Assembly (NCBI GenBank): GCA_004212795.1
Contig: SHBR01000009.1
Span: forward strand, 1 to 51,164
DNA from: Candidatus Thioglobus sp.
Lineage (GTDB): Bacteria > Pseudomonadota > Gammaproteobacteria > Arenicellales > UBA868
Direction of reading: 5' to 3'
Length of the DNA stretch: 51,164 nt
A program made the translations under genes and the position numbers. Below are positions 1 through 51,164 of the stretch, piece after piece. The notes under the pieces are model-generated. The model was not told the DNA's origin. It was given only the letters and a program-made list of their open reading frames with translations, and did not search any database. Position 1 is the first letter of the stretch. Each line of letters opens with the position of its first letter.

Positions 1-72
1 CAATGCTTTAATCTCATGCATGGACTGAACGAGTCAACCGGGCTCACGTTTAGCGGTCTTCACCCCATTTAA
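1..72 (+). CDS. lysY: C-terminal end of LysY/ArgC-like acyl-phosphate reductase (partial)
   Basis: Frame 1 is open from the window edge to a TAA at 70-72 and encodes 23 residues beginning QCFNLMHGLNESTGL. This matches the usual C-terminal pattern of the ArgC/LysY family (Q-x-x-N-L-M-x-G-L-x-E-x-T-G-L, then a short tail ending near Pro). These enzymes reduce an acyl phosphate, N-acetyl-glutamyl phosphate in arginine synthesis or the LysW-bound aminoadipyl or glutamyl phosphate in carrier-protein pathways. The carrier version is inferred from the downstream LysZ and LysJ. The next gene starts 8 bases after the stop, so the genes are almost certainly co-transcribed. Only the tail is visible, so the assignment rests on a short motif plus context. 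Confidence 0.6.
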   Translation, partial: QCFNLMHGLNESTGLTFSGLHPI

Positions 73-80
73 TCGCCCAA

Positions 81-719
81 ATGTGTCGACTATTATGGCT
101 TCGCGCGGCCAAACCAATTGACGTCACACAGCATCTGCGAGCGTTTGCCGCCATCTGTGAGAACAGCAGTGAGTATCAGGGCCACGGCTGGGGTTGTGCC
201 TGGCTAGAAGACGATCAATGGTGTTTTCACCATAGTATTACGCCAGTCTGGGAAGACGTTCTCGATTCATTCAAAAAAACGAGTCTTTTTCTGGCTCATG
301 CCCGCAGTGCATTTCGGGACGAAGGTATCCGGGTTGAAAATAATATGCCGTTTGCCGACGAGAATCGCATTTTCATTTTTAATGGCGAGTTGTCCGGGGT
401 TCGAATCCGTGAGTCAGGCCGCATAGGAGCCGAGAAGATTTTCAATTACACCAACCGGTTTTCGCGCCTCGGCGCCCTGCCCGGACTGCGCAAAGCGGTC
501 GAGGTGATTGAGAAACGAACGCGATATATACGAGCAATGAATTTGATTATGGCAACCCCTCAACAATCCCTTTTAGCGACTTATTACAATGAAAATCAGA
601 ATTATTTTCAAATGCATCGAGCTTCGACTGATCAACTAGAGATTGTATGTTCCGAACCCTACCCCTTACCAGGCGCAGAATGGCAAACTATCGAAAATCG
701 AACGGTTAAAGAGTTATAA
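81..719 (+). CDS. Stand-alone class II glutamine amidotransferase in a LysW-type operon
   Basis: The protein (212 aa) starts MCRLL, so Cys2 becomes the N-terminal nucleophile of an Ntn-type glutaminase after Met removal. Other class II glutaminase signatures are present: HGWG near residue 35, AHARSAF near 73 and FNGEL near 100, with a C-terminal SEPYP...W..I.N segment. These domains hydrolyse glutamine and pass ammonia to an acceptor. Here no synthase domain is attached, as in EgtC or YafJ. It sits between the lysY-like end (8 bases upstream) and lysZ (9 bases downstream), so it presumably serves the same carrier-protein pathway. The real acceptor is unknown. A peptidase-like amidohydrolase role, as for EgtC, is an alternative to ammonia transfer. 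Confidence 0.8.
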   Translation: MCRLLWLRAAKPIDVTQHLRAFAAICENSSEYQGHGWGCAWLEDDQWCFHHSITPVWEDVLDSFKKTSLFLAHARSAFRDEGIRVENNMPFADENRIFIFNGELSGVRIRESGRIGAEKIFNYTNRFSRLGALPGLRKAVEVIEKRTRYIRAMNLIMATPQQSLLATYYNENQNYFQMHRASTDQLEIVCSEPYPLPGAEWQTIENRTVKEL

Positions 720-728
720 CCAACAACT

Positions 729-1520
729 ATGTACATTATTAAAGTCGGAGGCGGGAGCGAAATTAATCTCGAGGCCGTCGTTGCTGATCTTGCGACGCTC
801 GAAGAGTCTTTTATCGTCGTCCTCGGCGCAAATGCCGCACGCGACAACCTCGCAACACTGACAGGTCATCAGAAGATTGAGTTGACCTCAGTCTCCGGCT
901 ACAGCAGCGTTTATTCCGATGCAGACGCAATTGATTTAATTATGATGGCGTACAGCGGACTGCGGAATAAACGCTTTGTCGAGCTATGCCAACAGAACAG
1001 TATCAACGCGATCGGACTCACGGGGCTTGATGCCCGTTTGATACAAGGCAAACGCAATAAAGGCATCAGGGTTAGGGAGGGCAGTAAAACGCTGATCAAG
1101 CGTGATTTTTCGGGAAAGCCGCAATTCGTGAACAAAGAACTGCTAACACTGCTGCTCGGTCAAGGGTATCGGCCCGTGCTCAGCATCCCAATCGTTGATG
1201 AGCAAGGCTACGCGATTAATTCTGAAAACGACGATATTGTTGCGGCATTACAAAAAGCGCTGGGTGCGCAAAAAGTAATCCAGTTGATCGAAGCGCCTGG
1301 CTTTCTTGACAATAAAGACGATGAAAACTCGTTGTGCCCCACACTTTCCGTTTCCGAACTTGTCGATCGAGAGGCGATTACTGAGGGCCGAATAAAACGC
1401 AAGCTGCTAGCTTTAACCCGTTTGTTTAAAGACGGCGCCGCAGAGGTCGTGATATCCGATGGACGAACGAAAAATCCGATTCTGGATGCGTTGGCTGGAA
1501 AAGGAACTACGATCAAGTGA
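729..1520 (+). CDS. lysZ: [LysW]-aminoadipate/glutamate kinase (LysZ/ArgB family)
   Basis: This 263-residue protein belongs to the amino acid kinase family. It phosphorylates the side-chain carboxylate of aminoadipate or glutamate, in carrier pathways while the substrate is attached to LysW. The N-terminus MYIIKVGGGSEIN carries the Lys and Gly-rich phosphate loop. The stretch NKRFVELC...NAIGLTGLDARL (residues about 79-105) is much closer to Thermus LysZ as I remember it than to bacterial acetylglutamate kinases. The C-terminus has GRIKRKL near 220 and an ISDGR...P motif near 243. It starts 9 bases after the amidotransferase, and its TGA overlaps the GTG of lysJ by 4 bases. Whether the substrate is the C5 or C6 acid cannot be decided here. 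Confidence 0.85.
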   Translation: MYIIKVGGGSEINLEAVVADLATLEESFIVVLGANAARDNLATLTGHQKIELTSVSGYSSVYSDADAIDLIMMAYSGLRNKRFVELCQQNSINAIGLTGLDARLIQGKRNKGIRVREGSKTLIKRDFSGKPQFVNKELLTLLLGQGYRPVLSIPIVDEQGYAINSENDDIVAALQKALGAQKVIQLIEAPGFLDNKDDENSLCPTLSVSELVDREAITEGRIKRKLLALTRLFKDGAAEVVISDGRTKNPILDALAGKGTTIK

Positions 1521-2659
1521 CCGAACCGCCTTTAGAATCCCGCTATGCGCTCGAAGTCTATCCCCGGCGAGGCATTAATATTGTCCGTGGAGAAGGCGCG
1601 TCGCTTTTCTCCGATGACGGCAAAACCTATATTGATTGTGCAGCGGGTGTTGGCGTCGCAAATATCGGGCACAGCAATCCTGTCGTAATCAAAGCGCTGA
1701 CCGACCAAGCCAAGACACTACTCACCTGCCCCGGTATTTTTCATAACGACCGCAGAGGTGAGCTAATGCAACGGCTTGTGCGTCTTTCGCCCAAGTCTCT
1801 AGAACGGGTTTTTCTCTGTAACTCGGGAACCGAGAGTGTTGAGGCCGCGATTAAATTTGCGCGTGCAACCACCGGTCGGTCCGGACTGGTTACGGCGATG
1901 CGAGGATTTCATGGCAGAACACTTGGCGCCTTAAGTGCGACGTTCAAGTATCGAGACGAATTTGAACCCTTAATTCCCGGCGCGTCTTTTATCCCGCTAA
2001 ATAATATCGACAGACTCGATGCGATAGTCGATGACACAACCGCTGCGGTGATGCTGGAGATTGTTCAGGGTGAAGGTGGCGTGCGTCCCGCCGACAGGGC
2101 CTTCCTGGAAGCCGCTCGTCAAATCTGTACTGATCGAGACGCCCTACTCATCATCGATGAAGTTCAAACCGGTTTTTGTCGAACCGGTCGATTTTTTGCC
2201 TGTGAGCACTACGATGTTCAGCCTGACTTATTGTGTCTGGCCAAAGGGATTGCTGGCGGCGTTCCGATGGGCGCCGTACTATGCGCAGAGACTGTAAACG
2301 TTCGACCTGGAATCCACGGGTCAACATTTGGCGGTAATCCTCTGGCGTGCGCAGCCGGTTCTGCTGCAATTGATTTTATGGTGCAGCACAAGCTCGCAGA
2401 TCGAGCATCTCACCTCGGGAACTATTTTAAAGAGGGTTTTACCCAAAAACTGCCGGATTCCGTTAGGGAGTTCAGACAAATTGGTTTAATGATCGGTATC
2501 GAGCTCAAACAAAAAGCAACGCCACTCCTCCAGGCGTTACTTGACGCTGGAATTATTGCACTGCCGGCGGGTCCGACGGTTATTCGGTTGCTGCCCCCTT
2601 TGACAATCGAGGAAAAACAGCTCGATACCGTTATAGACGCCTTGCGCACCGTACTTTAG
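1517..2659 (+). CDS. lysJ: [LysW]-semialdehyde aminotransferase (LysJ/ArgD-like class III)
   Basis: This is a 380-residue class III PLP-dependent aminotransferase that converts the carrier-bound semialdehyde to the amine with glutamate as donor. Visible motifs are CNSGTESVEAAIKFAR (about 101-116, PLP phosphate binding), the FHGRTLGALS segment near 131, IIDEVQTGF (Asp214 contacts the PLP nitrogen) and AKGIAGG with Lys243 as the Schiff-base lysine. Length matches the LysJ/ArgD family. The GTG start at 1517 lies inside GTGA, overlapping the lysZ stop, which indicates translational coupling. It is the last clear enzyme of the operon; no LysK-type deacylase follows in the window. Acetylornithine aminotransferase activity is possible, but the LysZ neighbour favours a carrier-bound substrate. 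Confidence 0.85.
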   Translation: MTEPPLESRYALEVYPRRGINIVRGEGASLFSDDGKTYIDCAAGVGVANIGHSNPVVIKALTDQAKTLLTCPGIFHNDRRGELMQRLVRLSPKSLERVFLCNSGTESVEAAIKFARATTGRSGLVTAMRGFHGRTLGALSATFKYRDEFEPLIPGASFIPLNNIDRLDAIVDDTTAAVMLEIVQGEGGVRPADRAFLEAARQICTDRDALLIIDEVQTGFCRTGRFFACEHYDVQPDLLCLAKGIAGGVPMGAVLCAETVNVRPGIHGSTFGGNPLACAAGSAAIDFMVQHKLADRASHLGNYFKEGFTQKLPDSVREFRQIGLMIGIELKQKATPLLQALLDAGIIALPAGPTVIRLLPPLTIEEKQLDTVIDALRTVL

Positions 2660-2766
2660 GTCCAATAAGGACAATAGTAAGACAGGATTTAATCGTTGGG
2701 CTTGCCTTCGACACTCAACTGGTTAGACTCCACATCTGGATTTTGTTGTCAGCACACAGGTGATTT

Positions 2767-2898
2767 ATGGGAAAGCGAGTAAAAAAAGGGAAAATAATGA
2801 ACAAAGAGCGTCCGGTCAACCGATCGAATGCGGCGAACGATCAAAAGCGTATTCGTCAGAACGCGGCGGTGCTAAAAGCCCTCAAAACCGCAGAATAG
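2767..2898 (+). CDS. Small basic hypothetical protein, 43 residues
   Basis: An ATG at 2767 follows an AGGTGA Shine-Dalgarno-like sequence at 2758-2763 and opens 43 codons ending TAG at 2896-2898. The product is strongly basic and asparagine-rich, with no cysteines, no hydrophobic segment and no signal peptide. A second in-frame ATG at 2797 also has an AGGG-like sequence upstream, so the shorter form is possible. I do not recognise the family. It is not the LysW carrier: it lacks the zinc-binding cysteines and the acidic EDWGE-type C-terminus. It lies 107 bases after lysJ and 10 bases before a stable hairpin, as expected of the last gene in a transcript, but a chance ORF cannot be excluded. 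Confidence 0.45.
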   Translation: MGKRVKKGKIMNKERPVNRSNAANDQKRIRQNAAVLKALKTAE

Positions 2899-2908
2899 GT
2901 TTTTGGAT

Positions 2909-2930
2909 CTGCTGACGATCTAGTCGGCAG
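2909..2930 (+). other. Stable hairpin after the LysW-type operon
   Basis: An 8-base-pair stem with one G-T wobble (CTGCTGAC at 2909-2916 with GTCGGCAG at 2923-2930) closes a 6-base loop, 10 bases after the stop of the 43-residue ORF. No T-run follows on the plus strand, so this is not a classical intrinsic terminator. It could stabilise the 3' end of the message or pair with Rho-dependent termination. Confidence 0.45.
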
Positions 2931-3008
2931 GGCCATGATTGGATTAATCTAGCAGTGTGAAACCAACACTTGAAATTACAGATCGTATTCGTCAAATAAC
3001 CTGCATGT

Positions 3009-3032
3009 AAAAAGCCTCTCTCCTGGCGGCTT
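3009..3032 (-). terminator. Probable weak intrinsic terminator for the lemA-DUF2207 pair
   Basis: Read on the minus strand, AAGCC (3032-3028) pairs with GGCTT (3016-3012) around an 11-base loop, and the T-run reaches 3009. It lies about 40 bases after the DUF2207 stop. The stem has only five pairs, so efficiency would be modest. Confidence 0.4.
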
Positions 3033-3072
3033 GAATCGATGAACCTTTGGTAGCACGCGTGCTTATTCGCCG

Positions 3073-4956
3073 TCACCATCCACCACCGCCACCACCGCCT
3101 CCACCGCCACCCGATGACCCGCCACTAAAGCCAGACGATGAGCCCGGTGCAGTTCCCGCTGAGACAACAGTACTGGACAATGAACGACTCAGTGATTTTG
3201 CGAAGCCGACCGGATTACGGGTATTCCATGATCGGCCGTGATACCAGCTCGGTCGATAATTTTGCTCTGAACTGGCGACCGCTTTATCCAAGACGTCACT
3301 GAATTTTTCTGACCATTCCTGATCAACGTCCAACGCGAGGGCGTAAGGAAGATACTTTTCAAACAACAGCAGTTGTTCGTCCACTGACCCTATCGTATTA
3401 AGTCTATTTTTTTCCGCGGTGACCAGATATTTTTTGAAACCTTCTATCTCGTCGATAATCTTTTGACCGGCTCGGGTAGGAGCCTTCATTAATGCGTAGA
3501 AAAGGAAATTGACTCCGACCAGCAGAACTAAAATTAAAACCACAATCAAGTTACTACTGAAAAGTGCGAAGGCAATGTTGGAGAGTCCACTCACTATCGC
3601 AATTACGCCGAAGATAATCGCGTGAAACCAACGACCCTGCTGCCAAATCGAACGAGCGGCAAACAAAAAGACAAACATCACTAATACCGGAATACCCAAC
3701 CCGAGGATTGTTTGCGGATCGGAATTGGTCATGACGACTGCGATGATCGTCAACATTGATATCAGGATACCCGGAATCAGCCATCGCCGGTTTTTGAAGA
3801 AAAAATGACGATGATACTCACCCTCGAGACGCATTTTGAACGCATCCCGAGTGCTGCGAATTTTTTTATGTTGAGACTTATCCAGCTCAAAGCTTTCCTG
3901 ATTCGCTAATAGCTTCTTGAAGATTACTTGCTCTCCGAAAGATAACGGCGTTTCGTCCTGAACCTCGTCTCTGTGAATAATGGTCTTTTTGCTCTCAGAT
4001 TCCTCGATACGGATACGGCCCTTCACGGCCATGCTAATTAATGCGGTAGAGAAAACACGGCTGTCGAAACCCATTCGCATGATGTATCGAACAGAGGCTG
4101 GAGATAAATCATTCGGCGGCTCAAATCGAGGAAAGACAGTGCCCCGCGCGGGATCCCGGCCAACGCGACTCCAGGCGTACATAAAATAAAGCACGACCAG
4201 AAAAAAGCCACTAAATCCGACAACCAACGCTAGATTATCTTCAAGAAAGTAACTTAGGCGTTGATGCGTTGCGGGCTCCGCGACAAACCCTTTTGGCCAT
4301 CCCGCCACGATGGTGAACCCTGATCCCGGCGGAAGCGGGCGAGTGATCTCAAATCGGGCCTGACCATCGGCTAAGGTTTCCAGTCGGTAGTCTCGACCGG
4401 TTTCCCCCTTGATCCCGGTATACGCCGTGAATTCGGCATGTTGCGTAGCAACCCCCGCGGGAAGCCGCACCGTCGCGTCAGCCTGGTCAATGGCAAAGTC
4501 CCAGTCGTTGCCGGTCACATTCCAATACAGTTCATCGTGGTCTTCAAAAAAACCCAACTGTCGGTCAGTTTGATAAATTAGTTCATAGGAATACTGCCCT
4601 GACGGCAAGAAGTGATCCTTTCGACCGATATACACCCGAACGCCGTTGGTAAGATTTTCGAGGCGAAAAGGCTCGCTCTTGCCGTCCCGCTTAACGTCGA
4701 GAAGTTGAAACCCTACTGTTTTCGTTTTTCCCGAGCGGTCCTTGTACCGAGTCGGGAAATCCCGATATATGCCGCGGCGGATTTTGTCCCCTTCAGCCAG
4801 AACTGTTATTTTCTCAGTAATAGTGAGCCCACCATCGGTATGGATCTCGATCAAACTGGAAAATTGTCGGATTTTTTCTTCGCCAATACACGGTGACGAC
4901 AAGAAAAATACCGAAAGAAGCGTGCCCGTTAAGAGTCGACGAAAGCCGTCAGGCAT
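3073..4956 (-). CDS. DUF2207 domain membrane protein with glycine-rich C-terminus
   Basis: This 627-residue protein has a signal peptide (residues about 1-25, ending ...SSPCIG), an extracytoplasmic DUF2207 domain (about 30-235) starting with the typical FSSLIEIHTDGGLTITEKI segment, a first transmembrane helix near 240-262, a cytoplasmic part rich in charged residues, a cluster of hydrophobic helices near 400-500, and a tail of GGSSGGGGGGGGGGGW. Gly-rich tails ending in Trp are common in this family. No enzymatic activity is established. The ATG overlaps the last base of the lemA stop, and LemA-DUF2207 pairing is widespread, suggesting a shared envelope function. The Gly tract is coded by mixed GGN codons at 3078-3115, not by a simple repeat. 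Confidence 0.85.
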   Translation of the reverse strand: MPDGFRRLLTGTLLSVFFLSSPCIGEEKIRQFSSLIEIHTDGGLTITEKITVLAEGDKIRRGIYRDFPTRYKDRSGKTKTVGFQLLDVKRDGKSEPFRLENLTNGVRVYIGRKDHFLPSGQYSYELIYQTDRQLGFFEDHDELYWNVTGNDWDFAIDQADATVRLPAGVATQHAEFTAYTGIKGETGRDYRLETLADGQARFEITRPLPPGSGFTIVAGWPKGFVAEPATHQRLSYFLEDNLALVVGFSGFFLVVLYFMYAWSRVGRDPARGTVFPRFEPPNDLSPASVRYIMRMGFDSRVFSTALISMAVKGRIRIEESESKKTIIHRDEVQDETPLSFGEQVIFKKLLANQESFELDKSQHKKIRSTRDAFKMRLEGEYHRHFFFKNRRWLIPGILISMLTIIAVVMTNSDPQTILGLGIPVLVMFVFLFAARSIWQQGRWFHAIIFGVIAIVSGLSNIAFALFSSNLIVVLILVLLVGVNFLFYALMKAPTRAGQKIIDEIEGFKKYLVTAEKNRLNTIGSVDEQLLLFEKYLPYALALDVDQEWSEKFSDVLDKAVASSEQNYRPSWYHGRSWNTRNPVGFAKSLSRSLSSTVVSAGTAPGSSSGFSGGSSGGGGGGGGGGGW

Positions 4957-5516
4957 TAGAAATTAACCTGGGGCACCGCTCGTTCTGTTGCGAGATTAAT
5001 CTCAAAGAATTCAGCAAGATGGAATCTGAATCCCAGAGCGATTAAATTGCTCGGAAATGACTCCACCATAATATTCCAGTCCCGCACGGCGCCGTTGTAG
5101 TAACGACGTGCGAGCTGCACCTGTTCCTCTGTCTCGGCGAGCTGTTGCTGCAGCTCGAGAAAAGTTGAATTGGCTTTGAGATCGGGGTAGTTCTCTGATA
5201 CCGCAAAAATACCGCCAAGCGCTCGGCTCAACATATTCTCATGAGAAGCCACCTTCGCTACATCGTTTCGGTCACTCACCCCGGCTCGTAACTCAGTCAA
5301 CGAGTCGAGTGTTTGCTGCTCATGTCCCGCGTAACCCTTTACGGTCTCCACTAGATTGGGGATGAGGTTATGGCGGCGTTTGAGCTGAACATCGATTCCA
5401 CTCCAGGCCTCTCGCATCCTATTCTTGCGGCGAATAAACCCGTTATACACCCAGATCAGCCAGGCGAACCCTGCAATCAGAAAGACAAGAATGACGCTAC
5501 CGAAACTAAAATCCAT
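4956..5516 (-). CDS. lemA: LemA family protein
   Basis: LemA proteins have one N-terminal membrane anchor and a four-helix-bundle domain facing outward; their biochemical role is unknown. Here residues about 5-23 form the transmembrane helix, followed by the family signature NRMREAWSGIDVQLKRR and NLIPNLVETVKGYAGHE, and the C-terminal FHLAEFFEI region. I chose the ATG at 5516 (186 aa) because a GGAG Shine-Dalgarno sits 6 bases upstream (5523-5526). A TTG four codons earlier would include that site in the coding sequence. The stop overlaps the DUF2207 start by one base, so the two are translationally coupled. Confidence 0.9.
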   Translation of the reverse strand: MDFSFGSVILVFLIAGFAWLIWVYNGFIRRKNRMREAWSGIDVQLKRRHNLIPNLVETVKGYAGHEQQTLDSLTELRAGVSDRNDVAKVASHENMLSRALGGIFAVSENYPDLKANSTFLELQQQLAETEEQVQLARRYYNGAVRDWNIMVESFPSNLIALGFRFHLAEFFEINLATERAVPQVNF

Positions 5517-5575
5517 AGGAATCTCCAAGAATGATTCTATCTATAGATTTAGTAGATTCCAAATAAGTTCTGAAA

Positions 5576-5605
5576 CGGACGTGGCTAAGCAGCGTCCGCT
5601 TTTTT
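5576..5605 (+). terminator. Intrinsic-terminator-like hairpin between lemA and tRNA-Gly
   Basis: CGGACG (5576-5581) pairs with CGTCCG (5593-5598) around an 11-base loop, followed on the plus strand by six T (5600-5605). No plus-strand gene precedes it for 2.6 kb. On the minus strand the same stem is followed by TTTC, so it may also end the tRNA-Gly transcript, which runs toward it from about 90 bases away. The real direction of use cannot be decided from sequence. Confidence 0.5.
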
Positions 5606-5620
5606 ATGCGGTTGAAGTTT

Positions 5621-5672
5621 GGTCACAACTTTGGGCACAACTGGGGTCTGTATCAGGAAACACTAATACAGA
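5621..5672. repeat. Short direct repeats and an inverted repeat beside tRNA-Gly
   Basis: Two copies of GG(T/G)CACAACT (5621-5630 and 5633-5642) are spaced by 12 bases. Just after them TCTGTAT (5647-5653) and ATACAGA (5666-5672) form a perfect 7-base inverted repeat around 12 bases. The array ends 24 bases from the 3' end of tRNA-Gly. It resembles the protein-binding layout near tRNA attachment sites, but no integrase gene is present, so this is only suggestive. Confidence 0.35.
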
Positions 5673-5695
5673 TCAGACGTAAGTCATTGATTTTA

Positions 5696-5770
5696 TGGAG
5701 CGGGAAACGAGATTCGAACTCGCGACCCCAACCTTGGCAAGGTTGTGCTCTACCACTGAGCTATTCCCGC
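5696..5770 (-). tRNA. tRNA-Gly (anticodon GCC)
   Basis: On the minus strand the 75-base gene folds as a standard cloverleaf: acceptor GCGGGAA pairs with TTCCCGC, the D arm is GCTCAGTGGTAGAGC, the anticodon arm is CAACC-TTGCCAA-GGTTG with anticodon GCC, and the T arm GCGAG-TTCGAAT-CTCGT contains the TTCGAAT loop. The discriminator is T and the CCA tail is encoded. Open reading frames crossing it on both strands are shadows of the RNA gene. Confidence 0.97.
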
Positions 5771-5865
5771 AAACGTAAAAGACAGTTTGGCAGTAATCAA
5801 GGCTAAGGTTAATAAGAATAAGACCTACAAGCGCCCTGCTTTTCTCTACCGTTTTCCTGAACAAC

Positions 5866-5877
5866 CCGCGCATTATA
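5866..5877 (-). promoter_or_regulatory. Probable tRNA-Gly promoter -10 with GC-rich discriminator
   Basis: On the minus strand a perfect TATAAT (5877-5872) is followed directly by GCGCGG, about 100 bases before the tRNA. A GC-rich stretch between the -10 box and the start site is typical of stable-RNA promoters under stringent control. I see no good -35 match at 16-18 bases, so the call rests on the -10 and discriminator. Confidence 0.45.
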
Positions 5878-5982
5878 AGGAAAAACCTCTTGCGCTAACA
5901 GAGGGTATTCTACCGGCCAGTCGCATTAATCGCATTAGATTTTTGAGAATATTTACGACCATTTTGCGATAGATCTCATAAA

Positions 5983-6993
5983 ATGCCCAATCCACGTAGT
6001 CAGGAAGCAACGAGAACAACGCTCATCATGAACGATAGATCGCGCAAAACTTCTCTAGCTTGTAACCACACGATTCACAGTCAGCATAATCATATGACCT
6101 GGGATAATGCGCGTCTTCCGGCGATCACCGTTGCGCCCGGAGACAGTGTGGCGTTCGAGAATATTGATGTCGCAAGTGGCCAGTTAAGCGAAAAATCAAC
6201 CCTCAAAGACTTAAGCGAAATTGACTTGGATCTTGTCAGCCCGATTGCCGGCCCGGTCTATATTGATGGCGCTGAACCGGGCGATTCGCTCAAGGTCACC
6301 ATGCTGGACTTTGAGCCTTTTGGTTGGGGATGGACGGCGATTTTGCCGGGATTTGGGCTTTTAGCTGATGATTTTCCTGACTTGGCTCTGAATATCTGGT
6401 CTTTCGATAAAAGCTTCAGCAAGCCGGCGTTCTTCAGTTCGGGGGCACGAGTCCCCCTGAAGCCCTTTTGTGGGACGATCGGCAATGCGCCAGCAGCACC
6501 CGGCCCACACAGCACCATTCCGCCCTATTCGTCCGGCGGCAACATGGACATCCGTGATCTAACAGTGGGAGTTGAGTTATTTTTACCTGTAAACGTCGAA
6601 GGCGCGCTTTTCTCTGTCGGGGACACCCACGCCGCCCAGGGCGATGGCGAGGTTTGCGGCACAGCGATAGAAGCACCGATGAACGTCGCCGTTAAATTCG
6701 ATTTAGTGAAGAATGAACATCTTCCTTTTCCTAGATTTAGAACTCCCGGGCCAGTAACCCGACATTTAGACGAAAAAGGGTACGACGTCACAACCGGCAT
6801 TGGTCCTGATCTGATGAAAGCCACCCAAAACGCCGTACGCGGCATGATAGATCTTCTGGGCAAGCAACAAGGCCTGAACCCTGAAGACGCTTATATGCTG
6901 TGTAGTGTCTGCGCGGACCTGCGGATCAGTGAGATTGTCGATCAGCCAAACTGGGTGGTGTCGTGCTATATACCTCGCGTTGTCTTTGAATAA
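5983..6993 (+). CDS. Acetamidase/formamidase family protein
   Basis: This is a 336-residue protein of the FmdA/AmdA family, which hydrolyses short-chain amides such as formamide or acetamide to ammonia and the acid. Family motifs include WDNARLPAITVAPGDSV near residues 40-55, the central GGNMDIRDL near 186, and GDTHAAQGDGEVCGTAIE near 213-230, which supplies metal-binding and catalytic residues. The C-terminal part (YMLCSVCADLRISEIVD) is also typical. Two starts are possible, ATG 5983 or ATG 6028; neither has a clear ribosome-binding site and the extra 15 residues are not conserved in the family as I know it. The substrate is uncertain. A class II aldolase gene follows on the same strand after 62 bases. 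Confidence 0.8.
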   Translation: MPNPRSQEATRTTLIMNDRSRKTSLACNHTIHSQHNHMTWDNARLPAITVAPGDSVAFENIDVASGQLSEKSTLKDLSEIDLDLVSPIAGPVYIDGAEPGDSLKVTMLDFEPFGWGWTAILPGFGLLADDFPDLALNIWSFDKSFSKPAFFSSGARVPLKPFCGTIGNAPAAPGPHSTIPPYSSGGNMDIRDLTVGVELFLPVNVEGALFSVGDTHAAQGDGEVCGTAIEAPMNVAVKFDLVKNEHLPFPRFRTPGPVTRHLDEKGYDVTTGIGPDLMKATQNAVRGMIDLLGKQQGLNPEDAYMLCSVCADLRISEIVDQPNWVVSCYIPRVVFE

Positions 6994-7055
6994 GCTTGTG
7001 AAGTCATAGTCTTATTATTTTTATTCCGAAAAATACATCCAGGAAATTAAATACC

Positions 7056-7799
7056 GTGAAAAACTCAAACCCACTTGGGTGCAGCGATGCCGAGTGGCAA
7101 GTTCGTTGTGATTTAGCCGCCGCATTTCAACTCTGCTATTACTTTGGCTTTTGTGACCTGGTTTGGACCCACCTTTCGGCGCGAGTGCCGGGTGAGAGAG
7201 ACGTGTTTTTGTTAAACCCGTCCGGCTGCTTGTTTGATGAGGTGACCGCCTCCAATCTCACTAAGGTTGATATCGACGGTAACTCACTAGATGGACAACA
7301 GGTAAACCCTGCAGCTTTTACGATTCATAGCGCGGTGTATCGTGCGGATGATCGGTATCACTGTACAGTTCATTTGCATGGTCAGCATGGGGGTGCGATT
7401 TCAGCGCTGAAGGAAGGTCTTCAACCCGTGCATAACTTCTACTTCGCTATCGGCGACGTGTCCTACCACGACTACGAAGGATTCGCATTTCGCGATGACG
7501 AGGGCAAACGCCTAATTGAAAATCTGGGAAACAATAAAGCGATGATATTGCGAAATCATGGCACGTTGACCGTTGGTGAAACAATTGCCGCTGCATTTAT
7601 ACGCGCTTACTACATCGAAAAATTAAGTGAGATCCAGATTGCGGCGATGTCTTCAGGTCGAGAAATCATCCTCATCGATGAAAAAATATGTCAAGAAGAC
7701 AACGACGCCATTAAACGCTTTGGAGAACCCGGCGCCATTGAATGGCCAGCGCTACTCAGATTATTGTCTCGACAGGGTATTGACGCACACTTAAATTAA
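7056..7799 (+). CDS. Class II aldolase/adducin domain protein
   Basis: This 247-residue protein has the class II aldolase/adducin fold used by fuculose-phosphate aldolase, ribulose-phosphate epimerase and adducin heads. Metal-ligand motifs are visible: HLHGQHGG near residues 108-115 and the later RNHGTLTVGE near 167. The opening DLAAAFQLCYYFGFCDLVWTHLSAR fits the non-sugar-phosphate subgroup of unknown substrate often annotated simply as class II aldolase. The start is GTG at 7056, with AGGA 11 bases upstream, a longish spacing. It follows the acetamidase gene by 62 bases and may be co-transcribed. The reaction is unknown; decarboxylase or aldolase chemistry are both possible for this family. 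Confidence 0.8.
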   Translation: MKNSNPLGCSDAEWQVRCDLAAAFQLCYYFGFCDLVWTHLSARVPGERDVFLLNPSGCLFDEVTASNLTKVDIDGNSLDGQQVNPAAFTIHSAVYRADDRYHCTVHLHGQHGGAISALKEGLQPVHNFYFAIGDVSYHDYEGFAFRDDEGKRLIENLGNNKAMILRNHGTLTVGETIAAAFIRAYYIEKLSEIQIAAMSSGREIILIDEKICQEDNDAIKRFGEPGAIEWPALLRLLSRQGIDAHLN

Positions 7800-7899
7800 C
7801 TTTTTGCATTAGACCTGGACGGTCGATCAAAAAGAAAAACTTGAGTAAAATTTGGCTTGACCAGCAACTATCCAGAGTTTGCTCGCTGTTTAGGTACCG

Positions 7900-8472
7900 T
7901 CAGCGCTCGGAGAGCATTGGCCATGCACCTTTGAGGTAAGCCACCATCGACCAAAGCGTCAGAGCGCCGGCGGCATACAATAGCAACTCGCCCAAAATGA
8001 GCGCCGGAGCCTGCATGCCTGCCTGAGCAAAAAGCAGAACTGTGATGGCTATAAATTGAAGCGTTGTTTTTATCTTCCCAAGCCAGCCCACAGCAACCAC
8101 GCCGCGGTTACCCAACTCTGCCATCCATTCCCTTAAAGCTGAAATTGTAATTTCGCGACCAATAATAATCGCAACGACAATAGTGAAAAGAACAGGACTC
8201 AAGAGTCGTTGTGTCATTTCAGGATCGGCCGCTAACAAAACCAAAACCGCAGAAACCATCAACTTGTCGGCCACGGGATCTAAAAAAGCGCCAAACGCGG
8301 ATTGCTCGTTTCGTTTTCGGGCCAGATAACCATCCGCCCAGTCGGTGACCCCTGCAAGAAGGAATAGTCCCGCGGTCAGATAGCCCGAGCCGCCGATTAG
8401 ATAGACTGCGACCACGACCGGGATGAGCGCTACTCTCAGCAGCGTCAGGATGTTTGCGATTGTCAACGGCAT
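7900..8472 (-). CDS. pgsA: CDP-diacylglycerol-glycerol-3-phosphate 3-phosphatidyltransferase
   Basis: PgsA makes phosphatidylglycerol phosphate from CDP-diacylglycerol and glycerol-3-phosphate, the committed step to phosphatidylglycerol and cardiolipin in the inner membrane. The 190-residue protein has the CDP-alcohol phosphotransferase signature DG-x2-AR-x8-G-x3-D-x3-D as DGYLARKRNEQSAFGAFLDP (about residues 47-66) and five or six hydrophobic helices. The N-terminus MPLTIANILTLLRVALIP is typical. It starts 2 bases after the uvrC stop, and uvrC-pgsA adjacency is common in gammaproteobacteria. No strong terminator is visible in the 100 bases after it. Confidence 0.95.
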   Translation of the reverse strand: MPLTIANILTLLRVALIPVVVAVYLIGGSGYLTAGLFLLAGVTDWADGYLARKRNEQSAFGAFLDPVADKLMVSAVLVLLAADPEMTQRLLSPVLFTIVVAIIIGREITISALREWMAELGNRGVVAVGWLGKIKTTLQFIAITVLLFAQAGMQAPALILGELLLYAAGALTLWSMVAYLKGAWPMLSER

Positions 8473-8474
8473 TG

Positions 8475-10286
8475 CTATTCAGTGCGAAAGTGTTCGATGA
8501 GACGATGAGCGAGATTAACGCTGATTCCTTCGACTTTTACAAGGTCTTCAAGCGACGCATCTTTCAATAGTTTCATCCCACCAAAAAAACGCAGCAGCGC
8601 CTGTCTTTTTTTGGCGCCGATACCGGGGATATCCTCAATCTGGGAGCGGTTGCGAGTCGCCGCCCTTTTCTTTCGGTGGCCCGTAATGGCGAATCGATGG
8701 GCCTCATCCCTTATTTGACGAACCAATAAATGAGCCGGCGACGTGGAGTCCAAGACGATCGGGGCCGAACTGCCAGGCAGAAAAAAACTTTCGCGACCTG
8801 ACTTTCGACCCGCTCCTTTAGCCACGCCCAAGATAGCGATGTCGGTCGCCAAATGGGCTTTTAGGGCATCCATCGCCATCCGAACTTGACCTTTTCCCCC
8901 GTCTATTAAGAGCAAGTCGGGCCGAGTCCCTTCCCCATCCATTACCCTTGCGATGCGCCGATCAATCACCTGCTGCATAGCTCCGAAATCATCACCCGGC
9001 GTAATATCCCGGATATTAAATCTGCGATATTCAGATGGCACCGCCCCGGAGTTGTCAAATACCACGCAAGAAGCGACCGGCGACTCGCCACTGCTATGAC
9101 TGGTATCAAAACACTCGATTCGTTCCAGAGGTTCTTTGCGCCCCAGCAGCGTTTGTAACGCGCTCATTCTTTCTAAATGATCCGCATCCGCTGCAACCTG
9201 CCGACGTAGATGGTCATTGGCATTCAAAAGTGCGATCTCCAGCCATTGTGCCCTTGAGCCTCTCACCTTGCTTTTGACTTTGACCGCACGCTTACCCAAA
9301 CTGCAGAGCGCCTGCTCAAGTAATGACGCGTCCTTAATCCCTGGAGAAACAATAACCTCTGCCGGTACCACATGCGCTTGATAATGCTGGATTAACAGTT
9401 TCTGCAGTACTTCATCAATTGGCCAATCAAGTACGTTCTTTTCAAAAAAATGCCGGCTTCCCAGATTGTGTCCGGCTCGAATCTTCATGATCGAGAAAAG
9501 GACTTGCTCGGCAGCACTAAGGATGGTGACCACATCTGCGTCCTGCTTGCCACCCGAAATGTACTGACGCTCCTGGAGCCGTCGAATCGCCAGGATCCGG
9601 TCCCGATAGAGTGCGGCCTCTTCAAAATCAAGATTTTCTGACGCTAAATCCATCGCCCGAGCAAAATTATCACTGATTTCGTTTTCCTTGCCGTTCAGGA
9701 TCTTAACCACCCTGCCGACGTCGTCTCGATAGTCGGACTCCGATATCAACTTTACGCAAGGGCCCGAGCATCGCTTGATTTGATATTGAAGGCACGGTCT
9801 GCTTCGGTTCCTGAATGTATTGTTATCGCATTGGCGGACCGGGATAATTTTCTGAAGTTGCGCAAGCATAGTCCGAACCGCACCCGCGCTCGCATAAGGA
9901 CCAAACAACTTATCTTTTACATTCGTACGGCCTCGATACAACGAAAGACGCGGATATTGCTCGGTCAGGGATAGTCGCAAATAGGGATAGCTTTTATCAT
10001 CACGGAGCAAAATATTATATTTTGGGCGAAGCGTTTTAATGAGGTTGCTTTCAAGCAGCAGCGCTTCAGTTTCAGTGCGGGTGCGATGAATTTCGATATC
10101 CTCAACATCCGACATCATAAGCTGAACTCGGGTGCTCTCGTGCGGCACCTTAAAATAACTGCCCACCCTTGCCCGTAGACTTCGTGCTTTTCCGACATAT
10201 AAAACCCGTTGTGCATCGTCCCTCATCACATACACCCCGGGGGTGCGGGCGAGGCTTGCCAGAAACGGTTTGTGATCTATCGACAT
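8475..10286 (-). CDS. uvrC: UvrABC excinuclease subunit C
   Basis: UvrC makes both incisions around bulky DNA lesions after UvrB loading. The 603-residue protein shows the N-terminal GIY-YIG nuclease (TPGVYVMRDDAQRVLYVGKA, about residues 14-33), a Cys-rich segment (CLQYQIKRCSGPCV, about 165-178), the UVR domain that contacts UvrB (about 200-235), the RNase H-like 5'-incision domain with FDTSHSSGE near 393 and LLIDGGKGQ near 462, and C-terminal helix-hairpin-helix repeats (IEDIPGIGAKKR...LVKVEGIS). The length matches the family. It is flanked within 2 bases on each side by pgsA and the uracil-DNA glycosylase, so the three form an operon. Confidence 0.97.
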   Translation of the reverse strand: MSIDHKPFLASLARTPGVYVMRDDAQRVLYVGKARSLRARVGSYFKVPHESTRVQLMMSDVEDIEIHRTRTETEALLLESNLIKTLRPKYNILLRDDKSYPYLRLSLTEQYPRLSLYRGRTNVKDKLFGPYASAGAVRTMLAQLQKIIPVRQCDNNTFRNRSRPCLQYQIKRCSGPCVKLISESDYRDDVGRVVKILNGKENEISDNFARAMDLASENLDFEEAALYRDRILAIRRLQERQYISGGKQDADVVTILSAAEQVLFSIMKIRAGHNLGSRHFFEKNVLDWPIDEVLQKLLIQHYQAHVVPAEVIVSPGIKDASLLEQALCSLGKRAVKVKSKVRGSRAQWLEIALLNANDHLRRQVAADADHLERMSALQTLLGRKEPLERIECFDTSHSSGESPVASCVVFDNSGAVPSEYRRFNIRDITPGDDFGAMQQVIDRRIARVMDGEGTRPDLLLIDGGKGQVRMAMDALKAHLATDIAILGVAKGAGRKSGRESFFLPGSSAPIVLDSTSPAHLLVRQIRDEAHRFAITGHRKKRAATRNRSQIEDIPGIGAKKRQALLRFFGGMKLLKDASLEDLVKVEGISVNLAHRLIEHFRTE

Positions 10287-10288
10287 TG

Positions 10289-10933
10289 TTATGAGGTTAG
10301 CGCTTTCGCTCGTTTGAAAATTTCTTCGAACATCTTCTGGTTAAGTCTCCCCGTTTGTGTGTTGTAGCGGCTGCAGTGATAACTTGAGAGTATTTTTCTT
10401 CCGCCCGCAAGGTCATATTCTGTTCCGTGACCAAAAGACAACTTTGCTATGGAAAGTCCAAACGCTCGCACGATGCTATCGTGGGAGATCTTGCCAAGGG
10501 CAATGATGACTGCGCCGTTCGGTAACCCGTCAAGCTCGGATTTCAGAAAACTTCGACACGTATTGACTTCGCTCGCCACGGGCTTATTCTGGGGAGGTAA
10601 ACATTTCACCGCGTTGGTGATCCGACACTTAGAAAGCACGAGGTTGTCCCCGGGCGACGACTCGGAGGCAGACGAGAATCCAAACTTATGCAAGGTCTTA
10701 AAAAGCATGATCCCTGCATGATCTCCGGTAAAGGGTCGCCCCGTCGCATTTGCCCCATGAAGGCCGGGAGCGAGACCCACAATCAATAGTTCAGGCCGAG
10801 TCACCCCAAACGGGGGAACCGGTTTGCATTCATATGTGGGGAAGCGATCCTGAACTTCGGTTAAGAAACCAGCCAGTCGAGGACAACTTTTGCAGTTTGG
10901 ATCGTACTCTCTTAAAGAAAAGCGCTTCTTCAC
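10289..10933 (-). CDS. Family 5 uracil-DNA glycosylase (UdgB-type, Fe-S)
   Basis: This 214-residue protein removes uracil, and in characterised relatives also hypoxanthine and other deaminated bases, from DNA. It has the iron-sulfur cysteines (C-K-S-C at 14-17 plus later cysteines in the CLPPQNKPV and NTCRSF segments) and the family 5 catalytic region LIVGLAPGLHGANATGRPFTGD (about 50-71), with the conserved GLHGAN and RPFTGD. The C-terminal SSYHCSRYNTQTGR fits the family. The GTG start at 10933 has no clear Shine-Dalgarno. It is the first gene before uvrC (2-base gap). In many gammaproteobacteria the gene before uvrC is the response regulator uvrY/gacA, which is absent here. Confidence 0.88.
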   Translation of the reverse strand: MKKRFSLREYDPNCKSCPRLAGFLTEVQDRFPTYECKPVPPFGVTRPELLIVGLAPGLHGANATGRPFTGDHAGIMLFKTLHKFGFSSASESSPGDNLVLSKCRITNAVKCLPPQNKPVASEVNTCRSFLKSELDGLPNGAVIIALGKISHDSIVRAFGLSIAKLSFGHGTEYDLAGGRKILSSYHCSRYNTQTGRLNQKMFEEIFKRAKALTS

Positions 10934-10969
10934 AAATTTAATTCCGTCGGTTTTTATTGCGCGGGTTGG

Positions 10970-10998
10970 TTGTTGCTATTACAGCAAATCTTTAAAAT
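10970..10998 (+). promoter_or_regulatory. Candidate sigma-70 promoter for efp
   Basis: TTGTTG (10970-10975) and TAAAAT (10993-10998) are 17 bases apart and would place transcription start about 25 bases before the efp ATG. The -35 is a weak match and the -10 a good one. Confidence 0.4.
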
Positions 10999-11029
10999 GC
11001 AGGGCGCACTTTTAACATCTAATTATCTT

Positions 11030-11596
11030 ATGAAAATATCAGCTTCTGACGTTCGGATTGGCAATTTGGTTGAGTATCAGGGAAAACTCTGGCGAATTTT
11101 AAAAAAATCCCATGTGAAGCCGGGGAAAGGAGGTGCTTTCGCCCAGCTCGAAATGAAGGCTATTTCAGATAACACTAAACTCAACGAACGTTTTCGATCT
11201 GAAGATAAACTGGAAAAAGCCCACGTTGAACCCAGACAAATGCAATATCTGTATCCTGATGGCCAGGACTTTGTCTTTATGGACCTCGAAACATTTGAGC
11301 AAATGTCGATTGCAAACGATGATCTGACGGGCCAGGCTGACTTTCTGCTACCCAACGAGGAAGTGCAAATTAACTTCTACAACGAACAGCCAATCGGGAT
11401 TGAGTTACCCGCGAGCGTTGTCATGAAGGTCGAGGAAACTGAAACGGTCGTTAAAGGTCAAACCGCAGCCGGATCAGGTAAACCCGCGATCGTTGAAACC
11501 GGGCTACGAGTGATTGTGCCTCCATTTGTAAATACAGGTGACAAAATCAGAATCAATACCGATACCGGGGAGTATATGGAACGGGCCGATAGTTAA
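11030..11596 (+). CDS. efp: Translation elongation factor P
   Basis: EF-P binds stalled ribosomes and speeds peptide bonds at consecutive prolines. I place the start at ATG 11030 (188 aa, MKISASDVRIGN), which matches the family N-terminus; upstream in-frame starts would add residues that EF-P lacks. No clear Shine-Dalgarno is visible. The three-domain layout is intact: KOW-like domain I with the tip loop KPGKGGAF, where Lys33 is the residue usually beta-lysylated by EpmA, then the two OB domains ending with the family signature FVNTGDKIRINTDTGEY. The gene diverges from the glycosylase-uvrC operon and is convergent with nagZ, whose stop lies only 7 bases away. Confidence 0.96.
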   Translation: MKISASDVRIGNLVEYQGKLWRILKKSHVKPGKGGAFAQLEMKAISDNTKLNERFRSEDKLEKAHVEPRQMQYLYPDGQDFVFMDLETFEQMSIANDDLTGQADFLLPNEEVQINFYNEQPIGIELPASVVMKVEETETVVKGQTAAGSGKPAIVETGLRVIVPPFVNTGDKIRINTDTGEYMERADS

Positions 11597-11603
11597 TCGC
11601 GTC

Positions 11604-12632
11604 CTAATGCTCTAGATTTAATTCCAGAATTTTCTGTCTTGCCGCATTAAATCTATCGTCGTGTTGTAAAAATTCCTGGCCCCCTTGCATTTTACTTAAA
11701 CGCTCTAGCGATTCTTCAGAGAGTTGGGGTAGACGCGAACGGCTCAACACTTCATCGGCGGCGTGATCACTGTTACACAAAAGGACCAGGTCACACCCCG
11801 CTCGTCTTGCGGCAATTACTCTCTCAACCGGATCCCCAAACTGGGATAACGCTCCCATCATAATATCGTCGGAGACGATTAGCCCGTTAAACCGAAGTCG
11901 ATGTCGAAGCTCTTTATGGATAAATAAGCTTGAAAATGTCGCGGGCAGTTTGTCAATGTTGGGAAACACAACGTGGCAGGTCATGACCGCGTTTATGCCT
12001 TGTGATTCCATATCCTGATAAACGGCCATGTCTCTGAGTCGAACCTCCTCTAGCTGCCGACCGTCGCTTGGCAGGTCAAAGTGGGGGTCGTCGACCACCC
12101 CACTGTGTCCCGGAAAATGCTTGACGACCGCTTGCATGCCCATCTCACTTAAACCGCGAGCAAGGGCGCGAGATAAAGCGCTGACGACTTCAGGTGAGCG
12201 ATGGAATGATCTTCGTCCAATTGCGATATTTGGTGATTCAAGATCAACAACAGGGGTAAAACTGAAGTCCACCCCAACAGCCCTTAATTCATAACCCAGC
12301 ACTCGCCCGATATCTAGCGCAAGTTGTAACCCGCTGTCCACGTTGTGGTCAAACGCCTCGCCAACTGTCGCCATATTAGGCAAAACCGTGAATTCGTTTT
12401 TAAACCGTTGTACAACTCCTCCCTCCTGATCTACTGCAACCAGTAACGAAGGGTGTCTTAGATCATGGATTTCCTGAATCAACTCGATCAATTGCTGCCG
12501 ATTTTCATAATTGCGTGAAAATAAAATCACTCCGCCAATGTCGGGGTGAGCCAAGCGATGTCGGCTTTGATGATCCAGTGCGATGCCTTCGATACTGATC
12601 ATCAATTGGCCTAAAGCCAGGGGGGTATTCAT
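11604..12632 (-). CDS. nagZ: Beta-N-acetylglucosaminidase (cell-wall recycling)
   Basis: NagZ, a cytoplasmic family GH3 enzyme, removes GlcNAc from imported anhydro-muropeptides. The 342-residue protein has the substrate-binding KHFPGHSGVVDDPHFDLP loop (about 168-185), containing the Asp/His pair used as general acid/base, and the SDDIMMGAL segment near 247-255 with the nucleophile Asp. The N-terminus GQLMISIEGIALD and GGVILFSRNYENRQQL match the family. It starts at ATG 12632, 2 bases after the phosphatase stop, at the distal end of the long minus-strand envelope block. Confidence 0.95.
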   Translation of the reverse strand: MNTPLALGQLMISIEGIALDHQSRHRLAHPDIGGVILFSRNYENRQQLIELIQEIHDLRHPSLLVAVDQEGGVVQRFKNEFTVLPNMATVGEAFDHNVDSGLQLALDIGRVLGYELRAVGVDFSFTPVVDLESPNIAIGRRSFHRSPEVVSALSRALARGLSEMGMQAVVKHFPGHSGVVDDPHFDLPSDGRQLEEVRLRDMAVYQDMESQGINAVMTCHVVFPNIDKLPATFSSLFIHKELRHRLRFNGLIVSDDIMMGALSQFGDPVERVIAARRAGCDLVLLCNSDHAADEVLSRSRLPQLSEESLERLSKMQGGQEFLQHDDRFNAARQKILELNLEH

Positions 12633-12634
12633 GC

Positions 12635-13123
12635 TTAAATTTCTGTTGGTCGGGCCTTAATAGCTTCTAAAAAGGAACTGCTTCCCTCCTCGATAAGATC
12701 AAGAACCCGACTGAAGCCATCAACCCCGCCATAATAAGGGTCAGGTACAACCTGCCCATAATGCTCAACGGTGAAATTTAAAAGAAGGTCAACGACCGCT
12801 GTCGCGGCGTCAGGCCGAACAGAGATTAAATCGTCCAGGTTGTCGTGGTCCATTACCAGAATATAGTCAAAAACAAAAAAATCATTAGGTAGCACCTTTC
12901 GGCCGACTAGCGTTGAAATATCGATACCTCGCGCCAGCGCTGCCGATTGCGCGCGGGGATCAGGCGACCTGCCGATGTGATAATCGCGCGTCCCTGCCGA
13001 GTCGACCAAGAATTGGCCCGACAATCCCTCGCCCTCAATCAAATGTCGAAAAACCCCCTCCGCTGAAGGAGAGCGACAAATATTGCCCATACAAACAAAC
13101 AATACAGAAGTATTTTGAAGCAT
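12635..13123 (-). CDS. Low-molecular-weight protein-tyrosine phosphatase
   Basis: The protein (162 aa from the ATG at 13123) carries the phosphatase loop C-X5-R-S as CMGNICRS (Cys11, Arg17) near its N-terminus and the general-acid motif DPYYGG near residues 117-122. Such enzymes act on phosphotyrosine of bacterial kinases such as Wzc, or on arginine phosphate in some groups; the substrate here is unknown. A GGAG about 9 bases upstream supports ATG 13123 over the TTG one codon earlier. It begins 6 bases after kdsB, and the kdsB-ptpA order is also found in Pseudomonas. Confidence 0.92.
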   Translation of the reverse strand: MLQNTSVLFVCMGNICRSPSAEGVFRHLIEGEGLSGQFLVDSAGTRDYHIGRSPDPRAQSAALARGIDISTLVGRKVLPNDFFVFDYILVMDHDNLDDLISVRPDAATAVVDLLLNFTVEHYGQVVPDPYYGGVDGFSRVLDLIEEGSSSFLEAIKARPTEI

Positions 13124-13129
13124 CAAATT

Positions 13130-13894
13130 CTACTCCGACCGACTGAATAACCGAATGGCAGCTTCGAGATCATCGAGTGTGTCCACACCAGAGGATGGCG
13201 CCTCGCGCGCATCAACAACCACTATCCTGTCACCGCGCCATAAAGCTCGCAACTGTTCCAGTCGCTCAGAGCCCTCAAGCGGTGTTACCGGCTCTGCAGT
13301 AAATTTATGAAGGTAACGAACGCGATAAGCGTAAATGCCGATATGTCGGCGCGCTAATCGCCAGGGCACACGGTCAGGGCCACCCTCTGCATCACTGCGC
13401 GCGAACGGAATTCCCGCTCTCGAAAAATAGAGCGCAAAGTTTTTTTTGTCTGTAACAACTTTGACCACGGCAGGATCAATAAATTGTCCGGGATTATCAA
13501 GGCCGGTTGCCGCGGTCGCGACACTCGCCGAAGGATTAGCAACCAATGCTTCTACAACCTGATCAATTAACGCGCCCGGCATATCAGGCTCGTCTCCTTG
13601 AACATTGACCACAATTTCATCAGCATCAAGCTCGAGTGAGGTCGCGGCTTCAGCGACACGATCCGTGCCACTCTGGTGCGAGACCGAAGTTAAACAGACC
13701 TCTCCTCCGAAACCATGGACGACTTGACTGATTCCATCATCATCAGTTGCAACGACAATTCGAGTCGCGGAAGACGTCTTCACCGTTTCGTACGTACGCT
13801 GAATTAATGGTTTACCTGCTACATCCCGCAAGGGTTTCCCCGGGAGTCGTAAGGACGCAAACCGCGCAGGAACGATCACAGTGAACTCAACCAT
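13130..13894 (-). CDS. kdsB: 3-deoxy-manno-octulosonate cytidylyltransferase
   Basis: KdsB activates KDO to CMP-KDO for lipopolysaccharide inner-core synthesis. The 254-residue protein begins FTVIVPARFASLRLPGKPLR, the nucleotide-binding signature, and has the metal-binding VNVQGDEPDM segment near residue 95 and RHIGIYAYR near 187. The ATG at 13894 overlaps the end of lpxK by 8 bases. In many gammaproteobacteria a small trm112 (ycaR) gene sits between lpxK and kdsB; here there is no room for it. Confidence 0.97.
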   Translation of the reverse strand: MVEFTVIVPARFASLRLPGKPLRDVAGKPLIQRTYETVKTSSATRIVVATDDDGISQVVHGFGGEVCLTSVSHQSGTDRVAEAATSLELDADEIVVNVQGDEPDMPGALIDQVVEALVANPSASVATAATGLDNPGQFIDPAVVKVVTDKKNFALYFSRAGIPFARSDAEGGPDRVPWRLARRHIGIYAYRVRYLHKFTAEPVTPLEGSERLEQLRALWRGDRIVVVDAREAPSSGVDTLDDLEAAIRLFSRSE

Positions 13895-14870
13895 TTGCGA
13901 TCCTTTGCCCTATGATGCGCTCAATATTTTCAATTAACTGATCGGGGAGTATGATTTCCTGGTCTACCGCCCACCAGCTTTTTTGCGCAAATTCACGACA
14001 CTTAACTTCGTCTTTAGTGGTCATCAATACGGTACGATCTGCAGGGAAATCTCCGGTGGTGAAGTGATGGTGATCACTAAAGGCTAGAGCTTCTAATTCG
14101 ATCGATTTTGCCGCCAGCCCATTGAAGAAACGGTCGGGATGATGGATGCCAGCGACAGCAACGACGGATACCCCTTCAAAGTCGCCTAGATCTTTCTCTT
14201 CACCATCGATCATATTGCGGGCTCGGGATAGATTCGATACGACAAGTATCTCCCCCGCCTCTGCTGACCCGTTTCGTCTTATTTGGATATCGAATGCCCT
14301 CAGGCGGGACCGCGGCTCTCGGAGTGGGCCGGCCGGTAATAGAAGTCCGTTTCCGTAACTGAACTCGCCGTCGACGACTGAGATTTCAACTGCTCGCCCC
14401 ATTGCGAAATGCTGTAGACCGTCATCGGATAAAATGAGATCGACTTCACTTTTTAAGAGGGTCTTGATCGCAAGCGCCCGATCAGGATAGGTCACGACGG
14501 GTAGACCGGTCTGCTGTGATATCAGAACAGGCTCATCTCCTACTTTTCGAGGGTCGCTATCGGGGGTTACTTCTGTGGGCTCGGTTAGTTTTGCGCCATA
14601 ACCTCGGGAGATAATTCCGGGATTCCAACCTCTGGATTGAAGCGCGCGCGCAAGCTCAATAATGATAGGTGTTTTTCCCGTGCCCCCCACTGTAATGTTT
14701 CCAACCACCACAATGGGTACCGGCGCATGATATACCGACAAGACGCCCAATTTATAAGCCCAACGACGGAGGGTGATGATGATGTAATAGATAAGGCTCA
14801 ACGGAATCAGCAGAGCCGTCACAACGCTAATACCCTGCCAAGACCGCTGTAACGCCGAGACAAGGTTCAT
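13887..14870 (-). CDS. lpxK: Tetraacyldisaccharide 4'-kinase
   Basis: LpxK phosphorylates the 4' position of the lipid A precursor at the inner membrane. The 327-residue protein has an N-terminal membrane-associated helix (about 15-35) and the Walker A region VGNITVGGTGKTPIII (about 55-70). DDGLQH near 146-151 and GISRGYG near 86 are also family motifs. The ATG overlaps the msbA stop by 4 bases (ATGA), and the 3' end overlaps kdsB by 8, so msbA-lpxK-kdsB are translationally coupled as part of one lipid A operon. Confidence 0.97.
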   Translation of the reverse strand: MNLVSALQRSWQGISVVTALLIPLSLIYYIIITLRRWAYKLGVLSVYHAPVPIVVVGNITVGGTGKTPIIIELARALQSRGWNPGIISRGYGAKLTEPTEVTPDSDPRKVGDEPVLISQQTGLPVVTYPDRALAIKTLLKSEVDLILSDDGLQHFAMGRAVEISVVDGEFSYGNGLLLPAGPLREPRSRLRAFDIQIRRNGSAEAGEILVVSNLSRARNMIDGEEKDLGDFEGVSVVAVAGIHHPDRFFNGLAAKSIELEALAFSDHHHFTTGDFPADRTVLMTTKDEVKCREFAQKSWWAVDQEIILPDQLIENIERIIGQRIANG

Positions 14871-16648
14871 GCGTTTTTCTCTCGATCAATGGCTTTTTCA
14901 GACCGCTCCGTATTCTGCTGGGTAGCCCACATCGCTGCATATTGTCCCGATAGGTTGAGGAGCGTCTGATGACTGCCGGATTCAATGATCTTCCCACCCG
15001 AAAAGACATGAATCATGTCCGCATGGGCAATAAACCCGAGCCGGTGCGCAATCAGCAAAACCGACTGGCGTTGCGCGCGGCCAACAATCGCCTCGCGAAC
15101 CCTCTGCTCAGAGAGCAAATCAAGGGCAGACGTCGCTTCATCCATAACCAGTATCGAGCCTTTCTTAAGAAGGGCTCGCGCGATTGCGACTCTTTGACGC
15201 TGCCCACCCGAAAGCCGATTGCCAAGCTCGCCCACCGATTTATCATCGCCTGAAACGAGCTTATCAACCTCTATTTCATGAAGAATTTCCTCAAGTTCCG
15301 CTGACCATTGGTCGTATTGGCCATAGGTTACATTCTGCTTGATGGATCCATCGAACAAAATCGGCTCTTGTGAAACCCACGAGATCTGAGCCCGAAGCGT
15401 TTGGAGCGAATAATCATCGATGGGTCGACCATCAACCAGAATTTGCCCGTCGAACCCTCTGTAAAAACCTAACAACAGGGAGGCGGCCGTTGACTTCCCG
15501 CTGCCGGAATCCCCAACCAATGCCACAGTTTGCCCCGGCCTCACTTCGAACGAAACACCCGCCAAGGCGCAATCATCCCCGGTTGAGTAACGAAAGACTA
15601 CATCCTGAAACTCAACATGCCCATTGATGACTGCGCTTTGTGACGAACCCTCTCTGACGCTCTGCTCGGGCTTTTCATCCAAAAGCTGGAAAACTGTCGT
15701 CGACGCTGCGATTCCAGCCTGCACGTATTCATTGACTCTCGCCAACCGCTTAATCGGACTCATTAGAAGAAGTATCGTGCCAATATAGGATACAAAAGTC
15801 CCCGGTGTTACAAAAGCCACAATTGTGTCGCTAAGCGCCAGGTAAATAATGCCTGACACCCCAGTGCCTGCAATGAGCAGCAATAAAGGCACGCTTATAG
15901 CTGCTACCGCTACCCTTCTCATGGATTGTCTGCGGTTCGACTGATTAGCTGTTTCAAATGCCCGCTCTTCCTCGGCAAATCCATTGTACGCCTTGATCAC
16001 TCGATGACCCTGCGCGGCCTCCTTGGTTGCGTGGGTAATACCCGCCATTGAGCTCTGTATTTTTTCGCTCGAGCGGCGAAATCGACGGGATGCTTTCCTG
16101 ACCACAACCGTCACGATTGGCGTAATCAAAAGAAAGAGCAGCGTTAAAGACCAACTCAGAATGAACATCCAAACCAGAAGTCCGATTGCCAATAATGAGT
16201 CTTTCACCGTTACCCTTACCGCTGTCGTGCAGGCATCCGAAACCTGTTCAAGATCGTAAATTAATCTTGAAATTAATGTCGCACTTGAATTTTGATCGAA
16301 ATACTGAGTCGGTAGTCGAATCGTTTTCGCAAATAATTCCTGTCGAAGATCAAAAATAACGCGTCGCCCAACCCAGGCGATGCAGTATTCGTCCGCAACT
16401 GCACCCAGCGCACGAGCAACAAAAACCCCCATCAATAAAAACGGAGTAAGCTGGATAATTGCGCGATTCCGCTCAACAAAGCCACCATCCATAATCGGTT
16501 TGAGCAAGGCAGCGAAAGCAACCTCGGCTCCCGCCACCATTGCCATCCCGATTAGACTGAAAACAAAAATCCTCTTATACGGCCAAACATAGCCAAGTAA
16601 CCGCTTATAAATGATCACTCCGGGAGATTGCGTCTTCGAAAATATCAT
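14867..16648 (-). CDS. msbA: Lipid A export ATP-binding/permease protein
   Basis: MsbA is a homodimeric ABC exporter that flips lipid A-core across the inner membrane. The 593-residue half-transporter has six transmembrane helices (residues about 20-320) and a C-terminal ATPase with Walker A GDSGSGKST (about 376), signature LSGGQRQRV (about 480) and Walker B ILVMDEATSALD (about 500). Length and the neighbours lpxK and kdsB support MsbA over other exporters. Its ATG overlaps the exbD stop by 4 bases. Confidence 0.95.
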   Translation of the reverse strand: MIFSKTQSPGVIIYKRLLGYVWPYKRIFVFSLIGMAMVAGAEVAFAALLKPIMDGGFVERNRAIIQLTPFLLMGVFVARALGAVADEYCIAWVGRRVIFDLRQELFAKTIRLPTQYFDQNSSATLISRLIYDLEQVSDACTTAVRVTVKDSLLAIGLLVWMFILSWSLTLLFLLITPIVTVVVRKASRRFRRSSEKIQSSMAGITHATKEAAQGHRVIKAYNGFAEEERAFETANQSNRRQSMRRVAVAAISVPLLLLIAGTGVSGIIYLALSDTIVAFVTPGTFVSYIGTILLLMSPIKRLARVNEYVQAGIAASTTVFQLLDEKPEQSVREGSSQSAVINGHVEFQDVVFRYSTGDDCALAGVSFEVRPGQTVALVGDSGSGKSTAASLLLGFYRGFDGQILVDGRPIDDYSLQTLRAQISWVSQEPILFDGSIKQNVTYGQYDQWSAELEEILHEIEVDKLVSGDDKSVGELGNRLSGGQRQRVAIARALLKKGSILVMDEATSALDLLSEQRVREAIVGRAQRQSVLLIAHRLGFIAHADMIHVFSGGKIIESGSHQTLLNLSGQYAAMWATQQNTERSEKAIDREKNA

Positions 16649-17082
16649 GACGACCCCGCCTTAGCAGCAAAACGGACCTTTTTAAGGCCAATTTTTCGCG
16701 CCGCATCGAGACAAAAAACCACCGACTCATGCGGGGTTTTGCCATCCGCTTTAATCACGAGCGTCCCGTCCGGATGCTGATCGAAAAGACTGTGGAGTTG
16801 TTTCTTTAAATCCTCAGGCGCGGTGGCCTTGAACTCAGATTGTTCGCCTTTTAAATCAGTTGCGACGTTGTATCGGCCAACGGAATCTATCGCCAAAACA
16901 ATGTTAGTAATGCTCTCAATCGGTTTAGAGATGGAATTAGCAGTTGGAAGCGACAGATCAAGCTTTGTCTCTTTTTGAAATGTCGTTGAGATCATGAAAA
17001 AAATAAGCAATAAAAAGACAACATCAATCAGCGGTGTCAGATTGATTGAAACTTCTTCCTCAGATGTCGTTGAGAATTTCAA
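16645..17082 (-). CDS. exbD: ExbD/TolR family biopolymer transport protein
   Basis: This 145-residue protein has one N-terminal transmembrane helix containing the conserved Asp used in proton-motive-force coupling (NLTPLIDVVFLLLIFFMIST) and a periplasmic domain ending in the typical DAARKIGLKKVRFAAK. With ExbB it would energise a TonB-like partner. The start is TTG at 17082, inside TTGA, overlapping the exbB stop by 4 bases; no ATG or GTG lies near the conserved N-terminus, so the TTG call is firm. The same exbB-exbD pair beside lpxK occurs in Pseudomonas and relatives. No tonB is visible here. Confidence 0.92.
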   Translation of the reverse strand: MKFSTTSEEEVSINLTPLIDVVFLLLIFFMISTTFQKETKLDLSLPTANSISKPIESITNIVLAIDSVGRYNVATDLKGEQSEFKATAPEDLKKQLHSLFDQHPDGTLVIKADGKTPHESVVFCLDAARKIGLKKVRFAAKAGSS

Positions 17083-17690
17083 TTGACGTTTCTCGTTTGT
17101 AATATCTCGAGAAGTCTTAACGCATGTTGCTCAATCTCAACACTTAACTCTCGAACTTGACCCCGAAAATATCGTTGAAACATCAGGCTCGGTATACCAA
17201 CCGACAAACCCGCAGCGGTTGTGATTAGCGCCTCGGAGATTCCTCCGGCCAGAATTTGGGGATCCCCAACTCCCGCGGCGGTGATAGCTGCGAAGACCTT
17301 AATCATCCCAATAACCGTCCCCAATAACCCGAGGAGAGGGGTTGTCGCGGCGATCGTCCCTAAAGCGTTGAGATACCGCTCAAGGTCGTGAACAACGTGT
17401 CGACCCGCTTCTTCGAACGCTTCACTTATTCGCCCTGGATGACTCTGGACGCTTGCAAGACCTGCGGCCAGAACTCGTCCCAATGGCGACGAACGACGCA
17501 ATAAAGCGATCCGGTCGGGTGTAAGGCTTCCTCGACCTAATGCGCGATCAATATCGGCCACAAGGCCCTCCGGCATGACGACACGCCTTCTGAGCACAAG
17601 AGATCTTTCGATAATAATGGCAAGTGAAATCACCGAACAGGCAACGATCGGGAGCATCAACCAACCGCCACTTTTTATCAATTCAATCAT
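17079..17690 (-). CDS. exbB: MotA/TolQ/ExbB family proton channel protein
   Basis: The 203-residue protein has three transmembrane segments: about 9-28 (WLMLPIVACSVISLAIIIER), and a central pair near 110-175 with LGTIAATTPLLGLLGTVIGM and ISEALITTAAGLSVGIPSL, the hallmark of ExbB/TolQ. It forms the pentameric part of the proton-driven motor with ExbD. It lies upstream of exbD, with a TTGA overlap, and follows comEC after 88 bases. TolQ is excluded by the lack of tol-pal genes nearby. Confidence 0.92.
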   Translation of the reverse strand: MIELIKSGGWLMLPIVACSVISLAIIIERSLVLRRRVVMPEGLVADIDRALGRGSLTPDRIALLRRSSPLGRVLAAGLASVQSHPGRISEAFEEAGRHVVHDLERYLNALGTIAATTPLLGLLGTVIGMIKVFAAITAAGVGDPQILAGGISEALITTAAGLSVGIPSLMFQRYFRGQVRELSVEIEQHALRLLEILQTRNVN

Positions 17691-17778
17691 TCGTTTCGTC
17701 AGTAAAAATCAAGGTTTTTGCATTCAGAAGGTTATACCGCTCAATTTTAACCGCCTTCCACAGTAACGGTAGTCTTTA

Positions 17779-20145
17779 TCAATCTGTTGAACGCCATATT
17801 CGAACATTCCGGTCAATATAGGTTGTCTCGTCCCATCCTGATCTCCGGCTCACCAAATAAATCTGGCCAACTCGAGCCGTATCGAGAATTCGGATTCCTC
17901 GTTGACGATAACGGCTTACCACCCTGTCGCTCGGATGACCATAGCGGTTATTCACGCCTCTGCTAAGAATTCCAAGTTTCGGATTGACTTGGCTCAAAAA
18001 CAAAGTGGATGAAGAACTGTGGGAGCCGTGGTGCGGAATTTGTAACACATCGGCTCCAAGCTCCCGGCCATATAAGTGGCTGAGCGCAACCTCGGCCGGG
18101 CGTTCAAGATCTCCCGTAAAAAGCGCGGTTCCAAATTTACCTTTGATATGAAGGACGCAGGATTTGTTGTTGTCCTCACCAAACTGAATATCTGGCCGAT
18201 TGAGAAAACGAAAATCGACACCATCAAAATTCCATCGCATGGGAAACACGCAACGCCGATCACCATTAATAAGCGGTTGACCGCTCACTATTGTTGAGCC
18301 TTTTAGGCGAGATTTGACTGAGGCCAGTCCTCCGGCGTGATCGGCCGCACGATGACTGACTACCGCGACATCAAATGTGTCTTTCTGGTGCTGACGAAAC
18401 GATCGTTCGATTGAATCCTTAGCTGGACTAAATAAACCAAAGGCCGGCCCGAAATCATAGGCTATAGAGTGATTTTGGGTTCGAATAATTGCGGCAAGCC
18501 CCTGCCCTACATCAATAAACCGGATTGAGAACTCACCGCTGGAAAACTGTTGCGGAGGTTCGGAGTTAAACGCCAAAATTCCGATACCAGATAGAAAAAA
18601 AATACCCTGTATTTTTTTCGCTTTCAACAGATAACACAACAAAAAACCAGAAACAATCACCAAAAACAACAATGAATATTGACCCAGTTGAATTACAGAC
18701 CAGGATCGTCGTTCAAAAAAATCCGCGAAATTAAACACTAAAAATATAAGGAAATCTCCTAACCCGATTAACCGATCTCCAAATGATTCAAGACCAATAC
18801 TGGAGACCACTACCCCGGCCATAACAACTGGGATCACCAACAGACCAAAGACAGGAACTGCCAGCAGGTTAATCATCGGCGAGACCATCGAAATTTCCTG
18901 AAAAAGGAGTCCGATTAACGGGGCTAACCCAACAAACAGCGACAGTTGGGCAAGAATCAGTCGCTTAACACCTGGAATTAACAGCCCGAAACGATTCCGA
19001 CTGGCGTTTAACGGAATCAATTCATTTTTTGACCTGGAAAAACCCGCATCAAACACCGATCCGAGAATCCAGACCGCCGCGAAAGATAGCCAAAAAGCCG
19101 TAGAGAAAATGCTGGATGGGATTAACCACGCGAACATGAAGACCGTAACGGCAAGGATCGATACAAGACTAACCCGCTTCAACAACAAAATCGCACTAAC
19201 ACCGATTACAAGCATCACGAATGCTCTTAGTGTGGGGACAGGAAACCCCGCTATTTGGGCATAAGCAAATGCACAAAAAGCGCTCAGAATAATCGCAAGG
19301 TATTTTTTTGGGAAAATTCCGCCATAAAAATTGAATGGATAGATCAGAAAGCGAATTACAGCTAATGACCAGAACGCAACCAATCCAATATGCAGGCCCG
19401 AAATCGCAACCAGATGACTCAATCCTGTTTTACGGAGTAACTCCCACCGATCTGCTGTTATCAGGCCTCGTTCTCCCACGCCAAGGGCGAGAATTAAATC
19501 GGGATAAAGAAGTGTGGACGACGCGTTAATTCTCTTAGAAAATCTCATTTTTACGGAGAGATCGGTGTCACGTCCGCGTTGAATCCGTTCCCCGGAAACG
19601 ACATATCCCAATCCGGTAATATCTTCCAAAAAAAGATATTTCTCATAGTCGAAGACGTCTGTATTCCAGTAGCCTCGTGGGCGCCGGAGCTTGACCGTAA
19701 ACCGCCATCTATCTCCCTTCTTCGGAACTTGATAATCGTCAAACCACGATAAACGGACTTTTGGCGAACCAAATTTTGAAATTTTTTCGTTATTTACACT
19801 TTCGACTTCAAAATTAAATCTAACGAAATCATCACTAATTTTGGATTGTTCTGGAATTGATCCGGATAGTTGAATCTGATCTAAAAACCAATACTCCGCT
19901 GGCCGTTGATGAAGCGACCAGACCGCAAACAGATTCGACCAAACAAGCCCGATAAAAACCCATCCACACGGTCGAACAATTCCTGCCCCGACTGACGCCA
20001 AACCAAAAATTAATAACCCCGCTGCAGCAGCAGCCGGCAGCAAAGTCGATTGGAAACTCATCAGTCCAATACCGACCGCAAATCCGATAGCTGAAAAGAA
20101 CCGTTGCGACACTCTTACTGACCCTATTAACAACTTTGTTGCCAA
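17779..20145 (-). CDS. comEC: ComEC/Rec2 DNA uptake channel protein
   Basis: ComEC carries single-stranded DNA across the inner membrane during natural transformation. The roughly 780-residue protein has an N-terminal hydrophobic region and OB-like domain, a central multi-helix Competence domain (about 225-500, with HLVAISGLHIGL as its signature), and a C-terminal metallo-beta-lactamase-like domain with SHRAADHAGG near 598 and PHHGSHSSSS near 706. The called start is TTG at 20145. A GTG 11 codons later (20112) has an AGGG 9 bases upstream and may be the real start. Transformation would also need type IV pilus genes, which are not in this window. Confidence 0.92.
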   Translation of the reverse strand: MATKLLIGSVRVSQRFFSAIGFAVGIGLMSFQSTLLPAAAAAGLLIFGLASVGAGIVRPCGWVFIGLVWSNLFAVWSLHQRPAEYWFLDQIQLSGSIPEQSKISDDFVRFNFEVESVNNEKISKFGSPKVRLSWFDDYQVPKKGDRWRFTVKLRRPRGYWNTDVFDYEKYLFLEDITGLGYVVSGERIQRGRDTDLSVKMRFSKRINASSTLLYPDLILALGVGERGLITADRWELLRKTGLSHLVAISGLHIGLVAFWSLAVIRFLIYPFNFYGGIFPKKYLAIILSAFCAFAYAQIAGFPVPTLRAFVMLVIGVSAILLLKRVSLVSILAVTVFMFAWLIPSSIFSTAFWLSFAAVWILGSVFDAGFSRSKNELIPLNASRNRFGLLIPGVKRLILAQLSLFVGLAPLIGLLFQEISMVSPMINLLAVPVFGLLVIPVVMAGVVVSSIGLESFGDRLIGLGDFLIFLVFNFADFFERRSWSVIQLGQYSLLFLVIVSGFLLCYLLKAKKIQGIFFLSGIGILAFNSEPPQQFSSGEFSIRFIDVGQGLAAIIRTQNHSIAYDFGPAFGLFSPAKDSIERSFRQHQKDTFDVAVVSHRAADHAGGLASVKSRLKGSTIVSGQPLINGDRRCVFPMRWNFDGVDFRFLNRPDIQFGEDNNKSCVLHIKGKFGTALFTGDLERPAEVALSHLYGRELGADVLQIPHHGSHSSSSTLFLSQVNPKLGILSRGVNNRYGHPSDRVVSRYRQRGIRILDTARVGQIYLVSRRSGWDETTYIDRNVRIWRSTD

Positions 20146-20240
20146 TAGGATAGGGTTTTGAACTTGTTTTCGGCTGTGAACTAATTCTCTGAAATGGAGA
20201 AGCCCCTAACGACAGACCCCACCTGAAAACAGCAGCAAGG

Positions 20241-20924
20241 TTACAACAGGCTGAGACGACCTTCCGTGAGGCTATAGTGGCGCTCAAACTGATCTGCAAA
20301 GGCACTATCATGGGTGGCAACCAGGAGCGACAATTTTTCAGCCTCTACGAGCTCAAACATCAGATTCTGAATCTCTTGGGCTGTTTTCGAATCAAGATTG
20401 CCAGTGGGTTCATCAGCCAAAACGAGTGCGGGTTTGGTAACTAAAGCTCGTGCAACCGCAGCGCGCTGGCGCTCGCCTCCAGATAATTGCGCCGGCTTAT
20501 GGTCGAGACGATGAGACAAGGATACGGAATCAAGCATTGTTGATGCACGCTCCCGCGCCTCGTTTTTTGAGACGCCACGAATGAGTAGCGGCATTGCCAC
20601 GTTTTCTAATGCGGAGAACTCCATAAGGAGATGATGAAATTGGTAAATAAATCCAAGATTCTGATTGCGAGCGATCCCGATTCCTTTTGGCGACAGTTTC
20701 GACAACGGCTCTCCGACCAAAGACACCTCTCCACGGGTAGGTTTCATCAACCCGCCAAGAGTATGAAGCAGAGTGCTTTTTCCACTCCCTGACGCCCCGG
20801 TAATCGCAATGGTATTTGTTGTGTCGACACTTAGGTCAATCCCCCTAAGCACCTCTACCGAATGTTGCTCCTCTACGTAACTTACATAGACCATCTCAGC
20901 CTGGAGCACATTCGAACTACTCAT
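20241..20924 (-). CDS. lolD: Lipoprotein-releasing ABC transporter ATPase
   Basis: LolD powers release of outer-membrane lipoproteins from the inner membrane to LolA. I start it at ATG 20924 (227 aa, MSSSNVLQAEM), which has GAGG 9 bases upstream and overlaps the lolC stop by 8 bases; the longer frame adds 20 residues lacking family similarity. It contains Walker A GASGSGKST, the LolD-typical NQNLGFIYQFHHLLMEFSA segment, signature LSGGERQRAAVARAL and Walker B LVLADEPTGNLD. It is the ATPase partner of the permease just upstream. Confidence 0.95.
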   Translation of the reverse strand: MSSSNVLQAEMVYVSYVEEQHSVEVLRGIDLSVDTTNTIAITGASGSGKSTLLHTLGGLMKPTRGEVSLVGEPLSKLSPKGIGIARNQNLGFIYQFHHLLMEFSALENVAMPLLIRGVSKNEARERASTMLDSVSLSHRLDHKPAQLSGGERQRAAVARALVTKPALVLADEPTGNLDSKTAQEIQNLMFELVEAEKLSLLVATHDSAFADQFERHYSLTEGRLSLL

Positions 20925-22164
20925 ATCGAAGTGCCTCGGCTGGTTCAGTTTTCGAGGCCCGCCATGCAGGGTAGAGAGTCGCAATCAGGCATATCAAAAA
21001 AGAAATTCCTGATATCAAAAAGACATCCGGCCATCGAAGCTCCGCCGGAAATTGGCTGATTACATAGATATTGGCCGGAAAAAACTCGATCCCTAGCAGG
21101 CCCTCAACCCACGGCACAAGGGTTTCGATATTGCTCGCCGTTAGCACGCCAAAAATACCACCAACAATAGTGCCGCCGAATCCGATAATGATTCCCTGAA
21201 CAATAAAAATCCCCATCACGCCTCGGGGAGTGAGGCCAAGGGTTCTTAAAATTGCGACGTCAGATCGTTTGTCGGTGACAACCATCACGAGGGTCGAGAC
21301 TATGTTAAATGCCGCCACTGTAATGATTAGCAGTAAAATGACAAACATTACCCGCCGCTCTATCTTCAGAGCAGCAAAAAAATTAGCGTGTTCAATTGTC
21401 CAATCACTTATCCGGAACGAAGAGCCCAATTGGGATTTTAATTCGGAATTAATCCGGGGCGCATCGTAAACATCAGTAACCGTTAATCTTACGCCGCTCA
21501 CGCCATTGTTCGACTCCAGAAGCGTCATCGCATCACCTAAATGAATTAACGCGAGGCTGGAATCGTACTCGTACATGTCCATCTCAAAAATACCACTTAC
21601 GGTAAACCGCTTCATCCGCGGCAGTAATCCCGCCGGCGTGATCTTTCCTTTCGGCGCTATAAGGGTTACACGATCACCCTTCGATACCCCGAGACTTCGC
21701 GCTAGTTGAGCGCCCAAAATAATATTCCACCCGCCCGGACTCAGTTCAGTGCTTTGACCGGCCGTAAGATTGTCCAAAACTTCTGACACTAAAGCCTCTT
21801 GATCGGGCAACACGCCTCGAAACAAAACACCCGCGACAGTATTCCCACGGGTTATCAGTCCTTGTCCCAGGACAAACGGGGCCGTATTAATAACGTCGGG
21901 ATGATTGGTTACCGAGTCCATCAGGATCGGCCAATCCAAAAGCCACCCTCGTGACGCGCTTACGGTCGCGTGAGACGCTACGCTAAGGATCCGACCCCTG
22001 AGCTCGCGTTCAAATCCATTCATCACCGAAAGCACGGTGATTAACGCCCACACCCCAACGGTTATTCCCAATATCGAGATCGTTGAGATAAAGGAAACAA
22101 AATGATTTCGCCGGCGGGCACGGGTGTAACGTAACCCGACAAATATAGGAACTGACTTAATCAT
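20917..22164 (-). CDS. LolC/LolE-type (LolF-like) lipoprotein-releasing permease
   Basis: The 415-residue protein has the FtsX-like topology of the Lol permeases: one N-terminal helix (about 20-48, FISTISILGITVGVWALITVL), a large periplasmic domain, and three C-terminal helices (about 265-400). The N-terminal GLRYTRARRRNHFVSFIS and NGFERELRGRIL are family signatures. Only one such gene is present, and lolD follows directly. In E. coli, LolC and LolE form a heterodimer; species with one hybrid protein (LolF) use a homodimer, which I infer here unless a second copy lies elsewhere. It follows lysS after 27 bases. Confidence 0.88.
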   Translation of the reverse strand: MIKSVPIFVGLRYTRARRRNHFVSFISTISILGITVGVWALITVLSVMNGFERELRGRILSVASHATVSASRGWLLDWPILMDSVTNHPDVINTAPFVLGQGLITRGNTVAGVLFRGVLPDQEALVSEVLDNLTAGQSTELSPGGWNIILGAQLARSLGVSKGDRVTLIAPKGKITPAGLLPRMKRFTVSGIFEMDMYEYDSSLALIHLGDAMTLLESNNGVSGVRLTVTDVYDAPRINSELKSQLGSSFRISDWTIEHANFFAALKIERRVMFVILLLIITVAAFNIVSTLVMVVTDKRSDVAILRTLGLTPRGVMGIFIVQGIIIGFGGTIVGGIFGVLTASNIETLVPWVEGLLGIEFFPANIYVISQFPAELRWPDVFLISGISFLICLIATLYPAWRASKTEPAEALRYE

Positions 22165-22191
22165 TGCGCATCAACTCAACATAGACGCGGG

Positions 22192-23688
22192 TCAGCTGCC
22201 ACTCTCAGGGCGCATATGTGGAAACAATAAAACATCTCTTATTGACGGGCTGTCCGTCAAAATCATCACGTATCGATCTACCCCGAGGCCTCCACCAGCA
22301 TTCGGGGGCAACCCATATTCCAAAGCGGTGATGTAGTCGGCGTCAAAGAACATCGCCTCTTCGTCGCCTTTAGCCTTGGCCTTCGCTTGATCGTGGAACC
22401 GTTGCGCCTGATCTTCCGGATCGTTGAGTTCGGAAAATCCATTAGCAAGCTCGCGCCCTGCCACGAACAGTTCAAAACGATCTGTAAGATTCGGATCGTC
22501 GTCCTGTCGTCTCGAAAGAGGTGAAACCTCTGCGGGATATCCTGTTATGTAGGTTGGGGTTATCAGTTTATCTTCTACCGTTTCTTCGAAAATACTTAGA
22601 AGTATCTCCCCCGCGGAATGATGTTCGTTAACTTCAATTCCCAGCGTTTGGGCGATTCGAGTCAGTGGTCCTGTTTCAATACAATCAGAAATCGTCAACC
22701 CTGGATTAAATTCGCAAACGGACTCCGCCATGGTCATTCGATTAAACGGTTTACCAAAATCGATGGGCGTGCCTTGATAATTCACGACCGCACTCCCGGT
22801 TACATCAATCGCGACCTCACGCAACATCTCTTCAGTCAGATCCATGTAGTCATTGAAGTCTTTGTAGGCCTCGTTGTATTCAAGCATTGTGAACTCGGGA
22901 TTATGTTGCGTACTAAGCCCTTCATTTCGGAAGTTTCTGTTGAGTTCGTATACCTTTTCAAAACCACCGACTAAGCAACGTTTAATAGCGAGCTCCTGGG
23001 CCACTCTTAGGTAAAGATCCACGCCAAGCGCATGATGATGGGTTATGAAAGGTTTCGCATTGGCGCCCCCGGGAATCGCTTGCATAATTGGAGACTCAAT
23101 TTCGAGATAATCCCGAGCCTCTAAAAATTGCCGAAGCGATGCCATCGTCCGCGCCCGTTTTCTGAAAACTTCCCTTGAGTCCTGATTCGCCAAAAGATCG
23201 ACGTAGCGCTGCCGATAACGGGTTTCAACATCGGTGAGGCCGTGATACTTTTCTGGCATCGGTCGAAGCGCCTTAACCAATAAGCGAACATCAGTGACAT
23301 TAACCGTGAGCTCACCTGTGCGAGTTCGAAAAAGCGTCCCCTCTATTCCGATGATATCTCCGAGATCCAACTTCTTAAAAAGTCCGTTGTAAATCCCTTC
23401 CGGCAATGAATCGCGTTGCGCGTATATCTGAATATCGCCAGATTCATCCCGAACGTGGGCAAAGGCTGCCTTGCCCATGACTCGCTTTGTCATTAATCGT
23501 CCGGCCAGGCTAAGGTTCACCGGCTCAGATTCGAGGATTTCTGCCTCTTGCGCGCCGAAACGTTTCAGAATGTCCGCTGCTTTTGCATCCCGGCGAAAAT
23601 CATTTGGAAACGGATTTGTCGTTTCCCTCAAGACCGAAAGCTTTTCCCGCCGCTGAACTACCTGTTCGTTATCGTCAGTCCGATTCAT
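22192..23688 (-). CDS. lysS: Lysyl-tRNA synthetase, class II
   Basis: LysS charges tRNA-Lys. The 498-residue protein has an N-terminal anticodon-binding OB domain (about 60-150, with VAGR-like SLAGRLMTKRVMGKAAF) and a class II catalytic core: motif 1 near 175-210, motif 2 FRNEGLSTQHNPEFTMLE near 262-279, and motif 3 GGLGVDRYVMILTD near 466-479. Length and motifs match bacterial LysS. The ATG at 23688 has a GAGAG Shine-Dalgarno. It follows prfB by 18 bases, the same prfB-lysS order as in E. coli. Confidence 0.97.
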   Translation of the reverse strand: MNRTDDNEQVVQRREKLSVLRETTNPFPNDFRRDAKAADILKRFGAQEAEILESEPVNLSLAGRLMTKRVMGKAAFAHVRDESGDIQIYAQRDSLPEGIYNGLFKKLDLGDIIGIEGTLFRTRTGELTVNVTDVRLLVKALRPMPEKYHGLTDVETRYRQRYVDLLANQDSREVFRKRARTMASLRQFLEARDYLEIESPIMQAIPGGANAKPFITHHHALGVDLYLRVAQELAIKRCLVGGFEKVYELNRNFRNEGLSTQHNPEFTMLEYNEAYKDFNDYMDLTEEMLREVAIDVTGSAVVNYQGTPIDFGKPFNRMTMAESVCEFNPGLTISDCIETGPLTRIAQTLGIEVNEHHSAGEILLSIFEETVEDKLITPTYITGYPAEVSPLSRRQDDDPNLTDRFELFVAGRELANGFSELNDPEDQAQRFHDQAKAKAKGDEEAMFFDADYITALEYGLPPNAGGGLGVDRYVMILTDSPSIRDVLLFPHMRPESGS

Positions 23689-23706
23689 TACTTTCTCTCT
23701 TTTGGA

Positions 23707-24805
23707 TTACAGCCCTGCTTTCAAGCTGGCTTCGATAAAAATATTTAAACCCCCATCGAGAACTGCCTGGGTGTTTCCCGTCTCCACTGCTGTGCGCAAA
23801 TCTTTTATCCGTGACTGATCGAGTACATACGACCGGATCTGACTTCCCCACCCGATTTCTGCTTTTGAATCCTCCAGCGCTTGCTGTTGTTCCCGCTTTT
23901 CCCGCATCTCAGCCTCATAAAGACGAGCCCGAAGCATATTCATGGCCTCCGCACGATTTCGATGCTGGGATCGGTCATTCTGGCACTGGACGACGATTCC
24001 ACTTGGGAGATGAGTGATCCTGACTGCCGAATCTGTGCGGTTGACATGCTGCCCGCCCGCGCCGCTTGCCCGATAGGTATCTACTCTCAGGTCGGCCGGA
24101 TTAATTTCTACTTCGATACTATCGTCAATTTCTGGATATGCGAACACCGAAGCGAATGATGTATGCCGCCTGTTGCCTGAGTCAAAGGGTGATTTTCGGA
24201 CCAGTCGATGAACGCCGGTTTCGGTCCGCAGTTTGCCGTAAGCATACTCCCCTTTGATATGAATCGTAGCGCTTTTGATTCCGGCAACGTCACCGTCTGA
24301 ACGCTCAATCAGTTCTGACGCGAATCCTTCGTCCTCCGCCCACCGCAAATACATTCGCAAAAGCATCTCTGCCCAATCTTGAGCTTCGGTACCACCCGAT
24401 CCCGCTTGAATGTCGACGAAAGCCTGTGCGCTGTCGAGCTCCCCGGAAAACATTCGCAGAAATTCCAGCTTTTGAAGCGCCTGTTCAATTAAATGAACAT
24501 CAGCATAAATTAGCTCCACCGATTCTTGATCATTTTCCTCACGGGCCAGGGCTAGAAGTTCTGCGGACTCTTCAATTTTCCGTGTCAGGTCATCGATCGT
24601 AAGAACCGTTGCCTCTAAAGCTGCACGCTCCCGCCCTAGTTTCTGAGCTTCTTGAGGATCATTCCAGATTTCCGAATCCTCGAGGCGTAACAGGACCTCG
24701 TCAAGCCGCTCTTTTTTGCCGTCGTAGTCAAAGATACCCCCTAAGCGTGTCGGTCCGCTTCGCGAGCTCTTTTAAAGAGGCAGAATTTTCAACTGTTTCA
24801 ATCAT
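23707..24805 (-). CDS. prfB: Peptide chain release factor 2 (programmed +1 frameshift)
   Basis: RF2 reads UGA and UAA stop codons. The gene is split by the conserved autoregulatory frameshift: 25 codons from ATG 24805 ([14 protein letters not shown]...) end with CTT at 24733-24731, an in-frame TGA follows (24730-24728), and translation resumes in the +1 frame at GAC (24729-24727). The joined product, complement(23707..24729, 24731..24805), has 365 residues, equal to E. coli RF2. It shows the stop-codon recognition SPF motif ([11 protein letters not shown]) and the catalytic GGQ ([12 protein letters not shown]). A frame starting at an internal Met (24519) would be misleading: it lacks the whole N-terminal domain. 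Confidence 0.97.
24727..24742 (-). promoter_or_regulatory. RF2 programmed frameshift site
   Basis: The minus strand reads AGG GGG TAT CTT TGA C. This is the canonical site: an internal Shine-Dalgarno-like AGGGGG, the slippery CTT, and a poorly terminating TGAC. When RF2 is scarce the ribosome slips +1 from CTT to TTT and continues; when RF2 is plentiful it stops at TGA. Confidence 0.97.
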
Positions 24806-24926
24806 TTGGACCCATATTTCAAACTTGTGCAATTAGCTTATTCGGAACGCAACCGCTAAAACAGTATGCGTTCATATCCCATGCGATTCTATTTGAATAT
24901 CTCGATTGAGGTGCGAACAGGGTGAG

Positions 24927-24955
24927 TTTAACCTTGCCCCGTAAAACCCTATAAA
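24927..24955 (+). promoter_or_regulatory. Candidate promoter for pntAB
   Basis: TTTAAC (24927-24932) and TATAAA (24950-24955) have the ideal 17-base spacing, about 50 bases before the pntA ATG. The -35 matches consensus at only three positions, so this is tentative. The rest of the 200-base gap between prfB and pntA shows nothing else I can name. Confidence 0.25.
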
Positions 24956-25006
24956 CGACAATCTCAATTCAACTTAAATCAAATCAAATAAGCGTCCTCG
25001 ATTTTT

Positions 25007-26569
25007 ATGATCATTGGCATATTAAAAGAACAAAGCGATGGCGAAAAAAGAGTCGCGCTCGCGCCAACCTCGGTGCTCGCGGCCTGCGAACTTGGCTTTA
25101 AAGTTCAAGTCGAACTGAACGCCGGTGTCCACGCAGGCTTTTCAAACGAGGATTATATTGATTGCGGCGCCTCAATTGTTAATACAGCGGAAGAACTTGT
25201 TAATTCCAGCGAGATTGTCATTAAAATTCGCGCGCCCGAGGACGGGAGCGTATCGGGAACTGACGAGCAAAATCTCCTGAAACCCGGCCAAATCCTAATC
25301 TCGCTCATTGCGCCAGGGCAAAATCCCGATCTCCTATCCGGTCTAGCAAATAAAGGAGTCACTGCACTCGCGATGGATGCGGTGCCGAGAATTTCCCGCG
25401 CGCAGAAACTTGATACGCTGAGCTCAATGGCGAACGTAGCAGGATACCGAGCCGTCGTGGAAGCCGCTAATCATTTTGGACGGTTTTTTACGGGTCAGGT
25501 TACCGCCGCAGGAAAAGTGCCTCCTGCAAAAGTGTTAGTCATTGGCGCTGGAGTGGCAGGGCTCGCAGCGATTGGTGCTGCGTCGGCGATGGGAGCGCAG
25601 GTTCGCGCCTTTGACACGAGACCCGAGGTAAAAGAGCAAGTCGAAAGCATGGGCGCGGAATTTTTGATGCTTGAATTCTCGGAAGAGGGAAGTGGCGAAG
25701 GCGGTTACGCGAAGACAATGAGCGAGGAGTTTATCGCGGCCGAAATGGCACTCTTCGCTGAGCAAGCCCGAGAAGTTGACATCATTATTACAACTGCTTT
25801 GATTCCGGGTAAACCGGCGCCAAAGTTAATTCTCGCCGATACAGCCAGATTAATGAAAGCCGGTAGTGTCATTGTCGATCTTGCTGCGGAACAAGGGGGT
25901 AACTGCGAACTCACACGGCCTAACGAAATTGTCACAGATGAAGGTCTTACGATAATTGGTCTAACGGATCTGCCAAGTCGCATGGCAGCGCAATCAAGCA
26001 CCCTATTTGGCAACAATGTCGTGCATTTGTTGTCCGATCTATCTCCGGATAAAAACGGCAAGCTGAATATTGATATGGGTGACGAAGTTATTCGGGGGAT
26101 GACCGTCGTCAATGGTCATGAGGTTACCTGGCCGCCGCCCGCCCCTAGGCTCTCGGCAGCGCCAACCGCTCCCGCTCCAGAATCGAGTCCACCTGTTCCC
26201 CCGGTACTCGCAAGGAAATCATCGGCATCTGGGACCTTGATCAGTTTAGCCGTTGTGGTGGCCGCCATTCTCGGAGTCGGTGCAGTCGCACCCGCATCAT
26301 TTATGGGTCACTTCACAGTTTTCGTCTTAGCTATCTTTGTCGGATGGCAAGTCATTTGGAATGTGACCCCCGCCTTACATACGCCATTGATGAGCGTGAC
26401 TAATGCAATCAGCGGAATTATTGTCATTGGCGCGCTGGTGCAAATGGGATCATCGTCCGCCACGGTAATTGCGCTTGCGATGGTCGCATTATTTGTCGCC
26501 AGTATTAATATTTTCGGTGGATTTTGGGTTACCCAACGGATGCTGCGGATGTTCAGGAAGGAACAGTAA
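25007..26569 (+). CDS. pntA: NAD(P) transhydrogenase subunit alpha
   Basis: PntA and PntB form the proton-translocating transhydrogenase that uses the proton gradient to make NADPH from NADH. The 520-residue protein has the N-terminal alanine-dehydrogenase-like domain I (MIIGILKEQ...GEKRVALAP), the NAD-binding Rossmann segment [17 protein letters not shown] with [10 protein letters not shown] (about 172-208), a Pro/Ala-rich linker (about 375-403), and four C-terminal transmembrane helices (about 407-510). It is the fused, full-length enterobacterial-type subunit, not the split PntAA/AB form. Its TAA overlaps the pntB ATG by one base. Confidence 0.96.
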
Positions 26570-27957
26570 TGGAATACGGTATGGTTTCAGCAGCTTACAT
26601 TGCTGCATCGATTCTTTTTATTCTAAGCCTTGGCGGCTTAAGCAATCAAGAAAGTGCCCAGCGGGGTAACTTGTTCGGCATCGCTGGAATGGGGCTTGCC
26701 ATCGTCGCGACGATTGCCGGATCGACACCCATCAGTCTTGTGCTTGTGCTTGTGGTTATGGCGATTGGCGGTACGGCAGGCAGCGTTTTGGCGAGCCGGG
26801 TTGAAATGACCGCAATGCCCCAACTCGTGGCCATTCTTCATAGTTTTGTAGGGTTGGCGGCCGTGCTTGTCGGGTTCGGATCTTATCTAGAGGCGGGCAC
26901 GCAATTCTCGGGCGCTGAAAAGATTGTTCATCAAATTGAAATTTATCTCGGGGTTCTTATCGGTGCCCTTACGTTCTCTGGATCAATTGCCGCTTTTGGA
27001 AAACTGCAAGGGATCCTGTCCAGCAAGCCCTTGATGATCCCCGGGCGCCACATTGTCAACATCCTTATCGGGCTCGCGTGCATTTGGTTCGGCGTTGAAT
27101 TTGTCAACGCTGATAGCATTAGCGACGGGATGACTCCGCTCCTCTTCATGACGGGACTTGCACTGATCTTTGGTCTCCATATGGTGCTGGCAATCGGCGG
27201 TGCCGATATGCCAGTCGTGATTTCGATGCTTAATAGTTACTCGGGCTGGGCTGCCGCTGCGACAGGGTTCATGCTCGCAAATGATCTCCTTATTGTTACC
27301 GGTGCATTAGTTGGCTCCAGTGGCGCGATCTTGAGCTTTATTATGTGTCGTGCGATGAATCGTCGATTTATCTCCGTCATCTTAGGTGGATTTGGCACCC
27401 CGGCGAGTAGCTCATCCGGGCCCGCAATCGAAGGTGAAGCTACACCAATTTCAAGTTCTGAATCGGCACAGCTATTGTCCGATGCAAAAAGTGCTGTCAT
27501 CGTGCCCGGTTACGGAATGGCGGTTGCTCATGCGCAACAAGCCGTTTCGGAGCTGGTCAATAAATTAAGAGATAGCGGTGTTGAGGTCCGTTTTGCCATT
27601 CATCCCGTTGCAGGGCGAATGCCGGGGCACATGAATGTGCTTTTAGCTGAGGCTCGAGTATCTTACGATATTGTCCTCGAGATGGACGAAATTAATGCTG
27701 ATCTGCCCGAAACTGACGTTGTCTTGGTTATCGGAGCAAACGACATCGTTAATCCTGCTGCACAGGAGGTACCAGATAGCCCCATTGCGGGAATGCCCGT
27801 TCTTGAGGTGTGGAAATCCAAAACCTGTATCGTCCTAAAGCGAAGTATGGCGACCGGATATGCAGGTGTCGATAATCCGCTCTTTTACAGGGAGAATACC
27901 CGAATGCTGTTTGGAGACGCGAAGGACAGTATTAGCGCGGTATTGGCCGAACTTTAA
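26569..27957 (+). CDS. pntB: NAD(P) transhydrogenase subunit beta
   Basis: PntB contributes eight or nine transmembrane helices (about residues 1-260) and the NADP(H)-binding domain III (about 285-462), seen in [14 protein letters not shown] near 303-316, [18 protein letters not shown] near 342-359 and the ending [16 protein letters not shown] start it at ATG 26569 (462 aa, as in E. coli), with AGGA upstream and a one-base overlap with pntA; a longer frame opening at 26524 lies inside pntA. It converges on sucD, and the 47 bases between them contain no good terminator. Confidence 0.96.
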
Positions 27958-28004
27958 ACCGGTCAGTTATCGCCTGATCTATTTAGCGTTAGGCCTTATA
28001 AATC

Positions 28005-28889
28005 CTAGTCAAGCTTCATGGCCTGACGAAGCGCAAGTCCAATTTCAGCAGGATTGGCAGTCACGTTCACTCCGGCTTGCTCGAGCGCTTTAATCTTGTC
28101 TTCGGCCGTCCCGCGCCCGCCCGCGATAATGGCGCCAGCGTGACCCATTCGCTTACCGGGAGGAGCCGTCACCCCGGCAATAAAAGCGGCCACCGGTTTT
28201 GTCATGTTTTGACTGATCCATTCCGCGCATTCCTCTTCGTCGGAACCACCAATCTCCCCACACATAACAACCGCATCAGTTTCAGGATCGTCATTAAACA
28301 TTCTCATCACATCCAGGTGCTTCAGTCCGTTAACCGGATCACCACCGATTCCGACACAACTTGATTGACCCATTCCCAGTTTGGTCAATTGATCAACGAC
28401 TTCGTAGGTTAAGGTGCCCGAGCGAGATACGACCCCAATACGCCCCGGAGTATGAATGTAGCCCGGCATAATTCCGATTTTTAACTCTCCTGGTGTGATG
28501 ACACCTGGACAGTTCGGACCTACCAGCACTGCGCCACTGTTCCGCATCTTATGACGGGTGATAATCATATCCTTGACCGGAACACCTTCGGTGATGCAAA
28601 TAATTGTTTTGATTCCGGCATCAACCGCTTCATCTATGGCGGCCGCTGCAAACGGGGGAGGAACGTAAATAACAGAGACATCGGCTGCAGTTTCCCGTTT
28701 AGCCTCAGCTACCGAATCAAAGACGGGGATTCCCTCTACCGTCTGACCCCCTTTTCCCGGAGTCACCCCCGCTACGAACGCCTTCTTACCATTCGCATAG
28801 GCAGCACAATTTTGGGTATGAAACTGTCCTGTTTTCCCTGTAATCCCCTGGGTGATTACACGGCTATTGCCATCTATAAGTATTGCCAC
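28005..28889 (-). CDS. sucD: Succinyl-CoA ligase alpha subunit
   Basis: SucD and SucC interconvert succinyl-CoA and succinate with nucleotide synthesis in the citric acid cycle. The 294-residue protein has the CoA-binding Rossmann domain ([16 protein letters not shown] near 14-29) and the active-site phosphohistidine loop [14 protein letters not shown] near 246-259. The start is GTG at 28889, with AGGA 7 bases upstream, 4 bases after the sucC stop. Length matches the family. Confidence 0.97.
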
Positions 28890-28893
28890 CGGT

Positions 28894-30057
28894 TTATCCT
28901 TGCGCTGCTGCGACAGCTTTTTGTGCCGCGTCGTTCATTGTGGTCGCAGTGACCATATCCAGGCCTGCCTTCTCTAATATTTCCCGACCTTTCTCCACGT
29001 TCGTACCCTCGAGACGAACAACGAGCGGAATGCTCAGTTTCACGACTCCCGCCGCCTGAACCAGTCCCTCAGCAACCACATCACATCGCATTATTCCGCC
29101 AAAAATATTGACCAGAATTGCCTTGAGGTCTGGATTACGAAGCATGATTTTAAAGGCCTCAGTTACTTGCTCAGCCGTTGCGCCACCACCAACATCTAGA
29201 AAGTTTGCGGGTTCGCCACCATATAGCTTAATGATGTCCATTGTCGCCATTGCCAGTCCCGCACCATTTACGAGACAGCCGATATCCCCGTCAAGTGAAA
29301 TATAGTTAAGTCCCACTGCAGATGCTTCAAGTTCCGCCGGATCTTCTTCGTCGGTATCCCGCATCGCAACAACGTCTGGATGTCGAAATAAAGCGTTATC
29401 GTCGAAATTAAACTTCGCATCCAACGCTATTATTTTGCCATTGGTCGTAACGACGAGAGGATTTATTTCGGCGAGAGAAGCATCGGTATCCCAGAATGCC
29501 ATGTACAGCGCTTTAACAAATAGAACGCCTTGTTCGGCATGGTCGCCTGTCAGGCCAACCCTCTCCAGGAGTGCCGAGACGTCCGCATCAACAATTCCCT
29601 GACCCGGGTCTACAAAAAGTTTAAAAATCTTATCCGGAGTCGCCGCGGCGACTTCTTCAATTTCAGTGCCACCTTCCGCACTTGCCATAATGACGACTTT
29701 TTGACTGGCTCGGTCAATGACTAGACCAAGATATAACTCGCGATCGATGCCAACCCCCTCCTCGACCAAAAGACGTTTAACTTGCTGACCGTTCGCGTTC
29801 GTCTGATGAGTGACCAAGCGCATACCCAGTAACTGGTTGGCAACTTCTTTAACCTCATCAATTGATCCTACAACTTTAACGCCACCGCCCTTTCCGCGCC
29901 CGCCGGCGTGGATCTGAGCTTTGACGACCCATCGATCGCCGCCTAAATCTTGTGCTGCCTTTAACGCATCGTCAACACTGAAGCAGGCAATACCCCGAGG
30001 CACTGAGACCCCTCGGTCTCGTAGAATCGTCTTAGCTTGATATTCGTGTACTTTCAT
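28894..30057 (-). CDS. sucC: Succinyl-CoA ligase beta subunit
   Basis: The 387-residue protein has an ATP-grasp domain (about 1-240) beginning [17 protein letters not shown], with the nucleotide-binding [16 protein letters not shown] near 46-61, EINPLV near 198-203, and a C-terminal flavodoxin-like domain with [10 protein letters not shown] near 321-330. It is co-transcribed with sucD. The pair is detached from odhA/sucB-type genes, which are not in this window, and lies downstream of a sulfurtransferase gene on the same strand. Confidence 0.97.
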
Positions 30058-30099
30058 TGATTAAGTCTCTTGCGCAGTCGCAAAAACAACTACTTTGAT

Positions 30100-30957
30100 T
30101 TATTTCTCGAATGAGGTTTCAATTGGCCGGGACGGATCCGCTATCCATTCGCTCCAGGATCCGGGATAAAGACGTGAGCCTTTGATCCCCGAATACTCCA
30201 TGGCAAATAGGTTATGACAAGCGGTTACCCCCGATCCACAACTATGGATAATATTCTGAGGATTTCGCCCTGCAGTCACCTGATCAAAAATTTCTTTAAG
30301 CTCTGCGCGCGACCGGAATTGTCCGTTTTCAAGGCTTAGCGCAAAGTGATAATTAATTGCACCAGGGATATGGCCCGCTTTAGCATCTAGTGGCTCAACC
30401 TCGCCACTGAATCGTGGCGGCTCGCGGGCGTCAACAACTGAAACCACCCCACCGCCTAGTGATTTAAGTATCTCGTCTGCGTCCGCTTTTAAGTCATTAA
30501 CTTCTCTCAGTGACGTTAGATGGCTGGAGGGTAATTCCGCAGTCGCCTCCCCAGCAATGGTCGATTTACCCGACTTTGACCAACTTGCAAAACCTCCATC
30601 TAACAGCCAAACATCGTCAACGCCAATCCACCCCAACATCCACCATAAACGTGCAGCGAAAACACCGGGTCCGTGGTCATAGACCACTATTTTTTGTCCG
30701 CTGGTCAAACCTAGCGCGGACGCCTGATTGATCCAATCACCGACATCAGGCAGAGGATGACGCCCGGTCGAAGAGGTTATCTGGCCTGACAAGTCCCGCT
30801 CTAGATCGACGTAGCATGCGCCCGGAATGTGGCTTCCCTCAAACGCGGCCCGGCCGGCATCCGGATCATTCAAAGCAAATCGACAGTCGCACACAATGAT
30901 CTCGTTCGACTGAATAAGGGTTTCAAGTTCGTCAGCGCTAATTAAATTGGCTTGCAT
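30100..30957 (-). CDS. sseA: 3-mercaptopyruvate sulfurtransferase
   Basis: This two-domain rhodanese transfers sulfur from 3-mercaptopyruvate to a thiol or cyanide. From ATG 30957 the protein has 285 residues (MQANLISADEL...); the conserved domain begins there, so I discard the extra 26 residues available to an upstream ATG at 31035. The C-terminal domain carries the active-site loop CGSGVTACHN, the mercaptopyruvate-type loop as opposed to CRKGVT of thiosulfate sulfurtransferases. No strong Shine-Dalgarno is seen. It lies between the GT2 gene and sucC on one strand, without an obvious functional link to either. Confidence 0.9.
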   Translation of the reverse strand: MQANLISADELETLIQSNEIIVCDCRFALNDPDAGRAAFEGSHIPGACYVDLERDLSGQITSSTGRHPLPDVGDWINQASALGLTSGQKIVVYDHGPGVFAARLWWMLGWIGVDDVWLLDGGFASWSKSGKSTIAGEATAELPSSHLTSLREVNDLKADADEILKSLGGGVVSVVDAREPPRFSGEVEPLDAKAGHIPGAINYHFALSLENGQFRSRAELKEIFDQVTAGRNPQNIIHSCGSGVTACHNLFAMEYSGIKGSRLYPGSWSEWIADPSRPIETSFEK

Positions 30958-31071
30958 ACAAGGGCTTCTATCTTTTAAAAATGACGATCTATTATCAACT
31001 TGACCGGCATCTGGATGCAATGGTCGATCCCGCATTTTGAGTACAAAAATAAAAGAACACCTGCAGAAAAT

Positions 31072-31965
31072 CTACTCAATATCATCTTCTTGAATCTGCC
31101 CACGGCGTAGTTGGGCCATTTGTTCGGCGACAATCGCGACCAGAAAAAATATCAGCCCGAAGACAAGCAATAACATCGTTCCAACGGAAACCCCCTCGTC
31201 CCGGATAATAAAAGGAAGCCCCCAAACGAGACCGAAAAGAATAAACCCTGCGCCAAGGGGTAAGAATATTCGGCCCGGATTAAACATGGCAACGATGTTG
31301 AGAATTTCAAAAACCGTTTCGAGCGCGGTACGGGTACTAATCGTACTTTTGCCCCCGGCTCGAGTTCGAACGTTGATATCGCGCTCGAGAACAAGATTAT
31401 TTCGGTGTACAAAAACCAATGTAATGATGTCACTGAAAGACATGCCGTCGGGGCAGAGCACGAGATATCCCTGCGCGAGACGCGTTCGGTATAACTTCAT
31501 GCCCGAGTTCAAATCCTCTATTGGTAAAGTGACCAGCGTCCCAGCAAGCAGCCGGATCATCTTCCGACCGATCGCTCGATAAAGCCCTGAATTACCGCTT
31601 TGACGCTTGCCCACCACCATATCCGCGCCTTTAGCTAATCCAAATTCCAGTAGTCGCCCGGCATCAACCGGCTGATGCTGTCCATCCGCATCCATAGTGA
31701 CCACGTATTCAGTCTGGCAGGCCTTGATTCCTGTTTTTAGTGCTCCACCGTAACCCCGATTAACTTTATGGCGCAACAAGGTCGATTTAGACTTCTGACA
31801 GAACGCCGCCAGCAATGTCGCTGATTCATCGGTTGATGCGTCGTCGACAAAAATAAGAACAAAATCGTTAGACTGAGCGTACGCTGCAATCTCGGGCAAA
31901 AACGCAGGCAATACGTCTGCCTCGTTAAAAACCGGAATAACAATAGTTAAAATAGGATTGGCCAT
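31072..31965 (-). CDS. GT2 polyprenyl-phosphate glycosyltransferase (DPM1/ArnC-like)
   Basis: This 297-residue protein has an N-terminal GT-A fold: LTIVIPVFNEADVLP at 6-20, FVDDASTD near 39-46, and the metal-binding MDADGQHQP with Asp92-Ala-Asp94, all typical of enzymes that move a sugar from a nucleotide donor to undecaprenyl or dolichyl phosphate. Two C-terminal transmembrane helices follow (about 234-255 and 262-285). The ATG is at 31965. It diverges from a GT-C-like membrane protein and a polysaccharide deacetylase, a set that recalls ArnC/ArnT/ArnD and FlmF2/FlmK/NaxD. The sugar is unknown. Confidence 0.85.
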   Translation of the reverse strand: MANPILTIVIPVFNEADVLPAFLPEIAAYAQSNDFVLIFVDDASTDESATLLAAFCQKSKSTLLRHKVNRGYGGALKTGIKACQTEYVVTMDADGQHQPVDAGRLLEFGLAKGADMVVGKRQSGNSGLYRAIGRKMIRLLAGTLVTLPIEDLNSGMKLYRTRLAQGYLVLCPDGMSFSDIITLVFVHRNNLVLERDINVRTRAGGKSTISTRTALETVFEILNIVAMFNPGRIFLPLGAGFILFGLVWGLPFIIRDEGVSVGTMLLLVFGLIFFLVAIVAEQMAQLRRGQIQEDDIE

Positions 31966-32067
31966 GAATCAGGCGTCGGAATAGATCGTCTCCAGAGAAG
32001 TCCTTATTTTGGCACACTCGAAGTGGCAAAAAATGGGTTCGATATTTAAAACGCCCACCCAATGGCT

Positions 32068-32096
32068 TTGCGTCAATTTAAAGCTGGTTTTATTAA
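32068..32096 (+). promoter_or_regulatory. Candidate promoter for the GT-C/deacetylase pair
   Basis: TTGCGT (32068-32073) and TATTAA (32091-32096) lie 17 bases apart in the 149-base divergent region and would give a leader of about 12 bases before the GTG at 32115. Matches are moderate. Confidence 0.3.
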
Positions 32097-32114
32097 TAAT
32101 TGGAATAAACAGTC

Positions 32115-33770
32115 GTGCATCGTCCTAAAACATCTCTAGTCAACAACCGATCATTCCTGCTCGGATGTGCGCTGATCAGTATTCTGAAATTGTGGTTATT
32201 AGGGCCCCAGGAAATCCTATCGAGGAGTTCACCGCACGATGACACGCTTTTTGTCGGACTTGCGCTGAACATCCTTCAAGGGGAATGGCTGGGTCCTTAT
32301 GACCAGTTTACTTTGATGAAAGGCTCAGGCTACCCCCTTTTTATTGCCGCAAGCAATCTGCTCGGCATTCCATTGATTCTCTCTCAAGAGCTTCTTTATC
32401 TTGGAGCCTGCTTTGTCTTTGTCTGGGGAATACATAAGCTAGGCTTAAGAAACATCTATCTCTGGATCGCCTTCGGTGCGCTAGCGTTCAACCCGTTCAC
32501 CTATAATTTTTTTCCCAATGTTTATCCATTTCGATTCGGCATTTATCCAGCGGTTTCGCTACTCCTTTTTGGATTAGCCCAAATTGTATTGATTTCTGTC
32601 GAGAACAGAGAGAAACATTGGAAAACCTTGGTTGTTTTTGGACTCGTCCTTGGGTTTTTTTGGAATATTCGAGGCGAGGCAATCTGGATCATGCCATCGC
32701 TCATCGTTTTAATCGGGTTTTATGGTTTCGCATCGACTCGAAACAGTTCATGTTCGAAAGTGGGTCCGGCCGTCCGTTCAACTTTGAACGCCCTGATCCT
32801 GGCCGGGATAGGATTTATGATGGTCAATTCAGGTATTGCCTACCAAAATCTGAAGCAATATGGTGTTTACACCACAAATGAGATGAAAAGTCCGGCCTTT
32901 AAATCTGCCTATGGCGGCCTTTTGAGAATCGAAACAGTGATTGGGGAGCGATTTATCCCAATCAATAGGGAGGCTCGACAAGCAGCTTATAACGTGAGTC
33001 CTGCATTTAAACGACTCGAACAATATTTCGAGCATGGCCGGGGAACCCGAACCTGGATGAAAGGCGGCTCAGACTACATTGCTGCTTTTTTCCCCTGGGC
33101 TTTTCGTGATGGAATCTATTCAATTGGATATTTTCGTGACGCACCCAGCACGCACGAATTTCTTGATCGAATCGGCAAAGAAATTGATGCCGCTTGCGAT
33201 GAAAAGAAAATTAAATGTCGCCCTCGGTACTCGGAATTAGCGCCTAAGTGGCGCTCGGAGTGGAATTCATTGGGCGTCGAAACTTTTATAGAAACCCTGA
33301 AGCGAATGGTTAAGTTCAAGGATTTCGTCGCAAATGGCCCAAGAGCTAGATCACTAAATGATGACAAACTGGTGACAAATTATAAATACGTCACGGGGTC
33401 TCCAATTCGGCCCCAACGCATCGACTTGTTAGAAAAAGTTCCTGAGTTTCATAAGAACCGTGTTCGGCTCAGTAATTTTATTTTTGGAAAAATGCTCTGG
33501 TTTTACCGCCATCTCCCCCAAATTCTGGTTATCCTGAGCGTTGGCATCATAGGGTACCGTGGTATTCAAGTCATCCGGGGCGATCGGCTCTCAACTTACG
33601 ATGTAATGAGTATCGCGCTGCTTGGCGGCCTAGTCGCTTATGCGTTTATCCTGACGATTTTGCAAGTCACTTCATATACGTCGATCGGTCGACAGTTAAA
33701 CACGACCTATCCGATCGTTCTTGCGCTAATCGTTTCTTCATTTGCAATGATATTCAGACGGGATCGATGA
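32115..33770 (+). CDS. GT-C-like polytopic membrane glycosyltransferase
   Basis: This 551-residue protein is predicted to have about ten transmembrane helices, in residues 14-30 and 80-230 and again near 450-550, enclosing a large soluble loop (about 235-450). An acidic pair (Asp42-Asp43 in SSPHDDTLF) sits in the first extracytoplasmic loop, where GT-C enzymes such as ArnT and the RgtA-D group keep their catalytic aspartates, followed by MKGSGYPLF. These enzymes use polyprenyl-phosphate sugars as donors. I do not recognise a specific subfamily. The start is GTG at 32115 without a clear Shine-Dalgarno, and the deacetylase gene begins directly after the stop. Confidence 0.65.
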   Translation: MHRPKTSLVNNRSFLLGCALISILKLWLLGPQEILSRSSPHDDTLFVGLALNILQGEWLGPYDQFTLMKGSGYPLFIAASNLLGIPLILSQELLYLGACFVFVWGIHKLGLRNIYLWIAFGALAFNPFTYNFFPNVYPFRFGIYPAVSLLLFGLAQIVLISVENREKHWKTLVVFGLVLGFFWNIRGEAIWIMPSLIVLIGFYGFASTRNSSCSKVGPAVRSTLNALILAGIGFMMVNSGIAYQNLKQYGVYTTNEMKSPAFKSAYGGLLRIETVIGERFIPINREARQAAYNVSPAFKRLEQYFEHGRGTRTWMKGGSDYIAAFFPWAFRDGIYSIGYFRDAPSTHEFLDRIGKEIDAACDEKKIKCRPRYSELAPKWRSEWNSLGVETFIETLKRMVKFKDFVANGPRARSLNDDKLVTNYKYVTGSPIRPQRIDLLEKVPEFHKNRVRLSNFIFGKMLWFYRHLPQILVILSVGIIGYRGIQVIRGDRLSTYDVMSIALLGGLVAYAFILTILQVTSYTSIGRQLNTTYPIVLALIVSSFAMIFRRDR

Positions 33771-34640
33771 ATGCCTGATTTGGGTCAGCGAACCGGGGGC
33801 GCAAGCTCAGATAGCAAATTAAATCTCCTGCTCGGAATCGATCTTGAGGATGTGCGAGATCATATCCCCGGCGGCTCGCGTTATCAGGATCGACTCGGGT
33901 TTAACGTAGAACGCATTCTTCGGTTTTTGGATGACCATCAAACCAAAGCGACCTTCTTTACGGTTGGCTTGGTTGCCCGGCGACTCCCCGGTCTAATCAA
34001 AACAATAGCGGACGAAGGACACGAACTTGCAAGTCACAGTGATCGGCATGTCCAGTTGAACAAGCTGACGCCAGAAGAGTTTTCATCTGACCTTAAAAGA
34101 AGTATTGACGCGCTGGAGCACGTAACATCAGACCGTGTTTCTGGGTTTCGGGCGCCCACTTTTTCTTTGATCCCAAGTTGTGAATGGGCTTACGACGCAC
34201 TTGTGGATAACAATCTGCTGTACAGTAGTTCGGTCCTTGCAGCGAAAAATCCGCTTTTTGGCTGGCCTGGCTTTGGAACCCGCCCTCGCCGAATGCGGCC
34301 GGGTCTAGTTGAAATCCCGGTCTCGCTACACCGCACACCTTTACCCCGGGTACCGCTCTTGGGGGGCGTTTATCTGCGGGTCCTGCCGTTTAGCCTCACT
34401 CGCATCTCGCTATTTCGACACAATCGCGAGCTTCCAGTCACGTCTTATATCCACCCTTACGATATTGATCAAGATCAAGAACGGTTCATGCATCCAGATC
34501 TGGATGGCAACCATCTAATGAATTGGCTGATGTACCTAAACCGGAATAAAACATTAGTGCGATTGTCAAAGATAATAGCGAGCTGCCGTTCCTGGCGGTA
34601 TATTGATTGGTTGGATCAATATTCATCTGAAATCAAATGA
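33771..34640 (+). CDS. Polysaccharide deacetylase (NodB domain)
   Basis: This 289-residue protein has the NodB homology motifs: motif 1 as LGIDLEDV (Asp24, Asp27), motif 2 as SHSDRH (His89 and His93, the metal pair), and motif 3 as GFRAPTFSL (Arg127, Pro129), then HPYDID near 226. It would remove an N-acyl or formyl group from a sugar using a metal ion. There is no signal peptide, so it acts in the cytoplasm or at the membrane, as ArnD and NaxD do on lipid-linked sugars. The ATG follows the previous stop TGA with no spacer. The N-terminal 16 residues are probably disordered. Confidence 0.85.
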   Translation: MPDLGQRTGGASSDSKLNLLLGIDLEDVRDHIPGGSRYQDRLGFNVERILRFLDDHQTKATFFTVGLVARRLPGLIKTIADEGHELASHSDRHVQLNKLTPEEFSSDLKRSIDALEHVTSDRVSGFRAPTFSLIPSCEWAYDALVDNNLLYSSSVLAAKNPLFGWPGFGTRPRRMRPGLVEIPVSLHRTPLPRVPLLGGVYLRVLPFSLTRISLFRHNRELPVTSYIHPYDIDQDQERFMHPDLDGNHLMNWLMYLNRNKTLVRLSKIIASCRSWRYIDWLDQYSSEIK

Positions 34641-34692
34641 TCAAATGTAGCTTCTCGGGGAATGGCTCAATCGGCGGATCGGACCCAAAAAA

Positions 34693-34780
34693 TGGCGGAG
34701 AGGGAGGGATTCGAACCCCCGGAACCTTTCAGTTCAACGGTTTTCAAGACCGCCGCATTCGACCACTCTGCCACCTCTCC
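34693..34780 (-). tRNA. tRNA-Ser (anticodon TGA)
   Basis: The minus strand gives an 88-base class II tRNA: acceptor GGAGAGG pairs with CCTCTCC, the discriminator is G, and the CCA is encoded. The anticodon loop CTTGAAA holds TGA (34746-34744), followed by a long serine-type variable arm and the T loop TTCGAAT. Six T (34692-34687) follow the CCA and could aid termination. The same tRNA lies beside the BAX-inhibitor gene yccA in E. coli (serT), so the linkage is old. Confidence 0.97.
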
Positions 34781-34881
34781 ACGTTGGGTATTCTGAGTGC
34801 CTTCGGACAAACTATTTTCCTAAAAATAAAAGGCTTTTAGAACTGAGTTTGGGAGCATATTTCCGTCCCGATCTTGAATTC

Positions 34882-34890
34882 TGGCATAAT
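34882..34890 (+). promoter_or_regulatory. Extended -10 promoter for the BAX inhibitor-1 gene
   Basis: TGG followed by CATAAT (34885-34890) is an extended -10 element about 57 bases before the ATG. No convincing -35 is seen, as is usual for this type. Confidence 0.4.
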
Positions 34891-34946
34891 CGGACCCATC
34901 CTTACAGTAGTTAAATTCAAACTTAAAAAAGGAGAACACCTAAACG

Positions 34947-35621
34947 ATGATTTCTCGACAAACTTTAAGCTCCGATCGTCCCGCGGTTCAAGGGGTGGAA
35001 TTCAACAAGGTATTGAAAAACACCTATGCGTTACTGTCAGCAACGTTGCTGTTCAGCGCCGCGACAGCTGGCTTGTCAATGATGATGGGCTGGCCTCACC
35101 CTGGTTTTGTTATCACACTCGTGGGGTATTTTGGGCTTCTCTTCCTTGCGGGGCGGTTTAGAAATTCAGGCCTTGGAATCGTTTTTGTTTTCGGACTCAC
35201 AGGGTTCATGGGACTGACGCTAGGGCCTATTATCGGGTATTACATTTCGGCAGTACCGAACGGTGATCAGCTCGTCATGACCGCGCTCGGCGGGACAGGT
35301 TTGATTTTTCTCGGTCTCTCGGGTTACGCGTTGAAATCTCAGAAGGACTTCAGTTTCCTCGGCGGAATGCTGTTTGCAGGAATTTTGGTTGCCTTTCTCG
35401 CGGGCATCGGCGCTGCTATTTTTAGTATCCCGGCATTATCGCTAGCCGTTTCCGCGATGTTTATTGTATTAATGAGCGCGATGATCTTGTATCAGACTAG
35501 CGCGATCATTCACGGCGGTGAAACCAACTACATCATGGCAACCGTAACGCTCTATGTCTCGATCTACAACCTCTTCCTGAGTTTACTTCAAATTCTAGGG
35601 GTGTTTGGTGGAGATGATTAG
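34947..35621 (+). CDS. BAX inhibitor-1/YccA family membrane protein
   Basis: This 224-residue protein has seven hydrophobic helices and the UPF0005/BI-1 signature near its centre (GLGIVFVFGLTGFMGLTLGP, about 71-90) and GAAIFSIPAL near 157-166. Family members are membrane proteins linked to ion or proton leak; E. coli YccA modulates the FtsH protease. AGGAG lies 12 bases before the ATG, rather distant. The gene ends 27 bases before a strong terminator shared with serS. Confidence 0.9.
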   Translation: MISRQTLSSDRPAVQGVEFNKVLKNTYALLSATLLFSAATAGLSMMMGWPHPGFVITLVGYFGLLFLAGRFRNSGLGIVFVFGLTGFMGLTLGPIIGYYISAVPNGDQLVMTALGGTGLIFLGLSGYALKSQKDFSFLGGMLFAGILVAFLAGIGAAIFSIPALSLAVSAMFIVLMSAMILYQTSAIIHGGETNYIMATVTLYVSIYNLFLSLLQILGVFGGDD

Positions 35622-35647
35622 AGCGCCGCGCTAATCAACGAGACTAA

Positions 35648-35672
35648 CCCCGACCCTGCGTCGGGGTTTTTT
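35648..35672 (+). terminator. Intrinsic terminator between BI-1 gene and serS
   Basis: CCCCGAC (35648-35654) and GTCGGGG (35660-35666) form a 7-pair GC-rich stem around a 5-base loop, followed by six T (35667-35672). The T-run overlaps the serS stop codon on the other strand. On the minus strand the stem is followed by only TT, so it mainly serves the plus-strand gene. Confidence 0.9.
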
Positions 35673-36948
35673 ATGGCTTTATGTTCGTAAGTCCACCCAT
35701 ATAAGGTCTCAAAGCAGCGGGAATGCTGACCGATCCATTCTCATCTTGATAGTTCTCCATCACCGCGACCAGCGTTCTCCCAACGGCAAGACCTGATCCG
35801 TTTAAGGTGTGCACCAACTGGGGCTTATCAGCACTGCTCTTTTTGTATCGGGCCTGCATTCTTCGAGCCTGAAATGCCTCGAAGTTACTGCAGGACGAAA
35901 TCTCACGATATTTATTTTGAGCGGGAAGCCAAACCTCAAGGTCGTAGGTCTTTGCAGCAGAAAACCCAAGATCTCCCCCACATAACGTCACGACTCGATA
36001 TGGCAAGTCGAGGCGTTGAAGAATGCCTTCTGCGTTTGTCGTTAATTCCTCCAGAGCAGTCCATGAGCGTTCGGGCTCAACGATTTGCACCAGCTCGACT
36101 TTTTCGAACTGATGCTGACGAATCATGCCTCGCGTATCTTTGCCGTACGAACCGGCCTCACTGCGGAAACATGGCGTATGACAGACGCGTTTAATCGGTA
36201 ATTCATTTCCATCGATCACGGTCTTAGCATAAAGATTAGTGACTGGAACCTCCGCAGTCGGGATCAGATAATACGGCGGATCAGTCGCTGTCATGAATTG
36301 GTCGTCAGCAAACTTGGGCAACTGTCCGGTCCCAAATAATGAATCACTATTTACAAGATAAGGAACATAGGTTTCCCGGTAGCCATTTTCCAGTGTATGC
36401 ACATCGAGCATAAACTGGATTAAAGCGCGGTGGAGTCGGGCAAGTGAGTCTGACATCACCACGAATCGGCTGCCGGTGATTTTTGCGGCAATGTCAAAGT
36501 CCATCATCTTGAGGCCAGCACCAAGGCTGACATGATCAAGCGGATCAAACCCTAGTTCTATCGGTTCACCCCATCGACGAATCTCAATATTGTCATCTTC
36601 GCTGCCGCCAGACGGCACAGATTCATGCGGGATATTCGGAATGCTTTTAAGCAATCCATCAAGTTCAGCCTGAACGAGGGACAACGCTTCATCGACCGTG
36701 ACAAGTCGTGCGCCGATGCCAGCGGTCTCGTCAATTAGATGCTGGGCATCCTCGCCGGAAGCTTTTAGACGACCCACTTCTTTCGCTGACTTGTTCCGTT
36801 GGGCCTGCAACTCCTGCTGTTCAGTTTGCAGCGCTTTTCGTTTACGCTCTAAATCCTGAAGCTGTCCAACATCGAGATTAAATCCGCGTGGGGCGAGTTT
36901 TTCTGCCACGCTTTCTAAATCATTTCGTAGGAGTTGTGAATCCAACAT
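35671..36948 (-). CDS. serS: Seryl-tRNA synthetase
   Basis: SerS charges tRNA-Ser. From ATG 36948 the protein has 425 residues ([14 protein letters not shown]), the family start; 34 extra residues available upstream have no counterpart in SerRS. AGG lies 9 bases upstream. It has the N-terminal coiled-coil arm that holds the tRNA variable arm (about 25-105), then class II motifs: [11 protein letters not shown] near 230-240, motif 2 [20 protein letters not shown] near 258-277, and motif 3 [16 protein letters not shown] near 383-398. It follows crcB by 16 bases. Confidence 0.96.
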
Positions 36949-36964
36949 CGCGATAAACCTTTTT

Positions 36965-37342
36965 TTAAGAAAATTGTCGCCCGGCCGCCATACCGGCGGT
37001 CGCAGCAAAAATACACAAAAGAACACTAGCCGAAATATAAGTGACTGCACGCAGCCACTGTTGCGATAAAAGCAGCGTTACCGTCTCAGCTGAAAATGCG
37101 GAAAACGTCGTGAAACCCCCGAGCACCCCGACAATGAGGCCCAAACGCAGTAGTTCTCCAAGAGGCGTTTTAGTGTTTATCACAAACGCTAAAAAACCAA
37201 TCAGAAACGATCCGGCTATATTGACGGTAAGCGTGCCCCACGCGAACTCTGATCCCATTGCTTCAGTGACCCGACTACCGACCCAGAACCGTAACATTGA
37301 CCCTATCGCACCCCCGGCGCCGACGATTAATATAGATCCCAT
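36965..37342 (-). CDS. crcB: Fluoride ion exporter CrcB/FluC
   Basis: CrcB is a small four-helix dual-topology channel that expels fluoride. The 125-residue protein has the start [25 protein letters not shown] near 40-49, and the fluoride-pore signature [12 protein letters not shown] near 75-86. It lies between lolA (5-base gap) and serS, so it is read from the ftsK/lolA transcript; there is no room for a fluoride riboswitch in front of it. In related genomes rarA usually precedes it; here it is missing. Confidence 0.94.
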
Positions 37343-37347
37343 AGTAT

Positions 37348-37977
37348 TTAAAGGTCCTCTCTAATCACATCAACATGACTCGGTACATCGAGTACGAATA
37401 TCTGCTCATCAATATCCTGATTGACAGAGATATTTTTAAACTGGACGCGAGTGACCTGTTCTAACTGATCGAGCATTTGCACGAATCGAAGCACCCCCTC
37501 ATCAAACCCTAATTGAATCTGTGAAAAAGGCCCTTGGGAGTCTTTTGGAAAAAGAGACACCCAGTAAATTCCCTGCTGAATACCTAACCTTTCGACCAAA
37601 TAGGACTGTTCAGGGTGTTTTACATCGGCCAGAAGGCCAGCGGGGGTCGCTCCCAATCCTTTATCTTGACGGCGCACAACAACTTGCTCAAGGCTAACAT
37701 CGTAAACCCACAATAGATTTCCATCAGCCACGATCATCTGTTCGGGAGGCTCTCCGTAGGTCCAGAGTAGACGCCCGGGGCGTCGAAGTACAAACCGACC
37801 CATACTTTCCTGGAGTAACTCGAGGTTCTCTCCGAGCACGGTTTGCTGAAAATCAGCGCTAAACGTCTCGGTCGATTCAAAAAATAACTCCAGTGGGTCC
37901 GGCTCCGCGGTGACCCTTGGCGAATTTAGGATCACCCCGAAAAACAGAAAAAACCACAAAACAGAATTTATTTTCAT
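37348..37977 (-). CDS. lolA: Outer-membrane lipoprotein carrier protein LolA
   Basis: LolA ferries lipoproteins through the periplasm from the Lol ABC transporter to LolB. The 209-residue protein has a signal peptide (about 1-24, ending RVTAEPD), then SADFQQTVLGENLELLQESMGRFVLRRPGRLLWTY, the conserved lipid-binding barrel start with its key Arg in FVLRRPG, and IVADGNLLWVYD near 80-91. It follows ftsK by 27 bases, the common ftsK-lolA order. The other Lol components in this window are lolD and the lolC/F gene. Confidence 0.93.
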   Translation of the reverse strand: MKINSVLWFFLFFGVILNSPRVTAEPDPLELFFESTETFSADFQQTVLGENLELLQESMGRFVLRRPGRLLWTYGEPPEQMIVADGNLLWVYDVSLEQVVVRRQDKGLGATPAGLLADVKHPEQSYLVERLGIQQGIYWVSLFPKDSQGPFSQIQLGFDEGVLRFVQMLDQLEQVTRVQFKNISVNQDIDEQIFVLDVPSHVDVIREDL

Positions 37978-38004
37978 CTATGGGAAATACTCGCTTTATT
38001 CGAA

Positions 38005-40317
38005 CTAATCAGAAGTCGCGGGTGCGATAACCTCACGCTTCCCGTTTTCTAGCGGGCCTACTGCGCCGGCCGCTTCCATTGATTCGATCATCCGAGCCGC
38101 GCGGTTGTATCCTACCCGAAGATGACGCTGGACCGAAGATATGGACGCTCTACGGGTCTCAGTTACAAAAGCGAGCGCTTTATCGTAAAGAGGATCCTCT
38201 TCACCGCCCGCCCCATCTCCAGAATCCTCTCCAGGTAAAGAACCCGCCAATGCTGAACTGTCGACAACGGCCTCAAGATATTCCGGGCTTCCACTTTTTC
38301 TGATCTCTTCGGCTACCCGATGCACCTCTTGATCCGAAACGAATGATCCATGAACGCGCATTGGCAGGCCGGTGCCAGGTGGCATAAAAAGCATGTCCCC
38401 GTGCCCTAAGAGTTGCTCGGCCCCCATTTGGTCGAGAACGGTTCTTGAATCGGCTCGAGCTGAGACTTGAAAAGCGATTCGAGTCGGAATATTTGCTTTG
38501 ATCAGGCCCGTAACAACATCGACCGAAGGTCGCTGGGTCGCCAGCACCAAATGAATTCCCGCGGCTCTTGCTCTTTGGGCAATACGCGTAATCAACTCCT
38601 CAATTTTCTTACCCGCTACCATCATGAGATCGGCGAATTCATCAACAATAACAACGATGTAGGGAATCTTTGCTAGCTTCGGGGTTTCAGAATCATCGCC
38701 CGGAATTGGCGAATACATCGGATCATCGATAGGCTTCCCACTAGCAATTGCCGCTTCCACTTTACGGTTGTATCCCACAATATTGCGAACGCCCAATGCC
38801 GCCATGACTCTAAACCGGCGATCCATCTCAACAATACACCAACGAAGCGCGTTTGCCGCTTTTTGCATGTCCGTGACAACAGGCGTCAATAAATGTGGAA
38901 TCCCATCGTAGACGGACAGCTCAAGCATCTTGGGATCGACCATAATCAAACGAACATCTTCCGGAGTGGATTTATACAGAATGCTTAAAATAATTGCATT
39001 CACGCAAACTGACTTTCCGGACCCTGTTGTGCCCGCGACCAACAGATGAGGCATTTTGCAAAGATCGGAAACCACGGGCTCACCGGCAATATCTTTTCCC
39101 AGAATCAATGTCAGCGGGCTCTTACTGGTCTCATAAACGGCAGACGCCAAACCCTCAAGTAAAAATACGGTCTCCCGAGACTCATTAGGAATTTCGATGC
39201 CGATATAGGTCTTACCGGGAATATTTTCAACCACTCGAACACTGACCACGGATAAGGCTCTTGCCAGATCTCTGGAAAGACCGACAATCTGACTTGCTTT
39301 TATCCCTGCGGCAGGATCAATCTCAAAGCGGGTAATTACAGGTCCGGGTTGAACAGAGACAACGGTGACTTCAACGTTAAAATCCCGTAACTTTTTCTCA
39401 ACCAGTCTCGACATCATTTCGAGCGAATCCTTACTGTACCCCCCCGGTTGGACTTGCGGTTGGTCAAGCAACTTAAGCGCCGGAAGATTACCCTGCGGTG
39501 CTTTGCCTTCGATAAATAGCGGGATCGTGGTCTGTTTTTCCTTTTGCAGTCGTAGCCCTTCTTTTGCGGGCTTGATCTTCGGCTCTATACGTGGCGGTTC
39601 TTTATGCTCTCGCTCGCGTCGTATTTCAGCGACGGTCTCCTGTCGTTGACGGCGCGAGCGAAGGCCTTTCACTTTATCCAGCCAGTCAGCGAGAGCGGCT
39701 CGCGTGCGTGCGGCCCATTCAAATGCCTTCGCTCCGACATTATCCATCGCACTAAACCAGGATAAATCAAGTGTCCAGGATAACCCTGCAATCAATGCCA
39801 CAATTAAGGCAACGGTCGATCCAACCGACCCAAACACGTCTAATAACCAGCCGCCCGAAACCAATCCGAGCCACCCGCCGCCCGAGAATCCATTATCTGA
39901 ACCTCCATTCGCAAAGTGGACATACTCGATTCCGCAAGCCGACAAAACAGTTAATGCAATCCCAATACCGTGAACAAATCGGGCGTACGAGCTGTTCGGG
40001 TTATCCCGATTGCGCAACATTCGGGCGCTTAATAGGCCGAAAATTACCGGGAATAGGTACGCCGCGTAGCCAAACGCATGTAAAAATAAATCCGCAAACC
40101 AGGCGCCAAAGCGCCCTCCCAGATTTCGAGTCGACCCGTCATCCCCTGTTGAAGTCCAGGCCGGGTCCAGAGGAGAATACGAAACTAGGCAAATCAATAG
40201 ATAGCCCGTTAGCGCAACCAGCGAAATAACAAGCGCTTCGCGCGCCAGTCGGGTCAGGCGAGCGGGCGTTTCAGAAGGCGGCGACTTCCGTTTATTCTTA
40301 ATTTTTGTTTGGATCAA
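38005..40317 (-). CDS. ftsK: DNA translocase FtsK
   Basis: FtsK pumps chromosome termini through the division septum and activates XerCD. The 770-residue protein has four N-terminal transmembrane helices (about 28-190), a short basic/Pro linker (about 205-270, far shorter than in E. coli), the motor with Walker A GTTGSGKS (about 429-436) and Walker [13 protein letters not shown], and the C-terminal gamma winged helix (about 700-765, [21 protein letters not shown]) that reads KOPS sites. The start is TTG at 40317, with AGGT 8 bases upstream; no ATG is available near the conserved N-terminus. Confidence 0.95.
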
Positions 40318-40360
40318 GTCTGAATACCTGCAACTAATTTGGCGCCCGTAAAGAGTTCCG

Positions 40361-40367
40361 TATTATA
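40361..40367. promoter_or_regulatory. Overlapping -10 boxes of divergent ftsK and trxB
   Basis: TATTAT (40361-40366) on the plus strand overlaps a perfect TATAAT (40367-40362) on the minus strand. On the plus strand TTGGCG (40339-40344) lies 16 bases upstream; on the minus strand no good -35 is visible. Shared -10 sequence would make the two promoters mutually exclusive. Confidence 0.35.
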
Positions 40368-40448
40368 GCGAAATCAGGCAATCTAACCGCACATTGGGCT
40401 CATCTGTGACGTCTCCCTAGATTCTCATCGGCGTTGGGGCGACAATAA

Positions 40449-41435
<987 letters not shown>

Positions 41436-41445
41436 AGTCGAAAAA

Positions 41446-41970
41446 ATGAAAAAGGCCCCTCGTCGACAGACTAGCATCTCGAAAGATGAGGCTCGGCTTT
41501 TTCGAGAGGCGGTATCGGGCGTAGAGCCCTTCTCGCAGCAACCCCGCGTAAATTCGAGACCGGCCGCAACTAAAAAGCGGGCCAAGCCTTTCAGTGGCGC
41601 CTCACAAGACGCAATCATTTCCGAGGATGGAGAGAGTTTTCGGCGAGTCAATATCGATCCAGCAACGTTTTCGGCGCTCAAGGCCGGAAAATTTAACCCC
41701 GAAGACGTACTCGATCTCCACGGCAATACAGTTGACAAAGCAATGCAGCGACTTACGGATTTTATTAATCAAAAAACAAGTCTTCACCAAACCTGTCAGT
41801 TAGTGATCACTGGAAAAGGATCCCACTCTCCCGAAGGTTTCTCGCCTGTCAGAAATTCGACCCTCGGGCTGATGCCAACATTTCCTCAAGTCGTCGCCTT
41901 TTGCTGGGCAACCCCTTCTCATGGTGGTAGTGGCGCGTTTTTTTTACTTATCGATGGGTCTCAGTCGTAA
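41446..41970 (+). CDS. Smr/MutS2 domain DNA or RNA endonuclease-like protein
   Basis: From ATG 41446 the protein has 174 residues. The first 75 are polar, basic and probably disordered; the C-terminal Smr domain shows VLDLHGNTVDKAMQRL (about 88-103), the ITGKGSHSPEG loop and the closing HGGSGAFFLL. Stand-alone Smr proteins (SmrA/SmrB group) nick DNA or, for E. coli SmrB, cut mRNA at collided ribosomes. The DLHG and GKG motifs that support nuclease activity are intact. The gene follows trxB by 10 bases, and its last 23 bases overlap the 3' end of ispF on the other strand. Confidence 0.85.
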   Translation: MKKAPRRQTSISKDEARLFREAVSGVEPFSQQPRVNSRPAATKKRAKPFSGASQDAIISEDGESFRRVNIDPATFSALKAGKFNPEDVLDLHGNTVDKAMQRLTDFINQKTSLHQTCQLVITGKGSHSPEGFSPVRNSTLGLMPTFPQVVAFCWATPSHGGSGAFFLLIDGSQS

Positions 41971-42433
41971 GAAGTACGACCGCATACGCGGCAATCCCTT
42001 CGCCTCTTCCGGTAAAACCTAATTTCTCGGTCGTTGTCGCTTTAACGTTAATTTGGCTGGTGTTGACCTTTAGGTCCTGAGCCAAATTATCAATCATTAC
42101 AGAAATGAAACCTGACAAACGGGGCGCCTCAGCCACAATTGTGGAATCTAAATTTGAGACTGAAAAACCGTGAGCGTTCAGTTCTGTCAGTGTCGCTCTA
42201 AGCAACTCCCTGCTATCTTGGTCCGCATGCGCCGGATCAGAATCCGGAAAGTGCTTCCCGATATCGCCAAGTGATGCGGCCCCGAACAACGCATCGCAAA
42301 TAGCGTGTATAAGCACATCTGCGTCACTATGGCCATCCAATCCACGTTCGAATGGGATATCCACTCCACCCAATCGTAGCTTGCGCCCGCTAACCAACCT
42401 ATGAACATCGAATCCATGCCCGATACGAATCAA
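41948..42433 (-). CDS. ispF: 2-C-methyl-D-erythritol 2,4-cyclodiphosphate synthase
   Basis: IspF forms the cyclic diphosphate of the MEP isoprenoid pathway. The 161-residue protein has the zinc-binding start IRIGHGFDVHRL, the SDADVLIHAICDALFGAAS stretch near 36-54, FPDSDP near 62, and the C-terminal ATTTEKLGFTGRGEGIAA. The start is TTG at 42433 inside TTGA, overlapping the ispD stop by 4 bases. It is convergent with the Smr gene and overlaps it by 23 bases. Confidence 0.96.
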   Translation of the reverse strand: MIRIGHGFDVHRLVSGRKLRLGGVDIPFERGLDGHSDADVLIHAICDALFGAASLGDIGKHFPDSDPAHADQDSRELLRATLTELNAHGFSVSNLDSTIVAEAPRLSGFISVMIDNLAQDLKVNTSQINVKATTTEKLGFTGRGEGIAAYAVVLLTTETHR

Positions 42434-43131
42434 TTGGTCTTCTCCTGAGCCTCTAGGATTGCGCTCGCAAAAATCATATCTTCAGGCTCGGTCAGTTTCA
42501 AATTTTCACTTGATCCCTTGACCATTAACGGGGCATAACCCAAAAACTCCATCGCATTTGCTTCGTCCGTAAACGTAATATTTTTTTCTCTTCCTGCGCA
42601 AAGTGCTTCAAACAGTCGACCGACGGGAAAAAGCTGCGGCGTCTGTGCACGCCAGTGTTTTCCTCGATCAATCGTTCCGAGACTCCGACCATTCTTGATC
42701 TCTTTTAAGGTGTCAACAACCTCTATTGCCAATAGGCCCCCTCGAGCATCGAAATCAACACTGTTTACCAGTTCGCTAACCAGTTCGGGAGTAATAAGAG
42801 GCCTTGCCGCGTCATGGATTAGCGCCCACTCATCTTTATGACCACAGTCGATCAGCCGTTTGAGTCCTTTCAGAACCGTTTCCGAGCGCGTGGCACCACC
42901 GATATAGGTCTCGACTTCCAATCGACTGCTCGAAGGCTCTAACAGGGGCAAGTCATTGTCCGCTGCCACTCCGACCAAAATACCGGAGAGTTCAGAAACC
43001 GCTCGAAGTCGCTCCAGCGTCCAGTGAATGACCTGTTTCCCGCGCAACAGGGTGTATTGTTTTGGCCCACTACCCCCAAACCGCTTCCCAGAGCCCGCCG
43101 ATGGGACGATCGCCCATATCTTATTACTCAT
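42430..43131 (-). CDS. ispD: 2-C-methyl-D-erythritol 4-phosphate cytidylyltransferase
   Basis: IspD makes CDP-methylerythritol, two steps before IspF. The 233-residue protein begins with the nucleotide-binding VPSAGSGKRFGGSGPKQYT (about 9-27) and has IHDAARPLITPEL near 105-117 and WRAQTPQLF near 160-168. It is coupled to ispF by the TTGA overlap. It diverges from mfd across 83 bases; the usual ftsB/ygbP neighbours are absent on this side. Confidence 0.96.
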   Translation of the reverse strand: MSNKIWAIVPSAGSGKRFGGSGPKQYTLLRGKQVIHWTLERLRAVSELSGILVGVAADNDLPLLEPSSSRLEVETYIGGATRSETVLKGLKRLIDCGHKDEWALIHDAARPLITPELVSELVNSVDFDARGGLLAIEVVDTLKEIKNGRSLGTIDRGKHWRAQTPQLFPVGRLFEALCAGREKNITFTDEANAMEFLGYAPLMVKGSSENLKLTEPEDMIFASAILEAQEKTN

Positions 43132-43214
43132 TTTGACTGATTTATTATTATCAAAATATTGGTTTATGTAGAAAGTTATTACTCAGTTTACGCTAAAATT
43201 GCGTTTTCGCTCCA

Positions 43215-46200
43215 TTGATTTTTCTGTCGTTGCCTCCTTTATCTACCCAACGCATTCTGCCGACTGAGACATTTAGCAAGCGATGGTCCCGGCGTGCAGG
43301 CGCATCGCTTGCGTTCAGCATCGCAAATCTCAGTATTGAAAACGGCCCCACTATCGTAGTTGCGCGCACCCCTCGCGAGCATCAACTTCTTCTCGATGAG
43401 ATCGGATTTTTCCTTGAGAACTCACTGCCAAAACCTTTATTTTTCTCCGGCTGGGAATGCCTTCCGTATGATCGATTTTCGCCTCACCCCGAAATCGTGT
43501 CACAACGAATCGCAACCTTGGTTGATCTTAAAACTGGGGCGCGAATCGTCGTCATTTCGGCCGATCAACTGCTTGCCAGACTAGCACCGCCGGAGTTTCT
43601 GCTTTCCAACAGTTTTAAACTGCAAAAAGGGGGCGCGCTTGATCCGCAAGCCTTCAGGAGTCGACTGTCCGACTCAGGTTATCTTTCAGTTTCACGCGTG
43701 ATCTCACCCGGCGAATTTGCGGTCCGCGGTGGGATCATTGATGTATACCCTTCCGGATCCGAAAAACCGTTTCGTATTGATCTTTTTGGCAATGAAATCG
43801 AAAAAATTCGATTTTTCGATCCGGAATCTCAAAAGTCTATTGGTGAAACTAACTCACTTTCGATCCTGCCGGCCCGGGAATTTCCAACCGACCAGATTGC
43901 TATCGATCGCTTTCGAGCGAATTACAGGCGCACATTCGCCGGCGACCCTCAAAACTCGATAATTTACCGCGACGTTTCCCAGGGCAAATTCCCATCAGGA
44001 ATAGAGTTCTACCTTCCTTTGTTTTTCGCACATGCCGCAACGATTTTTGATTATCTCCCCGAGCAGGCGACCTGGGTCGTACCGTACGATCTTGAAGACC
44101 TTTTAAATTCGGAGTGGGCAACCCTGAATGACAGATATTCGCAGTTTTCCTATGATCAAGAACGTCCACCAATGCCTCCGAGCGAAATCTCAATGGCACC
44201 GCAGGAAGTTATCGAGAGAATCGAATCCCAGAGCGTTATAAAAACCAATTCCGATGTTTCAACTAAATCCGAGATTAAAGCGGTTGCTGAGGTGCCGGTT
44301 TATCCCGTCGATCACCAGGTTTCAGAACCTTTCCTGACGCTGATTAATCGTGTCAAACAATCAAAAGAATTCCCGATCTTAGTCAGCGCAGAGTCTGCAG
44401 GTCGAGCAGAAACATTCCGAGACCTTTTTAGGTCCTATGACCTGCTCGTCCAGGAGTATTCCTCATGGCATGAATTTGCCAGCGATCCTGACGCTCAAGT
44501 TGGCATTTGTGTCTCTCCTCTAGATCGCGGCCTTTACATTCCCGATGAAGCCCCTGAAATGGTGGTCGAATCGCAACTCTATGGCTCAAAAAAACGTCAG
44601 AACAAGAGGCGCGGACGCTCGAGTGATCCTGAAGCTATCATTCGATCAATTGCTGAATTGAAACCCCAGGACCCTATTGTTCATATTGACCATGGCGTTG
44701 GGCGGTATGAGGGTTTGAAGTCACTCTCAATTGATGGAAAGTCAGACGAATTCATTGTTGTCAGCTATAAAGGGGGTGGAAAGCTTTATATCCCTGTTTT
44801 CAATATTGGGGTGTTGTCTCGATATATCGGAGGGGACTCTGATACGGCTCCACTGCATACGCTCGGGGGCGAGCAATGGGAAAAGGCGCGATCACGAGCT
44901 CGGAAAAGGGCTTACGATGTTGGGGCGGAACTTCTTAAAACCCAAGCACTCCGAACGCTTAGAGTCGGGAAGTCGCTTGCTGTCGAAGAACAACAGTATC
45001 GGGCCTTTACGAGCGAGTTCCCTTTCGAGGAAACAGTAGATCAAGAAAGCGCGATTGAAGCAGTCAGGGAGGATCTTAGCGCCATTCAGCCCATGGATCG
45101 TCTAATTTGTGGAGACGTCGGTTTCGGCAAAACCGAGGTTGCGTTACGAGCAACTTTTATCGTGTCGTCGAACAACCAGCAAACAGCAATTCTCGCCCCA
45201 ACCACCCTTCTTGCGCAGCAACACTTTGAAACCTTTCGGGATCGATTCGCAAATCAACCTGTTCGAGTCGCATGCTTGTCTCGTTTTCTGTCTAAATCGC
45301 AGATTGAAAAAATCATTGTCGACGCCAGAAACGGCAAGATCGATATCCTTATCGGCACCCATCGTCTTCTACAGAAAGACATAACCTTTAAGGCGCTTGG
45401 CCTCGTCATTATCGATGAGGAACACCGATTTGGTGTTCGTCAGAAAGAACAGCTCAAGCAGATGCGTGAAGAAGTGGATGTCCTAACGCTAACCGCAACG
45501 CCGATCCCGCGAACACTTAATATCGCACTATCGGGAATCCGCTCGATATCACTGATATCGACGCCTCCCGCCGGCCGGGTTTCGATAAAAACAAGTGTCC
45601 AACCCTATTCAAAAAGCATAATTAAAGAAGCGTGTTTACGGGAATTGCATCGAGGAGGACAGGTCTACTTTCTGCACAACGAAGTGTCAAGTATTGAGAG
45701 GGTAAGCGAAACGATCCGCGACTTACTTCCCAACGCGAATATCCAGGTTGCCCATGGTCAAATGCCAAGCGGAAAACTTGAAACCGTGATGCGTGATTTT
45801 TACCACCAGCGCTTCGATATCTTGGTGTGTAGCACGATAATAGAAAGCGGTATCGATGTTCCCACCGCCAACACAATCATTATCAATCGAGCAGACCGAT
45901 TCGGTCTCGCGCAATTACACCAACTCCGTGGGCGGGTCGGTCGATCAAGACATCAGGCATTTGCATTTTTGCTGACCCCTGAGAGAGAAGCGCTTACAGA
46001 GACAGCGTCTAGACGACTCGCGGCAATTGAAGAGCTGAATGAACTCGGCGTCGGGTTCGCCCTTGCAAACCAGGACCTCGAAATTCGGGGTGCAGGAGAA
46101 CTACTGGGCGAAGGTCAAAGTGGCGCGATGGAAGAAGTCGGATTCACGCTTTATACGGACTACCTGAATCGGGCGATACGCGATCTGTCGGATGACTCCC

Positions 46201-46715
46201 TGAAACCTTTTCAGGATCTAGAAGCGAATAGACCCGCAGATGTTGAGCTAGGTGTCTCAGCGTTTATTCCATCAGACTACCTACCCGACGTCCATACCCG
46301 ACTCGTGCTTTATCAACGAATATCCAATTTGGCGGAAACCGAGGGCCTGCATAATATGCAACTCGAAATTATTGACCGATTTGGTATGTTGCCACCAGAA
46401 ACAAAGATGCTATTCAATCTTTCGCGATTTAGACTGATCGCAACTCTTCTGGGAATTGCTCATGTTCGGCTGGGCCCTAACGGGGGGAGTTTTCAATTTG
46501 ATCCAGATGCGCAGGTCGACAGCCAGGGCTTGTCATATTTGCTAAACACGAAACGTCGAATTTTTCAGATGACTTCTCCTGTCAAATTAAAAATCACCGG
46601 GGACCTATCAGACACCGACACACGGGTAGATCTATGCGAGTGGATGCTGGAAACCCTGGACCCGCAGCGTCCGGTTCAAAAGTGGGCCGAAGGCCTCCAG
46701 AAGCTTGATCAATAG
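43215..46715 (+). CDS. mfd: Transcription-repair coupling factor
   Basis: Mfd removes stalled RNA polymerase at DNA lesions and recruits UvrA. The 1166-residue protein has the UvrB-like N-terminal module (GWECLPYDRFSPHPEIVSQR near 75-94), the RNA-polymerase-interacting domain beginning VHIDHGVGRYEGLKS (about 493-507), the RecG-like translocase with Walker A CGDVGFGKTEVA, DEEHRFGVRQKEQL and TATPIPRTLN, and the C-terminal regulatory domain. There is no ATG or GTG near the conserved N-terminus: an in-frame TAA at 43194-43196 leaves TTG 43215 or TTG 43230 as candidates, neither with a Shine-Dalgarno. Family comparison fits either. Confidence 0.96.
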   Translation: MIFLSLPPLSTQRILPTETFSKRWSRRAGASLAFSIANLSIENGPTIVVARTPREHQLLLDEIGFFLENSLPKPLFFSGWECLPYDRFSPHPEIVSQRIATLVDLKTGARIVVISADQLLARLAPPEFLLSNSFKLQKGGALDPQAFRSRLSDSGYLSVSRVISPGEFAVRGGIIDVYPSGSEKPFRIDLFGNEIEKIRFFDPESQKSIGETNSLSILPAREFPTDQIAIDRFRANYRRTFAGDPQNSIIYRDVSQGKFPSGIEFYLPLFFAHAATIFDYLPEQATWVVPYDLEDLLNSEWATLNDRYSQFSYDQERPPMPPSEISMAPQEVIERIESQSVIKTNSDVSTKSEIKAVAEVPVYPVDHQVSEPFLTLINRVKQSKEFPILVSAESAGRAETFRDLFRSYDLLVQEYSSWHEFASDPDAQVGICVSPLDRGLYIPDEAPEMVVESQLYGSKKRQNKRRGRSSDPEAIIRSIAELKPQDPIVHIDHGVGRYEGLKSLSIDGKSDEFIVVSYKGGGKLYIPVFNIGVLSRYIGGDSDTAPLHTLGGEQWEKARSRARKRAYDVGAELLKTQALRTLRVGKSLAVEEQQYRAFTSEFPFEETVDQESAIEAVREDLSAIQPMDRLICGDVGFGKTEVALRATFIVSSNNQQTAILAPTTLLAQQHFETFRDRFANQPVRVACLSRFLSKSQIEKIIVDARNGKIDILIGTHRLLQKDITFKALGLVIIDEEHRFGVRQKEQLKQMREEVDVLTLTATPIPRTLNIALSGIRSISLISTPPAGRVSIKTSVQPYSKSIIKEACLRELHRGGQVYFLHNEVSSIERVSETIRDLLPNANIQVAHGQMPSGKLETVMRDFYHQRFDILVCSTIIESGIDVPTANTIIINRADRFGLAQLHQLRGRVGRSRHQAFAFLLTPEREALTETASRRLAAIEELNELGVGFALANQDLEIRGAGELLGEGQSGAMEEVGFTLYTDYLNRAIRDLSDDSLKPFQDLEANRPADVELGVSAFIPSDYLPDVHTRLVLYQRISNLAETEGLHNMQLEIIDRFGMLPPETKMLFNLSRFRLIATLLGIAHVRLGPNGGSFQFDPDAQVDSQGLSYLLNTKRRIFQMTSPVKLKITGDLSDTDTRVDLCEWMLETLDPQRPVQKWAEGLQKLDQ

Positions 46716-46754
46716 GTTTCCAATCGAATGCCGATCCCGCCAAATTCGACCTGA

Positions 46755-47345
46755 ATGAAGACAACGTTTTTGATCTTAGCGTTTCACCTAGTCCTTGTCG
46801 CGTCACCGGCTTCAGCGAACAATCGCCTCAATATTGAATATCTTGCTTTTGCATATCCGCCAACCAATTCTCAAAGCATAACCCCCGTAAATGAGCAATT
46901 TTTAATCACCTTATCTAGAATTCTTTCGCTCCCCATGAAGGATTCCGCCCGGCACTCTGTCGTTACGAAGAACACGGTGTTGACCCCGATCAAAGATCGA
47001 CTAGCGGCGATAAACGGCCTTAAAATTCTGATGCATGGCAAGACGACGATATCCGAATCCGGAAGTTCCGGGATTTTTGCAATTCGGTCAAAAGACCGGT
47101 CCGGTTTCGATCGGTTCTCGATCGGATTTACCGTTTCCAATGGTTCCCGACCTCGACTCACGTTAATAAGCACCCTACAGGGATTTTCCGAAGATGACCT
47201 GTTGTTAGGCAGAAAAATACCTGTTTTTGTCCAAAGCCGGCCAGGGTTGCAAATTTGGCAATCCGGGCCGTTAGTGGTGGGGAAACCGCTTTATTTTGAT
47301 AATCCTTCGTTCGGAGTTGTTGTTTATACCCTAGAGGGAAACTAA
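46755..47345 (+). CDS. csiV: CsiV family periplasmic protein
   Basis: This 196-residue protein has a signal peptide (about 1-22, ending PASAN) and resembles CsiV, a periplasmic peptidoglycan-associated protein first studied in Vibrio. I base this on its place directly after mfd, the N-terminal NIEYLAFAY strand, and the C-terminal PLYFDNPSFGVVVYTL, which fits the family ending (YFDHPxFGVIV). Most of the middle is not informative. It follows mfd by 39 bases and is convergent with the dehydratase gene, 10 bases away. Confidence 0.7.
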   Translation: MKTTFLILAFHLVLVASPASANNRLNIEYLAFAYPPTNSQSITPVNEQFLITLSRILSLPMKDSARHSVVTKNTVLTPIKDRLAAINGLKILMHGKTTISESGSSGIFAIRSKDRSGFDRFSIGFTVSNGSRPRLTLISTLQGFSEDDLLLGRKIPVFVQSRPGLQIWQSGPLVVGKPLYFDNPSFGVVVYTLEGN

Positions 47346-47355
47346 CGCTACCCCG

Positions 47356-49272
47356 TTAAGCCGCAGCGTTCGACGCATCTAGGTCCGGCGATCCCGAGAT
47401 AGATTGATACTCGGGCACCAGCTCAAGAGAAATGTCGCGAACAGATTTATGATCACATGCCTCAATGCTCGAAGCTAACCGCTCCAGGAGCTTCCAAAAT
47501 TCATCTGGCGTATTAGGCCTCGCCTGAGCAAGCAGAATCTTTTCATAGTCTGTCGGGGCGAGACTCTCATCGGGATGAAATAATTCTTCTGATAATTTTT
47601 CGCCCGGACGCAATCCCGTATATCTGACTTCAACCTCATCATCCGGAACTTTACCCGCGAGGCGAATCATTTGGCGAGCAAGATAGTCAATCTTGACCGG
47701 CTCACCCATATTCAAGACGAATATTTCACCGCCGGCACCCATTACGCATGCCTGAAGAATTAGCTGACAAGCTTCCGACACTGTCATAAAGTAACGAGTC
47801 ATGGAAGGATCAGTGACCGTCACCGGTCCGCCTTGTCGAATCTGTCGCTCAAAAAGCGGAACCACACTCCCGGCAGAGCCCAGAACGTTACCAAATCGTA
47901 CCGTTATAAACTTGGTTTTTTCGGTGTCATTGCGAAGTTGACCCACAATCTCCGCGAGGCGTTTGCTCACCCCCATCATACTGCTCGGATTAACGGCCTT
48001 GTCTGTTGAAATTAAAACAAACTTCTCGACCTCCGCCGCAATCGAAGCGTTCGCCACTGAGAGAGTGCCTAGCGTGTTGTTACGCATTGTTTCCCTGATC
48101 TGGTTCTGCAGCATCGGCACATGCTTGTATGCAGCCGCATGAAAGACTATTTGTGGTCGATGGGTTAGGAAAATATCGTTAATTGCTTTCTCGTCGCAAA
48201 TATCTCCCAACAGTTGGCTAAATGAGATCTCCGGATAACGCTCCTTAAGTTCAAGTCCGAGCAAATAAAGGTTGAATTCATTTTGCTCAACAAGGATGAT
48301 CTCTTTCGGCTCAAGGCGTGCGACCTGGCGACAAAGTTCGCTACCGATCGACCCTGCACCGCCTGTTATAAGGACTTTTTGATCCTTAATCATCTCGAAC
48401 ATTTTTTCCCAATTCAGGTCAACAGGCGCTCGACCGAGGAGATCATCCAGTTCTACGGTTCGTAAGTCGGAGCTGGAAGCGCCTCCGTCGAGAATGTCTT
48501 GCACCTTTGGCAAGGTTCGAAATGGTACGCTTGCCTCTCCACAAAGACCCACAAGCCTGCGCATTTCTTCAGCCGACGCGCTAGGAATCGCAATCAGGAT
48601 GAGTTCGATGTGTAACAATTTGGACAATTGGGGAATCGTTGAGCATTCGCCCAGGATTCGAACTCCCTGAATCTCCCGACCTTTTTTTGATGAGTCGTCG
48701 TCGATAAAACCAGCGACGTGATAGTTAATATCGACACTTCTTTTGATATCTTTTAAAAGCATGTCGCCAGCCGCGCCTGCGCCGACAATCATCACCCTTT
48801 TTCCCTGCCCTTTCTGGAGTTGACGATCTCGAAAAAGACGATACGTGATCCGGCCACCGGTCAAAAAACCGACCAGGAATAGACCATGCAGTGGAAAAAC
48901 AGATCGGGGAACTGCAATCAAGTCGGTTAAAAGAAAAATGACCCCGGCCGACGCAATAGTTCCAACGCCTACCGCTTTAATGACAACCCATAGGTCGTAA
49001 GTCGAGGTGAATCTCCAGGCTCCCCGATGAATGCCAAAAAAAACAAAGAAAACCAGGTGTGCTCCAATGACAACCGGCAGCATCGCTACCGCCTGGTCTA
49101 AAAAAATATCAGGAATCGAATCAAGATTAAATCGAAACCAGTACGCGCCAAGCCAAGCAACCGTGATCCCGATAGCATCATGAATCAAGACCGGCCACCG
49201 GCTCATCAAGTACCTGAGCGATGACAGGATCCAATCGAACATCGATCTTTCCATTTTTTTAACTATTGCCAT
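47356..49272 (-). CDS. WbpM/FlaA1/CapD-type UDP-sugar 4,6-dehydratase
   Basis: The protein (about 638 aa from ATG 49272) has four or five N-terminal transmembrane helices, a first Rossmann domain (VMIVGAGAAGDMLLKDIK), and a C-terminal SDR dehydratase domain with ITGGAGSIGSEL, the FHAAAYKHVPML segment and STDKAVNPSSMMGVSKR. The catalytic Tyr is Met in the last motif, the SMK triad typical of the long WbpM group that makes UDP-4-keto-6-deoxy sugars for O-antigen. An alternative start is ATG 49242, with GGAAAG close upstream. Frames opening further upstream would overlap the glycosyl-1-phosphate transferase gene more deeply. Confidence 0.9.
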   Translation of the reverse strand: MAIVKKMERSMFDWILSSLRYLMSRWPVLIHDAIGITVAWLGAYWFRFNLDSIPDIFLDQAVAMLPVVIGAHLVFFVFFGIHRGAWRFTSTYDLWVVIKAVGVGTIASAGVIFLLTDLIAVPRSVFPLHGLFLVGFLTGGRITYRLFRDRQLQKGQGKRVMIVGAGAAGDMLLKDIKRSVDINYHVAGFIDDDSSKKGREIQGVRILGECSTIPQLSKLLHIELILIAIPSASAEEMRRLVGLCGEASVPFRTLPKVQDILDGGASSSDLRTVELDDLLGRAPVDLNWEKMFEMIKDQKVLITGGAGSIGSELCRQVARLEPKEIILVEQNEFNLYLLGLELKERYPEISFSQLLGDICDEKAINDIFLTHRPQIVFHAAAYKHVPMLQNQIRETMRNNTLGTLSVANASIAAEVEKFVLISTDKAVNPSSMMGVSKRLAEIVGQLRNDTEKTKFITVRFGNVLGSAGSVVPLFERQIRQGGPVTVTDPSMTRYFMTVSEACQLILQACVMGAGGEIFVLNMGEPVKIDYLARQMIRLAGKVPDDEVEVRYTGLRPGEKLSEELFHPDESLAPTDYEKILLAQARPNTPDEFWKLLERLASSIEACDHKSVRDISLELVPEYQSISGSPDLDASNAAA

Positions 49273-49273
49273 T

Positions 49274-50305
49274 TCAAACGCGGCGCTCGACAGAGCCCAC
49301 ATAAAGCGTGAATAGCCCGAGGATAGCAGTTGCGATGACCAAGAGCCAGATGCCATACGCTTCGAGCATCACGTTAAATGAAGCCAACACCACGAGAACC
49401 AATTGAAGTGCGCCTGTGATCAGGACGACTTGTTGATGGCTTTTACCTCTTACAATCAAGCGCTGGTACAAGTGATCCCGGTGGGCAAGAAAAATGTTAT
49501 TACCTGTCGATAGTCTACGGATTAGAGTAAACGACGCATCGAAAACAATGTAGCCATACAACATTACAAATGCCTCCGCGGGAAGCCCCAATCGAGTTAT
49601 CCCAATCAACATCGCTACACCGAGCCAGCCGCCGAGGGCCAAGCTACCCACATCACCCAAGAAAATACGAGCTGGCGACCAGTTAAAGCGAAGGAACGCT
49701 AACAACGTACCCGAAACAACAAGAGTGATCAGGCTTAGTGCAGGTGCATCAAGCGCGTAAAACCACAGTCCGAGTGTCGTCGTGATGATCACGCTATGCG
49801 CGCCCAGCAAACCGTCAGCACCGTCGATAAAATTGGTAAGATTTACAAGCCATATCATCAAAATCAGAGCCGGCCAAAAGACAAATACATCCGGAAATAC
49901 AAAGAACTCCCCAAACAATTGCCAACTGCGATCATCCAAGATCAGTCCGACTATCACTCCAACAAGGATGGTTTGCGCGAGTATTTTTTTTCTTACCGAT
50001 AGAATGCGGTGATCATCAATAAAGCCGACGATGCCAAGTCCGGCGATGCACGTCCCCACGCCTAGCATCCACCATTCGAAACTATAGAAAATTCCAATCA
50101 ATAAACTCCCAAGTATAGACACGATCAAACAAATCACTCCGCCCCCGCGCGGAGTAGGAACAATGTGCAGACTTCGAAGATTAGGAATGTCGCGGGGAAA
50201 GACCACAGATTTTCTATCGATTAAAAACTTAAAAACAATGAGTGTTAGTAGAAAAGCTATCAGTAGCGGAAAAACAAATCCAAGAAAGTTGTTAAAGTGA
50301 ATCAT
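49274..50305 (-). CDS. Undecaprenyl-phosphate sugar-1-phosphate transferase (WecA/WbpL-like)
   Basis: This 343-residue MraY-superfamily protein has about ten transmembrane helices and starts O-antigen repeat synthesis by moving a HexNAc-1-phosphate to undecaprenyl phosphate. Visible motifs are the N-terminal PTPRGGG, FIDDHRILSVRKK near 95-107, the central NLTNFIDGADGLLGAH near 156-171, LGDVGSLALGG near 217-227 and the C-terminal sugar-recognition HRDHLYQRL near 272-280. It lies between a sugar epimerase gene and the WbpM-like dehydratase, the same order as wbpV-wbpL-wbpM in Pseudomonas. Whether GlcNAc, QuiNAc or FucNAc is used cannot be read from sequence. Confidence 0.88.
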   Translation of the reverse strand: MIHFNNFLGFVFPLLIAFLLTLIVFKFLIDRKSVVFPRDIPNLRSLHIVPTPRGGGVICLIVSILGSLLIGIFYSFEWWMLGVGTCIAGLGIVGFIDDHRILSVRKKILAQTILVGVIVGLILDDRSWQLFGEFFVFPDVFVFWPALILMIWLVNLTNFIDGADGLLGAHSVIITTTLGLWFYALDAPALSLITLVVSGTLLAFLRFNWSPARIFLGDVGSLALGGWLGVAMLIGITRLGLPAEAFVMLYGYIVFDASFTLIRRLSTGNNIFLAHRDHLYQRLIVRGKSHQQVVLITGALQLVLVVLASFNVMLEAYGIWLLVIATAILGLFTLYVGSVERRV

Positions 50306-50309
50306 TATT

Positions 50310-51164
50310 TTATGGATGAAATTTTCGAAATCTGAAGGACAATCCCTTTAGCGCGTCGTTGTTATCAAACACAAAATCTTTTTCCAAGCGCTCTACAAAA
50401 TCCCTCGGGACTTCTTTTAATAAACGCAGCCAACAACCCACAAGAATCAAAATGCTTAACGTCCTCTTACGAACAACCCAGACTTTTCTGAAGTCTTTTG
50501 TTGTACGCATAGCACTCATTTGCATACTATTGAAGGTCACCGGACGGCCACCTTGAATAAATATCAGCTGGCGCTTCAAGTTCAATGCGTCTTCCGGTTT
50601 TTCCTCGCCTCGGAGAGACCTGATAATCCACTCCGAAATATCATCGCAATGAACCGGGTTTCGTAGACCCGTTGCAAACGAAAGGTCGGGGCAGTAAGGA
50701 AGAATCGAACCAATCTTTTTGAGATAGTTGATATTCCGATTCCGCCTTCCGCCATAGATGAGAGTTGGTCTCAGTATCGTCGTCGGGAACGCTTCAGGAA
50801 GTCGAAACTGAGCAACCCACTTCTCCCCAGTGGTTAGTTTTTGGGAAACGTCCTTCTGGTCTGAAGCGTTCCCGGATCGCTTTGTGATCACACTAGATGA
50901 GCTCAAGCAAAACCAGGGCGCTTGTCGAACGCCAGCAGAGCCCAGAATTTTGGAAAATCTTTCAAGCTCCCAAATTGGACACAGTGAAATCACTGCTGAA
51001 ACCTTAAGTCGGTTAACCGACGCGTGGTTTTCAAAAAAGTCAGGAGAGGCAGTAACCGTGTGACCGAATGATCCGAAAAGCTCAGGTCGGCGGGTCATGC
51101 AAACATTGTCAATTTTCAGTGCATTCAGTCTTGCACACAACGACTCGCCCACATCACTCCGCCC
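50310..51164 (-). CDS. NAD-dependent sugar epimerase/dehydratase, SDR family (5' end missing)
   Basis: The frame is open to the window edge and starts mid Rossmann loop (GRSDVGESLCARL), so the true start lies to the right of the window. About 285 residues are seen, including LRPTLIYGGRRNRNINYLKKI (here split across the typical SDR R-P-x-x-I-Y-G motif), LSSSSVI near residue 87 and NPVHCDDISEWI near 170. The Y-x-x-x-K pair of classical extended SDRs is not obvious: around residue 107 the chain reads TTGEKWVAQF, so the usual Tyr may be replaced. The C-terminus is basic and hydrophobic near 235-250. By position it resembles WbpV-like 4-epimerases or reductases of O-antigen loci. Confidence 0.7.
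   Translation of the reverse strand, partial: GRSDVGESLCARLNALKIDNVCMTRRPELFGSFGHTVTASPDFFENHASVNRLKVSAVISLCPIWELERFSKILGSAGVRQAPWFCLSSSSVITKRSGNASDQKDVSQKLTTGEKWVAQFRLPEAFPTTILRPTLIYGGRRNRNINYLKKIGSILPYCPDLSFATGLRNPVHCDDISEWIIRSLRGEEKPEDALNLKRQLIFIQGGRPVTFNSMQMSAMRTTKDFRKVWVVRKRTLSILILVGCWLRLLKEVPRDFVERLEKDFVFDNNDALKGLSFRFRKFHP

Follow-up and report, generated by a model that had tools for sequence, protein, structure and literature searches.

What does a stand-alone class II glutaminase do in the middle of an operon for amino acid synthesis on a carrier protein? The question is raised by the first 2,659 bases of a contig from Candidatus Thioglobus sp., of which we analysed a stretch of 51,164 nucleotides (the window). 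The ORF coordinates and their translation place four genes in positions 1-2659, all on the + strand:

1..72, + strand: 3' end of lysY (LysW-aminoacyl-phosphate reductase, ArgC family), identified by translation; the gene is cut by the start of the contig
81..719, + strand: GAT, a 212-residue stand-alone class II glutaminase-fold (Ntn) hydrolase, identified by Pfam GATase_4, alignment, an AlphaFold2 model and its EgtC fold
729..1520, + strand: lysZ, [LysW]-aminoadipate/glutamate kinase, identified by NCBIfam model NF010659
1517..2659, + strand: lysJ, [LysW]-semialdehyde aminotransferase, with the Thermus LysJ model as its best NCBIfam match; overlaps lysZ

The genes are tightly packed, with 8 bases between lysY and GAT, 9 between GAT and lysZ, and a 4-base overlap of lysZ and lysJ. 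A first-pass annotation had given this gene content and spacing, and both are exact by coordinates. The translated first 72 bases read QCFNLMHGLNESTGLTFSGLHPI and a stop codon, the last 23 residues of a LysY/ArgC protein. The same stretch, with one difference, ends the LysY of a relative (L040), a protein that scores 392.6 bits against the argC model TIGR01850. GAT carries the sequence marks Cys2, HGWG and FNGEL and passes the Pfam GATase_4 threshold (25 against a cut-off of 23); protein libraries label its family generically, as class II glutamine amidotransferase. LysZ passes the '[LysW]-aminoadipate kinase' model NF010659 (224.4 against 223 bits). LysJ scores 447.5 bits with LysJ_Th_th, the Thermus model, which is under its 700-bit cut-off, and passes the argD subfamily cut-off. 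The host genome measures 2.04 Mb and is 78% complete. Since the window begins at the first base of the contig, inside lysY, we read lysW, lysX and most of lysY in relatives.

The operon in relatives and other phyla

The full order, as given by the relatives, is lysW-lysX-lysY-GAT-lysZ-lysJ. Two of them (L040 and L041) have lysW, lysX, lysY, GAT and lysZ in the same order and just as closely packed, L040 continuing with lysJ, and their GAT proteins are 84% and 87% identical to that of the window. LysW in both ends in EDWGE, the LysW end found in the window's genus. In the relatives LysW has four Cys residues and scores 66.8 bits with TIGR01206 (cut-off 53.2), and LysX scores 326.7 bits with TIGR02144 (cut-off 275.6) and 289.9 bits against the LysX-type ligase 3vpd. 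The first-pass annotation had called the locus a LysW-type operon and expected lysW and a RimK/LysX ligase upstream. Both genes are there in the relatives, and NCBIfam models support lysW, lysX, lysY, lysZ and lysJ.

Is the link between GAT and the operon more than chance? GAT is present in 34 of 61 relatives, and another kinase of the ArgB family, LysZ-like in type, occurs in these 34 and in none of the rest (argB scores of 90-124 bits, or 63 bits where a contig end cuts the gene). Scanning 84,980 species genomes turned up 205 GAT relatives; the best 80 were examined for neighbours, and in all 80 lysX, lysY or lysZ adjoins GAT. These 80 come from Gammaproteobacteria, Acidobacteriota, Gemmatimonadota, Calditrichota, Ignavibacteria, candidate division KSB1 and others. 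Because of this co-occurrence and this linkage, the association is not due to chance. The operon order is kept in the first five of these groups, and the search for the same glutaminase-lysZ-lysJ order in other genomes that had been recommended for this locus thus finds it in Gammaproteobacteria and several other phyla. LysW exceeds its cut-off in none of 398 genomes from elsewhere in the Pseudomonadota, a phylum in which the operon is thus rare.

Some variation was seen around these loci. In five gammaproteobacterial loci (L069, L070, L072, L074 and L084) GAT adjoins lysY, mostly with lysW-lysX, and lysZ and lysJ are not next door. On a LysX tree the GAT-type operon of a contig filed under 'Candidatus Woesearchaeota' (L086) groups with those of Calditrichota and Ignavibacteria; the contig is probably misbinned, or else transferred. 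In six acidobacterial loci (L195-L198, L202 and L208) zinc-ribbon proteins resembling LysW end in a long tail rich in Asp and Glu, not in EDWGE, and have no lysX nearby; they may be a distinct family akin to LysW. An Rfam search near eight operons returned tRNAs only, with no lysine riboswitch or other regulatory RNA. (Note that 'lysW' is also the name of an unrelated transporter in a riboswitch paper [PMC5584792].)

LysK is missing where GAT is present

Freeing the finished amino acid from LysW is normally the task of LysK, an M20 hydrolase. With a cut-off of 163 bits LysK was found in none of the 61 relatives (best score 86 bits) and in none of 26 GAT genomes drawn from several phyla (best score 116 bits). 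The search itself works, since control genomes pass it (4 of 14 are over the cut-off, and operon LysKs score 286-332 bits). To find operons with LysK, we sought LysW in 199 Acidobacteriota genomes and read the neighbourhoods. Two kinds of operon emerged: LysW-X-Y-Z-J followed by an M20 gene, and LysW-X-Y-GAT-Z-J without one. The M20 genes are LysK by NCBIfam (all five tested exceed the TIGR01902 cut-off). Counted by distinct LysW, and with most of the underlying genomes being incomplete draft MAGs, 67 have GAT without LysK, 13 have LysK without GAT, and three, in truncated loci, have neither; GAT and LysK never occur together in these operons.

One acidobacterial locus (L192) has the order lysW-hcs-lysX-Y-Z-J-GAT, in which GAT occupies the usual place of LysK behind lysJ. 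This GAT (L192:2171-2923) is highly diverged: it is 29% identical and does not reach the NCBIfam and Pfam thresholds applied. It retains Cys2, GWG, HARSA and FNG, as well as Gly116.

On the LysX tree a branch with 100/99 support splits the LysK operons (together with the truncated loci L172 and L186) from the GAT operons. The split is therefore probably a single ancient switch, and the exclusion of LysK and GAT reflects few evolutionary events, not many independent ones. The glutaminase had been noted as lying outside the standard LysWXYZJK set, and as a sign of an added step. The added step does not hold up, as LysK is absent and GAT stands in its place.

A possible carrier cycle with GAT

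We propose that GAT has replaced LysK, cutting the C-terminal γ-glutamyl amide of LysW and so both freeing the product and deamidating Gln-ended carriers; judging from gene content and the structural model, we put the probability of this reading at roughly three in four. It builds on operon anatomy, the exclusion of LysK and GAT, the restriction of Gln ends to GAT operons, the fold and the active-site residues, from which we infer catalysis by GAT on LysW, both reactions and the product. The role in release is suggested by the absence of LysK and the constant linkage of GAT to lysX, lysY or lysZ.

The cycle would run as follows. LysX would join the α-amino group of the amino acid to the γ-carboxylate of the C-terminal Glu of LysW, and LysZ, LysY and LysJ would phosphorylate, reduce and transaminate the bound amino acid. 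Product-loaded LysW would then be, chemically, an N-substituted C-terminal glutamine. Cys2 of GAT would attack the γ-amide, releasing the amino acid and leaving a γ-glutamyl thioester, whose hydrolysis by GAT would return free LysW-Glu. The same reaction with NH2 as the leaving part would turn an EDWGQ end into the EDWGE end that the ligase needs. One enzyme would both mature and recycle the carrier, as Dop does for Pup, and one activity would explain both the loss of LysK and the tolerance of Gln ends.

Such Gln ends are encoded. LysW ends in EDWGQ in 20 of the 67 distinct sequences that accompany GAT and in none of the 13 that accompany LysK; the other 47 beside GAT, and all LysWs in LysK operons, end in Glu. 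On the LysX tree the Gln label changes 11 times, at least eight of the changes being forced by well-supported branches. One locus with a Gln-ended lysW (L189) lies on a contig that ends before the expected place of GAT; an identical lysW occurs in L190, a locus that has GAT. The GSWGR motif of LysX is reported to bind the EDWGE end of the carrier, and the ArgW mutation E54A turns Natrinema into an arginine auxotroph (PMC10433800). GSWGR is kept, with one exception, in the LysX of both kinds of operon. Because the ligase activates a carboxylate, and in view of the ArgW auxotrophy, a Gln end is presumably useless to the ligase until it is converted by deamidation.

Could GAT be purely a maturase of Gln-ended LysW, with release left to some other, unlinked hydrolase? 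The confinement of Gln ends to GAT-type operons would agree with this, and a diverged, unlinked M20 enzyme could still perform the release. However, 47 of the 67 GAT-linked LysWs have their Glu already, so deamidation cannot be the general job of GAT, and GAT and its active site are just as invariant beside them. Moreover, LysK is missing even where the M20 signal is nearly nil (a best score of 25 bits in the Melioribacter genome G074, and no signal in the Calditrichota genome G078). We therefore consider a maturase-only role improbable.

Fold and active site of GAT

The AlphaFold2 model of GAT (pLDDT 91.8, pTM 0.90) has EgtC structures as its nearest solved neighbours, the top match being the complex of EgtC and its natural substrate (4zfl; Z 24.0, rmsd 1.9 Å over 196 residues). 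GAT is not EgtC as such, scoring 37.7 bits with the EgtC equivalog model (cut-off 218.65). In an alignment of 104 GAT sequences Cys2, Arg75, Asn101, Gly102 and Gly116 are invariant. From family knowledge we take Cys2 to be the nucleophile, Arg75 the ligand of the α-carboxylate, and Asn101-Gly102 the oxyanion hole.

Gly116, present in 104 of 104 sequences, is the telling residue. In GlmS and PurF the Asp of the D[ST]E motif binds the α-amino group of glutamine. An hhalign comparison with GlmS gave no usable alignment beyond 31 columns, and E. coli YafJ was taken as the reference; there Gly116 falls on the Asp of D[ST]E, a placement that comes from the alignment and not from a structure of a complex. 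Gly in place of Asp is as expected if the substrate is a terminal Glu or Gln held in a peptide bond. It would fit LysW because the loaded or Gln-ended C-terminus offers a γ-amide and a free α-carboxylate, with its α-nitrogen in a peptide bond.

This bears on two further explanations. GAT might act on a later product, a γ-glutamylated amino acid or solute, and merely share the operon; its nearest structural neighbour, EgtC, does handle a small γ-glutamyl metabolite (PMC9103826). The loss of the Asp that binds the α-amino group argues against a substrate with a free γ-glutamyl amino group, and the link to Gln-ended LysW and the loss of LysK would go unexplained, which makes this quite unlikely. 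Very improbable, finally, is an ordinary glutaminase subunit that draws ammonia from free glutamine for an amidation leading to a new amidated product: the class II glutaminase fold with intact Cys2 is compatible with use of free glutamine, but the operons have no conserved synthase partner, the Asp is Gly in every sequence, the nearest fold is the amidohydrolase EgtC and not a synthase-linked domain, and the LysK gap would be left as it is. The first-pass annotation had suggested an amidation or a deacylation step; deacylation fits product release, and amidation, with no conserved synthase partner, is unsupported.

Comparison with known systems

How does the GAT operon, read as above with GAT in the role of LysK, relate to known systems? 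It shares with the LysWXYZJK systems for AAA lysine and ornithine (Thermus, Deinococcus, archaea) a four-Cys LysW ending in EDWG[EQ], a LysX with GSWGR, LysY, LysZ and LysJ, all in one operon. It differs in having a class II glutaminase-fold enzyme instead of LysK, in allowing an encoded terminal Gln, and, in this host, in coexisting with LysA and an ArgB/ArgC/ArgJ set. With carrier and ligase present and LysK not, it is a variant of the LysW pathway and not a standard member.

EgtC, a glutaminase-fold amidohydrolase that takes off a γ-glutamyl group (PMC9103826), resembles GAT in its fold and Cys2 nucleophile, and in hydrolyzing a γ-glutamyl amide rather than feeding a synthase. Unlike EgtC, GAT has Gly for the D[ST]E Asp and is proposed to act on a carrier protein instead of a small metabolite. 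In its logic the cycle would match the Pup/PafA/Dop system, in which a small protein with a C-terminal Gln or Glu is ligated through its γ-carboxylate and one enzyme, Dop, both deamidates PupQ and takes Pup off its targets (PMC8599861). The enzymes, however, are unrelated (Dop is related to the ligase PafA and needs an ATP-derived phosphate), and the cargo is a protein on Pup but a metabolite on LysW. Amino-group carriers also serve beyond primary metabolism, in Streptomyces secondary metabolism (vazabitide/DADH; PMC9303977), whereas no conserved extra biosynthetic genes were seen in GAT operons.

We think it rather likely that these operons represent a second, hitherto unassigned kind of carrier cycle found across several phyla. 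In this cycle a single Ntn hydrolase with a cysteine nucleophile would both mature a Gln-ended carrier and free the amino acid, following a Pup/Dop-like logic that would have arisen independently, and in marine Gammaproteobacteria the cycle may make a further product beside separate lysine and arginine pathways. It would add a second, independent example of an enzyme that first activates the terminal Gln of a carrier protein and afterwards frees its cargo. The Caldithrix abyssi genome paper placed LysWXZYJ and Hcs in one locus and left open the rest of the pathway and a possible non-orthologous displacement (PMC5317091). The proposed role of GAT would supply the enzyme for this missing last step, would put right the pathways predicted for Acidobacteriota, Gemmatimonadota, Calditrichota and many Gammaproteobacteria, and would give a generically named amidotransferase family a specific, directly testable substrate. 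Our literature search, which covered open-access papers, found no description of a role of this kind.

Pathway product and the host's other routes

What is made on the carrier? The host genome has LysA (507 bits), ArgJ (380), ArgB (243) and a separate ArgC (424), which answers the check on other routes recommended in the first-pass annotation and rules out the operon as the sole lysine or arginine route. LysA is also over its cut-off in 21 of the 26 mixed-phyla GAT genomes, including some with an operon-linked homocitrate synthase homolog; the carrier route therefore often coexists with the diaminopimelate route.

Homologs of homocitrate synthase lie in the operons of eight loci (L079, L086, L097, L102, L112, L173, L187 and L192); Calditrichota, Ignavibacteria and some Acidobacteriota have such operons. 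The L086 operon adds a homoaconitase-type small subunit and a homoisocitrate-dehydrogenase-like gene. For operons with homocitrate synthase this gene content points to lysine made from 2-oxoglutarate. In the host genome and 60 relatives no protein exceeds the homocitrate synthase cut-off of 413.55, the matches being LeuA- or CimA-like only; operon-linked homologs elsewhere are also below it (342.7 and 400.1). The substrate residues of LysX are of the aminoadipate type (EFRNS and HWITNTARG as in Thermus LysX, versus EFKGF in Sulfolobus ArgX), and because the search of these Gammaproteobacteria revealed no homocitrate synthase, the residues do not suffice to assign the substrate there. The idea of a new product, raised in the original reading of the locus, is thus possible for the Gammaproteobacteria; elsewhere the operons with homocitrate synthase point to lysine instead.

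Two other loci in the window are of note. Positions 3073-5528 (- strand) encode a DUF2207 membrane protein with a Gly-rich tail (by Pfam), next to a gene that by eye is LemA-like, and positions 5983-7799 hold a gene of the Acetamidase/formamidase family and, after it, one for a class II aldolase.

Follow-up and report, generated by a model that had tools for sequence, protein, structure and literature searches.

The three neighbouring genes described here, located in a 51,164-nucleotide stretch of DNA (the window) from the uncultured gammaproteobacterium Candidatus Thioglobus sp., probably encode an extracytoplasmic glycosylation module: a polyprenyl-phosphate-linked N-acylaminosugar would be made and deacylated in the cytosol and then transferred outside. 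We put the probability of this reading at roughly 0.6; the figure covers the mechanism whatever the acceptor and overlaps with that of lipid A modification, one of the alternatives weighed below. A search of open-access papers found none on such a GT2/GT-C/NodB trio.

Table 1. Features of the trio and its surroundings, in window coordinates
Feature	Position	Strand	Remark
GT2 gene	31072..31965	-	Putative ArnC/PpgS/AglJ-like polyprenyl-phosphate sugar synthase, two C-terminal membrane helices
Divergent intergenic region, 149 bp	31966..32114	.	Separates GT2 and GT-C gene starts
GT-C-fold membrane glycosyltransferase (predicted), 551 aa	32115..33770	+	Without named family; invariant Asp42 after helix 1
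NodB/CE4 deacetylase, DUF3473 tail	33771..34640	+	No hydrophobic leader
tRNA-Ser (TGA)	34693..34780	-	Trio on the tRNA's 3' side; site variable in genus
Sulfurtransferase (rhodanese)	30100..31035	-	PF00581, 1.3e-28; flank outside module, one site border
YccA/Bax1-I gene	34947..35621	+	PF01027, 1.3e-44; flank outside module, other site border

Inspection of the open reading frames confirmed the coordinates, lengths and strands given in the initial annotation, together with its divergent GT2 gene and the zero spacing of the other two genes, which follows from the stop codon TGA of the 551-aa ORF (33768-33770) directly abutting the ATG of the deacetylase (33771-33773). Compared with genome G003, the one comparison made, dN/dS was 0.026 for GT2, 0.10 for the 551-aa protein and 0.12 for the deacetylase; all three therefore look to be under purifying selection. 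A sequence scan returned 7 promoter-like sites where 5.6 were expected and 10 terminator-like sites where 4.4 were expected, none of them between the trio and the tRNA.

The three genes behave as a unit. Seven of the 20 genus genomes have all of them beside tRNA-Ser, either intact or as fragments at the ends of contigs, and in six of the 20 the flanking genes and tRNA-Ser stand together without them. Among relatives, cobW or a gene for GDSL-hydrolase, enoyl-CoA hydratase or aldehyde dehydrogenase can also occupy this site. Two further families of the class carry the trio in rearranged form (genomes G558 and G608). In G558 the genes follow each other on one strand in the order GT2-NodB-GT-C, with gaps of 51 and 5 bp, on the 3' side of tRNA-Leu; no tRNA was found in the G608 stretch. 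Of the checks proposed initially, conservation in related genomes gave co-occurrence in some members of the genus and in two families besides its own; the refuting outcome named there, genes not occurring together in relatives, was not observed. A mobile element was considered and rejected: neither window positions 30001-34690 nor positions 6701-14000 of L205 repeat 11 or more consecutive bases of the tRNA, the only ORFs of at least 100 aa between the window's two flanking genes are the trio itself, and GC content is ordinary (45.7-49.9% across the trio vs 49.2% in the window).

Next, we examined the three proteins. GT2 matches PF00535 of Pfam (E 6.4e-27). Its best NCBIfam models are ArnC (80.5 bits), PpgS (69.4) and AglJ (65.7), all under cut-off, which for ArnC is 529 bits; among PDB sequences it matches ArnC (1.1e-17). 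Within the DAD motif at residues 92-94, D94 is invariant in all nine aligned GT2s, and the hydropathy profile, peaking at about 224-256 and 253-287, is compatible with two C-terminal helices. The protein had been described beforehand as DPM1/ArnC-like on account of these traits, and the description holds.

The 551-aa protein contains many hydrophobic segments (hydropathy) and, as first noticed, matches no recognised subfamily: there was no Pfam match at E ≤ 1, no NCBIfam match at 0.1 and no PDB sequence match at 10. Its structural model (pTM 0.74, pLDDT 72.6) was built on only 10 sequences. When it was compared by VIA with known structures, the best 29 of the 50 matches listed comprised 26 GT-C glycosyltransferases and three GPI-transamidase U subunits, with Z from 20.1 down to 9.3, values to be read in the light of the fact that a mostly helical model lacking any clear match can still score a best Z of about 14. 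The closest folds among the matches listed were Pmt4 (Z 20.1) and Pmt1-Pmt2 (Z 19.9); ArnT gave Z 17.1 over 302 residues at 4.1 Å and AftA Z 15.1. After these 29 came FtsWIQLB (Z 6.1), WaaL (5.7) and unrelated folds at 4.9 or less. Foldseek alone gave nothing significant for the model (best ArnT, E 0.066, TM-score 0.15), and a BFVD fold search gave no match at E ≤ 0.001. The model places the protein in the GT-C membrane fold; the other refuting outcome named in the initial annotation, a predicted structure without that fold, was thus not observed either. Asp42 lies just after the first helix of the model (residues 11-38) and is invariant in all 25 aligned family members, as are W58-L59-G60, R140, N245, Y249 and R331; Asp43, the second residue of the Asp-Asp pair noticed earlier, is D in 22 of the 25. 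A conserved acidic residue after helix 1 is a feature of the GT-C superfamily, and its loop would lie on the outer side.

Relatives of this protein occur in Gammaproteobacteria, Azospirillum, Enterococcus and Clostridia, and the annotated plasmid members of the family are labelled 'hypothetical protein'. GT-C genomes numbered 18 of 109 in one set and 3 of 398 in a second; from these, G014 (E 8.3e-4, four stops) and G310 (E 5.6e-4, two stops), respectively, were left out of the counts. Among 23 stretches carrying a GT-C relative, some of them shorter than 5 kb, GT2 was found in nine and a deacetylase in three; the many relatives that have neither partner next to them speak against the proposed module. 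In genome G006 the deacetylase is located on another contig than GT-C. Relatives lacking a deacetylase still have a DPM1-like GT2 nearby in Azospirillum, in Citrobacter (with GtrA), in G391 and in G499, which ties GT-C to a polyprenyl-phosphate-sugar donor; taken over all lineages (five and two further ones), the GT2 neighbours point to such a donor, as far as gene neighbourhood can tell. No GT-C relative was found in viral contigs scanned with a 7-row alignment. Three phage-labelled records hold one, and viral carriage was discarded since the two whose DNA was examined look bacterial by their neighbours, which we take to be a metal-transporter-like gene in one and Sir2-like and S6-like genes in the other.

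The deacetylase matches PF01522 (1.4e-19) and PF11959/DUF3473 (2.7e-19), and no other Pfam family at E ≤ 1. D24/E26/D27, H89/H93, R127, H228-P229 and D233, which we presume to be placed in the CE4 motifs, are invariant in all eight aligned sequences; with its NodB domain and its metal and base residues the enzyme is of the CE4/NodB fold. Its model matches 3rxz at Z 22.1; the match to ArnD covers 207 residues with Z 18.2. By hydropathy it has no hydrophobic segment, in agreement with the earlier view of a NodB deacetylase devoid of signal peptide. The nearest named family is the XrtA-system polysaccharide deacetylase (TIGR03006), matched with 182.9 bits over 29-262 of 272 model positions, under the curated cut-off of 276.2; the five trio deacetylases scanned all stay below it (183-201 bits). 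A G033 protein reaches 443.4 bits, and its neighbours resemble, by eye, an XrtA-type cluster. The ArnD model gave the window enzyme 12.4 bits (cut-off 382). Judged by sequence, it is a sister of the XrtA/DUF3473 type, neither ArnD nor a YdjC-type NaxD. No substrate of a DUF3473 deacetylase is established in the literature found, and no open paper joining DUF3473 with deacetylase was retrieved. Since the closest model belongs to an exopolysaccharide system, a lipid-PP-oligosaccharide could be an alternative substrate.

The logic of loading a lipid carrier, deacylating inside and transferring outside, put forward in the initial annotation, fits all three proteins. GT2, going by its family, would use a UDP-linked, N-acylated amino sugar, most likely N-acetylhexosamine, to load undecaprenyl phosphate at the cytosolic face. 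The NodB/DUF3473 enzyme, whose catalytic residues are intact, would deacylate the sugar on its lipid carrier, leaving a free, positively charged amine. A flippase would then turn the lipid-sugar outward; no GtrA gene (PF04138) was found in the organism's own genome, which is 78% complete, and one of the 20 genus genomes contains it. Finally, GT-C, in which Asp42 presumably acts as the base, would hand the amino sugar over to an acceptor at the periplasmic face.

How far does this module coincide with known systems? FlmF2 and FlmK represent the remaining steps of the three-step logic in which Francisella NaxD takes part. With ArnC, ArnD and ArnT the module shares an ArnC/DPM1-type GT2, a NodB-fold deacylase and a GT-C transferase, the last two with structural matches to ArnD and ArnT. 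Direct membership in Arn was rejected, as the ArnC and ArnD scores given above fall far under the cut-offs and GT-C has no sequence match. The same three-step logic is common to the module and to Flm; however, NaxD, which deacetylates HexNAc on undecaprenyl phosphate, is a YdjC-superfamily enzyme according to the available part of PMC11279074, whereas the window enzyme combines PF01522 with DUF3473, so that direct membership in Flm was rejected as well. Of the proposal of an Arn/Flm-like module, the enzyme logic survives and the sequence kinship does not. Bordetella LgmA, LgmB and LgmC, three genes needed for addition of GlcN to lipid A (PMC4993483, available part), resemble the trio in logic, going by that description. 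Three-component O-antigen glycosylation (GtrA, GtrB, GT-C; GT136) shares a polyprenyl-phosphate donor and a GT-C transferase, and the Citrobacter relative sits in a GtrA/GT-C/GT2 row, but the window module has a deacetylase and no GtrA was found in its 78% complete genome; direct membership in Gtr was rejected on this count. In mycobacteria, Rv3779, which works together with PpgS, adds GalN to a polysaccharide (arabinogalactan), and the part of PMC9671496 (2022) available calls the flipping and deacetylating factors of this pathway unidentified; the window's GT2 matches the PpgS model under cut-off, and the likeness to Rv3779 is one of description.

A true lipid A modification would follow the same mechanism, the amino sugar going onto the phosphates of lipid A, as it does in Arn, Flm and Lgm. 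The enzyme logic is the same, lipid A genes are present (LpxC in the organism's own genome, LpxK in the window) and the fold resembles ArnT; we nevertheless regard this acceptor as rather doubtful. It has received no direct support: Pmt outscores ArnT as structural match, distant GT-C relatives (19-30% identity) occur in Gram-positives (Enterococcus, Subdoligranulum, a Listeria-labelled clone), none of them lipid A makers, and others lie near O-antigen or glycan genes. With relatives so distant, the acceptor in the window may differ from theirs. On a Citrobacter plasmid, a transposase separates the GtrA/GT-C/GT2 row from O-antigen rfb genes and an ABC exporter some 3 kb away. This row is also an argument for Gtr-like decoration of O-antigen by GT2 and GT-C, NodB acting later or on another substrate and trimming the polymer or its lipid-PP precursor, as are the XrtA-type affinity of NodB and the WecA-type and sugar-dehydratase genes at 47-50 kb of the window. 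We consider it unlikely, because the deacetylase lacks a hydrophobic leader and accompanies GT2 and GT-C in each of the three lineages that have the trio, and because in neither the window nor G558 are the immediate neighbours of the trio genes for polymer assembly. The Pmt folds heading the structural matches would suit a protein O-glycosyltransferase fed by GT2; this is improbable, for nearness of fold does not reveal the acceptor, a GT-C relative lies near polysaccharide genes and, to our knowledge, Pmt systems contain no deacetylase. That three unrelated genes came together by chance near a tRNA hot spot, conceivable at so variable a site, is largely refuted and extremely improbable, as G558 and G608 have the same three subfamilies side by side in a different order.

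A glycosylation module acting on lipid-linked amino sugars remains our preferred reading, with surface polysaccharide or LPS core/O-antigen, tentatively, a more likely acceptor than lipid A. By analogy, the trio most likely functions like Arn, Flm and Lgm, while by sequence it falls in neither Arn nor Flm (Lgm being likened by logic alone). We tentatively suggest, as a possibility rather than an expectation, that a nameless GT-C family and a deacetylase of the XrtA/DUF3473 line, not ArnD or NaxD, form a surface-charge module adding a free-amine hexosamine to finished surface polysaccharide, not to lipid A. If true, this would be a further, independently assembled route to cationic lipid-linked sugars, perhaps spread among gammaproteobacteria by way of sites next to tRNA genes (tRNA-Ser in the window, tRNA-Leu in G558). 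For a GT-C family that has neither a Pfam nor an NCBIfam model, the predicted fold and the lipid-phosphate-sugar synthase partner offer a testable function for its 'hypothetical' members. The trio may also serve as a model for comparison with the deacetylase step of the PpgS-type galactosamine pathway, called unidentified in the part of PMC9671496 available. As a compact cassette it is a candidate for decoration with cationic sugars, which bears on the charge of the envelope, on phage receptors and on resistance to peptides.

The three open reading frames lie exactly at the positions given in the initial annotation. As reported there, the GT2 gene diverges from that of the 551-residue protein, and the spacing between the latter and the NodB-type deacetylase gene is zero; the divergent gap measures 149 bp. 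All three genes appear to be under purifying selection. Among relatives that bear names, the closest to this genome are MAGs classed as Gammaproteobacteria, Arenicellales or Acidiferrobacteraceae.

Searches with the 551-residue protein found no Pfam family (threshold E 1), NCBIfam (0.1) or PDB sequence (10). When its structure model (10 sequences, pLDDT 72.6, pTM 0.74) was set against PDB chains, Foldseek by itself gave nothing significant, ArnT being on top (E 0.066, TM-score 0.15). In a second look at Foldseek's own candidates, the best 29 of the 50 rows listed comprised 26 GT-C glycosyltransferases and three chains of the GPI-transamidase U subunit (Z 13.8-14.6), which is GT-C-like. In this comparison a best Z of about 14 is reached even by mostly helical models that lack a clear match, and the GT-C values are to be read against it: Pmt4 20.1, Pmt1-Pmt2 19.9, ArnT 17.1, AftA and ALG12 15.1, AftD 14.9, EmbB 13.3, PimE 12.1, lowest 9.3. 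Below these rank FtsWIQLB of the divisome (6.1) and the WaaL ligase (5.7), and unrelated folds score 4.9 and lower. Since the leading rows exceed the level of about 14 and belong to one family, we take the modelled protein to have a GT-C fold, in line with its earlier description as GT-C-like. Asp42, the first of an Asp-Asp pair, comes just after helix 11-38 of the model. It is invariant in 25/25 family members, as are W58-L59-G60, R140, N245, Y249 and R331, whereas 22 of the 25 have Asp at position 43.

The GT2 matches PF00535 (E 6.4e-27), and its best PDB relative is the solved ArnC (1.1e-17). Among curated models, ArnC (80.5 bits), PpgS (69.4) and AglJ (65.7) all score far under their equivalog cut-offs; polyprenyl phosphates are the substrates of all three. 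The deacetylase carries PF01522 and a DUF3473 tail, with CE4 motif residues intact in the alignment. The curated model that fits it best is TIGR03006, for the XrtA-system deacetylase, at 182.9 bits against a cut-off of 276.2; ArnD gives 12.4 bits. The structure model (5 sequences, pLDDT 64.8, pTM 0.71) matches NodB-fold enzymes, 3rxz first (Z 22.1) and Salmonella ArnD seventh (Z 18.2 over 207 residues). The closest structural relatives of ArnD according to a review passage (PMC10967932), 3RXZ, 3QBU, 1Z7A and 3S6O, are all within the five best rows, so that in architecture the enzyme belongs to the ArnD-like group, despite a different sequence family.

The trio shares the logic of ArnC-ArnD-ArnT, Flm, Lgm and PpgS/Rv3779. 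In passages of the respective papers, adding GlcN to lipid A requires LgmA-C (PMC4993483), PpgS/Rv3779 put GalN onto arabinogalactan, the deacetylase being called unidentified there (PMC9671496), and pentofuranoses are the sugars of the recent GT-C family GT136 (PMC11127046). Membership in Arn, Flm or Gtr is ruled out by the sequence criteria tested. The earlier proposal of an Arn/Flm-like module is supported in its logic, whereas sequence kinship to Arn or Flm is not supported; as the criteria fit none of the three systems, the trio is filed as a variant of known logic.

Twenty genomes of the genus, own included, were compared. All three genes, whole or as contig-end pieces, are present in seven (G000, G002, G003, G006, G013, G017, G018). 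In six others (G001, G007, G009, G012, G014, G015) rhodanese, tRNA-Ser and YccA lie on one contig and the trio is untraceable by tblastn. In G008 the GT2 is present and the deacetylase is reduced to its C-terminal part; in G016 the GT2 and the tRNA-Ser lie at different contig ends, so the absence of the others may be due to a gap in the assembly. In G004, two deacetylase pieces in different frames beside tRNA-Ser probably represent a degraded module copy. The other four genomes are uninformative. Gains and losses of the trio thus mostly affect it as one block. The tRNA-Ser site varies across the genus, holding cobW and WD40 genes (G003), cobW (G016), enoyl-CoA hydratase and aldehyde dehydrogenase genes adjoining the trio remains (G008) or a GDSL-hydrolase ORF (G015).

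Coordinates of features in the window and in DNA stretches of relatives (L numbers)
Feature	Location	Strand
LPS gene run: ABC exporter, LpxK, CTP_transf_3	13130-16648	
Rhodanese	30100-31035	-
GT2	31072-31965	-
551-residue GT-C	32115-33770	+
NodB/DUF3473 deacetylase	33771-34640	+
tRNA-Ser site	34693-34780	-
YccA	34947-35621	+
PF02719/PF00953 pair	47356-50305	
ORF after the pair	50310-51152	
tRNA-Ser site, relatives	L084:3874-5897; L120:10850-11206; L098:5316-7531; L123:11641-12564	
Deacetylase pieces, G004	L125:262-560	
Split GT-C, Azospirillum argentinense MTCC4035	L022:9965-11799	
Second putative GT-C, G558	L205:10843-12657	

Across 369 genomes of the class, 101 (own included) match the deacetylase profile at E <= 1e-25. 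G608 (380.6 bits) and G558 (364.3) are set apart, the next scoring 204.9, and both have GT2 and GT-C of the trio subfamilies near the deacetylase (identity to the window: GT2 47-51%, NodB 50-51%, GT-C 31-37%). Together with the seven genus genomes, they bear out co-occurrence of the trio in relatives. The order in G558 is GT2-NodB-GT-C on one strand, adjoining tRNA-Leu; in G608 a methyltransferase and an LPG-synthase-type membrane protein separate NodB from GT-C. A second putative GT-C protein lies right beside the G558 trio (PMT_2 E 8.1e-5, below cut-off). The deacetylase at E <= 1e-60 is missing from seven other genomes of G558's order, three of them <= 75% complete. In the GT-C tree, trio members fall inside one larger group that also contains members without deacetylase, and G558/G608 join G073/G081 (support 81/93), which have no trio-type deacetylase at E <= 1e-25. 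The trio may have arisen once.

The GT-C family itself is sparse: 17/109 in the order, after an eighteenth, frame-broken match was left out, and, besides the window's own genome, one of 398 in the phylum sample (G391; again with one frame-broken match left out). Named relatives lie on 11 plasmid records, from Azospirillum, Citrobacter, Enterococcus and Subdoligranulum; others stand in L142 and L143, which are labelled as Listeria phage and Bacteriophage sp. but whose DNA looks bacterial. Citrobacter braakii has GtrA, GT-C and GT2 in order, with rfb genes and an ABC exporter about 3 kb away beyond a transposase. The GT2 is divergent in Azospirillum Az39, as in the window, and overlaps the GT-C start by 4 bp in G499; G391 has a multi-helix GT2 within an apparent glycan cluster. 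Unlike in Az39, the relative in A. argentinense MTCC4035 is split into two overlapping ORFs. By profile, a DPM1-like GT2 accompanies GT-C in 9/23 stretches and the deacetylase in three (window, G003, G013); neither was found near GT-C in the Enterococcus, G069, G073, G074, G086 and G095 stretches, among others. The GT2 is hence a recurrent, not constant partner, and the deacetylase is added in the three trio lineages.

We take the trio to be a module in which the GT2 would make undecaprenyl-P-HexNAc, the NodB enzyme would deacylate it inside the cell and the GT-C protein would transfer the amino sugar outside. The genes around the trio include no dedicated flippase, and a search of the 82 contigs of the genome (2.04 Mb, 78% complete; the window is one of them) found no GtrA. 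Lipid A as a family-wide acceptor is disfavoured by GT-C relatives in Gram-positives and near O-antigen genes, a leaning limited by the distance of these relatives. At 47-50 kb, a UDP-GlcNAc-4,6-dehydratase-like protein (PF02719) overlaps a WecA/MraY-type phosphoglycosyl transferase (PF00953), probably at the edge of a surface-glycan cluster; the next ORF has no Pfam match. This pair bears on a possible polysaccharide acceptor, while LpxC and LpxK point to possible lipid A. Given the LPS gene run, whose exporter and CTP_transf_3 protein we infer to be MsbA-like and KdsB-like, the organism is probably capable of Kdo-lipid A synthesis. The acceptor could be lipid A or a surface polysaccharide.
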